Shown here: positions 1 through 42,187 of the stretch, one piece after another
How positions within the stretch are numbered: position 1 is the stretch's first letter
How the letters are laid out: every line of letters begins with the position of its first letter
IMG/VR virus record: IMGVR_UViG_3300044796_000232
Span: 1 to 42,187 of that record
DNA: 42,187 bases
Reading direction: 5' to 3' (one strand)
Origin: a virus
Made by a program: the position numbers and the translations under genes
The notes under the pieces: generated by a model
What the model was told of the DNA's origin: nothing
The model's database searches: none
Seen by the model: the letters and a program-made list of their open reading frames with translations, nothing else

Positions 1-127
1 TCGACGGCCACGGCCCCGCGCTCCGGGAGCCGTGCAGCGGCGTGGGTGTAAAGTGCCTCGAAGTCGCAGAACCCGGGGATGTCAGACCACAACACAGGCG
101 GCCCTCCATCGTTCCAGGCACTCCCCC
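1..127. repeat. Terminal direct repeat, left copy
   Basis: These 127 bases are identical to 42061-42187. The end of the GT25 gene and the start of the methyltransferase gene both lie in the repeat and overlap by 14 bases once the ends are joined. The repeat is therefore best read as the overlap of a circular assembly rather than a true packaged terminal repeat; 127 is also a common assembler k-mer length. Confidence 0.9.
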
Positions 128-1392
128 ACTGACTCACCACGGACCTCGACCACCGTCCGACCCGGGCACGCGGCCCGGACGTCGTCCAGCGTCAGCCGAT
201 CGTGCCAGAGGGTGGGGACACCTCCGGACAGGACCTCGGCCTCGGTCGACAGGGTGTGAACGACGGCGGCGATTGCCTGGTGTCGGCCTCCCTGGGTTCG
301 CTGCACGACAGCCCGACGCAGGCCGTTGTCCTCTCCAGTGACCTCGTCCTTCCAGTTTCCCGAATGCAGTCCGTGCGCTGACAGCGCTTCCATCGTCTCA
401 CGCGGACAGCGGAGGACAATCACATGGGTGGCTGCATAATTCCGCATCGTTGTGAGCCCCTGTGGAAGCTGCGACAGACAGGCGTCAACGGTCTCGCCGG
501 CGACGCAGATCACCTCCCCGGAGAACGCTTCCCGGACCTGATCCGGTGTGATGTCCGGATGCCAGACGGTGACCAGTGGCGAGCCTTCCATTGAGGCCGC
601 TTCCCACTGAAGATCGATGATCCACTGTCGCAGCCCCTCCCCGCCCTCCTTCGCAACCTTGACCAGGCCGACGTCCCTGTCCTCCCGATCGCGGCGGTGG
701 CCCATGTGCAGCCCCCGACCACGCAGGGACCGGGCGACCTCGGGCGGTGCGGTCAGGTGGACGACGGGGCTCTCTCCACTCGGCGGCACCCAGAACTTGG
801 CCGGGTTGTTCGCGCCCGAGATGTCCGATTTCCCCGGCCCCTGCCCGAACACGAACGGATCCGGGGCGTACACCCGCCAGCCCCGCTGCCAGGGCCCCAT
901 GATATGATCAATGTGTGTGCGACACGGATACCACAGCTTGAGCAGATCGCGCAGGGCCGGCCCCCGGATCGCGTAGGCGTGTGTCCGCTGGCAGTTGAGA
1001 CAGCGGACAACGGCGGGGGCGACCTCCTGCGGCCGCTGCCCCATGTGCTGGCCGCCGAGCATGAGTTGATCCCAGTCGAGTGGGACCGCCGCGATGAACG
1101 ATCGCAGGCGTGTCCAGGCGTCGTCATGCCAGACCAGGTCATCCTCCAGGACCAACAGGGATACGACCTCATCCATTACGGCCCGTTCCAGGATGGTGAC
1201 GTGGCTCCGCAGACAACCCCACGCGCCCCCGCCCTGGCCGTAGTAAGGGGGCACACCGACGCGGTTCCCGTCGATCGCCTCGAAGATCACCGGATCGGGC
1301 AAATGCCAGCCCTTCTCGGCCTGCAACCGCCGGAACGCGGCCAGCCGGTCGGGCCGACGTTTCAGGTTGATGAGGACCACTCTGTCAAACAC
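82..1392 (-). CDS. Glycosyltransferase family 25 protein with duplicated C-terminal module
   Basis: Predicted GT25-family sugar transferase of 436 residues. The N-terminal half shows the family opening INLKRRPDR (residues 8-16), SHVTILE (63-69) and the acidic metal/nucleotide-sugar site LVLEDDL (80-86). The GTG at 1392 was chosen because GGAGG sits about 6 bases upstream and because GT25 proteins begin this close to the INLKR motif; an ATG 24 bases upstream is the alternative. The C-terminal half is not typical of GT25: it holds two related stretches of about 40 residues (about 271-308 and 391-429), each with a TVWH/TLWH start and a GETV/GESV...CL end. The gene starts one base after the stop of the cysteine-rich gene upstream and overlaps the methyltransferase gene across the circular junction. 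Modification of phage surface proteins or host glycans is inferred from this position at the end of the tail genes. Confidence 0.85.
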   Translation of the reverse strand: MFDRVVLINLKRRPDRLAAFRRLQAEKGWHLPDPVIFEAIDGNRVGVPPYYGQGGGAWGCLRSHVTILERAVMDEVVSLLVLEDDLVWHDDAWTRLRSFIAAVPLDWDQLMLGGQHMGQRPQEVAPAVVRCLNCQRTHAYAIRGPALRDLLKLWYPCRTHIDHIMGPWQRGWRVYAPDPFVFGQGPGKSDISGANNPAKFWVPPSGESPVVHLTAPPEVARSLRGRGLHMGHRRDREDRDVGLVKVAKEGGEGLRQWIIDLQWEAASMEGSPLVTVWHPDITPDQVREAFSGEVICVAGETVDACLSQLPQGLTTMRNYAATHVIVLRCPRETMEALSAHGLHSGNWKDEVTGEDNGLRRAVVQRTQGGRHQAIAAVVHTLSTEAEVLSGGVPTLWHDRLTLDDVRAACPGRTVVEVRGESVGECLERWRAACVVV

Positions 1393-1393
1393 G

Positions 1394-1681
1394 TCAGCCC
1401 TCCAGATCAGGCACATACCCCCGACAGTTCTTATTGCACCAACACACGCACACTACTTCCGAGATCACACCACACCGCAGATACGATCGTGTGACCAGCC
1501 AGCCAGGTGGGGCGGGCACATCGACCGCATCCCCCCGATGGATGCAGGGCAGGGCCTTCCGGGCCTGCGGTGTCTCCCGCTCTCCAGTCGTCGGCCCCAG
1601 TCCCCAGAGTCGTCGGCTGAGGGGGTCGGTGTCCGCCAGGTGGCAGAGGTGGCACGCTCCGCAGTTGCAGGGTCGGGGCAT
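1394..1681 (-). CDS. Small cysteine-rich protein
   Basis: A 95-residue protein with about ten cysteines. A cluster at the N-terminus (CNCGACHLCH) and another near the C-terminus (CVCWCNKNC) suggest two metal-binding or disulfide-bonded knots. I do not recognise the family. It lies three bases after the serine-rich gene and its TGA is one base from the GTG of the GT25 gene, so it is almost certainly part of the same transcript and translationally coupled. A small tail-tip or fibre-associated protein is possible. The ribosome binding site is weak, but the tight packing supports the call. Confidence 0.6.
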   Translation of the reverse strand: MPRPCNCGACHLCHLADTDPLSRRLWGLGPTTGERETPQARKALPCIHRGDAVDVPAPPGWLVTRSYLRCGVISEVVCVCWCNKNCRGYVPDLEG

Positions 1682-1684
1682 ACG

Positions 1685-2731
1685 TCACGGCGTCAGGGTG
1701 AGGACGATATTGCCCGTACAGCACTCGGTCACACCGGTCAGCAGAAAGACCACCTGGAACGGCGAGCACGAGACCGACGCGGCCACCTGAGGGAGCGACG
1801 TCCCGCCCAGGAATCCAATCACCTCCCACACCGGGCTGCACTGGATAATCACGCCGAGATTACAGCCCCCGCAATTGACCACGTTATCCGTGACGTTGTA
1901 CGTGCCTGCCGTCGTATTGTAGACCAGTGTAAAGCTGATCCCATTCAGACACGAACAGACACCCGTACCACCGGAGAGCGTGCCAGTGACGGTCGCGGGC
2001 AGGCCGCAGCACGGAGTGATCGCCCCCGACCCTGACGACTGGCTCCCGGTCGAGGACATCGACGTGAGCGAGGTCGAGGTCGACATCGAGGTGCTCGTCG
2101 ACGTGCTCGTGCTGGTCGAGCCCTGCGAGGTCGAGATCGAGGCCGACGTCTCGCTCTGGCTGCCGGTGCTCGACGACCCGGACGTCACCGACGCGGAGAG
2201 GCTCGTGCTGGCCACGCTCTGCGAGTGCGAGAGGGTGCTCTGGCTGCCGGTGCTCGACAGGCCGCTCGTGCTGCTGATCGAAGTGCCCGATCCCAACGAG
2301 CTGCTGCCAGACCCCGACGATGCGGAGCTGCCGGACGAGGACGTCGACCAGGTGGACGAGGCCACGCTGGCGATCGACGTGCTGCTGATCGAGGTCGAGC
2401 TACTCGACGAGGAACCGCTCGACGACGACGGCGACGAGCTACTCGACGTGCTGCTGATCGAGCCGCTACTCGACGACCCGACCGACGAGGTGATCGACAC
2501 CGACCCGACGGAAGCGCTGTGGCTCACGGCACTGGTGGAGGTACTCGACAGGGACGCCCCGCTCGAACTCGTGCTGCTGATCGAGGTGCTCGACAGGGAC
2601 TCCGACGAGCTGCTCAACAGCGAGCCACTTGACGAGCTGCTACTCGAACTGGAAGACGAGCTGCTCGACGAGCTGGAACTCGACGAGCTCCCCCCGCAGC
2701 ACGGACAGTCCGGGTAGAAGGTGGTGGACAC
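1685..2731 (-). CDS. Serine-rich, cysteine-capped putative virion surface protein
   Basis: A 348-residue protein in three parts: a short head with CPCCGG, a low-complexity tract (about residues 15-236) that is mostly Ser with Thr, Gly and Ala, and a C-terminal domain of about 112 residues with ten cysteines in pairs (PCC, CSC, CGGC, ECC) and a beta-rich look. The serines use several codons, so the tract is not one simple DNA repeat. The GTG start at 2731 lies one base after the stop of a tiny membrane protein. Position after the tail fibre genes and just before glycosyltransferase genes suggests a stalk-like fibre or adhesin, possibly glycosylated on serine; that is inference. The opposite strand is open here only because the serine codons read as Asp/Glu/Leu codons in reverse. 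Confidence 0.75.
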   Translation of the reverse strand: MSTTFYPDCPCCGGSSSSSSSSSSSSSSSSSSSSSGSLLSSSSESLSSTSISSTSSSGASLSSTSTSAVSHSASVGSVSITSSVGSSSSGSISSTSSSSSPSSSSGSSSSSSTSISSTSIASVASSTWSTSSSGSSASSGSGSSSLGSGTSISSTSGLSSTGSQSTLSHSQSVASTSLSASVTSGSSSTGSQSETSASISTSQGSTSTSTSTSTSMSTSTSLTSMSSTGSQSSGSGAITPCCGLPATVTGTLSGGTGVCSCLNGISFTLVYNTTAGTYNVTDNVVNCGGCNLGVIIQCSPVWEVIGFLGGTSLPQVAASVSCSPFQVVFLLTGVTECCTGNIVLTLTP

Positions 2732-2732
2732 G

Positions 2733-2843
2733 TCAGGGCGCTCCGGGCACGTACTGCCGGGCCAGGGCGTAGCCGACGATCAAAGCCAGGGCCGCGACGG
2801 GCGCATACGCGGGAGCTTGCCAGAGTAATTCACGCAGTCGCAT
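2733..2843 (-). CDS. 36-residue single-pass membrane protein
   Basis: A very short reading frame starting ATG at 2843, with GGTGA 5-6 bases upstream, and ending one base before the GTG of the serine-rich gene. It encodes a basic start (MRLRELLW), then a hydrophobic stretch of about 17 residues (PVAALALIVGYALA), then a short polar tail, so one membrane-spanning helix. It fills what would otherwise be the only gap in this part of the operon. Function unknown; a small tail-associated, holin-like or membrane-targeting peptide is possible. Confidence 0.55.
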   Translation of the reverse strand: MRLRELLWQAPAYAPVAALALIVGYALARQYVPGAP

Positions 2844-2855
2844 AGTTTCACCGAA

Positions 2856-3803
2856 TTATTTAAACGTGGCTATGACTGCACCCTCAACCCCAGTGCCCGA
2901 CCACGTCGGGTTTTCCGCCGCGGCCGTCCCCTGGGTCATGTAGGCGTGAGCGAACCCGTAGGCGTAGGCCGTTTCGGTGAAGGTGTCGACGACCGTGAAC
3001 GGCGAGCTCACCCCCGACGGGGCCTGACCGGTTCCGCCGGACGTCTGCGCAAACGTCACAAGCAACTCATTGTTGGCGGTCGGGGTAACACTGCCGGGGC
3101 TCGCGCCCGCCGAACTGTTCGACTGGTCCAAACCGCTCTTGGCACCGCTGAACGCCAGGACGCCAATCGTCACGTTGTTGTTGGCGTAATAAGACTCGAA
3201 TGAGAATGTGTGATTGGCCCCGACGGTCGGATTGTAACAACAGTACATCTCACTCAGTGCCGTCGTGCCGCTGGTCTGCTGAATCAGAGTCCAGGTATTA
3301 CCGAGAGAGTCTGTAAAAGTCCCGCCAAATGGAATTGCGTATTGATTAAAAGCAATCGATACGACTATCAGATTCGCCCCCGTCGTGTTGATCGCGCCCG
3401 TACTGACGGTGGCGTTGTGGTATGTGCCGCTGGTCGATGCGCCGACCGTGTGCGCCACGAGGTTCCAGGCAGTGACCGTCGCCGTGGGTGCGCTGGTCTG
3501 CGGCGTGCCGGTCCCGTTCGCGTTACTGGGTGTCTCGGTCAGGGTGATCGTGTTGCCGACATCCGCCGACACCAGCGTGTACGTGGTGCCGGTGGCCCCT
3601 GCAATCGCTGAGCCCGACCGGTTCCACTGCCGACTGATCGTCACTCCACTGGCGGGTGTCGTCGTGCCATCCACCGCTGTGAGCGTCTGGCCCTGCTGAG
3701 CGGTGCCAGTGATCGAGGGCGTGGTGATGCTGGGCGGGGGCCCGCCGGCATCTCCCATCCCCGACAGGCCCGACAGGCCGGTGTCACTCCAGGCGATGTC
3801 CAC
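2856..3803 (-). CDS. Tail fibre/adhesion-like protein with Ig-like repeat
   Basis: A 315-residue protein. Residues about 22-112 look like a bacterial Ig-type surface domain: SITGTAQQGQTLTA, then a W-containing strand (GVTISRQWNRSG) and YTLVSADVGNTITL. The rest (about 120-315) is a second beta-rich domain with many Thr/Ser/Asn and a CC pair. Such modules are common on tail fibres and adhesins and probably bind carbohydrate or surface protein. I place the start at GTG 3803, 4 bases after the previous stop with GGAG about 8 bases upstream; a start further upstream would overlap the previous gene by 47 bases. It is followed by the tiny membrane protein and the serine-rich protein. Confidence 0.7.
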   Translation of the reverse strand: MDIAWSDTGLSGLSGMGDAGGPPPSITTPSITGTAQQGQTLTAVDGTTTPASGVTISRQWNRSGSAIAGATGTTYTLVSADVGNTITLTETPSNANGTGTPQTSAPTATVTAWNLVAHTVGASTSGTYHNATVSTGAINTTGANLIVVSIAFNQYAIPFGGTFTDSLGNTWTLIQQTSGTTALSEMYCCYNPTVGANHTFSFESYYANNNVTIGVLAFSGAKSGLDQSNSSAGASPGSVTPTANNELLVTFAQTSGGTGQAPSGVSSPFTVVDTFTETAYAYGFAHAYMTQGTAAAENPTWSGTGVEGAVIATFK

Positions 3804-3807
3804 GGCG

Positions 3808-4173
3808 TTACTCCAGCCAGTGATTGAGTGCGAACACCCGGCCAACGACCCCACTTCCGCCCGCCGCGAGGATGATCGTCACACCCTGGCCCGACAAGAA
3901 TTTCTTGCCACGCGGGAACGGGATCACTCCCGGGCCCGCGGCGGTGATGTCCCACGAAATCGTCGACGTGCCGTCGGTGATCGTGATGTTCCCGCCGGTG
4001 GGTGTGCCGCTATACGACCACCCGACCCCGCTGATGACGTGGCTGTTCCCGGCTGAGGCACCCAGGCTGACCTCCGCCTGTGTGTTGGCCACGGCGGTGC
4101 CATAGTCGCCGGCCGCGGCCGGGACCGATTCCATTTCCCAGACGTTGACTACCTGACTCGGTCCAACGCTCAT
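3808..4173 (-). CDS. Small putative tail-tip/structural protein
   Basis: A 121-residue protein of unknown family, rich in Gly, Thr, Ser and Val and probably an all-beta fold (for example GGNITITDGTSTISWDI). It contains no catalytic motif that I can see. It sits between a serine-containing structural protein and the Ig-domain fibre protein, with three bases on the upstream side, so a minor component of the tail tip or fibre is the most likely role. The ATG at 4173 follows directly on the upstream TAA. Confidence 0.6.
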   Translation of the reverse strand: MSVGPSQVVNVWEMESVPAAAGDYGTAVANTQAEVSLGASAGNSHVISGVGWSYSGTPTGGNITITDGTSTISWDITAAGPGVIPFPRGKKFLSGQGVTIILAAGGSGVVGRVFALNHWLE

Positions 4174-4176
4174 GAT

Positions 4177-4959
4177 TTAATCCGTGTTGATGGTGACAGC
4201 GCAGGGGAATGTGATCCCCCCAATCGTGACGCTCACTGACAGTGTCCCCTTGGTAACCGACAGTCCACCCGACGAACATTCCACGTCGGTGACGACCTCG
4301 GCCGTGCTCCCCGGCGACGTGGACTCTGATCCGCTGCTGGACGAGCCACTACTGGACGAGCTGCTGCCAGGGCCACACGTCCCGACCGCCACGCCCCTGG
4401 TGGCCCCCAGCAGGACAATGCCCCAGTTGAGCCCTCCGCCGGCCGGGCCGCCGATCGCAATGAGCGGGTAGCCGCCTGCTCCGCAGGTCTGCATGAACCC
4501 ACTCTCGCCAGCCACCGGACAGGCCCAGCCCGGCACAGAGCTGTAGGCCGGACAGACCTGAAGCATCACCACCGCGGCCCCGGAGCACACCGCCCGGCCG
4601 AAGCCACCCGCCAGGATCGGCTCCACGGTGATGCACACCTGGTCGGCAGTGGTCTGGGGCACCGCCCCCGTGACTGCCGGCCGCCGTTGCACGGCGTTCT
4701 GGTCGAGAGCGGGGTCGACCGCCGGGCCCTGGTATGTCAGCACGGCCCACTGACCGATGCCGAGGTTGCTGGTGTTCGGCGGCTGGTAGACCATCACCAT
4801 GTCCGCCGGGACGATCCCGTTGTCGACAGTGGGGTCGCCGGCCACCCCGAGCCGCTTCTGGCGGGCGGCGTAGGCCATCTCCAGGACCTGGTTCCAGGTC
4901 TCGGCCCGAATTTCCAGGGGTTGGCCCTGGACGACCCGGTGTAGTGGTTCACCGGTCAT
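4177..4959 (-). CDS. Putative structural protein with short serine-rich segment
   Basis: A 260-residue protein of the tail module, function not recognised. The N-terminus contains LEIRAETWNQVLEMAYAA, a helix-like motif I associate with small structural proteins of phages and planctomycetes. The middle carries several cysteines, and a short Ser/Gly segment at about residues 202-222 (GSSSSSSGSSSSGSES) echoes the long serine tract of the gene at 1685. The C-terminal segment is beta-like. The ATG at 4959 overlaps the stop of the preceding gene by 4 bases (ATGA), so expression is coupled. A tail-tip or hub-associated protein is the likely role, by position only. Confidence 0.6.
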   Translation of the reverse strand: MTGEPLHRVVQGQPLEIRAETWNQVLEMAYAARQKRLGVAGDPTVDNGIVPADMVMVYQPPNTSNLGIGQWAVLTYQGPAVDPALDQNAVQRRPAVTGAVPQTTADQVCITVEPILAGGFGRAVCSGAAVVMLQVCPAYSSVPGWACPVAGESGFMQTCGAGGYPLIAIGGPAGGGLNWGIVLLGATRGVAVGTCGPGSSSSSSGSSSSGSESTSPGSTAEVVTDVECSSGGLSVTKGTLSVSVTIGGITFPCAVTINTD

Positions 4960-5975
4960 CCGAACCCCAGGACAGAGTGAAAGTCCACGTAGATGCTCAC
5001 CTGCTCCACGTAGGCAGCCGATGGGACCTGAATGAGCAACCCTGTGTTGCTGTCCAGCGCATCCTTGTACGTTACCCAGAGATAATCCCAGGCAGACTTG
5101 TAGGGGACTATCAGTGTGGGGCTGACCTGAATGTTGGTCCTGTTCTCGCCTACCATGAACTTGTGAGTGACACTACCGGTCTCCGGGGGCTTGATGGTGC
5201 CCGGGGCCCCGGTGTACATCACCTCACCTGGCTGAAAGCCCATCCAGGCGTTCAGGTTGATCTTGCCCACCAGCGATCGCCAGGCCCGGAGCATGGGCAG
5301 GTTGACGTAGGAATACTGAGCAAGTATTGATCCCTCAAACTTCGGGGCGAACACGTCGCAGCCGGCGATGGAATCGCGACTGACGCCGATTGCCTGGTGG
5401 AAGTTCGGGGCCTGGAGACTGATTGGCGTGTCGGCCCCCTGGTAGGCCCACACGCACGATCCATCATTGATCGCTCCACCCATCCCCGTTGGGCCGCCCG
5501 ACGCCGCCGATGTCCCGGGCGTCGTGCATTTGTACACGTTGCCCGCATTGATTACGAGCGCCAGGATCAGATACGCGGTCGATGGTGTCCACGCGGGCGT
5601 GGTCTGACCGTCTACCCGGGCGATCAGGGTCTTCAGAGACTGCGTGATGTGGACCTGGCCAGCGCTCAGGTCCCACGAATACTGGGGCCCCAGGTTGGTC
5701 GAGTCGTCCGGGGTCTCCTCGCTCTGGGGTTGCTGGTTCTCCGCGCTGAAGCTGTACTCCACCGTGCAGAGCCAGACCCCGCCACCCTGTGGATCGGCCT
5801 TGATGCTATTGATGGGCAGGTTGTCGTAATAGACAGACGAGAGTGATACCAGACCGTTATAAACCGCCGTCTCATCGCTGGAGAACATGGCGATGTACTG
5901 AATCGCCACGCTCGCGCTATTGACCGATCGCGTGATCGGTCGAGACTTTGCCAGTTCGTAGAAGTTCAACGCCAT
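4956..5975 (-). CDS. Putative tail-tip (baseplate-like) protein with carbohydrate-binding-like insert
   Basis: A 339-residue protein directly downstream of the tape measure gene, the usual place for a distal-tail or tail-tip protein. I do not recognise the full-length family. A segment at about residues 128-180 (WTPSTAYLILALVINAGNVY, then YKCTTPGTS and a final VWAYQG) looks like the small aromatic carbohydrate-binding repeats inserted into many tail and chitinase-type proteins. The remainder is beta-rich with a well-packed C-terminus (YVDFHSVLGFG). The stop overlaps the next ATG by 4 bases. A role in adsorption or in assembling the tail tip is inferred. Confidence 0.6.
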   Translation of the reverse strand: MALNFYELAKSRPITRSVNSASVAIQYIAMFSSDETAVYNGLVSLSSVYYDNLPINSIKADPQGGGVWLCTVEYSFSAENQQPQSEETPDDSTNLGPQYSWDLSAGQVHITQSLKTLIARVDGQTTPAWTPSTAYLILALVINAGNVYKCTTPGTSAASGGPTGMGGAINDGSCVWAYQGADTPISLQAPNFHQAIGVSRDSIAGCDVFAPKFEGSILAQYSYVNLPMLRAWRSLVGKINLNAWMGFQPGEVMYTGAPGTIKPPETGSVTHKFMVGENRTNIQVSPTLIVPYKSAWDYLWVTYKDALDSNTGLLIQVPSAAYVEQVSIYVDFHSVLGFG

Positions 5976-5982
5976 TACGACC

Positions 5983-7749
5983 TCACTTGAACTGGAGGCC
6001 GTTGATGAGACCGTTCATGTCGGCTGCCATTTTCGGCAGGACTGCCGTGTTGGCTGCGGTGTTCACGGCGGCGTCGAGTTGCCGCTTGGCGGTGGCATCG
6101 CCATAGCCGAGCTGCTGTTGAGCCGGGCCGGAGAAGATCCCCCGGGACATGGCCCCGATCTGGGCGTAGGTCGGGATGGCAGGGGCCTGTCCGCCTGGCC
6201 CGAGCGCTGCCCGCACCTGGCCAGCGATCCCCTTGCCCTGGATTGCCTGGCGGGCCTTCTCGTCCTCTCTCAGTTGCCGGGCCAGGTCTCGCTCTGCCTT
6301 GGCATTGGTGTGGGCGAATGCAGCGTCCTCGGCCGCCTTCCTGGCTGCGGCCTCGTCGTCGGCCCGGGCCTTCTTCCGGGCCTCGGCCTCTTGCTGCTGC
6401 ATCGGGATAAGTTGTTTGTACAGGTCCTCCATCGCCTTTTTGCCAGCGTCAACAGAGCCATTGATTGCGGTCTCCCAGAGCCCCACCATCCCGACGATCA
6501 GGTCCGTGGTGTGATCGACCGCGACCGACCAGCCATCCACGAAGGTGTCCTTGAACCGGTTCCAGGCCCGCGTCAGTTCGAGCATGGCGGCCGTCCAGGT
6601 CATGTTGAGCCCCGTTCCCGCCAGCTTGACGGCACCCTCCAAATCGCCGCTACTCAGCGCTGCGGTGATGTCCGACCAGGCCCCGATCGCAGTGTTCTTG
6701 ACTGACTGAAACCCGGCCCCTGTCTGATCCGCCCATGCCTTCCCCTCGGCGGAATTCGTGGCCCACAACACGCCCAACCCCACCACCGCGGCGGTCACCA
6801 GGCCGATGGGCGAGAGCAGGGCCCCGAACCCGACCGATGCGACGGTCACCCCGGCAGAGATCGCTGCCCCGGCACTCCCCATCGTCGAGCCGAGGAGGAT
6901 CAGGGCTGCACCGGCAGCCACGGCCCCAGCCGCCACCTGGGCGATCGTCCGGACCGCCGACCCGTTCTCCTTGATGAACGATCGCACCTCGGCAATACCT
7001 TCACGGACATGCCCGGAAAGCGAGGCGATTTCCGCCCCGGTCGGCAGAAGCTGGTTGCCGGCCTCCAGCACGGCGTACTTCAGGGCCTGCCAGGTGGCGG
7101 TATAGGCCCGCATGATCTCCTGACTCTGCCGGGCCTGGGTGGGGTCGATGATCGCGCCTGCTCGCCGACCCTCCTCGACCAGGGCCTCCAACCCTTCGCG
7201 CCCCCTGTCGATGAACGGCAACAGCTCACGCATTCCGAACGCATCGGCAACGCGGAGCTTATCGGCCTGGTTGTTGGTGCGTGAAATGGTGTCGGCGATC
7301 CGCTCGAACACCTCGATCACGGGTGTGTTGAGCAGATCGCGACCACGCCCCAGGGACCGGAGTGAATCGTCGAGATAATCGTTCATGTCCGCGGCGTGGC
7401 TGATCTTGTCGCTAAGCTCGCCGAGGATGCCGCCGAACCCCTCCATGCCGACCCCGGCCCGCTCGGCCGCGTAGGCCAGGCCGGACACCTGCTCGACCGT
7501 CGCACCGAACCGGGTGGCCAGTGTCTGCACATCGTTGCCGCGACTGGCAGCTTCAGATAGCAGCTTGACCATCGGAGCCAGGGCACCGCCACCGACGCTG
7601 AGGGTGACCGCCCCGGCCTTGGCCATACTCTGGCCCCAGCTTTTCAGATACGAGCTGGCCTTGTTAAGCCCTCTATAAAGCAAATTATCCTTTGTGAATA
7701 ACTCCACAAAGGCACCACCGGCACGGACTTCCTTGCTACTCGCGGCCAC
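5983..7749 (-). CDS. Tail tape measure protein
   Basis: 588 residues with the typical tape-measure make-up: Ala/Gly-rich helical stretches, a hydrophobic central region (about residues 265-345, containing AGAVAAGAALILLG and GLVTAAVVGLGVLW), and charged coiled-coil-like helices (EAEARKKARADDEAAARKAA) toward the C-terminus. The N-terminal part with LYRGLNKASSYLKSWG resembles phage tail length proteins. It follows the frameshifted chaperone pair, the hallmark position. In this family length sets tail length; at roughly 0.15 nm per residue it would imply a fairly short tail of about 90 nm. The start is GTG at 7749, behind GAGGG, three bases after the chaperone stop. Confidence 0.85.
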   Translation of the reverse strand: MAASSKEVRAGGAFVELFTKDNLLYRGLNKASSYLKSWGQSMAKAGAVTLSVGGGALAPMVKLLSEAASRGNDVQTLATRFGATVEQVSGLAYAAERAGVGMEGFGGILGELSDKISHAADMNDYLDDSLRSLGRGRDLLNTPVIEVFERIADTISRTNNQADKLRVADAFGMRELLPFIDRGREGLEALVEEGRRAGAIIDPTQARQSQEIMRAYTATWQALKYAVLEAGNQLLPTGAEIASLSGHVREGIAEVRSFIKENGSAVRTIAQVAAGAVAAGAALILLGSTMGSAGAAISAGVTVASVGFGALLSPIGLVTAAVVGLGVLWATNSAEGKAWADQTGAGFQSVKNTAIGAWSDITAALSSGDLEGAVKLAGTGLNMTWTAAMLELTRAWNRFKDTFVDGWSVAVDHTTDLIVGMVGLWETAINGSVDAGKKAMEDLYKQLIPMQQQEAEARKKARADDEAAARKAAEDAAFAHTNAKAERDLARQLREDEKARQAIQGKGIAGQVRAALGPGGQAPAIPTYAQIGAMSRGIFSGPAQQQLGYGDATAKRQLDAAVNTAANTAVLPKMAADMNGLINGLQFK

Positions 7750-7752
7750 TCG

Positions 7753-8238
<486 letters not shown>

Positions 8239-8452
8239 TGTTCGGGGGTGAGGCCGAGGGCCTCGGCCTGTTTGCCGACCAACACCCAGAAGATCCGGCC
8301 GAACCGATCGGGGTCATCCAGGGCGGCCAGGGTGTCGGGGTGATCGAGGCGCTTGGCCAGGTCGAGGCCCGCGGCCCGGAGTCGCGGAACGAGCCCGAGC
8401 GTGATCCGGATCGTGTACTCCCGGCCTTCGGAATCCTTGAACGTCGCGGACA

Positions 8453-8884
8453 TCAGGCCCCCCGAAAGAGATCGGCATAGGTCGCTCGCTCTGCCATCAT
8501 CGCCGGGACCATGAACGGGTGGTCTCCCGACTCCAACTCCCCTGGCGCTCCGGTCCGGGGGCCGCCGATCGCCGGCCCCACCACGACGGAGCGGCTCTCC
8601 TTGTCGAAGCTGAAGAACAGCAGCTCCCGGAGCGGACTGGCCCCGACGTTAACGGTCTGACCCTTGACCTTCTTCTTGCGAGTGAACCCCACCGATCGGT
8701 GGACAATCGGCACCTGGCCAGCCGCCGCGGACTTGGTGCCGTACTTGAGCGACGATCGAGCTCGGGTGCGGACAAACGCCCCGGCCTTCGACATGGCCTT
8801 TTTGACGATCGGGTCGAGGGCCTCGGTGACTTCCTTCGTGTCGAAGAAGGCCGACTTGATCGACTTGATCGAGTCGAGGTCCAT
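8453..8884 (-). CDS. Head-tail joining/tail completion-like protein
   Basis: 143 residues. Contains an N-terminal helix region (DSIKSIKSAFFDTKEVTEAL and VKKAMSKAGAFVRTRARSSL) and a lysine-rich middle, then a beta-rich section (SRSVVVGPAIGG) and a helical end. This pattern, a helix with conserved RTRARSSL-like residues followed by a pocket-like beta region, resembles phage minor tail/virion morphogenesis proteins of the HK97 gp10 group. The ATG at 8884 was chosen because it overlaps the upstream TGA; a longer frame to 8941 would intrude into the upstream gene. Exact role inferred. Confidence 0.6.
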   Translation of the reverse strand: MDLDSIKSIKSAFFDTKEVTEALDPIVKKAMSKAGAFVRTRARSSLKYGTKSAAAGQVPIVHRSVGFTRKKKVKGQTVNVGASPLRELLFFSFDKESRSVVVGPAIGGPRTGAPGELESGDHPFMVPAMMAERATYADLFRGA

Positions 8885-9144
8885 CACGCAGCCGGGGGTG
8901 TGGCGAGTGTGGGAAGGGCGGCCAGCATCCGGACCGCCCACTCCCGCGGGAAGCCGACCAGGGTGGCCGGGTCCCGGGCCGCTGCCCGGGAGACGACGCC
9001 CAGCAGCCCGGGTGTGGCCGGGTCGCTGGGCGACTGGCTGAGCAGTTCGAGGAGATCGCCAGCGGCGTGGTGGATGTTCGAGTCAGTCGACCTGGCGACC
9101 GCAGCGCGAACGCGATCCAGGCCCGTTTGCTGTGGCGTACTCAT
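8884..9144 (-). CDS. Small unknown protein of the head-tail module
   Basis: 86 residues, mostly helical, beginning MSTPQQTGLDRVRAAVARST and ending in an Ala/Pro-rich tail. No recognised motif. The ATG has a good ribosome site (GAGGG, about 4 bases away), and the stop overlaps the next start by one base. It sits between the putative tail tube gene and the joining protein gene, so a small tail assembly factor is plausible. Confidence 0.5.
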   Translation of the reverse strand: MSTPQQTGLDRVRAAVARSTDSNIHHAAGDLLELLSQSPSDPATPGLLGVVSRAAARDPATLVGFPREWAVRMLAALPTLATPPAA

Positions 9145-9158
9145 GGTCCCTCACGGAA

Positions 9159-9629
9159 TCAGATGGCGGTGAAGACCGGCGCACCGGTCGTGACCAGGAC
9201 GGTCTGATAATTGCTGTTGGCGGACACTGTGGGCTTGAGCATGATGTCATCGAACACCACGGCGTTGAGCCCTTGATCCTCCGACGCATCGTACAACTGA
9301 AAATCACACCGATACCCGATCGTCCCGTTCACGGTGGAAAGGCCGTTGAGGATCATCATGTCCAGCGGGGAATCTGACAGCAGGGCCGCCATGATGCTGG
9401 TCCAGTTGGTATCCCCACTGTCTGCCCGGATCTTGCCCGTGATTTGCAATCCGAGCATCGTCTTGACGCTCAGTTCCAGACGGGAGGCGCGGGTTGAGCC
9501 ATCCGCCTCTTTCCAGGCCGGCTTGACGCTCAGATCGCTGATACAGGTCACCAGCGTCCAGGTGGGTGAGCCATAGGAGCCGCTGTTGAGGTAGGCACCG
9601 CTCTTGATGCCCAGTCGAGCCGATGCCAT
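9159..9629 (-). CDS. Putative major tail (tube) protein
   Basis: 156 residues, beta-rich, beginning MASARLGIKSGAYLNSGSYG. The layout (ready N-terminal strand, long central helix SIMAALLSDSPLDMMILNG, a C-terminal beta domain with DIMLKPTVSANSNYQTV) fits short tail tube proteins of siphoviruses. It lies upstream of the chaperone and tape measure genes, the normal position, and has a strong ribosome site (GGGGAGGG), as expected for an abundant protein. The family is not identified from a signature motif, so this rests on gene order and general fold pattern. Confidence 0.65.
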   Translation of the reverse strand: MASARLGIKSGAYLNSGSYGSPTWTLVTCISDLSVKPAWKEADGSTRASRLELSVKTMLGLQITGKIRADSGDTNWTSIMAALLSDSPLDMMILNGLSTVNGTIGYRCDFQLYDASEDQGLNAVVFDDIMLKPTVSANSNYQTVLVTTGAPVFTAI

Positions 9630-9630
9630 C

Positions 9631-10155
9631 TCAAGACCCTCCCCACGGAACCAGACTGTTGAGCGTGAACGTCAGCTCCGACCAGAACGCCTTGTGCTGA
9701 CTGAGTGTGCGAACGTCGTACACGATGTCTACCGTGCCCGGTGTGTCCCTGTCCCGAAAGAACACGGCCCCCGTGTTGGGGCTGGTCCACTGGGCGGTCA
9801 TGTCTTGCAGGAGGTCGTACACCTTCTGCTGCACTAACAGGACCAGACCATCAACCCAACTGTTTTGGGGGATGCCGCTCGGGTCGGTGCCGTCAGTGTT
9901 TGTCCACCGACTCACGACCACAATCCCGATCGTGTACACCTCCAACTGCTCTCCACGGTCCATTGCCTGTCCGCTGTAGTCGGCAGGGAACACGTAGATC
10001 TGTGTGCCCTGCACCAACACGTTGCGGTCATCCCTGGCGAACCCCGTCCTCGGCACGTACTGCCGACTGACCGCGCTGGGTGCTGTCGGCGACCAGGCCG
10101 CGGCGATCGTGGCGACAACGGTGTCGCAGCAGTCGAGCACGCGGGCTGCACTCAC
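9631..10155 (-). CDS. Putative tail terminator/head-tail connector
   Basis: 174 residues starting at GTG 10155, which overlaps the upstream TGA and has GGAGG 7 bases ahead. An N-terminal helix (ARVLDCCDTVVATIAAAW) is followed by RQYVPRT, a beta core (IYVFPADYS; LEVYTIGIVVVSRW) and a helix (VDGLVLLVQQKVYDLLQDM) with a final strand region (TFTLNSLVPWGG). This alpha-beta arrangement resembles tail-completion or tail-terminator proteins. It lies immediately before the tail tube gene, again the expected slot. Function inferred. Confidence 0.55.
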   Translation of the reverse strand: MSAARVLDCCDTVVATIAAAWSPTAPSAVSRQYVPRTGFARDDRNVLVQGTQIYVFPADYSGQAMDRGEQLEVYTIGIVVVSRWTNTDGTDPSGIPQNSWVDGLVLLVQQKVYDLLQDMTAQWTSPNTGAVFFRDRDTPGTVDIVYDVRTLSQHKAFWSELTFTLNSLVPWGGS

Positions 10156-10319
10156 CGGAGGGCCTCCACATGTCGGGCCGATACCCACGCCGAGCGATCG
10201 CCCCAGGCCAGCTCGTACCGCACCCGGCCGTTGGCCTTCACCCGCACACCGATCACCTCGGCCCGGTCGATGCCGATCGCCGAGGCCCGGACCAGGGTGT
10301 GCGGGGCGAACACCGTCAT
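10152..10319 (-). CDS. 55-residue putative head-tail protein
   Basis: A short gene starting at ATG 10319, which overlaps the upstream stop by two bases. The product (MTVFAPHTLVRASAIGIDRA...) has a compact beta pattern with RVRYELAWGDRSAWVSARHV at its end, resembling a small SH3-like or barrel fold. No catalytic residues. A longer frame is open upstream to 10544 but would overlap the neighbouring gene completely, so the short form is preferred. Role unknown, probably a connector accessory. Confidence 0.5.
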   Translation of the reverse strand: MTVFAPHTLVRASAIGIDRAEVIGVRVKANGRVRYELAWGDRSAWVSARHVEALR

Positions 10320-10711
10320 GAGGTCAGTACCCGCTTGCAGTGGACTCTGATAGTCAGGCGGGTCTCGTCTGAATATCTCCACACCGGCTCCTGCGTGGGC
10401 GTCTGTAACTCGAAGGTGACCGACTTCCCTGTGGTCGGGTCGGTCACCAGACTGTCTGTGATCCGGTCGCCCTCGGCCGGCGGGAACGCACAGCCAACCG
10501 CCAGAGCGTCGGCGAGCTGAAACAGATAGTCGGCCTCTCCCCACGTCACCCGGGCCCTGGACTCGGTCTCGCCGGCGAAGAGTGTCTTGCCGGGCCAGGC
10601 CGAGAACTGGAACGTCTGTCCCGTGGCGGCGACCGTGTAGGTGATCGTCCGCCCGGCGGTGGCCTTCATGCGGCTGGCCAGGGTGAGCTGACCAGAGACG
10701 AACCGACTCAT
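10316..10711 (-). CDS. Head-tail connector-like protein
   Basis: 131 residues, beta-rich (TITYTVAATGQTFQFSAWPG; KSVTFELQTPTQEPVWRYSD), beginning MSRFVSGQLTLASRMKATAG and ending with a strand, TRLTIRVHCKRVL. It resembles head-closure or adaptor proteins by size and position, between the capsid decoration gene and the small connector genes. The start ATG follows the preceding TAA by 6 bases and AAGGG lies close upstream. I do not recognise a family signature. Confidence 0.55.
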   Translation of the reverse strand: MSRFVSGQLTLASRMKATAGRTITYTVAATGQTFQFSAWPGKTLFAGETESRARVTWGEADYLFQLADALAVGCAFPPAEGDRITDSLVTDPTTGKSVTFELQTPTQEPVWRYSDETRLTIRVHCKRVLTS

Positions 10712-10719
10712 GTTTGCCC

Positions 10720-12147
10720 TTAGAAGTCGGCCGAGGCGATGATATACCCCGTGGTGCCCGACCCGTTAAGCAGGATCGAGTGAGCCGCGGCCGTCAGGGT
10801 CACCGTCGAAATCAGGTTGATGATCGTGGCACTGTGAACCGACCCGTTGGACAGGCCGGTCGCTGACGCTGCCGCCCCACCGTCGACGATGACCTTGAAC
10901 CCCCCGGCCACCACGGTGACAGTCGGGGCCGCGTACATCGGTGTCGGCAACCAGATCGGATACGTCTGGGTGTTGGCACCACTCGGTGCCCCGATGGCAA
11001 TTGTCTGGCCGTTCTTCTCGGTGAAGACGCAGCAATACCGTTGAGCGAGGGCGAGCTCCAGCTCCACGTCCCGGTGCTCGAACGGGCTGGCCCCGTTGCC
11101 GATTTCGAGCTGGATACCCTGGAAGCTGATCGAGTCGTCCGAGCTGGCGGTTCCCGAAGGCGTCCAGGTGAACAGCACACCCAGTTGCGTGGCCGTGGCG
11201 GGGACGGTCCCGGTGAACTGATAGCGAACGTATCCGGTCGTCAACGCCTGGGTGGTGTTGATGATGGTCGGCGTGGCCTGCCAGTTGGTCGACGCAGCCA
11301 CCAGGTGGGCAGCGGTGTCGTTACCGGCGGTGGTCGAGTGGTTGAGGGCAACCGTCAAGGCCCCGCCGCTGTAGTTTGCCCCGGCCTTTGCCCAGAAGCT
11401 CAGGGTAACGGTCTGGCCCTGAGCCTTGATGCAATCCTCTGACTCCAGGACCTGGCCAAAGTTAAAGGCCGCGGTGTTAGAATTGCCGCTCGACCTCGAG
11501 ACCTTGCATGACTGATTGAAGCCCTGGAGGGTGGTGTCACTTACCTGCGTGAACAGGATCGAGCTGCTCGCCCCGCCCACGGCGAACCAGCGGTCCGGCC
11601 CGTAGGTGACCGTGTTGCTGATGGCGGTCGCAAGTACCCCCGCGCTGAACAGCGCCGTGCTGACACGCTGCCAGGGGTTGGTGCCAAAGTCGCCCCCGTC
11701 GATCATGTTGCGGGGGAACGCCAGTTCCTGTGCACCGTCGAGCAGGCTGGTCAGGCTCGGAATCGGCAGGTGATCGAGCCAACAGGTGATCCCAGCTCCG
11801 GTCGGGCCGCCGTCGGACGCCTGACCGGTTGGGCCAGCGACCACGTTGCCGATGGGGTACGTCACACCGGCTATATACTTGGTGGTCACCTGCTGCGTGC
11901 TGGTGTTCCACAGCACATAGGTGCCGTTGGGATAGGCCGCATCGGCTGCGACCTGGTACACACCACCGCGGGCCGCCAGTGACCCGAACAGGGTGTACCC
12001 GGAGTTGGGGGCCAGCGGGATTGGCGAGTGGGCGATGTAGGGGATACCCCCGATCACGATCACATCGCCCGGCATGTTGCTGCTGGGCTGCGTGTAGGGG
12101 ATCATCAGAGGATCACCCATCCCCAGATACGTTGCCATCAGTCCCAT
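10720..12147 (-). CDS. Capsid decoration (DUF2190-like) protein fused to a fibre-type domain; putative head fibre
   Basis: 475 residues in at least two modules. Residues about 1-125 look like a DUF2190-type capsid cement protein (GDVIVIGGIPYIAHSPIPL; GVYQVAADA; YPNGTYVLWNTSTQQVTT). Residues about 140-370 look like the carbohydrate-binding/collar domain found in many tail fibres: RNMIDGGDFGTNPWQR, YGPDRWFAV, TLSFWAKAG, GIQLEIGNGASPFEHRD and ELALAQRYC. The remainder is another beta region. It lies directly downstream of the capsid gene, the normal slot for a decoration protein, so the protein probably coats the capsid and displays outward-facing fibres. The ATG at 12147 has GGAG about 9 bases upstream; a second ATG at codon 4 is possible. 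Confidence 0.75.
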   Translation of the reverse strand: MGLMATYLGMGDPLMIPYTQPSSNMPGDVIVIGGIPYIAHSPIPLAPNSGYTLFGSLAARGGVYQVAADAAYPNGTYVLWNTSTQQVTTKYIAGVTYPIGNVVAGPTGQASDGGPTGAGITCWLDHLPIPSLTSLLDGAQELAFPRNMIDGGDFGTNPWQRVSTALFSAGVLATAISNTVTYGPDRWFAVGGASSSILFTQVSDTTLQGFNQSCKVSRSSGNSNTAAFNFGQVLESEDCIKAQGQTVTLSFWAKAGANYSGGALTVALNHSTTAGNDTAAHLVAASTNWQATPTIINTTQALTTGYVRYQFTGTVPATATQLGVLFTWTPSGTASSDDSISFQGIQLEIGNGASPFEHRDVELELALAQRYCCVFTEKNGQTIAIGAPSGANTQTYPIWLPTPMYAAPTVTVVAGGFKVIVDGGAAASATGLSNGSVHSATIINLISTVTLTAAAHSILLNGSGTTGYIIASADF

Positions 12148-12158
12148 CGGAAAAGCTC

Positions 12159-12259
12159 CAGAAGCTGACAGCTATCAGCTATCAGCAGAACCATGAAACC
12201 TGTGGTCACACGCCCGCATGTGGATTGTCTGGCTGATCGCTGATAGCTGTCAGCTTCTG
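12159..12259. repeat. Long inverted repeat between capsid and decoration genes
   Basis: Two perfect 21-base arms (12159-12179, containing GAAGCTGACAGCTATCAG, and 12239-12259) are separated by 59 bases, with a further short ATCAGC/GCTGAT pair inside. In minus-strand mRNA this forms a strong hairpin 7 bases after the capsid stop and 12 bases before the decoration start. There is no U-run, so rather than a simple terminator it may be an mRNA processing or stability element that sets relative levels of the two abundant proteins. Confidence 0.7.
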
Positions 12260-12266
12260 AAATCTC

Positions 12267-14756
12267 TCACGCACCTGGCGACTTAACACCAGCGCGGAAG
12301 TTCTGGGCGTTGGCTCCGTAATCGAAGATCACCCGCATCGCGACGCCCAGCTTCTTGAAGTTCCAGTCGGGGCCGGCCGTCTGCACGGTCGGGGTGTCTA
12401 TACCGTTCAGGAACGCGGCCTCGATCACGGACGAGCCGGCGACGGGGGACATGAGGTTGTACCAGGCCGTGGCCGAAGCCGTGGCCGGGAACAGGGTCGC
12501 GTTGCTCAGGTAGCGACTCATCACCGGCTTCAGTCGACCCTTCCACATGTTGATGTTGGGCTGCCGGCTGGTCGTTCCGGTGCCAGCCCCAAGAACGAGC
12601 CCGACCGCGGCCGGGTCGACCAGCTCCATCGCGGTCAGCCACAGTTCCGGCGGGAACAGCAGGATTGGCGTCATACCGTCAAACATCAGCGGGTTACCGC
12701 TGGGGTCGACCTGCTTGTCGTACATCTGTTTGGCGAGCTGCAACGCCGTGGACGACAGAGCCGAGGAGGCCCCGGAGCCGAGCAGGTTGGGGCCGCTGGC
12801 CACCTGGAGAGTCGGGAAACTGGTCGGGGCTGCCGCACGCCAGAAGGCGTTGCCATCGTCGGCCGTCGCACTGGCGAGAGCCAGATAGACCTTCCAAAAC
12901 AGCAGGTTAAACCCACGGCTGGCCCCCGCGCCCATCGTCAACGGTGCGCCGGTCAGAATCGAGAGGTCATCGTTGATGATCGGCTTGCGACCAATCGTGA
13001 GCATCAGGCCGTACTGATCGACCTGGTTGGCGAATGCCTGGTCGGTGATCGTCCCTTCCTGGAGGTCGCCACTGTCTGGCACCTGCTGCACGACAGTGTT
13101 GCCGATCAGGTTGATTGACTTGGTCGGCTTGAAGTCGTTGGTGGGCCGAATCATGGCGATCTCACGCCATGCCTGCTCCACCTGGAGGTAACCGACCAGC
13201 GCGAACTTGTTCTGCACGTTGGCGAGCGTGTTGGGCAGATAGGAGTCTGCCACGCCTTCGGCCCGGATCGTGAACCGCCCCATGTCATTGCAGCCGAACC
13301 GCAACACCTCCTCAATGTTGCCGTCCGTGATCTTGTCGGAGCCCATATACCCGTGCATCCGGGCCCCGAGAACCAGGAGTTGCTGGAGCCCCACCTGGCC
13401 GCGGAAGTGGGTGTGTGCGGCCTGGCGGACCTGGTCCGGGTATCGTTCCTTCAGCTCGGCCCGGATGCGCTGCTCCATGTTCGCCTGGATACGGCGCGTC
13501 TTGAATTCGTGGTCCTTGTAGAAGTCGTCGTTCTCCAGGTGGAACTGGTGTCGGCCCGCGTCCAGGACCGCATACTCCAGGACCTGGGGAGTGACCTCCG
13601 GAGTGCTGCCAAAGTGGAAGTGTCCACCGGCCACCATTCCCGCGCCCGTACCCGGGCCCGGTCGAGAGGATCGGAGTGCGACCAGCTCGGCGTCACGGGC
13701 CGACCAGCCGGCCTCGATCGCGTGGGTGGCGAAGTCGACCTTCTTGCCCTCGTGGACGATCTGATCGAGTTTGTACTCCTTGGCCAGGGCCGTGATCCTG
13801 TTGACCCGCTTGAGTTCCTTGACCGTCTCGGCCCGGACCTCCTGGCGAGCCTGTTTGGCAGCACTGATCTTCTTGGGCACGTTGGTCTTCACGGCCTTCC
13901 CCTTGAGTTTGGTGCCGCCCCCGGCCTTGAGTTTCTTTCCGCCCTTCGACGCCTTGGCAGGTGGATTGTCTTCGTCGTCCTCCTCCTCTTCCTCGCCCTC
14001 GGTCTCCGAGTCCTCGTCTTCCGCCTCGGCCTCCTCTTCGTCCTCGGCCTCCGTCTCCGAATCGTCCTCGCCCTTCATGCACTCCTTGAGGGCCGTCTTG
14101 GCTTCGTCGTCGGTCATCTTGTCGATCTGCTCATCACTGTACTTGGCAGCAGTGAGCCCCTGCATACGAGCGAGTTTCAGGGCGGCTTTCTCAAACATGA
14201 TGAACTTCCCCTTGGAGCCTGTGACGGTTGCCGAGGTGTCCCCGTCGGCTCCCAATGGAACGAACGAAACTTCTCCCAACTCGGTCTCATGACTGATCGT
14301 CATGGGCCCGGTGACCGTCCGGCCGTTGACCTCGGCCTCTTCCCCGGCCTCCAGGAAGGAGGTTCGCACCGGGTTGGCCCCGATGCTCATTTGCCAGGGG
14401 AACCCGTTGGCGGCGGGCGTGGCGACCTTGTCCACGTGCTGCTGCTCGCCGGACAGGGGGCCTTCCACGTGGATGCCCTGCTCGTCAACCGCCACCTTGT
14501 CGGTGTGCCCGACGATCTGTTCGTGATCGTGCTGTCGGAGCGCGGGCTTGTGCTGGCTGCCGACCTTCACGCCGTTCAGGTCGACAACGATCCGGCCCCA
14601 CCAGCCCTCCGGCCGCATCGGGGCGCCGCTGTACGCCAGGCCCGAGAACCGTTTGAGCTTCGGGCCGTCGCCCGTCTCCGGGGCCGCGGTGATGGTGGCC
14701 TTGGTGCCGCCCGCGGCCCGAAACTCTCTCGGAGTGTCGCGTTTGTCAGACGGCAT
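12267..14756 (-). CDS. Prohead protease-scaffold-major capsid fusion protein
   Basis: A single 829-residue frame joining roles that are usually two or three genes. Residues about 30-185 look like a prohead protease: a histidine site RQHDHEQIVG (His76/His78), a WQMSIG serine motif (Ser124) and ISHETELGEVSFVPLGA near 154-170. Residues 228-265 are extremely acidic (Asp/Glu runs), then a Lys-rich stretch; this resembles a scaffold or delta domain. From about 385 to the end the sequence looks like a major capsid protein (GRFTIRAEGVADSYLPNTLA; AMIRPTNDFKPTKSINLIG; MLTIGRKPIINDDLS), similar in feel to Mu gpT-type capsids. Self-cleavage would have to release the capsid part. The ATG overlaps the portal stop by 11 bases. 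No separate capsid gene exists elsewhere. Confidence 0.8.
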   Translation of the reverse strand: MPSDKRDTPREFRAAGGTKATITAAPETGDGPKLKRFSGLAYSGAPMRPEGWWGRIVVDLNGVKVGSQHKPALRQHDHEQIVGHTDKVAVDEQGIHVEGPLSGEQQHVDKVATPAANGFPWQMSIGANPVRTSFLEAGEEAEVNGRTVTGPMTISHETELGEVSFVPLGADGDTSATVTGSKGKFIMFEKAALKLARMQGLTAAKYSDEQIDKMTDDEAKTALKECMKGEDDSETEAEDEEEAEAEDEDSETEGEEEEEDDEDNPPAKASKGGKKLKAGGGTKLKGKAVKTNVPKKISAAKQARQEVRAETVKELKRVNRITALAKEYKLDQIVHEGKKVDFATHAIEAGWSARDAELVALRSSRPGPGTGAGMVAGGHFHFGSTPEVTPQVLEYAVLDAGRHQFHLENDDFYKDHEFKTRRIQANMEQRIRAELKERYPDQVRQAAHTHFRGQVGLQQLLVLGARMHGYMGSDKITDGNIEEVLRFGCNDMGRFTIRAEGVADSYLPNTLANVQNKFALVGYLQVEQAWREIAMIRPTNDFKPTKSINLIGNTVVQQVPDSGDLQEGTITDQAFANQVDQYGLMLTIGRKPIINDDLSILTGAPLTMGAGASRGFNLLFWKVYLALASATADDGNAFWRAAAPTSFPTLQVASGPNLLGSGASSALSSTALQLAKQMYDKQVDPSGNPLMFDGMTPILLFPPELWLTAMELVDPAAVGLVLGAGTGTTSRQPNINMWKGRLKPVMSRYLSNATLFPATASATAWYNLMSPVAGSSVIEAAFLNGIDTPTVQTAGPDWNFKKLGVAMRVIFDYGANAQNFRAGVKSPGA

Positions 14757-16218
14757 TCGCGGCCTCCGGTTTGGCGTCTTCCTGCTCGGTCACCGTGCGT
14801 TTGACCACATCGCCAAACGTCAGCTTGAGCCGATCGATCTCCGCCTTCTCCGCGGCCTGCTGCGCCATCACCGACTTCCAGTCGTAACCGCGCCGCGCCC
14901 AGAATGCCTGCCAGGTGTCCATCCCGCCAGCCAGGCGATCGGCGTCCGCCTTGGCTTCCACCGCCGGGTCGAGAGGTTCCCACCCGGACCAGTGCCAGTC
15001 GTGTGGCGGCAGGTTCAGCCCGTCATAGGCTCGTATCCGTCCGACCAATACCGCCTCCTGATACCACGCCTTGAACAGACGGGCCAGGACGTACTTTTCC
15101 GCCTGCGATCGTTCAATCGTGAGCATCGCCCGATAGTTGACGATGTCGAGTTTGGACGAACTGAAATTGAACTTCTGACTTGTCCCCAGTGCCAGATTGA
15201 GCGGATACGATAACGGCCGGATCGCTTCGCCCAGGCACTTTTCCTGAAACATCTCGTACGTGGTTGCCGGGTGCGCTGCGGCCAGTTGCTTCAGGGTCAT
15301 GCCGCTCGGGAGCATGACCTGCATTTTCCGCTGGATGGGCACACCCACGAACGGGGACATTCCCGCTCCGTCGGGCACGGGAACCAGGGAGGTGTCCTGA
15401 CTGGCCGGGGCCTCGCTCTCCAGGACCGCGGCGTAATCGGCCGCGATCTCGGCCGCCCCCAGAGTCGCCTTCCGGAACGCTCTCAGTTCCGTGAACAGAT
15501 CGAGCGAGGGCGTGAAGATCGGCACACCACGCACTTGCCCGGGCCTGAACTTCGGGAACCAGTGGATCATGTACCGGGCCGGTATCTTGTCCACCGCCAG
15601 CGGGTTGAGGTCCGGGAAATACAGGTCCCCGGGGTGGTGGCGGAGGACGTGGTAGTGCGTCGGCCGCTGCGTCACCGGGTGGAGGGTCAGGCCATCCACC
15701 CACAGGTCCGCCAGGTTGGCGGGCGCGGGTGTGGTGACCTGGTCAGCCTCCAGATCGCACGGGTACAACTTGACCTCGTTCTCCAGGTCCTCGACCGTCT
15801 TGAGGACCAGGAACCCCTCGCCGTCCACGGACCGGGCCAGTTTGCACGTTCGCAGTTTCTCGACCAGGTCGACCTCGTCGGCCCACTCTCGCCAGGCCGA
15901 CTCGACCTCCAGGTTGTACTGTGCGTCCGAGGTCGAGAGCTTCAGCGTCGGGCCGGTGCCGACCAGATCGTCCGCGTTGTTGTTGCACACTCCCCACAGG
16001 AACGGGTTGTTGCTGACCTCGTAACGCGAACGGATGCGCAGAGTTCTACGCACCTGGTAGTTGTTGGCAGATTTCGGCGAGAAATAATCTGCCATCCACC
16101 ACTGGCGACTCTGCTCCCGATCGGTCTGGGCGTTGTCGTATCGAGCCCGGATGGACGCCGCGGACGGGCCGGTCCGTCGCTGGCCTCCGTAGAACCGGGC
16201 TGATGCGAGAGCGACCAT
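14746..16218 (-). CDS. Portal protein (lambda-type)
   Basis: 490 residues, close to the usual length of lambda-family portals. The N-terminal region has the characteristic RYDNAQTDREQSRQWW and LRIRSRYEVSNNPFLWGVCN, then DLVGTGPTLKL; later PARYMIHWFPKFRPGQVRGV and FRKATLGAAEIAADYAAVLE are typical portal motifs. The portal forms the twelve-subunit ring at one vertex, is the docking site for terminase, and leads into the tail. The ATG at 16218 shares one base with the upstream stop; a GTG one codon earlier is also possible. It lies directly before the protease-capsid fusion, the standard order. Confidence 0.9.
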   Translation of the reverse strand: MVALASARFYGGQRRTGPSAASIRARYDNAQTDREQSRQWWMADYFSPKSANNYQVRRTLRIRSRYEVSNNPFLWGVCNNNADDLVGTGPTLKLSTSDAQYNLEVESAWREWADEVDLVEKLRTCKLARSVDGEGFLVLKTVEDLENEVKLYPCDLEADQVTTPAPANLADLWVDGLTLHPVTQRPTHYHVLRHHPGDLYFPDLNPLAVDKIPARYMIHWFPKFRPGQVRGVPIFTPSLDLFTELRAFRKATLGAAEIAADYAAVLESEAPASQDTSLVPVPDGAGMSPFVGVPIQRKMQVMLPSGMTLKQLAAAHPATTYEMFQEKCLGEAIRPLSYPLNLALGTSQKFNFSSSKLDIVNYRAMLTIERSQAEKYVLARLFKAWYQEAVLVGRIRAYDGLNLPPHDWHWSGWEPLDPAVEAKADADRLAGGMDTWQAFWARRGYDWKSVMAQQAAEKAEIDRLKLTFGDVVKRTVTEQEDAKPEAANAV

Positions 16219-16478
16219 CACGCGGTCCTTGCTGCGGTCTCAGGGGCTGGCTCGAACGGCTTGTCAACGCCCAGGATCTGGGGCTGGAGGGGGTCACCGA
16301 ATGTGAGCTGGCGAGCCCACACCTGGCCTGTCCAGAGGGCCTTGATCCGCTCCCACCAGGTCATCCGCCAGCATGTGACGATGATCCCCTCCGGGGAGCG
16401 ATGGGCGGGCAGGGGTTGATACTCGGGCTGATCCTTGCCGAGGATCGTGTTCACTTCCGGAAATGCTACCGGTGACAC
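16218..16478 (-). CDS. Small unknown head-module protein
   Basis: 86 residues: an N-terminal loop region, then SPEGIIVTCWRMTWWERIKA, aromatic and basic, then a Pro-rich tail. Start chosen at GTG 16478 because a near-perfect ribosome site (GGAGGGTGAT) lies immediately upstream; a longer frame would extend through the CRISPR-like repeat and is unlikely. The gene overlaps the portal start by one base. No family recognised. The leader of this gene is exactly the stretch occupied by the CRISPR-like unit. Confidence 0.5.
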   Translation of the reverse strand: MSPVAFPEVNTILGKDQPEYQPLPAHRSPEGIIVTCWRMTWWERIKALWTGQVWARQLTFGDPLQPQILGVDKPFEPAPETAARTA

Positions 16479-16488
16479 ATCACCCTCC

Positions 16489-16596
16489 ACTTCAATTCGG
16501 CCACGGCTGTGCAGCCGTGGAGATGCGAGCAATCATCCGGGTGGGCGGATCGTTCACCACGCTTCAATTCGGCCACGGCTGCACAGCCGTGGAGAT
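16489..16596 (-). CRISPR. Two-repeat, one-spacer CRISPR-like mini-array, no cas genes nearby
   Basis: Two 36-base repeats lie at 16489-16524 and 16561-16596, separated by a 36-base spacer (16525-16560). The copies differ at two central positions and at the last base. Each contains a palindrome whose arms are CCACGGCTG and CAGCCGTGG. Read on the minus strand each begins ATCTCCACGG and ends ATTGAAGC or ATTGAAGT, the kind of 3' handle found on many type I/III repeats. The unit fits exactly between the stop of the gene at 16601 and the ribosome site of the gene at 16218-16478, in the leader of a late transcript. No cas gene is in the window, so processing would need host enzymes. Two copies is the minimum for a call; this could still be a chance duplicated hairpin. 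Confidence 0.7.
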
Positions 16597-16600
16597 CACA

Positions 16601-16855
16601 TCAACCACCAAAGTTGTCGTTCAGGTAGTCGTAAGGCCCAATGTTTCGCCCCGGGCCGGCTGCGGGAGTCACCAGCGTGCTGGCGTATATTCCCCGGAGC
16701 GGGTTGCCCGCCGCAGCCTTCATCGCCAGATAGCGATCCATCTTGATGAGGTCGTCGGCGGATCGGCCCGTGGCGCTCTGACCGTCGCTGGTGGACGCGA
16801 TAGGCAGACCGGCTTCAGTCTGAATGATCCCGCTGAGGTCTGGGGCTGTGGCCAT
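16601..16855 (-). CDS. gpW-like small head protein
   Basis: 84 residues starting at ATG 16855 with GAGGTG about 7 bases upstream. The sequence ...LPIASTSDGQSATGRSADDL then IKMDRYLAMKAAAGNP has a pattern (DG motif, then a helix with D..R.L..K) reminiscent of the small gpW family found between terminase and portal in lambda-like phages, where it closes the head and serves tail attachment. The location fits. Similarity is weak, so treat the family as a hypothesis. The C-terminus is Gly/Asn-rich. Confidence 0.45.
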   Translation of the reverse strand: MATAPDLSGIIQTEAGLPIASTSDGQSATGRSADDLIKMDRYLAMKAAAGNPLRGIYASTLVTPAAGPGRNIGPYDYLNDNFGG

Positions 16856-16953
16856 CGCTGGACACCTCGCGACTGGGCGTACACCCATTTATCGCGTGGC
16901 GACTGGCGAATGGAAGCGGTTGACGTGCAGATAGTTGGTCGAGCGTATAGGCC

Positions 16954-17295
16954 CTAGACGACAGGTGCCTTCTTGACGCGGGCCGGGGCCCCGCCGGAGA
17001 TCCGTTCGGTGGTGCGGACGCGGTGTCCACACATGCGACAGGCGCGGACGCGGACGATACGTCCAGGGTGATGCTTTGTGTTGGGTAGGCACCTCAGAAA
17101 GACATGCAGGCACTGCGGGCAACAGATACCCATTCGCTTCTCTGGGGGGATCGGCCGGATCAGCGCACAGGTGGGGCACTGAGCTTGGCGAGTGACGAGG
17201 CCACCGACAGCGCGGACCAGGACCACGGCGTGGAGCCGCTGGCCCCGGCAGTCGGGGCAGGGGAGGGAGACACCGGCCTGTCGAGAGTTGGGCAC
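16954..17295 (-). CDS. Multiple zinc-ribbon protein
   Basis: 113 residues with several CxxC pairs: CPDC, CPTC, CCPQC and CRMC. The second half, ending VRACRMCGHRVRTTERISGG, resembles the zinc ribbon plus TTERI segment of NrdR-type or Ogr-type regulators, so a DNA-binding or transcription-modifying role is possible. The GTG at 17295 has GGAG 9 bases ahead and lies 16 bases after the upstream stop. One of three zinc/Cys or small genes between terminase and the head genes; late-gene control is one idea, unproven. Confidence 0.6.
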   Translation of the reverse strand: MPNSRQAGVSLPCPDCRGQRLHAVVLVRAVGGLVTRQAQCPTCALIRPIPPEKRMGICCPQCLHVFLRCLPNTKHHPGRIVRVRACRMCGHRVRTTERISGGAPARVKKAPVV

Positions 17296-17311
17296 TGGCG
17301 GGGGCTCCAGG

Positions 17312-17503
17312 TCAGATGTGTTTCCCAGCTTCGATGTCGTTGGCGAGAGACAGCATCGCTTCCTCGCCACCGTACCTCTCTGAGTAATCCGGTGCGATCT
17401 TGCGGATGTAGCTGACTACACTTGCTCGTTCTTTGAGTGTATCGTCAGTCTCGTGTCGAAGCTTTTCGGGGTGGTCGGCAACTCGCCTCTGTTCGTCGCT
17501 CAT
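17312..17503 (-). CDS. Small helical unknown protein
   Basis: 63 residues, charged and helical (EQRRVADHPEKLRHETDDT; KERASVVSYIRKIAPDYSER). Start ATG at 17503, about 8 bases downstream of GAGAGG. No motif recognised. It lies in the terminase to portal interval with two zinc proteins. A helper of packaging, or a small terminase substitute, cannot be excluded. Confidence 0.5.
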   Translation of the reverse strand: MSDEQRRVADHPEKLRHETDDTLKERASVVSYIRKIAPDYSERYGGEEAMLSLANDIEAGKHI

Positions 17504-17514
17504 GTCACTGCCTC

Positions 17515-17709
17515 TCAAGTTTTGAGGTCGGTGCGGGGGAGAGTCCGGAGCGGCGTGGGAGGGCCGCCACGGAGTTGTTTGCGACGCTCGGCGATCCGAC
17601 GCTGTTCGGCAGGACTATCCGGTCGATAACAGCAGTCACCGGGACGACACCCATCCTGGCGGTACGGCCAGTCGCAGATCGGGCACCTGTTTTGTCGTTG
17701 ATCGCTCAT
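17515..17709 (-). CDS. Small cysteine-rich (zinc-binding) protein
   Basis: 64 residues beginning MSDQRQNRCPICDWPYRQDG followed by CRPGDCC, giving a probable four- or five-cysteine zinc site, then a basic helix (AEQRRIAERRKQLRGG). The ATG overlaps the terminase stop by 4 bases, so expression is coupled. Nucleic-acid binding is likely from the zinc knuckle and basic tail; specific role unknown. Confidence 0.55.
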   Translation of the reverse strand: MSDQRQNRCPICDWPYRQDGCRPGDCCYRPDSPAEQRRIAERRKQLRGGPPTPLRTLPRTDLKT

Positions 17710-19847
17710 GTCACTCCCTGCGCTCGGTTGTAAAGGTCCATAGGCGATATGATCTTCCTCGCTCTCTTCACCTCCGGCTGACCGGCCGCGGCCCCCGCCG
17801 ACCAGCTCAGTCCCGAGACCGAGGCAGCGACCGCACACCCGACCAGGCAGTCCCAGAGGTGATTGTCTCGACCAGGCCGGAGCTTCCACTCCTCGACCGC
17901 CCGGCCGCCGACCCTGGCCACCTCGACCGGATACTCCGACGTCCAGTGGTCGGCGAGCATCCTGTGTTGGTCAGCCTCACCCTTGAAGATCCGCAGGCAG
18001 CCGGCCGCGCCGGGCGGCGTCTTGATCCGCTCGGCTGCGAAGGTCTTCCACCAGTTGGCATCGAACACCACATGCCGGCCGCGGCCGGCAGTGCCAGGTG
18101 GTGACAGCCGCCACCCCGTACCAGCTCGCTCCCCTGGTCGCTTCGCCCATGATGCCATCGGGTTGCTCGACGCGCCGATGAACTTCCCGTGTGAGGGGAT
18201 CAAGCTACCAGCCAGCGGGGACCGCCGACAGAACTCGTACACCAGGTCGGTCAGCGGCCCATAATTGGCATCGACAAGGCACCGCTCGGCCCGCAGCTCG
18301 GCCCCGGTCTCTTCCTGGCGGAACACGCCAAGGGCCCGGCTGGTGGCCACGCCCAGGCCCTCGTACACCGCGGCGTCCTGGCTCTTGCCCGGATAGAGGT
18401 CCTCCAGGGCCGGGCGAGGATCGGCCCCGGAGAAGTACGATCGTGTCTGCTCTGGCCACGTCCCCCACTGGACCAGGTCGCCACCGAACCGCTCATCCCA
18501 GGCGATCACTGTCCACCAGAGGATGTGGGCCCCGACGTCCACGAAGGCGCTCAGGCGGGTGGAGGCCCTCGGCACGATCAGGCGGGGCAGGTTCGAGACC
18601 TTGGCAATCACCTGCTCGGGCGTCAGTGCCGTGGCCGAGGCCGTGTCCCGGGACAGGGGGGTGTTCTGGTACTCGGCCATGAAGGTAGCCGGATCACGGA
18701 AGTACAGGTGCATGGCACTCTGCACCGCGGAGACCTCCCATTTCTCCTTCCGGTCGGGCCAGCTTGCCTCGGCCCCTGCGTCCAGCTCGGCCTGGTGAGC
18801 CCGATAGTACGCGATCGCCTCGGAGTGGTCCGGGGGCTCCATCTGGGCCCCACGGGAGTAGACCTCGAAGTACCGGTCCCAGGCTGCCATGTCGGTCGGC
18901 ATTGATCGCATCATCCCGGACCGTTCACCACGCCACATCGGGTGCTTGCTGCGGTCCAGGACCTGGTCGATCATGTCGCCGCGTTCGATCACCGTGCAGG
19001 GCATCACGCCAGCGATCGCCCGACCAGGGCCGGCCATGCCGAGGACGTCGGCCATGATGAGCGACAGCCGACTCTCGTTCTGGGTCAGTGATCGGGCCGA
19101 CTCGTGAGTCTGGGGATCGTCGATCAACACGAGGTCCGGGCGGATCTGCTCGCCCGTGGTCAGGGTCAGCAGCGACCCACGGATGCCCTCACCGGTGAGC
19201 CCCGAGGCAGCGATCACGGCCCCGGACGACGGGACCTTGCCATCGTCCCGGAGCTTCCACCCCCGGCCCTTCTGCCAACCCTCGGGCGGGGGAACGGTCG
19301 GGAGGGTGATCTGGTTACCTGCCCACTCGATCATGGTGGGCTCACCACCGCACGTCTGGCCGCCAGCTCGCTGGGCAATGCCCTGGAGCTTCCGGGCCGG
19401 AACTGCGATCTCGGGGAAGTCGGCCCCGTACTCGGGCAGGAACCGGATGAACATCCGGATCGCGTCCAGGGTGGCCGTGGCCTTGGTGTCCGTTGCCCCG
19501 ATCAGGAACACGTACCGGACCAGGGCGTACGACACCGCCCACAGGGCCGCCATCCGACAGATCGCCGACTTCCCACTCCCCCGCGCCATGGCAAAAGCGT
19601 ACAGGGCGCCGAGGGTGGCCGCCTCCTCGATCCGGGCAATGGCCTTCAGGTGGTCATCGCTCCAGCCGAGGTTGAAGGCGCGGGGGTTGTACGTCTCACA
19701 AAAGACCTTCAGAGATTTCCGGCAGCGGTTGCGGCGTCGCGGGTTGGCGATCGCCGGGAGTGCGCCGATCTCGCGACCCGCCGCGGACCGGTCGCTGGCG
19801 ATCTTCGCAAGACGCTCACGTTCTCCGTCATACTCGCCAGTCGCCAT
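17706..19847 (-). CDS. Terminase large subunit (gpA-like)
   Basis: 713 residues. The ATPase half carries the Walker A motif ARGSGKS (about 88-94) and Walker B LVLIDDP (239-245). The nuclease half shows the expected aspartates in SAFVDVG (D437), CLVDANYGP (D526) and RDNHLWDCLVG (D661/D666). The combination, with DNHLWDC, a lambda-type portal and a gpW-like gene, points to the gpA family, whose members cut the concatemer and drive DNA into the prohead. First gene of the long late operon; start ATG at 19847, one codon after a TTG, with a poor ribosome site. No small terminase gene was recognised next to it. Confidence 0.9.
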   Translation of the reverse strand: MATGEYDGERERLAKIASDRSAAGREIGALPAIANPRRRNRCRKSLKVFCETYNPRAFNLGWSDDHLKAIARIEEAATLGALYAFAMARGSGKSAICRMAALWAVSYALVRYVFLIGATDTKATATLDAIRMFIRFLPEYGADFPEIAVPARKLQGIAQRAGGQTCGGEPTMIEWAGNQITLPTVPPPEGWQKGRGWKLRDDGKVPSSGAVIAASGLTGEGIRGSLLTLTTGEQIRPDLVLIDDPQTHESARSLTQNESRLSLIMADVLGMAGPGRAIAGVMPCTVIERGDMIDQVLDRSKHPMWRGERSGMMRSMPTDMAAWDRYFEVYSRGAQMEPPDHSEAIAYYRAHQAELDAGAEASWPDRKEKWEVSAVQSAMHLYFRDPATFMAEYQNTPLSRDTASATALTPEQVIAKVSNLPRLIVPRASTRLSAFVDVGAHILWWTVIAWDERFGGDLVQWGTWPEQTRSYFSGADPRPALEDLYPGKSQDAAVYEGLGVATSRALGVFRQEETGAELRAERCLVDANYGPLTDLVYEFCRRSPLAGSLIPSHGKFIGASSNPMASWAKRPGERAGTGWRLSPPGTAGRGRHVVFDANWWKTFAAERIKTPPGAAGCLRIFKGEADQHRMLADHWTSEYPVEVARVGGRAVEEWKLRPGRDNHLWDCLVGCAVAASVSGLSWSAGAAAGQPEVKRARKIISPMDLYNRAQGVT

Positions 19848-19962
19848 CAAACAAATCCATCAGTTAGTAAGTGTGTCATGGATGCTGACTGTTCCCGCGT
19901 GAGTCATTAGAGGCATAGGGGTGCTGGAAGGACCCAAAAAACAAGGCTTCAAAGAGAATCGT

Positions 19963-19994
19963 TATAACAATTGTATTTATGTACAAGTGTTATA
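19963..19994. promoter_or_regulatory. Imperfect inverted repeat in AT-rich island
   Basis: Arms TATAACAATTGTA (19963-19975) and TACAAGTGTTATA (19982-19994) match at 12 of 13 positions with a 6-base centre. Each arm contains a near-palindrome (ACAATTGT, TTGTACAA). On both strands the edges contain -10-like hexamers (TATACT plus, TATAAC minus), but the spacing to any -35 is not ideal, so I call it an operator-like site overlapping uncertain divergent promoters. Confidence 0.45.
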
Positions 19995-20079
19995 CTATTC
20001 AGTGATGGGCAAGTGACATCATGTGCGAGCATTGTATCACGGGAAGGATCGTGGGAGAAGGTTGCCCACCAAACGAAGA

Positions 20080-20109
20080 GACCGCAGTTGGTCATGACCA
20101 ACTGCGGTC
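20080..20109. promoter_or_regulatory. Perfect 30-base palindrome
   Basis: The two halves (GACCGCAGTTGGTCA and its exact complement) are continuous with no spacer. It lies 33 bases upstream of the -35 of the early promoter. There is no U-run after it on the plus strand, so it is unlikely to be a simple terminator; a binding site for a symmetric regulator, or a replication/nick site, is possible. Confidence 0.6.
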
Positions 20110-20142
20110 GGAGGAATCTTGGAAAATTCTCGGGAAGTGGGC

Positions 20143-20170
20143 TTGCTATTTATCCGTTTGCGGATATACT
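20143..20170 (+). promoter_or_regulatory. Sigma70-like early promoter with operator-like palindrome
   Basis: TTGCTA (20143-20148) and TATACT (20165-20170) are separated by 16 bases, a reasonable -35/-10 pair. Between and across the -10 is the palindrome TATCCG TTTG CGGATA (20151-20166), where a repressor could sit. The downstream gene at 20317 is 145 bases away, leaving a long leader. Confidence 0.55.
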
Positions 20171-20181
20171 ATAGGTGAGGG

Positions 20182-20315
20182 GCGAGGGGGTGACGAGGGT
20201 CCCAAAGCTCAAGGTGGTCGGTGACCGTGACTCACCGAACTCATCCGCTAAAGGGCCTTGCCAGTCCCCCCTCGCTCCGCTCATCGGGAATGTACCACAC
20301 GGGGAGGTGAGTCAC
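20182..20315 (+). ncRNA. Structured 5' leader with sequestered ribosome site
   Basis: Two interleaved pairings are visible: GCGAGGGGG (20182-20190) with CCCCCTCGC (20267-20275), and GTGACTCACC (20227-20236) with GGTGAGTCAC (20306-20315). The latter arm contains the ribosome site AGGTGAG and ends one base before the ATG at 20317, so the pairing would hide it. The pairings interleave, so they form a pseudoknot or exclude each other in a switch. No known riboswitch class is recognised. Confidence 0.5.
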
Positions 20316-20316
20316 A

Positions 20317-20580
20317 ATGGGTCGTCCAAGGCTGGCAAGGCCGCCGGGGCTATTGGGCCAGGTCGGGGAGCATGTGGAGGCCGCCAGGAAGGCGGCAGGA
20401 CTCTCGGTCGACGACATGGCCACCGCGGCGGGGGTTGGCCGAGGGACCATTCTCAGAGTCGAGGCCGGGTCGGTTGACCCGGGAATCGAGACCGTGGCGG
20501 CGATCGCCAGGGCGTTGGGTGTGAGCGGTGCCGAGTTGTTGGGGAAGTGTCCGGACTGGACTGAAAGGGGCAAGCCATGA
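20317..20580 (+). CDS. XRE-family HTH regulator (Cro/CI type)
   Basis: 87 residues with a classic helix-turn-helix at about 22-77 (EAARKAAGLSVDDMATAAGV; GRGTILRVEAGSVDPGIETV). Small size and position as the first early gene suggest a Cro-like DNA-binding regulator of the divergent region. A strong ribosome site (GGGGAGGTGAG) precedes it but is sequestered in the leader hairpin. Its last codons overlap the next gene (ATGA). Confidence 0.8.
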   Translation: MGRPRLARPPGLLGQVGEHVEAARKAAGLSVDDMATAAGVGRGTILRVEAGSVDPGIETVAAIARALGVSGAELLGKCPDWTERGKP

Positions 20581-20774
20581 AACGGGGGAAGTTGCGGCGT
20601 GGACAGCAGCCAGGCACACCGGCCGAGGTCGTGCTGGCGCGGCGAGACGGATCGCTGTTGTGCCGAGTCTGCGGCGGGACAGCTCGAACTGACCAGGCCA
20701 TCCGAGCGCCACGCGGGGGGTTCCGGTGTCCGACATGTGGGGGTGTGATGGACCGAGTCAAGGAGGGATCGTGA
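20577..20774 (+). CDS. Small zinc-ribbon protein
   Basis: 65 residues with CRVCGG and CPTCGG, giving a probable zinc ribbon, flanked by basic residues. It overlaps the HTH gene by 4 bases and the next gene by one base (TGATG), so it is part of the early operon. Possible DNA/RNA-binding or transcription-modifying protein; target not identified. Confidence 0.55.
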   Translation: MKRGKLRRGQQPGTPAEVVLARRDGSLLCRVCGGTARTDQAIRAPRGGFRCPTCGGVMDRVKEGS

Positions 20775-21016
20775 TGGGTCCTCGCACCAATTACCGAGAC
20801 CTCTCCAAAGAGCCGCCATTTGGCAGGCTGAAGGCCATTGAGGATACGGGCGATCGGACGACAGGTGGACACGTGATCTGGCTGTGTAAATGCCGTTGCA
20901 AGAGGAAAGTCAAGGTCGTGTCAATCAATCTTACATCCGGCAACACCCGCTCGTGTGGGTGCTACCGGAAGGAGTCGAGCTATGCAACCGGCGGGAGCAG
21001 GACGGGGAAGGTTTAG
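20774..21016 (+). CDS. AP2/HNH-associated-type DNA-binding small protein
   Basis: 80 residues starting at ATG 20774, which shares its first base with the upstream stop. The sequence PPFGRLKAIEDTGDRTTGGH then VIWLCKCRCKRKVKVVSINL, ending SGNTRSCGCYRKES, follows the pattern FGRL.vI......G...W.C.C.CG......nL.sGnt.SCGC found in many phage proteins, often at the N-terminus of AP2- or HNH-containing proteins. Here it stands alone. DNA binding is likely; no nuclease domain is attached. Followed directly by a repeat element. Confidence 0.6.
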   Translation: MGPRTNYRDLSKEPPFGRLKAIEDTGDRTTGGHVIWLCKCRCKRKVKVVSINLTSGNTRSCGCYRKESSYATGGSRTGKV

Positions 21017-21109
21017 GTTGTCACAGTTGTCACCCGAGTCACCCATGTCACCTGGTTCCTGAGAAGGGGTATCTTGTCTCCTTCCCTGGCCTGGGGTGAC
21101 ATGGGTGCC
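21017..21109 (+). repeat. Hairpin/iteron repeat element, copy 1
   Basis: A 42-base block (21017-21058) contains four 9-base units with a GTCAC core. It is identical to the inverse of copy 2 and matches copy 3 at 42 of 43 positions. An inverted partner (GGTGACATGGGTG at 21095-21107) pairs with 21040-21052 to give a 15-base-class stem with a 42-base loop. The element sits between the convergent 3' ends of the early operon and the integrase remnant. Confidence 0.75.
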
Positions 21110-21119
21110 AACTCGGGCA

Positions 21120-21332
21120 TCATCCGGCGAGGCGGTTGGCGTTCTCGCGGAGTTTCTTGCCAGCGCTCATGATGTGGCTGTAGTGAGCGTGCAGCATGGC
21201 GGTGCCGGCATGCCCGAGCATGGCTGCGACCTCCACCTCCGAGATCCCGGCGAGGAGGGCCCGGGTCGCGAAGGTGTGCCGAAACATGTAACTGGTGATC
21301 TTGGCCCTGATCTTCTCCGAGAGTCGCTCAAA
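21120..21332 (-). pseudogene. Integrase remnant (tyrosine recombinase C-terminus)
   Basis: A 70-residue open stretch with no usable start codon encodes the catalytic end of a tyrosine recombinase: TSYMFRHTFATRALLAG, AAMLGHAGTAM and HAHYSHI, i.e. the R-H-x-F-A-T box, the LGH box and the nucleophile tyrosine. The frame is stopped by TGA directly upstream, and only about 100 bases separate it from the repressor stop, so the N-terminal two-thirds are missing, not merely shifted. The phage or its ancestor was therefore temperate and integrative, but this copy cannot encode an active integrase. The longest in-frame ATG would give only 46 residues. Confidence 0.7.
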
Positions 21333-21368
21333 TCAGAATCGTGAAGCATGCGACAAGATCAGTGCCCG

Positions 21369-21422
21369 GAATGGTGCCAAAACGGCGCCGTACTGACATC
21401 GGTCAGAGGGTTGGCACCATTC
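21369..21422. repeat. Inverted repeat between repressor and integrase remnant
   Basis: Arms GAATGGTGCCAA (21369-21380) and TTGGCACCATTC (21411-21422) are perfect, with an internal CTGAC/GTCAG pair. It lies 10 bases downstream of the repressor stop on the minus strand. It may end the repressor transcript, although no U-run follows, or be a remnant of a recombination site. Confidence 0.45.
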
Positions 21423-21431
21423 TGATAGGCA

Positions 21432-22040
21432 TCACACCTTGCGCACGACAGAGCGGAGCACGCCGAGGATACGGAAGTGACCGCGTTCGGTGTCGACCTC
21501 GATCGGTGGCATCTCGCCGTTGCAGGGCGCGAGGCGGATGATGGACCGCTTCCGCGTCCTCTTGTACTTCTTGCAGAGCATCTCTCGATCGAGCATGGCG
21601 ATCACCACCTGGCCGGGGTCCGGGTCGGGGCACTCCTGCACGATGAGGTAGTCGCCCGGGAGTATCCCTGCCTCGACCATCGAACGGCCTGTCGCCTCGT
21701 AAGCAACCAGGTCGTCACCCTTGAGCAGATCGCCGAGGTCGAGCCGGCCGCGGTCCTCATCAATCATCTCGACCGGCTGGCCGCATGACACCCGACCCCG
21801 GAAGGGGATGCCCCGGGGAGGCGTCGCCCGGAGGGAGCGGGCACCGCTGGGGAGCTGATCCTCGGTCAACTCACCAGCAGCCACCAGACGGGCCAGTACA
21901 CGCTGGGCGTTGTTCGGGGGGAAGATCCCAATCCCTTCCCCGAGCTGGCGAACAGTGGGTGGCCGGCCATACCGCTCGGCATACTCACGAAAGAACTTCA
22001 AGGCTGCACGGTCGCGATCGGCGAGCATGTTGTCCGGCAC
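21432..22040 (-). CDS. LexA/S24-type repressor
   Basis: 202 residues with an N-terminal winged helix (about 10-60, YGRPPTVRQLGEGIGIFPPN...AQRVLARLVAAGELT) and a C-terminal S24 peptidase-type domain. The Ser-Lys dyad is visible: TGRSMVEAGILPGDYL (Ser120) and LCKKYK (Lys157 or 158). The probable self-cleavage site is VSCGQP at Cys86-Gly87 rather than the usual Ala-Gly; UmuD also cleaves at Cys-Gly. Such repressors are inactivated by RecA after DNA damage. GTG at 22040 has GGAG 7 bases ahead; an ATG four codons later is possible. It faces the DUF1580-like gene across two operator-like sites, forming a divergent switch. Confidence 0.85.
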   Translation of the reverse strand: MPDNMLADRDRAALKFFREYAERYGRPPTVRQLGEGIGIFPPNNAQRVLARLVAAGELTEDQLPSGARSLRATPPRGIPFRGRVSCGQPVEMIDEDRGRLDLGDLLKGDDLVAYEATGRSMVEAGILPGDYLIVQECPDPDPGQVVIAMLDREMLCKKYKRTRKRSIIRLAPCNGEMPPIEVDTERGHFRILGVLRSVVRKV

Positions 22041-22055
22041 AGCAAGACTCCATCT

Positions 22056-22111
22056 GAGACATTTGTATCGAGGGTGCTTGACTTGGCGCAGGACCGCGAT
22101 ACAGTTGTATC
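22056..22111. promoter_or_regulatory. Two LexA-like operator sites
   Basis: Site 1 (22056-22069, GAGACATTTGTATC) and site 2 (22098-22111, GATACAGTTGTATC) share the dyad GAtACA-N2-TGTATC; site 2 is a perfect palindrome with a two-base centre. They are 42 bases apart, four helical turns, suggesting cooperative binding. They lie between the divergent repressor and HTH genes. A related half site TTGTATC is present at 20032-20038. Probably repressor targets, inferred. Confidence 0.55.
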
Positions 22112-22214
22112 ATAGCACGCTAAAGCACTGCCGCAACCGCGGTAGCACATCCATCCGGCCTGACGGCCGCGATCCACCGGCGGCATCCCCGCCCGAAGAA
22201 TCGGCACAGCGAGA

Positions 22215-22478
22215 ATGCCCGTGAGACGTCCCAAATCGGAGATCGTGCAAGCTGTCGCGCGCCTGGAACAAGAGGGCCTCATCCCACTGGAAGAGGGAGC
22301 GACCAGGTTGGGGGTGGGCTTCCGTACTGCCAGGCGGTGGGCGATCGAGGGGAAGAAGGGTCACCACCTGGACGCATTCCACCGACCGGGTGTCGGCTGG
22401 CTGACCTCCCTTGCAGCGATTGAGAGGTTCCAGGCCCCCGACGGCGCGGCCAGTTGTCACCCATGTCACCCCGGATGA
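22215..22478 (+). CDS. DUF1580-like HTH protein
   Basis: 87 residues: LIPLEEGATRLGVGFRTARR, then WAIEGKKGHHLDAFHRPGVG and WLTSLAAIERFQ. The arrangement (LIPLEEA..lp....t..RW...G..G..L...R.G.....TS..A..RF) is that of DUF1580, a short HTH family common in planctomycetes. It may act as a Cro/excisionase-type partner of the divergent repressor. The last ten codons lie inside repeat copy 2, so the C-terminal ASCHPCHPG is repeat-encoded. Confidence 0.6.
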   Translation: MPVRRPKSEIVQAVARLEQEGLIPLEEGATRLGVGFRTARRWAIEGKKGHHLDAFHRPGVGWLTSLAAIERFQAPDGAASCHPCHPG

Positions 22479-22547
22479 GGGACCTCTCCAAAATCTTACT
22501 TTTCAGAACCAGGTGACATGGGTGACTCGGGTGACAACTGTGACAAC
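22451..22547 (-). repeat. Hairpin/iteron repeat element, copy 2 (inverted)
   Basis: The 42 bases at 22506-22547 are the exact reverse complement of the block in copy 1. A short partner (CAGTTGTCACCCATGTCACC at 22451-22470) pairs with 22512-22526 to give a 15-base stem and 41-base loop. As with copy 1 it lies between two convergent 3' ends (DUF1580-like gene and the zinc-ribbon membrane protein gene). Confidence 0.75.
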
Positions 22548-22585
22548 TCAGGCCCTCACTTGCCCACTTGGGGTGATGCGAGCAG

Positions 22586-23449
22586 TCACGGGGAAAGCTT
22601 CGGCAGCCAGACCACGGGCCGAACTTCTTCGGCGTAGTGTCCTTCTTCTTGCACGTGGCTTCCGGCAAGGATCAGAGTCAGCGTTTCCTTGCCTGTGGGC
22701 AGTTCGAACACAAGTGCCTGAGTGATGGGCGATCTGATCGAAAGGAGCATTTTGTCTGGCTGGGGAGGATCGAGTGTGACCCCGGAAGGAAGAGCAAGAG
22801 GAGGGATGGCGTTGAGTTTGGAGTCGATGAGAACACAGTCTCCCACCAACGCAGGAACCCATGTGTTGAAGGTGCGTGGTGCCGGGTCGAAGCTCTCGAC
22901 TTCCACCCAAAGAACAAGACACGGTGAGGGTGACCGAGACCGTTTGCCCGTGGCGTTGATCAGCGGGACAGTCTGAACGGACGCACCTCGGGCCCGGACA
23001 CGCACCTGGCCCTTCTGGTTCCAGTCGTACACCCAGCCAAAGGGAGGAGGAGAGGTGAGCGGAAAGAGCGGGCGGGGCGCGGGGGCTTTGGGAAGGACCT
23101 TCGGAGGTGCCAAGGGCCTGGTTGTGGCGATGCCCGAGGCAGTGGGGCCTGATGGGCCAGTGGGGCCAGCGGGAGCATCGATTTGGGGATTGACAGGAGG
23201 GACCGGGGGCGGGTTTCGTTTCGAGTCTGCGCAACTGGTCGCCATCGTGCCAATGCAGAAGAACGCTCCGACAACCATTGCGACCAAACAACCGCAGGCG
23301 AGAAAAACGCCCGACGCAGGATTAGGGCGAGAGTCCACAGTCGAGTCAAAAACAACACCGCAAGCCGGACACTTGCGAGAGAAATTCCTCCCACGGGGGA
23401 ACCATGTGTAACCACACTCAGAACATCGATTTTGAGGACGACTGGCCAC
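22586..23449 (-). CDS. Zinc-ribbon membrane protein; possible lysogenic-conversion gene
   Basis: 287 residues starting at GTG 23449 (GGAG 7 bases ahead). Residues 1-35 form a zinc ribbon (CSECGY...CPACGVVF), then about 48-68 is one membrane helix (LACGCLVAMVVGAFFCIGTM), followed by a Pro-rich linker and a C-terminal beta domain (VLWVEVESFDPA; TLTLILAGSHVQ) that would face the other side of the membrane. This build is common in bacterial, including planctomycete, proteins and unusual for a phage core gene. Located beside the repressor and separate from the replication operon, it looks like a moron altering host envelope or defence. Function unknown. Confidence 0.6.
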   Translation of the reverse strand: MASRPQNRCSECGYTWFPRGRNFSRKCPACGVVFDSTVDSRPNPASGVFLACGCLVAMVVGAFFCIGTMATSCADSKRNPPPVPPVNPQIDAPAGPTGPSGPTASGIATTRPLAPPKVLPKAPAPRPLFPLTSPPPFGWVYDWNQKGQVRVRARGASVQTVPLINATGKRSRSPSPCLVLWVEVESFDPAPRTFNTWVPALVGDCVLIDSKLNAIPPLALPSGVTLDPPQPDKMLLSIRSPITQALVFELPTGKETLTLILAGSHVQEEGHYAEEVRPVVWLPKLSP

Positions 23450-23452
23450 GTG

Positions 23453-23482
23453 CTCGCTCCGGGTTGTAGGTCCGGGAGCGAG
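23453..23482 (-). promoter_or_regulatory. Hairpin that can hide the ribosome site of the membrane-protein gene
   Basis: CTCGCTCC (23453-23460) and GGAGCGAG (23475-23482) can pair. On the minus-strand mRNA the arm nearest the GTG at 23449 contains its GGAG ribosome site, so the stem would reduce initiation. Seen in sequence; effect inferred. Confidence 0.4.
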
Positions 23483-23529
23483 TGTAGAGCGCCAAGAGAG
23501 TCAGTGATAGCTGGACGGATGCTCAAAGA

Positions 23530-23553
23530 CCCGGGGTGATTGCTCACCCCGGG
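23530..23553 (-). terminator. Terminator-like hairpin
   Basis: A 10-base GC-rich perfect stem (CCCGGGGTGA / TCACCCCGGG, loop of four) is followed on the minus strand by TCTTT. It lies about 80 bases after the stop of the small gene at 23633-23878, so it may end that transcript. The U-run is short. Confidence 0.45.
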
Positions 23554-23632
23554 GCCGGGACTCACCACTCCCCACCCGGCAAGGGGCGTTCACGCGGCAG
23601 CCGGTCTAACCCACGGCCGCTGGTGTGGGTGG

Positions 23633-23878
23633 TCACTCAGGGTCGGGCTCTTCCGCCTCCCTTGCTGCTTTGTCTTCCTGCGCCTTGGTGATAAGCGAAG
23701 TCAACTCCTTGGGAGGCTTGTTGGAGGCGAGTTGGGCCAGCGCGTACTCAAGGAGTACGTCAGCCATAGGCCCCATTTCAAGATCCCAGGTAGCTCCCTG
23801 GATCTTGAGGTTACGACGGGTGATGTCCCGGATGGGGACTTGCAGCTTGACGAGTTTTGGTTCCATGAGAGCAACCAT
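23633..23878 (-). CDS. Small unknown charged protein
   Basis: 81 residues starting at ATG 23878, behind the good ribosome site GGGGGAGAGG. The sequence (MVALMEPKLVKLQVPIRDIT, GATWDLEMGPMADVLLEYAL) then a strongly charged tail EEPDPE. No family recognised. Transcribed away from the early block, possibly from the minus promoter at 23928-23956; maybe a small lysogeny-region gene or anti-host protein. Confidence 0.5.
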   Translation of the reverse strand: MVALMEPKLVKLQVPIRDITRRNLKIQGATWDLEMGPMADVLLEYALAQLASNKPPKELTSLITKAQEDKAAREAEEPDPE

Positions 23879-23927
23879 ACCACCTCTCCCCCTGTTGGTA
23901 AAGACACCGGGCGAAGGGCTCTCTACC

Positions 23928-23956
23928 AGTATAACGGCGGAACCTGTCACAACCAA
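23928..23956 (-). promoter_or_regulatory. Possible minus-strand promoter
   Basis: On the minus strand TTGGTT and TATACT are spaced by 17 bases. The -10 is good, the -35 weak. It would serve the small gene at 23633-23878. Confidence 0.35.
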
Positions 23957-23985
23957 CAGTGGTATCAAAAAATAAATTTCTTACG

Positions 23986-24021
23986 GTTGGTATTGACTAC
24001 CAACAGCACCCTTCGTAATAT
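23986..24021 (+). promoter_or_regulatory. Strong plus-strand promoter overlapped by a palindromic operator
   Basis: TTGACT (23993-23998) and TAATAT (24016-24021) with 17-base spacing is close to consensus. The -35 lies inside the dyad GTTGGTA-TTGAC-TACCAAC (23986-24004), so a symmetric repressor would block polymerase. It drives the small gene at 24067 and probably the early/replication operon. Confidence 0.65.
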
Positions 24022-24066
24022 CTCTATGTCGAAGCAACCAACAACCACCCGCCGGAGACCCCAACC

Positions 24067-24306
24067 ATGCTCCCCTGCCTGACCCCTGACCAGTTCGGCT
24101 GGCTCTCGACCCTCCTGGCCAGCCACCGGGAGTTATCTCGCCGACTGGAAGTGGAGGGCATCCCCGACTGCGACCCCCTGGCCACCCTGGAGATGTACCG
24201 GGAGTGCGAGGCGGCCCTGGACGTGTTGCGGATGACCACCCCGGGCCTGGTGCCCGAGGCACCGGTCTGTGTCGGCAGTGTGTTCGATGCCGAGATCCCC
24301 TGGTGA
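24067..24306 (+). CDS. Small unknown early protein
   Basis: 79 residues, helical and acidic (LTPDQFGWLSTLLASHRELS, LATLEMYRECEAALDVLRMT), starting at ATG 24067 about 45 bases after the -10 of the strong promoter. No family recognised. First gene of the replication block. Confidence 0.5.
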   Translation: MLPCLTPDQFGWLSTLLASHRELSRRLEVEGIPDCDPLATLEMYRECEAALDVLRMTTPGLVPEAPVCVGSVFDAEIPW

Positions 24307-24352
24307 CTGACCCCCAACCGCCCCGGCCCGGGGCCTGACTGGAGACTGACCC

Positions 24353-24838
24353 ATGCCTGAACTGAAGCTGTCCGATGTGCCCGGCCGGATCATTCTGCGA
24401 TTCGAGCAGGGCTACATTCCCACCGAGGAACACACTCACGCCCACCCTCACAGCCTGGCTTACAAGCTCTGGCGTGATGCCGGTGGCAAGACCGACGCCG
24501 AGCGGGCGGCAGAGGAGCCAGCAGCCCACCTCACCGATGGCCGCATGGAAGCGGAGTGGCTGGCGACCCGTGGAGAGGTTCCAGCCCCGCAGCCGCCAAA
24601 ACCTGCTGATCCCGTGCAGCAGGCCCACCGCCGGATGCTGGCCGGTGGTGGCCCGGCGTTCCCTCTCGCTCCCGGTGGTGGGTACGACGTCCGTGCCGAT
24701 CGGGCGGGCCTCTCAATCCGCGACTGGTTCGCCGGCCAGGCCCTGGTCGGGCTGACCCAGTGCGTCGCGATGACCTCGCTTGGTGAGCGAGCTTACCAGG
24801 TTGCTGACCAAATGATGAAGGCCCGCGAAAGGGTGTGA
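24353..24838 (+). CDS. Phage protein with conserved C-terminal helical motif
   Basis: 161 residues. The C-terminal part (GGGYDVRADRAGLSIRDWFA, GQALVGL, AYQVADQMMKARE) matches a short motif (GlT.RDyFA..aLqgl...A..iADamlkaR) seen in many small phage proteins of unknown function. The N-terminal half is Ala/Pro-rich with an HTHAHPH segment. The ATG has no clear purine-rich site. Early operon position; no role assigned. Confidence 0.55.
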   Translation: MPELKLSDVPGRIILRFEQGYIPTEEHTHAHPHSLAYKLWRDAGGKTDAERAAEEPAAHLTDGRMEAEWLATRGEVPAPQPPKPADPVQQAHRRMLAGGGPAFPLAPGGGYDVRADRAGLSIRDWFAGQALVGLTQCVAMTSLGERAYQVADQMMKARERV

Positions 24839-24839
24839 C

Positions 24840-25049
24840 ATGCGTCGTGCCAAATGCCCGTGGTGCAAGGCGACGAACATTGTACTACGGGCCAACATTG
24901 CGGTAAACTGTTGGTCGTGTGGCCACAGGGCAGATCGATCCGAGTCCGGTTGCGACTGCCCCAAATGTGTCGCCGGTCGCAAGACGGTGCGGGCAGTCCT
25001 CGCCGAGGCACCAGACCGGCCTACCCTCCGGATCTATCGAGGAGGTTGA
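24840..25049 (+). CDS. Zinc-ribbon protein
   Basis: 69 residues with CPWC, CWSCGH and CDCPKC, likely two zinc-binding knuckles, followed by a short basic tail. One base after the preceding stop. Nucleic-acid binding likely. Confidence 0.5.
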   Translation: MRRAKCPWCKATNIVLRANIAVNCWSCGHRADRSESGCDCPKCVAGRKTVRAVLAEAPDRPTLRIYRGG

Positions 25050-25053
25050 GATC

Positions 25054-25305
25054 ATGCCGCGAATGAAGAGGGACGAGTATGGAGCCGCCTCGGCGAAGGG
25101 CCACGGGAAGGGGCGGTTCATCGTCCGCTACTGCGACCCCCGGAACGGCCGGGTGTCGGGGAGCCCACCGCCAGCGGTTTACCGCCGAGTGGAGGAAGCC
25201 CGGTCTGTGGCCAGGTCACTCAACGTGCAACCGAACGAGCGGGAGGGTGTGCCAACGAAGGCCCCATTCCCCTTCTACTATGTGGTGGCGTCTTACGAGT
25301 CCTGA
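25054..25305 (+). CDS. Small basic unknown protein
   Basis: 83 residues starting at ATG 25054 (GGAGGTTGAGATC upstream). Basic N-terminus (MPRMKRDEYGAASAKGHGKG) then a beta-like part (RFIVRYCDPRNGRVSG). No family recognised. One base before the next ATG. Confidence 0.5.
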   Translation: MPRMKRDEYGAASAKGHGKGRFIVRYCDPRNGRVSGSPPPAVYRRVEEARSVARSLNVQPNEREGVPTKAPFPFYYVVASYES

Positions 25306-25306
25306 C

Positions 25307-25744
25307 ATGGCCAAAGCTCGCAAACCCAGGGGAGGCACGATCTACCTGTGCTGCTTCGATCGTCCTCTGGCTCATGCCACCCATTACATCGGGTACGTGA
25401 AGGGGGGGGCAAAGGCCCTCGAAACTCGCCAGGAACGGCACCGGTCGGGGCAGGGTGCCAAGATCCTCGCGGCGTGTGTGCGGGCTGGCATCGGCTGGCG
25501 AGTGGTGCGGACCTGGCCCGGCGATAGGACCGAGGAGCGGCGACTCAAGGGCTGGCATGGTCCGAGGCTCTGCCCTGTGTGCAGCGCTGTGCGTCGGTCC
25601 GAGCGAGCGATTGCCCAACAACTGGGGGAGCATCATGGCGAAGACACGAGCGAAAAGACCGGCCCCGCCCACTGCCAAAGTACAGCGGTGCGCCAGAGTC
25701 ACAGCGTCGCAGTTGAAGTTCAACGACACGCTCTTGCTGGCTGA
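25307..25744 (+). CDS. GIY-YIG-like endonuclease
   Basis: 145 residues. The N-terminal two-thirds follow a known small GIY-YIG-type pattern: TIYLCCFDRPLAHATHYIGY, ALETRQERHRSGQGAKIL, IGWRVVRTWPGDRTEERRLK, with LCPVC near the end. Conserved HYIGY, R..RH and ERRLK would include catalytic positions. Likely a nicking or branch-processing DNA nuclease. The C-terminal 35 residues overlap the next gene in another frame by about 110 bases, so they are probably unimportant or the true end is earlier. Confidence 0.6.
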   Translation: MAKARKPRGGTIYLCCFDRPLAHATHYIGYVKGGAKALETRQERHRSGQGAKILAACVRAGIGWRVVRTWPGDRTEERRLKGWHGPRLCPVCSAVRRSERAIAQQLGEHHGEDTSEKTGPAHCQSTAVRQSHSVAVEVQRHALAG

Positions 25745-25910
25745 TGGCCAGACGGCCCGTGTCCTGGCTGTCTCACGGATGATCCTCGGCATCATGGTGG
25801 ATGGGAAGAGTCACCAGGTCGACCAGGTGTCCGTCGTCTGGCAGACCTCCGACGGGCGCCGCGGCGGTGCAACGACGGGACCACACGACCCCTACCCGAT
25901 CGCCCAGTGA
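25635..25910 (+). CDS. Small unknown protein
   Basis: 91 residues starting at ATG 25635 close behind GGGGGAG, overlapping the end of the GIY-YIG-like gene. Basic N-terminus (MAKTRAKRPAPPTAKVQRCA) and then a beta-like core (DTLLLADGQTARVLAVSRMI). No family recognised. Confidence 0.45.
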   Translation: MAKTRAKRPAPPTAKVQRCARVTASQLKFNDTLLLADGQTARVLAVSRMILGIMVDGKSHQVDQVSVVWQTSDGRRGGATTGPHDPYPIAQ

Positions 25911-25920
25911 GGAACTCGCC

Positions 25921-26751
25921 ATGACGACAGCAGCACGCGACCCTGCGACCTCGGCGATTGCGGCCGCCCTCTCGCAGCCGTTCGACCCGCGCGAGGTGAA
26001 GTTCAAGCCCCAGATGGTGAAGAATAACAAGGCTCTTGCTATCGCGTATATTGACGCCCGGCTGGTTCAGGAACGGCTGGATACGGTTGTGGGGACGGAG
26101 TCCTGGCAGGACTCTTACGACGTCCTGCAAGATGGGTCTGTGGTCTGTCGCCTGGCCGTGAGGTTCCCTGGCCACCCGGAGTGGGTGACCAAGACGGACG
26201 TCGGTTCCCTGAGCGAGCAACCCGACGCTGGCGACCGGCTCAAGGCTGCGTTCAGTGATGCGTTGAAGCGTGCTGCGGTGAAGTTTGGCATCGGGCGATA
26301 TCTGTCGCGGATTCCGGCCATGTGGGTCGATTACGACCCGGCGAAGAAGCAACTGCTCAACGTGCCGAAACTCCCCGATTTCGCGATCCCCCGGACCAAC
26401 CAGCAGCCAAGCGCCAAGGCCCCCGCCACCTCGACCCAGGCGCCGGCTTCGGCACCCCCACCAGCTCCGGCCCCAAAGCCCGAGCAAGCACCGGCCACCA
26501 AGCCGACAACAGCCACACCCCCGGCCAGTGGGGCCGAGTTGAAACAGCGGGTCGTGGCCAAGGGGGAGCAGCTCGCTCGCGACGGCCTGGCTGCCAAGGG
26601 CGAACTGGTGGCCTGGCTCCTGAAGGAAGCGGCCCGACACAAGCTCCCGGCCCGGATCGAGGACTTTGATCAGAGGGGAATCACCTGGGCGATCGAGGCT
26701 GTGAAGGCCTTCGTCCAGCAGAAGGCCAACCCGCCACAGGGCGCGGCCTGA
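25921..26751 (+). CDS. Rad52-type single-strand annealing protein
   Basis: 276 residues. The core (about 20-140) matches the Rad52/Rad22-type recombinase family: LAIAYIDARLVQERLDTVVG, SWQDSYDVLQDGSVVCRLAV, GDRLKAAFSDALKRAAVKFG, IGRYL. A Pro/Ala-rich linker follows, then a C-terminal helical tail (GITWAIEAVKAF). Such proteins form rings on ssDNA and anneal complementary strands during phage recombination and replication. Start ATG behind GAGGA. Directly followed, in the same reading frame, by the SWIM protein. Confidence 0.85.
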   Translation: MTTAARDPATSAIAAALSQPFDPREVKFKPQMVKNNKALAIAYIDARLVQERLDTVVGTESWQDSYDVLQDGSVVCRLAVRFPGHPEWVTKTDVGSLSEQPDAGDRLKAAFSDALKRAAVKFGIGRYLSRIPAMWVDYDPAKKQLLNVPKLPDFAIPRTNQQPSAKAPATSTQAPASAPPPAPAPKPEQAPATKPTTATPPASGAELKQRVVAKGEQLARDGLAAKGELVAWLLKEAARHKLPARIEDFDQRGITWAIEAVKAFVQQKANPPQGAA

Positions 26752-26856
26752 AGGAAGGGAACGAAGGGGTGGAAGCGTGCCGAGATCCCTCCAACCGCGA
26801 CTTACAAACACGGGGAGTATGACTTCACTCCCACCCGCGACGGCGAAGGGTTGCTC

Positions 26857-27129
26857 GTGATCCGGCTGTGGAGAGGGTCGCGAGAGTCGAAGTGCGACAA
26901 CGATTTCTATTACGTGATCGAGTCGGAAGTTCCGCCGGGCATCCAGGCGACTCACGCGTTCCTGATCGAGAACGAGTCTGACCCGGAGACTCCCACGCCC
27001 AGCCCGTACCAGACGGTGATCGGTGAACAACATTCTTGCACATGCAAGGCCGGTCTTTGCAAAACATGGAACGGGTGCAAGCACCGCTGGACCATGACGG
27101 CGATCATGGAGCGTCTGACGAAGGGCTGA
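26857..27129 (+). CDS. SWIM zinc-finger protein
   Basis: About 90 residues from GTG 26857 (GAAGGG six bases upstream). The C-terminal CTCKAGLCKTWNGCKHRW has the C-x-C...C-x-H spacing of a SWIM finger, common in small phage proteins next to annealing proteins and thought to bind DNA. The 99 bases upstream (26752-26850) are open and look coding in the same frame (for example WKRAEIPPTATYKHGEYDFT) but lack ATG, GTG or TTG until 26851, and directly follow the annealing protein's TGA. The true start may be non-canonical, or the stop may be read through. Confidence 0.6.
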   Translation: MIRLWRGSRESKCDNDFYYVIESEVPPGIQATHAFLIENESDPETPTPSPYQTVIGEQHSCTCKAGLCKTWNGCKHRWTMTAIMERLTKG

Positions 27130-27154
27130 GCCCTGACGCCCGAAGGGTTGAGCG

Positions 27155-27403
27155 ATGGCCGCGAGAGTGATCGAGGGGCCCGACAAAGAGTGGCTCAACT
27201 GGGACGACGTGAAGGACCGGGTCCGCATGGGAGAGACCCAGATCCGCGAGGAGATGGCCGCCGGTCGGTTCCCCACGCCCCTACGGCAGCAGGCCAACCG
27301 GACGCTCTGGTGGTGGGAACAGATCTCCGCCTGGGAACGTGCCCAGGCGTGGATTCCTGCCGCACGGCCGAAAACCAGGGATGCCCCTCCGGCGAGCGAG
27401 TGA
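27155..27403 (+). CDS. AlpA/excisionase-like HTH protein
   Basis: 82 residues: LNWDDVKDRVRMGETQIREE, MAAGRFPTPLR, LWWWEQISAWERAQAW. The arrangement (a helix-turn-helix followed by a G-rich loop and a W-rich strand) is that of AlpA-type regulators and excisionases. Likely a small DNA-binding regulator or DNA-bending protein. Confidence 0.55.
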   Translation: MAARVIEGPDKEWLNWDDVKDRVRMGETQIREEMAAGRFPTPLRQQANRTLWWWEQISAWERAQAWIPAARPKTRDAPPASE

Positions 27404-27476
27404 AATTTTGATGGCCCGTGAGTGTGTTGTCACTCCCCGGGAGCGGACTGGGACCGGCCAAAGTCCCATAGATGGC

Positions 27477-27504
27477 TTGTAGCGGCTGCTCCTTGCGTTA
27501 GGAT
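27477..27504 (+). promoter_or_regulatory. Weak promoter candidate
   Basis: TTGTAG and TAGGAT spaced by 16 bases, within the only sizeable gap (27404-27544) in this part of the plus-strand block. May serve the gene at 27545. Low confidence. Confidence 0.25.
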
Positions 27505-27544
27505 TTTCCCACACACCCGACTCCACGAAAGGCGGATCATCGCC

Positions 27545-27769
27545 ATGTCTGACCAATCGCTCTCGGACGCCGAGAAAGCACTCATCCAGGCGCGTGATGC
27601 CCTCACGGCCGCCTGCAAGGCAATTGGTAACATCTTGATTGATCGGCTCGACGGCTGGACGGAAGCATTCCGAGCCCCCGATCAGGACGTCATCCGTCTG
27701 AGCCTCCAGCCTTTGATCAAAATCCGCGATGACTTCGAAGAGATCGTTAGCACATTCTCCGCTGATTGA
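27545..27769 (+). CDS. Small helical unknown protein
   Basis: 74 residues (MSDQSLSDAEKALIQARDAL...), helical throughout, acidic. Preceded by a possible promoter and a GGCGG site. No family recognised. Confidence 0.5.
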   Translation: MSDQSLSDAEKALIQARDALTAACKAIGNILIDRLDGWTEAFRAPDQDVIRLSLQPLIKIRDDFEEIVSTFSAD

Positions 27770-27856
27770 TTCTTAGTCGATAACTCGCACCGCGATCGCC
27801 GACCAGCGCACCCGTTGTGCGCTCGGATGGGCACGCACATACCTGGCGGAATGGCA

Positions 27857-28159
27857 ATGCCTGAAAAACTCCCGTGGCCTCGCGACGCCCTCATGGTCGT
27901 GGCTTGTCGGTCTGGCACCGAGCGACTCGACCAGATGGATGGCACGCATCCCGGCAACTGTCGGCACTGCGGTCATTCGATCACCGCGGACACGTTCACG
28001 ATGAGGCGCGCGTCGTCCCACCCGCTGAGACATGGTCGCCCCATCGATTTTTTCTGTGTCGAGTGTCACTGTCTCTATGACCTGACAAAGTTTGATGCGT
28101 TTGAACGACACAACACCCCCGAAGGCAAGGCTGCCGCACGCGCAGCAATGGAGGCTTGA
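27857..28159 (+). CDS. Small zinc-binding protein
   Basis: 100 residues with CRHCGH and CVECHC, a probable zinc ribbon. Two in-frame ATGs (27851, 27857) are possible. Unknown role; it belongs to the early block of small Cys-rich genes. Confidence 0.45.
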   Translation: MPEKLPWPRDALMVVACRSGTERLDQMDGTHPGNCRHCGHSITADTFTMRRASSHPLRHGRPIDFFCVECHCLYDLTKFDAFERHNTPEGKAAARAAMEA

Positions 28160-28162
28160 GCC

Positions 28163-28462
28163 ATGCCCCTCATCGTGCTCGACACCCTCTCGCCGAAGCA
28201 GGTGGCGATCTTCACGCTCCCCCGGCGCGGAAAGCGACGGCGCTGGTCCGGGCCATTCCCGGAGGTCGTGCGCAGCGACCACTCAGGAGTGGTCGCTGCG
28301 ATCCGCCACTGGCTCGACCAGGTCAATGATCTCGACGAGTTGCAGGCGGTGGTTGATGCCGCTTTTGCCCGGATGGATGTGATCTCTCCTCTCGACCCCG
28401 CCGAGGCTCCGTCCCTGACCCTTCCCCCTTTGACCCGCCAGGACCTTGAGGACCTCCGATGA
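28163..28462 (+). CDS. Small unknown protein
   Basis: 99 residues, basic at the N-terminus (LPRRGKRRRWSGPFP) and helical thereafter (AIRHWLDQVNDLDELQAVVD). Overlaps the next gene by 4 bases (ATGA). No family recognised. Confidence 0.5.
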   Translation: MPLIVLDTLSPKQVAIFTLPRRGKRRRWSGPFPEVVRSDHSGVVAAIRHWLDQVNDLDELQAVVDAAFARMDVISPLDPAEAPSLTLPPLTRQDLEDLR

Positions 28463-28764
28463 TCCGACGCATCTTGCGTCAGTGGTGGCAAGCCGTTCGG
28501 GAGTGGTGCGAGCGGCACATTGTCGCGCCCGACCCTCACGAATCTCCGGCCCCAATCCCCCTCGACTTCGCGGGCCAGTGTGCCGAGGCGATCATCCGCG
28601 CCCTGGCGACGCCTCACCGGGAGTACGGCCCGATCGAGCCCGTCTGGGTCAACAACCCCACTGCTGCCGCGGAGCTGCTGACGTGTGGGATCTACGGCGT
28701 GATGGATGCCATGCGATCCGAGGCTCACGAACGACTCGCGCGGGCCGTGGCCTCTCCGAACTGA
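28459..28764 (+). CDS. Small unknown helical protein
   Basis: 101 residues, beginning MIRRILRQWWQAVREWCERH (amphipathic basic and aromatic helix) and continuing helical. Could associate with membrane or with the primase encoded just downstream. No family recognised. Confidence 0.5.
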   Translation: MIRRILRQWWQAVREWCERHIVAPDPHESPAPIPLDFAGQCAEAIIRALATPHREYGPIEPVWVNNPTAAAELLTCGIYGVMDAMRSEAHERLARAVASPN

Positions 28765-28776
28765 CACCCTGACCAA

Positions 28777-31164
28777 ATGGGTCCCATGCCCCCCACAGTC
28801 ACCAAGACGAACCCGCTTCTCACCGCTGCGCTCGAATATGCCGCGCGCGGCTGGCGGGTGGTGCCTCTCCACCCCAGAGACAAGAAACCCAGGCCCCGGG
28901 ACTGGCCCAATGCGACTAGCTCCGACGCGGGAGTGGTATCGAAAGCCTGGCGGGAGGTGCCGACCGGCAACGTCGGTGTGGCCCTCGGACTCGGCTCCTG
29001 CCTGGTGGCCGTGGACATCGACACCGAGGCCGGCGAGCGGATCGTTCACGACCTGGCGGACACCGACCTTCCCGACACCCTCGAAATGACCACCGGGAAG
29101 GGATCGCGCCTGCTGTACGCCACACCCCCCGACCTGATCTTCGAACCGAAGACGATCGTGCTGAAGGTCGAGGGAGTCGAGGCGGTTCGGTTCCAGGGAG
29201 CGGGCGCACAGTGCGTGATGCCGCCGAGCATCCACCCCAACGGCAAGACGTATCAGTGGGTCGAGGGGTGTGGCCCCGCCGATCGCGAACCGGCCAGCAT
29301 GCCTGGCTGGCTGCTCTGTGAGATGACCCGGCCCGAGGTGCCGAGTTGGTCCGATCCCCAGGTGTCCGGGCCGGCGGATGCCTACGCGCCCGGTGCCGAT
29401 TACAACCGCCGCGGTTCGTGGGACGACCTGCTGCCAGCGCACGGCTGGCGACCGTGCGGGCGACGCGGCGACGTCCGTTACTGGACACGACCGGGCAAGG
29501 AACCCAAGGACGGCCTATCCGCCACGGTCGGACACTACCGCGCCAAGGATGGGACACCCGCACTGTACGTGTTCAGCGGCTCGGTGGTCGGGCTGGATGC
29601 CGGGAAGTGTTACGACCTCTTCGGCGCGTTCGCTCGACTGGCTCATCGTGGTGACTTCTCGGCCGCGGCGAAGGCCCTGGCCGGTCAGGGGTACGGTTCC
29701 CGAACGAAGGCTGTTGGGGGAAGGGTGGCGAGTGGTGGGACCGATCCGTCTTCTCCCTCCACCCTCCACCCGGCACCCGCCACGATCCTGCCGGAGCCGT
29801 GGGACACGAACCCCGTTCCGCTCGACACCGGTCTGGCCGTCCCTCCCTTCCCGCTCTCGGTTCTGCCTGCTGAACTGGCCGACTTTGTCCGAGCGATCGC
29901 CGCGGCGACGAACAGTCCCCCTGACTATGCCGGCAGTGCAGCGGTCGGGATCAATGCCGGTGTGCTGGGTGCGACCCGGAACCTCGATCTGAAGGAGGGG
30001 TATACCGAGATCTCCTCGGCCTACATTGGGATCGTGGCGCCAAAGGGCAGTGGGAAGACGCCGGCCGTGTCACATCTGATGGCCCCCCTCGTCACCGAGC
30101 AATGCCGCCGGAGGGCAGAAGGCGACAAGGCCCGGGCGTTCGTTGAGAACGTCACCACCAGCAAGCTCGCCAACCTGTTCGAGGAATCCCCCCGCGGCAT
30201 GCTCATGCTCCGCGACGAACTCTCGGCCCTCTTCGGTGGCTTCAACGAGTTCAAGTCTGGCGGCAAAGGCAGTGATCGGCAGTTCTACCTCTCTGCCTGG
30301 TCGGGCAGTCCGGTCGCCAAGGATCGCGTCGACCCCGACAGCGACGATGTTTTTGTGCCACATCCGCGGCTGAGCATCGTCGGCGGGATTCAGCCGCGGG
30401 TGTTGTCCAAGTACACCGGCGACCATGAGGACGGCCTCTTCGATCGCTTCCTGTGGACATTCCCCGACCCGTTGCCAATGGCCGAGGAACGGGGGCTCAC
30501 CGTACCGAAGTCGCTGTCCTCAGCCTGGTCGGACGCCCTTGACAATCTCTGGGCGATCAGGGGTGTCTTGCAGGACAACCGCGAGCGACCCTATTTCTTG
30601 AAGCTCGCCACACCCGGTTGGGACGTCTGGGTCGAGTGGACACGATGGCTGGCGCAGGCGACCAACTCCGAAGAGTTCGCCGAGGACCTGCGCGGCCCTG
30701 CTGCCAAGCTCCGCGGTTACGCTCCCCGTCTGGCCCTGGCCCTCCATGCCCTCCATGAAGCCTACAGCGTGTCGGCCCCAACAACCGTGCTGGGTGCCGA
30801 GGACATGGAACGGGGTGTGATCCTCGCCAAGTACTTTTTGGCCCACGCTCGCCGGGTCTGGATGGCCGCCGGCCGGGACGATCGGGCAGCCGGTGCCAAG
30901 CGCATCCTGCGATGGTGCAAGAACTGGACACAGTCGGGCGGTCAGACCACCTTCACGCGCCGCGACCTCTGGCGAGGCCTGCGGAAGAGCTTCACCGAGA
31001 TCGAGGACACGATCCCGCCACTGCGCTGGCTCATCCAGCTCGGCTGGCTGCGCTACGTCGGCGGCCCGGTGGACAAGGTCGGTCGGGGCGTGACGACCAC
31101 CACCTACGAGATCCACCCATCCCTCGTGACTGCCCCGGGATCGGGTGACATGGGTGACCACTGA
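28777..31164 (+). CDS. Bifunctional primase-polymerase with DUF3987-type helicase
   Basis: 795 residues. The N-terminal prim-pol domain (about 15-190) shows VPLHPRDKKPRPRDWPNAT, the metal-binding LVAVDIDTEAG (Asp80/Asp82) and QCVMPPSIHPNGKTYQW. A linker follows, then a DUF3987-type ATPase with Walker A APKGSGKT (421-428) and a Walker B-like MLMLRDE (475-481), with GIQPRVLSKYTGDHEDGLFD as the sensor region. The C-terminal 100 residues look like a winged helix. Together this is a one-protein replication primase and helicase, as in many temperate phages and plasmids. A second ATG at 28786 is possible; the usual histidine before the catalytic Arg in the prim-pol motif is replaced (GKGSRLLYA). Confidence 0.85.
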   Translation: MGPMPPTVTKTNPLLTAALEYAARGWRVVPLHPRDKKPRPRDWPNATSSDAGVVSKAWREVPTGNVGVALGLGSCLVAVDIDTEAGERIVHDLADTDLPDTLEMTTGKGSRLLYATPPDLIFEPKTIVLKVEGVEAVRFQGAGAQCVMPPSIHPNGKTYQWVEGCGPADREPASMPGWLLCEMTRPEVPSWSDPQVSGPADAYAPGADYNRRGSWDDLLPAHGWRPCGRRGDVRYWTRPGKEPKDGLSATVGHYRAKDGTPALYVFSGSVVGLDAGKCYDLFGAFARLAHRGDFSAAAKALAGQGYGSRTKAVGGRVASGGTDPSSPSTLHPAPATILPEPWDTNPVPLDTGLAVPPFPLSVLPAELADFVRAIAAATNSPPDYAGSAAVGINAGVLGATRNLDLKEGYTEISSAYIGIVAPKGSGKTPAVSHLMAPLVTEQCRRRAEGDKARAFVENVTTSKLANLFEESPRGMLMLRDELSALFGGFNEFKSGGKGSDRQFYLSAWSGSPVAKDRVDPDSDDVFVPHPRLSIVGGIQPRVLSKYTGDHEDGLFDRFLWTFPDPLPMAEERGLTVPKSLSSAWSDALDNLWAIRGVLQDNRERPYFLKLATPGWDVWVEWTRWLAQATNSEEFAEDLRGPAAKLRGYAPRLALALHALHEAYSVSAPTTVLGAEDMERGVILAKYFLAHARRVWMAAGRDDRAAGAKRILRWCKNWTQSGGQTTFTRRDLWRGLRKSFTEIEDTIPPLRWLIQLGWLRYVGGPVDKVGRGVTTTTYEIHPSLVTAPGSGDMGDH

Positions 31165-31224
31165 GGGGGCTTTCGGGTGCCGGTTGTCACAGTTGTCACC
31201 CGTGTCACCCATGTCACCTGGTTC
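31144..31224 (+). repeat. Hairpin/iteron repeat element, copy 3
   Basis: The block 31182-31224 differs from copy 1 at one base in 43. An inverted partner at 31144-31158 lies inside the 3' end of the primase gene and pairs with 31204-31218 (15 bases). The order of arms differs from copies 1 and 2: here the iterons fall in the loop. The location just after the primase is attractive for a replication origin. Confidence 0.7.
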
Positions 31225-31257
31225 TGAACTGAGAGAATCTGTAGCCGGGGCGCGCCC

Positions 31258-31572
31258 ATGAGTCGCCAAAAGGTACTTGATAATCGGCCAGCGGTCGCTC
31301 ATCCGGTCTGTGTCGGGTGCAACTCGCCCGGTCTGTACCGGTGTGAGTCGACCACTGGCGAACTCTCGGCCGACCCCGCGGCGTTGCTCGCTGGCTGGTA
31401 TGCAATCTGTGATCTGCCGGTGTGCAATGAGTGTCGCCGGATGGTGCGAGGGTGTTACCGGGATTACACCTGCTGTCCTGCTCACTCGCCTTCGAATGCG
31501 TTTTTTTCATATCAGGAGAGTGCGAATGATACATCTGCTAAACGTCAGCAAAACGCGGGTGCCTCATCCTGA
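31258..31572 (+). CDS. Cysteine-rich unknown protein
   Basis: 104 residues with CVGC, a YRCES site, CDLPVCNEC and CRD...CC: a likely multi-zinc or treble-clef fold. The end overlaps the next gene by 47 bases, so part of the C-terminus may be a shadow. Weak ribosome site. Confidence 0.45.
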   Translation: MSRQKVLDNRPAVAHPVCVGCNSPGLYRCESTTGELSADPAALLAGWYAICDLPVCNECRRMVRGCYRDYTCCPAHSPSNAFFSYQESANDTSAKRQQNAGASS

Positions 31573-31996
31573 CTATCCGGCGAGCGACACCCAGAGGGTG
31601 ACCGCACAGTGCGTCACCTGTCAGAGTTGTGGCCAGTCGGAGACAGTGCCCCAGTGCGGAGGCCTTGCCCGGCCCAGCCTGGCTCGCGGAGCAGCTCGGC
31701 CCGAGCTGCTCCGCGAATGCCCTCACCTGGGGCAACGGCACCTGACAACTCCCCAGCCGCCAGGGGTGCAACTCCAGTGGCGATGTCGCGACCAGTGGCT
31801 GCCGCTGTATGTGACGAGGCAATGGGAAGTCGTGGCGTTGTCCGGGCCGCTCCCACTGAAGGACTCGTTTGTCGTGCGGTCGCTGGGCAAGGAGCACAAC
31901 GAGACCGCCGAGGATTTTGCTCAGCGACTCAAAGAGCGAGGGTACGAGAACGTCAAGCTGATGCGTGTGCGAGAGGAGAAGCCTGCCAATGATTGA
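31526..31996 (+). CDS. Unknown protein with zinc-ribbon-like site
   Basis: 156 residues starting at ATG 31526 (AGGAGAG about 6 bases ahead). CVTCQSCG and a later C form a probable zinc site; the C-terminal part (AEDFAQRLKERGYENVKLMR) is helix-strand, like a small sensor or dimerisation domain. The stop overlaps the next start by 8 bases. No family recognised. Confidence 0.5.
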   Translation: MIHLLNVSKTRVPHPDYPASDTQRVTAQCVTCQSCGQSETVPQCGGLARPSLARGAARPELLRECPHLGQRHLTTPQPPGVQLQWRCRDQWLPLYVTRQWEVVALSGPLPLKDSFVVRSLGKEHNETAEDFAQRLKERGYENVKLMRVREEKPAND

Positions 31997-33974
31997 GGCC
32001 ACCAAACCGAGGCGGGCCCGAAAACCCAAGGCCCCACCCAAGCCAGCAGAGGGGCCGATCGTTTGCAAACCCGTTGGAACATTGCCCCTCTCCGACGTAC
32101 CCAGCTTCCCGCCCGCGGCATCCTGGTACCTGGCCGAGGTCAAGGGCGTGAAGACCCTGGATGACCTCAGCCAGCCGATCCGGGAGACCTCGCTTACGGC
32201 CAGCGCCAAGGGCCTGGGTGCCCAGCTCCGCGAGGCGTTCGTGATGCTGGGCGTCGCGGCCGACGTGCTCGACCAGTCTGTGTTCGCCCTGCTCTATCAC
32301 CTCGGCCATTTGGGCTGGGGTGCGATCAAACCCGAGGAGACTGGCGGTGAGCAACGCAGCCAGGCGGATGGACGAGATGACGGAGCCGGAACTCGGCGAC
32401 CTTATGGCATCGTGTGCCCGGAAGGTCCAGGCCACGCTCCCGCCGCTGACGGGCTTTGTGATCTTGGCGTTCGAGTTCAGCAGCCCGGGGATCAGTCAGT
32501 ACGTGGCGAACGGCCAGCGGGCGGACATTGTGAAGGCACTCCGGGAGGCGGCGGACAGGCTGGAGAGGCGGCAGGATGTGCCTCGGTGAAGGCGCGCGGG
32601 CGAGTTGCTCGGGTGACTCTCGCAGGCGGGGGGCCTGCTACGATCGTTGCCCATCCGGATTCACCGATCTTCGACAGACCCAAACCCGAGGAGACCGGCA
32701 GTGAAACGAGTGACGCACATCGGGGAGGCAATCCAGGCGATCCGGGAGCACCATCAGGAGACCCTGGAATACATGGCCTCGGTGCTGGATGTGGAGGCGA
32801 GCTACCTGACCCTGATCGAGCTAGGGCAGACGAATCCCAATCCCGCTCTGCTGAGTCTGATCGTGCAGAATTACGGGTACGATCCTCAGTACATTCTGGC
32901 GGTGGATCTGGTCGCGGCGGGGCCAGCAACGGGAGCGGTGACGGCCACACAGCACCGGGAACTACTGGGGCTGGGGATCGACTAAAAGCAATCCCGGAGC
33001 CGTCGGCTACTGCCAACGCGAATGCCAGGCGATCCAAGGCCGACATAGCCTCGGATCGACAGCTTCAGGAAGTGCTCTCCGATTACCGCCTCCCGGTGGT
33101 GTGGCCCGCAGACATCGACCTGATCCAGACCTGGAGAGTGAATGGGGTCAGTGACCCACTCATACTCGACTTGCTTCTACGAGTGTTCAAGAAGGGCTGG
33201 GTCAGCAAGTCCTCAACTGGTACCGGCTGGTCGGTCCGGGTGTCCCCCGATGGCTTCCCGGAGTGGCGACACGGGCCACTACCTCTGCCCGAGGCCCCCA
33301 CTCTCCGCGGACAGGCCCTCGTGGAGACTGTCCGCTACCTGTTTGGAATCCCACACCCCGACAGTCGGCAGACAGAACCTGCCGTGGAGGAGGTAAGCGA
33401 TCATGGACCAGGCCGCTGCGGAATTGATGAGTTTGGACGCGATGCACACCCACCTGCCGAACTCCTGGCTGTACCTGACGGGACCGACCCCGGAGAGCGG
33501 CCGGCGACCACTGACGGCGAAGGCCACCCGCCTGCGGGACTCGCTGACGGCAGCACTGGTGGCAGTCTACCAGCAGGGCCGGCGGGACGCGACTCTGGAC
33601 CGGGCCAAAGAGTCGTTGGGGCTGGGCCTGCCGACTTTGACGAGTACACCCCGCCACCCCGGAGACGGCCACGCGGCGAAACCCTCCCCCAGCTCGTGAC
33701 GCTGCCCCGTGGTGAGGACGTGGTCGACCAGTTCATCAAGTGGGAGAAGGCGGGACGGATCGACCAGTGGTCGATCCTGGTCGAGTTCGTCGGCCGAGCC
33801 GGCGGCCCTCGGCAATGTCGCCTCAAAGCGGCTCCGCTCGGGGTTGTGGTGCCTGGCCTGGTCAACGGCGTGATCCTCCGGGATGCCCTGGAGAACTGGG
33901 ATCGGCGTGCGGCTATCAGCGTACGGGGAGCGAACGAGTCGTATGTGATTCTGTCACCGAAAGGAGCCACATGA
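31989..33974 (+). CDS. Long open frame with unusual composition; probably a composite
   Basis: An uninterrupted 661-codon frame from ATG 31989, overlapping the previous stop. Three parts look like protein: the start (about 31989-32346; IEATKPRRARKPKAPPKPA then VADVLDQSVFALLYHLGHLG), a middle (about 32986-33400; LIQTWRVNGVSDPLILDLLL, VFKKGWVSK) and the end (33696-33974). Between them it is Gly/Pro/Arg-rich and overlaps three other genes in other frames (32347-32589, 32701-32985, 33403-33699), each with its own GAGGAG or GGAGG site. The low-complexity parts look like shadows, yet no stop interrupts, so ribosomes starting at 31989 would read through. Either one protein with disordered linkers overlaps three nested genes, or the frame is open by chance from GC bias. 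The C-terminal part also has its own GTG (33696). Confidence 0.35.
   Translation: MIEATKPRRARKPKAPPKPAEGPIVCKPVGTLPLSDVPSFPPAASWYLAEVKGVKTLDDLSQPIRETSLTASAKGLGAQLREAFVMLGVAADVLDQSVFALLYHLGHLGWGAIKPEETGGEQRSQADGRDDGAGTRRPYGIVCPEGPGHAPAADGLCDLGVRVQQPGDQSVRGERPAGGHCEGTPGGGGQAGEAAGCASVKARGRVARVTLAGGGPATIVAHPDSPIFDRPKPEETGSETSDAHRGGNPGDPGAPSGDPGIHGLGAGCGGELPDPDRARADESQSRSAESDRAELRVRSSVHSGGGSGRGGASNGSGDGHTAPGTTGAGDRLKAIPEPSATANANARRSKADIASDRQLQEVLSDYRLPVVWPADIDLIQTWRVNGVSDPLILDLLLRVFKKGWVSKSSTGTGWSVRVSPDGFPEWRHGPLPLPEAPTLRGQALVETVRYLFGIPHPDSRQTEPAVEEVSDHGPGRCGIDEFGRDAHPPAELLAVPDGTDPGERPATTDGEGHPPAGLADGSTGGSLPAGPAGRDSGPGQRVVGAGPADFDEYTPPPRRRPRGETLPQLVTLPRGEDVVDQFIKWEKAGRIDQWSILVEFVGRAGGPRQCRLKAAPLGVVVPGLVNGVILRDALENWDRRAAISVRGANESYVILSPKGAT
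32347..32589 (+). CDS. Small unknown protein nested in a longer frame
   Basis: 80 residues starting at GTG 32347 with GAGGAG about 8 bases ahead: VSNAARRMDEMTEPELGDLM then a hydrophobic strand (FVILAFEF) and a helical end (IVKALREAADRLERR). It looks like a real folded protein. Its leader is nearly the same as that of the HTH gene at 32701. Confidence 0.5.
   Translation: MSNAARRMDEMTEPELGDLMASCARKVQATLPPLTGFVILAFEFSSPGISQYVANGQRADIVKALREAADRLERRQDVPR
32701..32985 (+). CDS. XRE-family HTH regulator
   Basis: 94 residues from GTG 32701 (GAGGAG 7-8 bases ahead). HTH pattern at about 5-65: IGEAIQAIREHHQETLEYMA, SVLDVEASYLTLIELGQTNP, LLSLIVQNYGYDPQYIL. A Cro/CI-type DNA-binding domain with little else, located inside the long open frame on a different frame. 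Its own operon, or control of later early genes, is possible. The stop TAA is immediately followed by a stretch that is coding-like in the -1 frame. Confidence 0.7.
   Translation: MKRVTHIGEAIQAIREHHQETLEYMASVLDVEASYLTLIELGQTNPNPALLSLIVQNYGYDPQYILAVDLVAAGPATGAVTATQHRELLGLGID
33403..33699 (+). CDS. Small unknown protein
   Basis: 98 residues starting at ATG 33403 behind GGAGGTAAG, a good site. Helical (AAAELMSLDAMHTHLPNSWL, AKATRLRDSLTAALVAVYQQ). The C-terminus becomes Ser/Pro/Gly-rich. Its TGA overlaps the GTG of the next gene by GTGA, arguing that this frame is real. No family recognised. Confidence 0.5.
   Translation: MDQAAAELMSLDAMHTHLPNSWLYLTGPTPESGRRPLTAKATRLRDSLTAALVAVYQQGRRDATLDRAKESLGLGLPTLTSTPRHPGDGHAAKPSPSS
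33696..33974 (+). CDS. Small unknown protein (end of the long frame)
   Basis: 92 residues from GTG 33696, in the same frame as the long open reading frame above but with its own GTGA overlap with the gene before. Well-packed look: EDVVDQFIKWEKAGRIDQWS, ILVEFVGRAGG, LGVVVPGLVNGVILRDALEN. Overlaps the next ATG by four bases (ATGA). No family recognised. Confidence 0.5.
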   Translation: MTLPRGEDVVDQFIKWEKAGRIDQWSILVEFVGRAGGPRQCRLKAAPLGVVVPGLVNGVILRDALENWDRRAAISVRGANESYVILSPKGAT

Positions 33975-34627
33975 ACGCGATTGAGTTGATCCGGGAGAAG
34001 CGAGAGACCGCTCTCCAGACAATGCAGAGGGCGGAAGTCGAGTTGCTGCTCTACACGCAGTTGCTCCGGGAACTGGGGGCTCTCCCTGACGAGGAAATCC
34101 CCGAACCTGATCCGGAGGTGATTCCCCACCAGGCAACTGAGCCAGATCCAATCGGGCCGCCCGTCTCTCCTCTCAAGGGGCGCACACGGCCGGCCGGTCG
34201 GCCGGTCGGGCGGCCTGACCGAGTCGAGTTGGTCCGGGCCTGCCTGGCAGATGGCCCCATCAGTCACGCCCAGATATCCGCCCAGACTGGCATCCCGATG
34301 AGTTCACTCACGCCGATCTTCAAGAAGAACCCGGAGATCTTCGAGAAGATCGATCCGTCGGATATCCGTTCGTCTTACCGACTGCGGGCCGTGGCGACAC
34401 TCACGCCTTTCACGCCAGCCCCAGCATCCCCACTACCCCCACCGCCCCCACCAGGCGCAGTGGTGACTATCCTGCGATCCCAGGGCCCGCTCAGTCGCGA
34501 CGCCCTCATCAGGGCCCTTCAGCCCCGAACAGCGGCAACGGTCGACGCGCTGATCCGACAGGCGAAGTCCGAGGGCCTGATCCGGCAGCAGGGTGAGCAC
34601 CCCTTCGATTGGGAGGTGGTGTCGTGA
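33971..34627 (+). CDS. Protein with two winged-helix-like domains
   Basis: 218 residues. An N-terminal coiled helix (IELIREKRETALQTMQRAEV) is followed by a Pro-rich linker, a winged-helix-like domain (DRVELVRACLADGPISHAQI, QTGIPMSSLTPIFKKNPEIF), a Pro-rich linker and a second (VVTILRSQGPLSRDALIRAL, AATVDALIRQAKSEGLIRQQ). The build suggests a DNA-binding architectural or regulatory protein. Starts at an ATGA overlap and ends at a GTGA overlap. Confidence 0.6.
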   Translation: MNAIELIREKRETALQTMQRAEVELLLYTQLLRELGALPDEEIPEPDPEVIPHQATEPDPIGPPVSPLKGRTRPAGRPVGRPDRVELVRACLADGPISHAQISAQTGIPMSSLTPIFKKNPEIFEKIDPSDIRSSYRLRAVATLTPFTPAPASPLPPPPPPGAVVTILRSQGPLSRDALIRALQPRTAATVDALIRQAKSEGLIRQQGEHPFDWEVVS

Positions 34628-34938
34628 TCCCTCTGGACCAGTGCCAACCCGGCACCCCCGTCACGATCAACACCCTCAACGGCCGGCAGGGTGTGATTGA
34701 GGCTGTGATCGTGCTGGTGAAGACACAGGAGGGCTCGGGCGAGTACCGCGCCTTCCTGGAGGAACTGGCCCTGGTGGCCGCTTCCGTGGTCGAGGCCAAG
34801 CCTGTGTCTCACCATGCGGCTCGGGACATGGGCTTCACCGGAAACGTGTGCGGCCGGTGCAGCTCGTCGAAGATGGTGAGAACCGGCCCTTGCGAGACAT
34901 GTCAGGAGTGCGGCACAACCTCTGGAGGCTGTGGCTAA
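34624..34938 (+). CDS. NrdJ C-terminus-like zinc protein
   Basis: 104 residues. The C-terminal half (AARDMGFTGNVCGRCSSSKM, VRTGPCETCQECGTTSGG) closely follows the pattern of the zinc-binding tail of class II (B12-dependent) ribonucleotide reductase, with two CxxC pairs and CGTT. No catalytic reductase is present in the window, so this is a stand-alone domain; role unclear (nucleotide or DNA binding, or modulation of host reductase). N-terminal 60 residues unknown. GTG start in a GTGA overlap. Confidence 0.6.
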   Translation: MIPLDQCQPGTPVTINTLNGRQGVIEAVIVLVKTQEGSGEYRAFLEELALVAASVVEAKPVSHHAARDMGFTGNVCGRCSSSKMVRTGPCETCQECGTTSGGCG

Positions 34939-35239
34939 CATCGACCCGGCCGACGAGGACCTCTGGTGTATCGTGCTGCGTCCTCTCAAGTCAGAGGTGC
35001 CAGCAGATGTCCGCGTGCGGCGTGCTCTCAAGTGCCTGCTGCGTGTGTACGGACTACAGGCGGTAATCATCAGAGACCCCGACGACTATCAGCGTCGGGC
35101 AGCGTTGGCCGAACTGGGGAGGGCGGAGAGTGACAGAGGCACAGTGGCAGCAGCAGGTGTGCGATCTGGCCCTGATCCTGGGTTACCAGCTCCAGTACCA
35201 CACTCGCGACTCCCGCCGGTCGGCGAAGGGGTTTCCTGA
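34931..35239 (+). CDS. Small unknown protein
   Basis: 102 residues from GTG 34931 (GGAGG close upstream), with a folded N-terminal part (EDLWCIVLRPLKSEVPADVR, VYGLQAVIIRDPDDYQRRAA). The C-terminal third overlaps the nuclease gene and is probably a shadow, so the functional part is roughly residues 1-65. No family recognised. Confidence 0.45.
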   Translation: MANIDPADEDLWCIVLRPLKSEVPADVRVRRALKCLLRVYGLQAVIIRDPDDYQRRAALAELGRAESDRGTVAAAGVRSGPDPGLPAPVPHSRLPPVGEGVS

Positions 35240-35420
35240 CCTTGTGTTGGTTAATCCGATCAATCGCCGGGTGGTCTACGTCGAACTGAAAACAGACTCC
35301 GGTAATATCACCAACGAGCAGGCTCTCTGGGGCGCAGGGCTCTCTCAAGCAGGTGCAGAGTGGTATCTCTGGCGTCCGAGCGATTTGGAAACAGCGTACA
35401 AGGTCCTCAAGGGGGAATGA
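35130..35420 (+). CDS. VRR-NUC-type nuclease
   Basis: 96 residues, GTG 35130. Pattern for a PD-(D/E)xK VRR-NUC nuclease: GFPDLVLV (Asp37), VYVELKTDSG (Glu52 and Lys54) and TNEQALWGAGL, then a Trp-rich end YLWRP. Such small enzymes act as junction-resolving or structure-specific nucleases in phages and are often near replication genes. Alternative starts exist nearby. Confidence 0.8.
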   Translation: MTEAQWQQQVCDLALILGYQLQYHTRDSRRSAKGFPDLVLVNPINRRVVYVELKTDSGNITNEQALWGAGLSQAGAEWYLWRPSDLETAYKVLKGE

Positions 35421-35421
35421 G

Positions 35422-35703
35422 ATGGACGAAGCAGCACAGGCAGCGAGGCTCATCTGTGCGGATTGGGACCAAAACTGTGTCGAGGTGAAGCCGAGCCCGG
35501 AGTTTGCCAAACTCCACAAGGGCCGACCCGTGGGCCGATACCGGCCTCTGGCGGCGGTCGTGGAGCAGATCGCCGCTGCCATCCGGGAGGGTGAGCGACG
35601 GGGCCGGGAGCAGGCCCTGGCCGAGAGGCGGGATTGCGACCTCTGTGGGGAGGTGGCCGTGGAGTGGGACGACGGGCGCCTGGGTGGGGAGGGCGGACAG
35701 TGA
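35422..35703 (+). CDS. Small unknown protein
   Basis: 93 residues from ATG 35422 behind GGGGGA. Mostly helical (VVEQIAAAIREGERRGREQA), with a single zinc-like pair CDLC. No family recognised. Overlaps the next start by GTGA. Confidence 0.5.
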   Translation: MDEAAQAARLICADWDQNCVEVKPSPEFAKLHKGRPVGRYRPLAAVVEQIAAAIREGERRGREQALAERRDCDLCGEVAVEWDDGRLGGEGGQ

Positions 35704-35846
35704 GCGACTGCACACCCTGGAGTATCGCCGGGCGACGCATGCAGGGGATCAGCCCCGACGAGCCGCTCAGTACAGGAGACATCGGCAGCACAGATGAGCA
35801 GACGCATATCAGGGACTCCGTTCGGGGAATATCACCCCAAGGGTGA
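35700..35846 (+). CDS. 48-residue protein closing the early block
   Basis: Starts at GTG 35700 in a GTGA overlap and ends at 35846, 18 bases before the convergent lysis block. The sequence (VSDCTPWSIAGRRMQGISPD...) has no known match. The overlap is the main support. Confidence 0.4.
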   Translation: MSDCTPWSIAGRRMQGISPDEPLSTGDIGSTDEQTHIRDSVRGISPQG

Positions 35847-35864
35847 CAGGGTGAGGGGCGAGGA

Positions 35865-36119
35865 TCACGGGATCAGGGCGAGGATTTTGGCGATATCATC
35901 CTGGACCTGTGGCGCGTTCACATCGGCCACGACAGCGGCCTGAAGAGCGACCAGAGCCTCTTTCAGCCCGGCGAACCCGGCCGCTTCCACAGCGGCATAC
36001 ACGGCCTTTGCGGCGTCCAGGACGGGGCCGGATTCCTCCGACAGATCGTAGACCAGTTGGGCCACGTCCTTGACCACCTCAACGGCGGTAACCCAATTCA
36101 GCTTTGCGAGAATCGACAC
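35865..36119 (-). CDS. Small helical protein of the lysis block
   Basis: 84 residues starting at GTG 36119, which has GGAGG about 7 bases ahead and lies 17 bases after the 4-helix membrane protein. Strongly helical and amphipathic (VVKDVAQLVYDLSEESGPVL, AAGFAGLKEALVALQAAVVA) but without a clear membrane helix. Last gene of the block. It shares a composition with the C-terminal tail of the peptidase-like protein (DVAKLAGDIAAVF), so they may interact. Function unknown. Confidence 0.5.
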   Translation of the reverse strand: MSILAKLNWVTAVEVVKDVAQLVYDLSEESGPVLDAAKAVYAAVEAAGFAGLKEALVALQAAVVADVNAPQVQDDIAKILALIP

Positions 36120-36136
36120 GATATCCTCCAGTGGAA

Positions 36137-36559
36137 CTAGCCCGCATACGGATGTTGCGGGAACAGAAACGCCCCGGCCAGACCACCAAGAGCCAGGGCA
36201 CCGAACACCAGCACGAGCCACGCCCATCGGCCGTGCCGATCGAGCCAGGGCCGCAACAGGTCGGGCCTGCCAGTGACCGGGAGCCCCAGAGCCAGGATTG
36301 ACAGCCCGATCGGTATCAGGCCAACCACCGTGCCCAAGGTTGCGGTCCAGGTGGTTGGATCGGGACCGAACTCCGGGGCCACAAGGTGGACGGCCAGTGC
36401 TGCCAGCGTGTACGCGACTCCCATACCGACCGCCGGGAAGGCCCGGACCACTCGCAGGATTGCCCGCGAAATGGTCCAGTCGCTCCCACCAAGCCGGTAC
36501 AGGATCACGTCGAGCACGCACAGGGACGCGACCAACACACAGACAGCCTGGTTGCTCAT
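36137..36559 (-). CDS. Four-helix membrane protein, holin candidate
   Basis: 140 residues with four hydrophobic stretches: AVCVLVASLCVLDVILYRL, FPAVGMGVAYTLAALAVHLV, TLGTVVGLIPIGLSILALGL and WLVLVFGALALGGLAGAFLF. It overlaps the peptidase-like gene by 4 bases (ATGA). Small multi-span proteins beside a secreted hydrolase-like gene are typical holins, which open the membrane at the end of infection. No family match, so holin is inferred from context. Confidence 0.55.
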   Translation of the reverse strand: MSNQAVCVLVASLCVLDVILYRLGGSDWTISRAILRVVRAFPAVGMGVAYTLAALAVHLVAPEFGPDPTTWTATLGTVVGLIPIGLSILALGLPVTGRPDLLRPWLDRHGRWAWLVLVFGALALGGLAGAFLFPQHPYAG

Positions 36560-37959
36560 TTTCCACTCGGCCGTGGTACAGGGTTTGGTGCGGCGAACAC
36601 AGCGGCGATGTCACCGGCCAACTTTGCTACATCGCCCATAATCACGTTTACGCTGGCCTTTGCCTTGATGTCAGTTGCGACTTGCAGCACGTCCGTTACC
36701 ACGGCCGCAATGGCCAGCGGGTTGAAGCCCTGCCGAGCTAGTTCCTCTTCCAGTCGGAGCCCTGGTCGGAGTTGGGCCTGTGGGACACCTCCGACAGTCA
36801 CAGTCGCGCCGGGCGGGATATCCACCGTCGCCGTCCCGCTGGCCACCGTCAGCGTGACAGTCTGGCCGCCAACTGTCACAGCGCCCGTGCCACTCGGGGC
36901 ACCTGGTGTCGGGCTGGGGGTTGGCGTCGGCGTCGGGGTTGGCGCTGGGCCAGGTGTGGGACCAGGTGTGGGACCAGGCGTGGGACCAGGCGTTGGCCCG
37001 GCTGGAGGCGGGTACTGACTCACCGCACTCAGCACTGTCGAACTCCCACCCATTGCCACCCAGTTGGGGGCCGCAACCGAGATGTGGACACCGGCAGGGT
37101 TGTAGCCTTGCGCGTTGTACCATTCGAGCGTGAATGATGCGATGATCTCAGAATCTGCCTGCTGGATTCCTTGCCAGTCAACCGAGTTGTAGTTGCCCCA
37201 TGTCGCCGACTGGAACACCGGATTCGTCACAGTGTTTGTACAAGCCCCCAGACACATGGCATGTCCGGCGTCAGGATTCGCGCCGCTCCCGTCACCGGTC
37301 CACTGAGCGTTCGGCCCCATGTTGTTCAGCCAGCTATTGAGCAGCGAACACGTCCAGAGGACCGGCCCGTTTTGCTGAAGGGTTGTGGTGACCAGGGCCT
37401 GATTCGTCGCATCAACAATCAGGGTGTCGAGTACCTTGTGGCTGGCGTCGCCGGGCGCAGGAATCCAGCCCGCTTTCATGTTCGGGAGCACGTCCGAATC
37501 TGACAGGCCGTTGTCGCCCCCCGACTGTTGCAGATACCAGTTGATGAGCGTCGTTTGGTCGAATACGTCGGCCGAAGCCACGCCCTTGACGTTCGCCGAC
37601 CAAAGCGAAAAATTGTGACACGGCGCAGCGGCGTAGCAGTCCCCGTACTGATCGTTGCCCAACATTGGCACGATTGCCGGGTTCTGGCTGAACGTCCAGT
37701 CCACCGGAGTCGTCGGGGCCGGGACCGCCCTGAAGGACGATTTGGCATGTCGGCCCCTCGCCCGCAGTTGCTCGCGATGGACGAGATAGACTTTCCCGCC
37801 CTTGACTCCCGGGTGCGGGAATGGCTTGATGCCTTTGCCGCGGGCTGGGGCCGGTTTGGCTGGCGGGGCATCGTGCGTGTCCGGTTCAGCGGACAGCGTG
37901 CCGATCACGGCCAGAAAGATTGCAGACAGACCAGACATCAGAAGCAGACGAGCTTTCAT
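36556..37959 (-). CDS. Secreted papain-like (cysteine-protease-fold) protein with Pro/Thr linker; possible lysis or adhesion enzyme
   Basis: 467 residues. A signal peptide (MKARLLLMSGLSAIFLAVIG) is followed by a basic Pro region, then a domain with PMLGNDQYGDCYAAAPCHNF (Gln104, Cys108), a DAGHAMCLG segment (His233) and ATWGNY (about 253-258), the order Q-C-H-WG seen in papain-like folds. Next come a tandem GPTP/PTPTP linker, a small beta domain (AVTVGGQTVTLTVASGTATV) and a helical tail. It sits first in a block with a four-helix membrane protein and a TM-coiled-coil protein. A peptidoglycan-cleaving or host-surface-cleaving enzyme is inferred; no typical muramidase or amidase motif is seen. 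Active-site identity is uncertain. Confidence 0.6.
   Translation of the reverse strand: MKARLLLMSGLSAIFLAVIGTLSAEPDTHDAPPAKPAPARGKGIKPFPHPGVKGGKVYLVHREQLRARGRHAKSSFRAVPAPTTPVDWTFSQNPAIVPMLGNDQYGDCYAAAPCHNFSLWSANVKGVASADVFDQTTLINWYLQQSGGDNGLSDSDVLPNMKAGWIPAPGDASHKVLDTLIVDATNQALVTTTLQQNGPVLWTCSLLNSWLNNMGPNAQWTGDGSGANPDAGHAMCLGACTNTVTNPVFQSATWGNYNSVDWQGIQQADSEIIASFTLEWYNAQGYNPAGVHISVAAPNWVAMGGSSTVLSAVSQYPPPAGPTPGPTPGPTPGPTPGPAPTPTPTPTPSPTPGAPSGTGAVTVGGQTVTLTVASGTATVDIPPGATVTVGGVPQAQLRPGLRLEEELARQGFNPLAIAAVVTDVLQVATDIKAKASVNVIMGDVAKLAGDIAAVFAAPNPVPRPSGK
36950..36997. repeat. 12-base tandem repeat (GPTP coding)
   Basis: Four units of 12 bases (CCAGGTGTGGGA and close variants) in the linker of the peptidase-like gene encode repeated Gly-Pro-Thr-Pro. 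Adjacent PTP codons extend the low complexity upstream. Length is likely to vary between strains. Confidence 0.6.
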
Positions 37960-38063
37960 GCGAACCTCTGGGAGTGGTGGGAGTGGTCAAAGTCACCCGG
38001 CCCGGTACTCTCGCCTGCACTGCCTCTCCCCTCAGTGCCGGCTACCCTCCCGGACCGGGAGTA

Positions 38064-38318
38064 TCAGGAGGCAGCCGGTCGGGCAGCCTGGAGGGCTGCG
38101 ATCTGCGCCCGGAGGTCACTCTGAATCTGGAGGCACGCCGTATGCTCGGCGTGCAGCTCCTCAACCCGCGACTCCAGGGCAGTGATTCGCTCTCCCTGCT
38201 TGATGACGATCGTCTGCCATTCAGACGATGTCGCCTGTTTCCACTTCAGCAGGAAAGGCAGAAACCCTACCAGGAGCGACCCGGCAGCAGTGAGCGAATG
38301 CGTCAGCCATGAGTCCAT
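38064..38318 (-). CDS. TM plus coiled-coil protein, spanin/holin-like
   Basis: 84 residues from ATG 38318 (GGAG about 8 bases ahead). N-terminal membrane helix (LTAAGSLLVGFLPFLLKW) then a long charged coiled-coil (GERITALESRVEELHAEHTA, SDLRAQIAALQ). That single TM plus periplasmic coil is the build of inner-membrane spanins and some holins. First gene of the lysis block on the minus strand. Inferred role in disrupting the envelope. Confidence 0.55.
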   Translation of the reverse strand: MDSWLTHSLTAAGSLLVGFLPFLLKWKQATSSEWQTIVIKQGERITALESRVEELHAEHTACLQIQSDLRAQIAALQAARPAAS

Positions 38319-38390
38319 TGGGCGGTCTCCGTGTGCGGTCCGGGTGGTGTCGGGATCATGATGACGGGCGTTTGCGTCCGGGTCGACCAA

Positions 38391-39053
38391 TCACGCCTCG
38401 GACGGCTCCAGCCCGGCGTCCCGATCGTTGAACAGGGTTTCCCCCTTGCGGAACCGCTGGGCGTACACAGCCAGGCGTTCCGGTGTGCCGGGTCGGGTGT
38501 CGGTCTTGAGGCAGGGTGGCAGGCGGGATTCGTAGTGGTGGGGGGCCACGATCCTCATCAGGGCCATCAGGCCGCCGCGGACCACCAGCGTGGGCCCGGC
38601 AGGTGTCTCATGCTCGGACATGATCCCACCGCCCATCGCAGTGTCGATCCGGTCCAGGATGGCCTCCTCGACCATTCCCGAGGCCAGCGGGAACGCGGGG
38701 TGGCCGGGCAACTCGGCCAGTGCGGCGAACTGCTGCACCAGCGACATGGCCGGGGCCTCCAGGCGGTCCAGGGCCGCGACCAGGCGGGCGACGGTGGCCG
38801 GGCGGGTGCGACGGTCTGATCCGTCCGGGCCACAGCCACGCTCCACCCTGGACACCTGTGCCTTCCTCATTCCGGCTTCCTGGCCCAGTTGCAGCAGTGT
38901 GAGTCGTAAGGCCTTACGACGCGCCCGCAGATCGGCCCGGGCGTAGGGAGATGTGAGTGTCTTGATTTCATTGGTGGGAGGCTGGCCAGCGGTAAACTTG
39001 GTCGATCGCTGAGTGATCAATGGCGAACTCCCGGGGAGAGCGGTATGATGCAC
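38391..39053 (-). CDS. XRE-family HTH regulator of the lysis block
   Basis: 220 residues. Central HTH domain (RADLRARRKALRLTLLQLGQ, EAGMRKAQVSRVERGCG) and a C-terminal region of unknown fold with MRIVAPHHYESRLPPCLK. Start at GTG 39053, just behind GGGGGTGG; a later start is possible as the first 30 residues look unstructured. It is upstream of the lysis genes and divergent from the secreted-protein gene, so it may control both, probably through the dyad at 39042-39058. Confidence 0.6.
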   Translation of the reverse strand: MHHTALPGSSPLITQRSTKFTAGQPPTNEIKTLTSPYARADLRARRKALRLTLLQLGQEAGMRKAQVSRVERGCGPDGSDRRTRPATVARLVAALDRLEAPAMSLVQQFAALAELPGHPAFPLASGMVEEAILDRIDTAMGGGIMSEHETPAGPTLVVRGGLMALMRIVAPHHYESRLPPCLKTDTRPGTPERLAVYAQRFRKGETLFNDRDAGLEPSEA

Positions 39054-39058
39054 ATACC
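39042..39058. promoter_or_regulatory. Small dyad at the regulator's start
   Basis: GGTATG (39042-39047) and CATACC (39053-39058) with a 5-base centre overlap the start codon of the HTH gene; a possible autoregulatory operator. Confidence 0.35.
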
Positions 39059-39085
39059 ACCCCCGTGCCGGGAGTGCGTTTCACA

Positions 39086-39118
39086 GGACAGCCACCGGAT
39101 GCGACCCGGTGGCTGTCC
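39086..39118 (+). terminator. Strong GC hairpin followed by CTTTTC
   Basis: Perfect 13-base stem (GGACAGCCACCGG and complement), 7-base loop, then GACTTTTCGG on the plus strand. It has the shape of an intrinsic terminator for a short plus-strand RNA, but no plus-strand gene precedes it; it could also be a leader element of the gene at 39249. Confidence 0.4.
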
Positions 39119-39129
39119 GACTTTTCGGA

Positions 39130-39163
39130 GACAGGGGTAGGGTAACACCCGACAGGGGTCGGG
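39130..39163. promoter_or_regulatory. Direct repeats spaced 21 bases
   Basis: GACAGGGGTAGGG (39130-39142) and GACAGGGGTCGGG (39151-39163) are separated start-to-start by 21 bases, two helical turns. Candidate activator or repressor site in the divergent interval between the HTH gene and the secreted-protein gene. Confidence 0.35.
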
Positions 39164-39248
39164 TCGACCACAGGAGCGCCCCTCTTCCCCCGGCGGCCTG
39201 GGCGCGGTACACTCACGCGCGGTATCCCTCGCTCCGGAGACGCAGACC

Positions 39249-39911
39249 ATGCTCCGCTCACTACCCCTGTTGATGGCACTGGCCCTGCCCGCGACCGCCG
39301 CCGAGCCCGATCCAGTCGCCGAGAAGCTGGACAAGGCCCTGGATGCGTACAAGGGCGAGATGAAGGCGTACCGGGAGAAGGGAACCGCCTGGCTCGAAGC
39401 CCGCGAGGCCGCGGCCCGGAAGAGCGGGGACCGGAAGCGCGTCGACCAGGTCCTCGAAGAGCAGCGTCTGTTCCGCACGGTGAGCGACCTGCCCCGGACA
39501 GCGCCCGAGGACCTCCGGGCCAGGCCCGCGAACGCGAAGGCGAAGCTCGTGAAGGCGTACCAGAGCGCTGTGAAGGAATGGACGAAGGCGGGCGACGATG
39601 CCCGCGCGAAGGAGGCCGAGAAGGCCCTGACGATGGTCCAGGCCGGCGTCGATTTCAGTCTCGATCGCCGGGTGTGGGCTCACGACAAGGGCCGGTTTCG
39701 CATGGTGGGGAAGGGCGTCTGGGAAGAGCTTACTCCGGAAGGACAAACCCTCAAGCTGGTCGAGCACGATCGGACGGCGTCTGAAGTCGAGTTGCAACAC
39801 ACCTTCACGGGTAAGGTTGTCACACTTAAGCTTCGGGATGGGCTGGCTGCCTTTCAGCCAGAGCCAACAGCCCCACCGCGAACCCTCTACGCGGGCAAGT
39901 GGAGCGAATGA
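39249..39911 (+). CDS. Secreted planctomycete-like protein; likely moron
   Basis: 220 residues with a signal peptide (MLRSLPLLMALALPATAAEP), then a helical charged region (DKALDAYKGEMKAYREKGTA, LVKAYQSAVKEWTKAGDDAR) and a C-terminal beta part (WAHDKGRFRMVGKGVWEELT, ASEVELQHTFTGKVVTLKLR). The build, secreted helical stalk plus small beta domain, is common among planctomycete exported proteins and rare in phages. It stands alone on the plus strand between two minus-strand blocks with its own control region, a moron signature. It could alter the host surface or block superinfection; not shown. Confidence 0.6.
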   Translation: MLRSLPLLMALALPATAAEPDPVAEKLDKALDAYKGEMKAYREKGTAWLEAREAAARKSGDRKRVDQVLEEQRLFRTVSDLPRTAPEDLRARPANAKAKLVKAYQSAVKEWTKAGDDARAKEAEKALTMVQAGVDFSLDRRVWAHDKGRFRMVGKGVWEELTPEGQTLKLVEHDRTASEVELQHTFTGKVVTLKLRDGLAAFQPEPTAPPRTLYAGKWSE

Positions 39912-39915
39912 TCAA

Positions 39916-41577
39916 TCAGTTGTGAACGAAGAGTGGCCGCGACACATGGCCGACTCTGCCTCGCGTGGCCAAAGCCTCTATGAATCTCCCATCCGCGCTC
40001 TGATCGTCCCCCGGCCAGGGGACGCTCCGCATGACCGCCGCCCGCGCCATACAGCACCCCAGATCGGCGCCCCCGACGACTGGTGTGGTATTGTGTATAC
40101 CCCACCCGAAATAACTGTGGAGGGTGTCACATAATACGACATCATTATCTCTTCCCGCAATAAGCATCTGCTCGATCCAGCCAGGCACATAGTAGTTATC
40201 ATCGTTGGTCAACGTAATCCACTCACCGCGTGCGGCATCGATCCCCAATTGGCGGTAGGGGTGGCCCCATTTCCCTTTGGCCTCGGGGGTCTCGATCAGC
40301 CGCAGCCGAAGCTCACCCTTGGCGGCAAACAACTCCACCAACTCCCGCGCGGCCGAGTCCGGCCCGTCGGTCACCAGAATGAGTTCCCAGTTCTGGTGCC
40401 GCTGCCTCTGGAGACACAGGATCAGTCCCAACAGGCGATCGGGGCTGTATTTCACTCTCGCGACAACAGACACCAGATCCTCGCTCGGGAGCGGCGACCC
40501 GGCGGCCTCGCAGAGCATGTGGCACAGGGGCCGGTTGTGCGTTCCGAGGTCCATGATGGCGCGGGCATGGTCGCGGTCACCTCGTATCCACAGCATTCCG
40601 GCCGCAGCCCCCCGGCTCCGTCCGATCCCCTTCTCGCACTGCATCACAACGAACGGAGCCCGGATGGGCGGGGCGAGAAAGTCCAGTATTTGTTGGGCCT
40701 GTGTGGCAGTGGGCGGACGCACAAGGCCGTGGCCGTCCCTCGCGTCGTGGGCCAGCAGGTCCAGCCTGGCGACTATCCTCGTTGCGTCTCGGAAATTAGC
40801 CGTCTGCTCTTTGCTATCAGAAAACGACACCACCATCGACGGCCCGGGGAGCCGGTCTCTTTCTGCCTGTTCCCGGTTCCAGACGAGGACCTCGGGTTTC
40901 GGCGGGTTCCATTCCGGGCGCCACTCCGGTAGCAGCGAGTAAAAGTCATAGCCCGGGGCGCAAAAGTCGTGGTCGGCACACCCCAAACTGAACGCACGGC
41001 ACCAGTGCGCCGCGCCTATCCACATCTCGCACGAGTAGCGAGTGAGGTTCTTGCTGTGGTGGTAGGCGACGAAGTCGGGCAGTCGCCTGATCCATTCAGG
41101 AGATGCTAGCCAAAACGTCCCTGAAAAATGCTGTTCACCGTGTTGACGCCAGTTCACGCCAACGGCGTCATAGCCCGAGTAGAGTTTGCCTATGTGGTCC
41201 CTCCACCGCCTGACCACGTGCTCCTGCATCACCCGCCGCCACCACGTCCGCTGCCGGTCGTGAGGCGCGCTCACTCCCTTCGTGTGGAGATAGAGTATCG
41301 GTGCGTGCGTCCACACTTTCTTGCAAAGACGTTCGATTTCTAGCATCGCGAACGTCTCATAGTGCGAGATGTTCGGATCGCTCCTGACCACCTCCAGCTT
41401 CACTCCGTGCTTCGAGCCTTGTGCGAGGAGCCATTCGAGCCCCAGCCCGACGTGAGTTAATCTCACCTCAGTAAGGCCAACCGACGCCAGCAACTCCAGT
41501 TGCTCGACGACAACCTCTTCCCAGTTCCCCATCGCGGCGACGTGATACACGACGATGGGGGCGATATTTGTGTTCAC
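39916..41577 (-). CDS. Glycosyltransferase-phosphatase-glycosyltransferase fusion
   Basis: 553 residues from GTG 41577, in a GTGA overlap with the methyltransferase gene and GGAG 9 bases upstream. Residues 1-215 resemble a GT domain (VVYHVAAMGNW, PILYLHTKGVS at about 94-104). About 245-360 contain a PTP/dual-specificity-phosphatase-like domain: VVSFSDSKEQTANFRDATRI, TATQAQQILDFL and the CX5R signature QCEKGIGRSRGAAAG (Cys314, Arg320). About 367-553 are a GT2-like domain (VVARVKYSPDRLLGLILCLQ, GEWITLTNDDNYYVPGW with the DD at about 459-460). Such a fusion suggests coordinated handling of sugars and phosphate on a surface polymer or protein. A longer ATG-like upstream start is less likely. Confidence 0.8.
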   Translation of the reverse strand: MNTNIAPIVVYHVAAMGNWEEVVVEQLELLASVGLTEVRLTHVGLGLEWLLAQGSKHGVKLEVVRSDPNISHYETFAMLEIERLCKKVWTHAPILYLHTKGVSAPHDRQRTWWRRVMQEHVVRRWRDHIGKLYSGYDAVGVNWRQHGEQHFSGTFWLASPEWIRRLPDFVAYHHSKNLTRYSCEMWIGAAHWCRAFSLGCADHDFCAPGYDFYSLLPEWRPEWNPPKPEVLVWNREQAERDRLPGPSMVVSFSDSKEQTANFRDATRIVARLDLLAHDARDGHGLVRPPTATQAQQILDFLAPPIRAPFVVMQCEKGIGRSRGAAAGMLWIRGDRDHARAIMDLGTHNRPLCHMLCEAAGSPLPSEDLVSVVARVKYSPDRLLGLILCLQRQRHQNWELILVTDGPDSAARELVELFAAKGELRLRLIETPEAKGKWGHPYRQLGIDAARGEWITLTNDDNYYVPGWIEQMLIAGRDNDVVLCDTLHSYFGWGIHNTTPVVGGADLGCCMARAAVMRSVPWPGDDQSADGRFIEALATRGRVGHVSRPLFVHN

Positions 41578-42155
41578 GCGCGAACACTCCAGCAGTGAGG
41601 GCAGATCGGGTCGGAACAATCGTCCGACCCGAAGAACGCATTGACGGCCTTGACTACGGACGAATAGGGATCACGCACGTAGTCGTGTCCGGCGATCAGG
41701 CCATTTGGTTTGAGCTTCGGGAACCAGGCTTCCAGATCGGCCAGGACCGCGGCCTCGTTGTGGTTCGCATCAATGAAGATGAAATCCACAGTCCCATCGG
41801 CGAACAACTCGGCGGCGACGATGGAGGGCAAGATCAGGGGGCGTACGAACGGGTAGAGCCCGCAGTGATCGAGGTTGGAAACCAGGTGGCCTGCTATATT
41901 CCCCCCTGCAAGGTCGACCACTGGTCGAAGTGTGTTGGCGTCGCTCCCGGTGGGCGTCCCGAACCCGTGGTCGATCGCGTAGACCACGGCCTGTCCCTTT
42001 CCGAGCCGCTTCATCTCCGAGGCCAGGAACGCGACCGATCGGCCGAGCCAGCAGCCGACCTCGACGGCCACGGCCCCGCGCTCCGGGAGCCGTGCAGCGG
42101 CGTGGGTGTAAAGTGCCTCGAAGTCGCAGAACCCGGGGATGTCAGACCACAACAC
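41574..42155 (-). CDS. Class I SAM methyltransferase (Methyltransf_24-like)
   Basis: 193 residues; GTG 42155 with GGAGGG 6 bases ahead. Motif I VEVGCWLGRS (31-40), acidic end of strand 2 YAIDHG (Asp62), FIFIDANH (125-132) and GLIAGHDYV (152-160) match the family often paired with sugar biosynthesis and glycan modification. The C-terminus has a CPHC motif. Start lies inside the terminal repeat; on the circle it overlaps the GT25 gene by 14 bases. Substrate probably a sugar or a glycan, by context. Confidence 0.8.
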   Translation of the reverse strand: MLWSDIPGFCDFEALYTHAAARLPERGAVAVEVGCWLGRSVAFLASEMKRLGKGQAVVYAIDHGFGTPTGSDANTLRPVVDLAGGNIAGHLVSNLDHCGLYPFVRPLILPSIVAAELFADGTVDFIFIDANHNEAAVLADLEAWFPKLKPNGLIAGHDYVRDPYSSVVKAVNAFFGSDDCSDPICPHCWSVRA

Positions 42156-42187
42156 AGGCGGCCCTCCATCGTTCCAGGCACTCCCCC
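42061..42187. repeat. Terminal direct repeat, right copy
   Basis: Exact copy of 1-127; see the left copy. Confidence 0.9.

Follow-up and report, generated by a model that had tools for sequence, protein, structure and literature searches.

A candidate leaderless type I-G CRISPR mini-array in the head-gene block of a putative planctomycete phage, with possible repeat-less guide units in other phages

A viral record of 42,187 bases, analysed here over its whole length, carries between its terminase and portal genes a short intergenic element in which two hairpin-forming repeats enclose a single spacer. Because this record has a 127-bp direct terminal repeat (1-127 and 42061-42187), it is probably a complete phage genome. 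What such an element does among head genes is the question raised by this locus: does it supply a guide to Cas proteins of the host, act as a decoy for them, serve as a switch in the late message, or is it a fragment of a host array or an ordinary hairpin?

Virus-borne mini-CRISPR arrays were described in SPV1 and SPV2 (Medvedeva et al. 2019, PMC6858448; review PMC11656645). Like the phage element, arrays of this type have one or two spacers, repeats of the host class and no cas genes, and are intergenic. In contrast to them, the phage array relates to planctomycete type I-G rather than Sulfolobales CRISPR, is leaderless, and is located in a head-gene block; a leaderless form has been reported for mini-arrays of bacterial phages. 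As far as we searched, the cas-less viral mini-array is a known kind, and its type I-G and planctomycete-phage setting is new.

Architecture and genomic setting of the array

The initial annotation had described two 36-nt repeats with palindromic arms and handles around a 36-nt spacer, read in the late direction. The coordinates (16489-16596) were confirmed, as was the direction, head genes and crRNA sharing the minus strand. On this strand, the upstream repeat (16561-16596; plus-strand GCTTCAATTCGGCCACGGCTGCACAGCCGTGGAGAT, crRNA sense ATCTCCACGGCTGTGCAGCCGTGGCCGAATTGAAGC) reads ATCT-CCACGGCT-GTGC-AGCCGTGG-CCGA-ATTGAAGC and is followed by the spacer (16525-16560; crRNA sense GTGGTGAACGATCCGCCCACCCGGATGATTGCTCGC) and then by the downstream repeat (16489-16524; plus-strand ACTTCAATTCGGCCACGGCTGTGCAGCCGTGGAGAT), which reads ATCT-CCACGGCT-GCAC-AGCCGTGG-CCGA-ATTGAAGT and has a degenerate last base. 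Placed 72 nt apart, the repeats are identical at 33 of 36 positions and differ in two loop bases and the outermost base. The upstream hairpin (16573-16592, minus strand) has an 8-bp stem and a 4-nt loop, GTGC in the crRNA sense; the 20-nt palindromic core of the downstream repeat (16501-16520, minus strand) is its exact reverse complement, with 100% complementarity.

Folding of the array RNA gave a z-score of -5.5, none of 200 shuffled sequences being as stable. Taken alone, this RNA is predicted to adopt one long cross-repeat stem instead of two hairpins, a model structure that could hinder processing. Nowhere else in the 42 kb of the phage does a hairpin stem of at least 5 bp lie before an ATTGAAR motif at the distance typical of type I-G. 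Given the uniqueness of this geometry and the fold z-score, the chance hairpin that the initial annotation had left open was rejected. An ordinary duplicated hairpin or terminator would fit the strong GC-rich stems, and yet has next to no probability: it is already contradicted by the lack of a T-run and of any terminator-like site, and by the true CRISPR arrays that the same class of 36-mers makes elsewhere.

The array had also been said to fill exactly the gap between two head genes. The 108-nt unit does fill the intergenic gap (16479-16600, 122 nt), but its neighbours are two small ORFs. Upstream lies a 95-aa ORF (16601-16888), which in related phages and prophages has homologues immediately before the portal gene, and downstream an 86-aa ORF (16218-16478, GTG start at 16478) with homologues on L114 and L121. 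Both are located between terminase and portal; the large terminase subunit TerL (17706-19850) and the portal protein (14746-16221) are encoded just beyond them, and a prohead protease/major capsid fusion at 12267-14756, all on the minus strand. A Shine-Dalgarno-like GGAGG (16484-16488, minus strand) directly follows the downstream repeat, and no promoter- or terminator-like site was scored in the array region. The absence of cas genes proposed earlier held among the ORFs scanned: Pfam, PHROGs and PADLOC gave no Cas match among the larger phage ORFs, the small ones being partly covered.

The GGAGG motif right after the second handle, together with a gap filled by the array in head-gene direction, might also suit a cis-acting Cas sensor. 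Here Csb2 would cut the late message at the repeats, so that the 86-aa ORF and portal would be separated from the genes before them, and the array would tune late gene expression to the Cas state of the host. We regard such a switch as improbable, as it leaves a spacer of exact host length unexplained and relatives manage without any array.

Other repeated structures are found in this genome. An inverted repeat of 28 nt (96%), whose loop measures 45 nt, lies at 12159-12259 in the gap between the tail-fibre and capsid genes, and 9-nt GTGTCACCC-like iterons, running in either orientation, are clustered at 21015-21058, 22451-22547 and 31181-31244. These iterons are possibly replication or regulatory sites.

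Relationship to planctomycete type I-G systems and proposed function

In type I-G systems, the PAM is TTN, and cleavage by Csb2 4 nt 3' of the repeat stem leaves an 8-nt handle (PMC9638904). Both phage repeats fit this rule, with a hairpin, four nucleotides (CCGA) and an 8-nt ATTGAAGC/T. When 84,980 species genomes were scanned with a pattern in which the repeat flanks were fixed and the loop left free, 12 stretches were retrieved, all in planctomycete MAGs (entitled Gemmataceae, Gemmata, Singulisphaera, Planctomycetota or Planctomycetaceae). Most of them are arrays of 36-nt repeats with a 72-73-nt period, and two are single matches at contig edges. A second scan of 398 genomes of the class also revealed the phage-type repeat with various loops. 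Repeat loops differ between planctomycete genomes (GGTGAA, TGTGGA, TTCATA, TGCGGA) and the flanks are constant; the phage loops, TGTGCA and TGCACA, fit this pattern and match no host loop exactly in the genomes examined. Overall, the phage repeats are identical to planctomycete repeats at 31-34 of 36 positions (32-34 for the upstream repeat), and at 33-34 of 36 to those of the nearest genuine arrays. While the repeats of virus-borne mini-arrays were reported to be identical to those of the host (PMC11656645), none identical to the phage repeats was detected in the genomes examined, the nearest (L016) differing at 2-3 of 36 positions.

In CAMAUE010000014 (L015/L006), the array adjoins a type I-G operon comprising Cas3g, Cas8g2, Csb1/Cas7g, Csb2, Cas4/1 and Cas2, and Csb2 is present in 8 of the 9 genomes having the repeat class of the phage. 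Spacers of host arrays are mostly 36-37 nt long, so that the 36-nt phage spacer has a host-like length. The type I-G (formerly I-U) arrays of Gemmataceae/Isosphaeraceae resemble that of the phage in their 36-nt repeat, period, handle and hairpin, and differ from it in being long, in their near-identical repeats and in the location of at least one beside a cas operon. The search for similar repeats in CRISPR loci advised by the initial annotation led in this way to long planctomycete arrays, one beside a type I-G operon, and its guess of a planctomycete host held; the closest repeat arrays are those of Gemmataceae/Isosphaeraceae planctomycetes. Judged by sequence, the phage repeats are true CRISPR repeats of the type I-G class. 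A singleton repeat in genome G258 (L022) was considered as a prophage element and set aside, since it resembles the remnant of an array and lies near a recombinase.

With a probability of about 0.7, we interpret this locus as a leaderless, single-spacer type I-G mini-array that would be transcribed late and whose transcript host Csb2 would turn into a single crRNA directed against competitor DNA. This interpretation builds on the repeat class, geometry and orientation documented here, on the finding of no cas gene among the ORFs scanned and on the gain of the array relative to related phages (see below). The carrier would be a phage of Gemmataceae/Isosphaeraceae-like planctomycetes, and the minus strand of the array would be transcribed within the late (terminase-portal-capsid) message. 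Host Csb2, a Cas5-Cas6 fusion, would recognise both hairpins and cut 4 nt downstream of each stem; in the upstream repeat, the predicted cut falls just before the handle ATTGAAGC (16561-16568, minus strand), as deduced from the sequence and the type I-G rule (PMC9638904). These cuts would release a single 72-nt crRNA (predicted mature form 16497-16568, minus strand) made of the 8-nt handle, the 36-nt spacer and a 28-nt 3' part with the hairpin. Loaded onto the host type I-G Cascade, this crRNA would direct host Cas3 to DNA bearing a TTN PAM. Most probably this DNA would be that of a related phage or prophage in competition with the carrier (superinfection exclusion). Since no target was found for the phage spacer, this last step is proposed by analogy with elements of the same kind. 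The array thereby points to the host system involved and provides a precise, testable crRNA prediction. With it, cas-less viral mini-arrays are now also represented in I-G, the type I subtype that has been studied least, and in planctomycete phages.

Alternatively, the array might act as an RNA anti-CRISPR, its repeats being decoys that titrate Csb2/Csb1 into useless complexes, whatever the spacer sequence. Inhibition of Cas proteins by solitary phage repeats mimicking those of the host is experimentally established, and the phage array shares with such Racr units the features of a phage-encoded host-repeat mimic without cas genes. A decoy would also be consistent with loops differing from every host repeat seen and with the lack of a protospacer in the IMG/VR 20-mer and 22-mer scans. 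However, Racr candidates are by definition solitary, with no associated repeat (Camara-Wilpert et al. 2023, PMC10651486), whereas the phage has two repeats at host-like spacing around a host-length spacer, and the handle is intact on the crRNA-forming side, so that a complete crRNA is expected. A decoy role is thus unlikely.

Gain of the array and search for its target

Portal homologues were found in 42 of 249 planctomycete genomes and on 13 IMG/VR contigs, the portals of the latter being 57-62% identical to that of the phage. No such array was observed near the portal gene in the homologous loci read, either in planctomycete genomes or in IMG/VR relatives. In L121, which has homologues of both flanking genes, the stop of the 95-aa ORF and the start of the small ORF are 7 nt apart, versus 122 nt in the phage. 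Because the relatives read lack the array and these genes nearly abut in L121, the array is a gain, as opposed to a structural hairpin conserved in the head operon. Comparison of the interval in related phages, recommended by the initial annotation, thus revealed no conserved, fixed hairpin.

One planctomycete prophage, in genome G133, has both a portal 39% identical to that of the phage and an independent 3-repeat/2-spacer array of the same repeat class (L057, about 5060-5290; G133 contig 6), which lies at the end of the prophage, with a tRNA cluster about 1.6 kb away. The type I-G csb2 genes of G133 are on other contigs, and no cas gene was evident by eye among the ORFs flanking the array. 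Since the first G133 repeat carries two compensated stem pair changes, selection on the hairpin is suggested. This bears on whether the phage array could be a non-functional scrap of a host array acquired by recombination, as the missing leader or promoter, the missing target and a last repeat base degenerate as at array ends might indicate. Such an origin has little probability given that both hairpins, the handles and the spacing are intact, that the insertion is precisely intergenic with both genes undamaged, and that compensated stems were kept in the related prophage.

Searches for a protospacer yielded no convincing match for the mini-array spacer, whether in IMG/VR (scans with 20-mers and 22-mers of the spacer), among phages and plasmids (BLAST), or in the phage genome itself (at the DNA and peptide levels) and 14 relatives. 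A single partial IMG/VR match (22/36) falls in a gene with a VGGSFTT motif, and the exact repeat pair had no match in IMG/VR. An antisense-portal peptide match (GERSAHPDDCS/GSRGSHPDQCQ) beat 30-40 shuffles but was discarded, as it corresponds to 19/36 at the DNA level and is off the portal frame. Conversely, the best match to the phage among 187 host spacers is 15 nt long, which is chance level.

Several other arrays were noted in the course of this survey. A G133 spacer peptide, EWIETLEKGFHG, resembles EWIRDLEIGLHG of its own phage, but not beyond all shuffles. L004 has a two-repeat array at a viral contig end (1-108), upstream of terminase and portal-like genes, and on L105, a 7-kb viral contig, a thirty-repeat array (26-2400) directly adjoins phage head-tail genes.

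Guide-like units in other phages

Viral contigs with a similar repeat architecture were collected by pattern scans and 31 spacers were extracted. Six of these are 69-79% identical to a sequence within 1 kb in their own phage, the best of 904 spacer/locus swaps reaching 66%. At the DNA or peptide level, the spacer is a diverged copy of a nearby sequence in L060, L071, L081, L084, L099, L104, L108 (both units), L111 and L063. Often the DNA mismatches with the own gene affect the third base of a codon, and the peptides are in agreement, as for the L108 spacer and the major head protein of its phage (QNAKELLGLQIAA/QKAKELLGLQIAE), and for L104 (DWMCRQDFEPDTL/DWMLRQDFEQDTL) and L099 (YAHDDDRLD/YAHDDDGLD). 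In L081, whose repeat resembles that of the phage array (CCACGGC stem, CCGAATTGAAGC end), 25 consecutive PAM-distal bases agree with the own gene, whereas most of the 11-12 PAM-proximal bases and the PAM disagree. In L060, L084 and both L108 units, a TTN stands before the copy in the carrier's own genome. Guides directed against relatives that leave their carrier unharmed would be expected to bear such marks, which lend support to interviral targeting by elements of this kind. A report cited in PMC6858448 had already described the targeting of adjacent genes in close relatives by mini-array spacers, and the resemblance of spacers to adjacent genes is a confirmation of that report, not a discovery.

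A second category has no repeat at all. These permuted units consist of a single 3' hairpin arm, CCNN, an ATTGAAG handle, a 35-43-nt spacer and a single 5' arm. Fifteen were identified on 14 distinct viral loci (L072, L073, L076, L079/L084, L086, L090, L095, L097, L108 with two units, L109, L111, L060/L064/L088, L071 and L074), or 13 loci without L074, which has the weakest stem. In each unit the two arms can pair over 10-24 bp, in some cases with a single mismatch; outside the pattern-fixed columns, own arms give 143 paired positions in total, against 128 for the best of 20,000 re-pairings. Although gaps of 25-55 nt were allowed, those observed are 37-43 nt, except for one 27-nt locus found twice. 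Formally, such a unit is a crRNA opened in its hairpin loop and closed through its spacer, and from geometry and PAM only we infer that it belongs to subtype I-G.

Neighbours of the permuted units include terminase, portal, major head and structural genes. The relatives L086 and L095 each have a unit in the terminase-portal interval, with different spacers, and on the two sides of it their portals are 91% and their terminases 56% identical; judging from these values, the jump is an abrupt recombination boundary. Several units adjoin a gene whose diverged homologue is the apparent target, and, if true, this placement would be that of a homing or marker-exclusion element. The predicted fold of the phage array, a long stem with the spacer in the loop, has the topology of these units because each of its repeats is, over 20 nt, the exact reverse complement of the other. 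We tentatively propose, at somewhat less than even odds, that phages have, as a second form of CRISPR guide gene, one without repeats, and that the phage array is structurally on the way to it. If true, such units, having no direct repeat, would be missed by repeat-based CRISPR finders and would have nothing to recombine away. Since some guide-only weapons have no repeat at all, they may be commoner in phages than repeat-based searches suggest. In the open literature, subscription journals and preprints apart, we found no permuted or split crRNA genes, and these units may be a class of phage guide gene that has yet to be described.

Pseudomonadota plasmids also carry arrays of the CCTCATTGAAGC repeat class. 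No cas genes were seen near plasmid arrays with the proteobacterial-type repeat CCNCATTGAAGC, and a survey of 59 genomes from the planctomycete phylum detected no array of this repeat. A two-repeat array with an CCTCATTGAAGC/AC ending lies near a transposase on a plasmid of Azospirillum thermophilum (L159, 10001-10107), and no cas gene is nearby.
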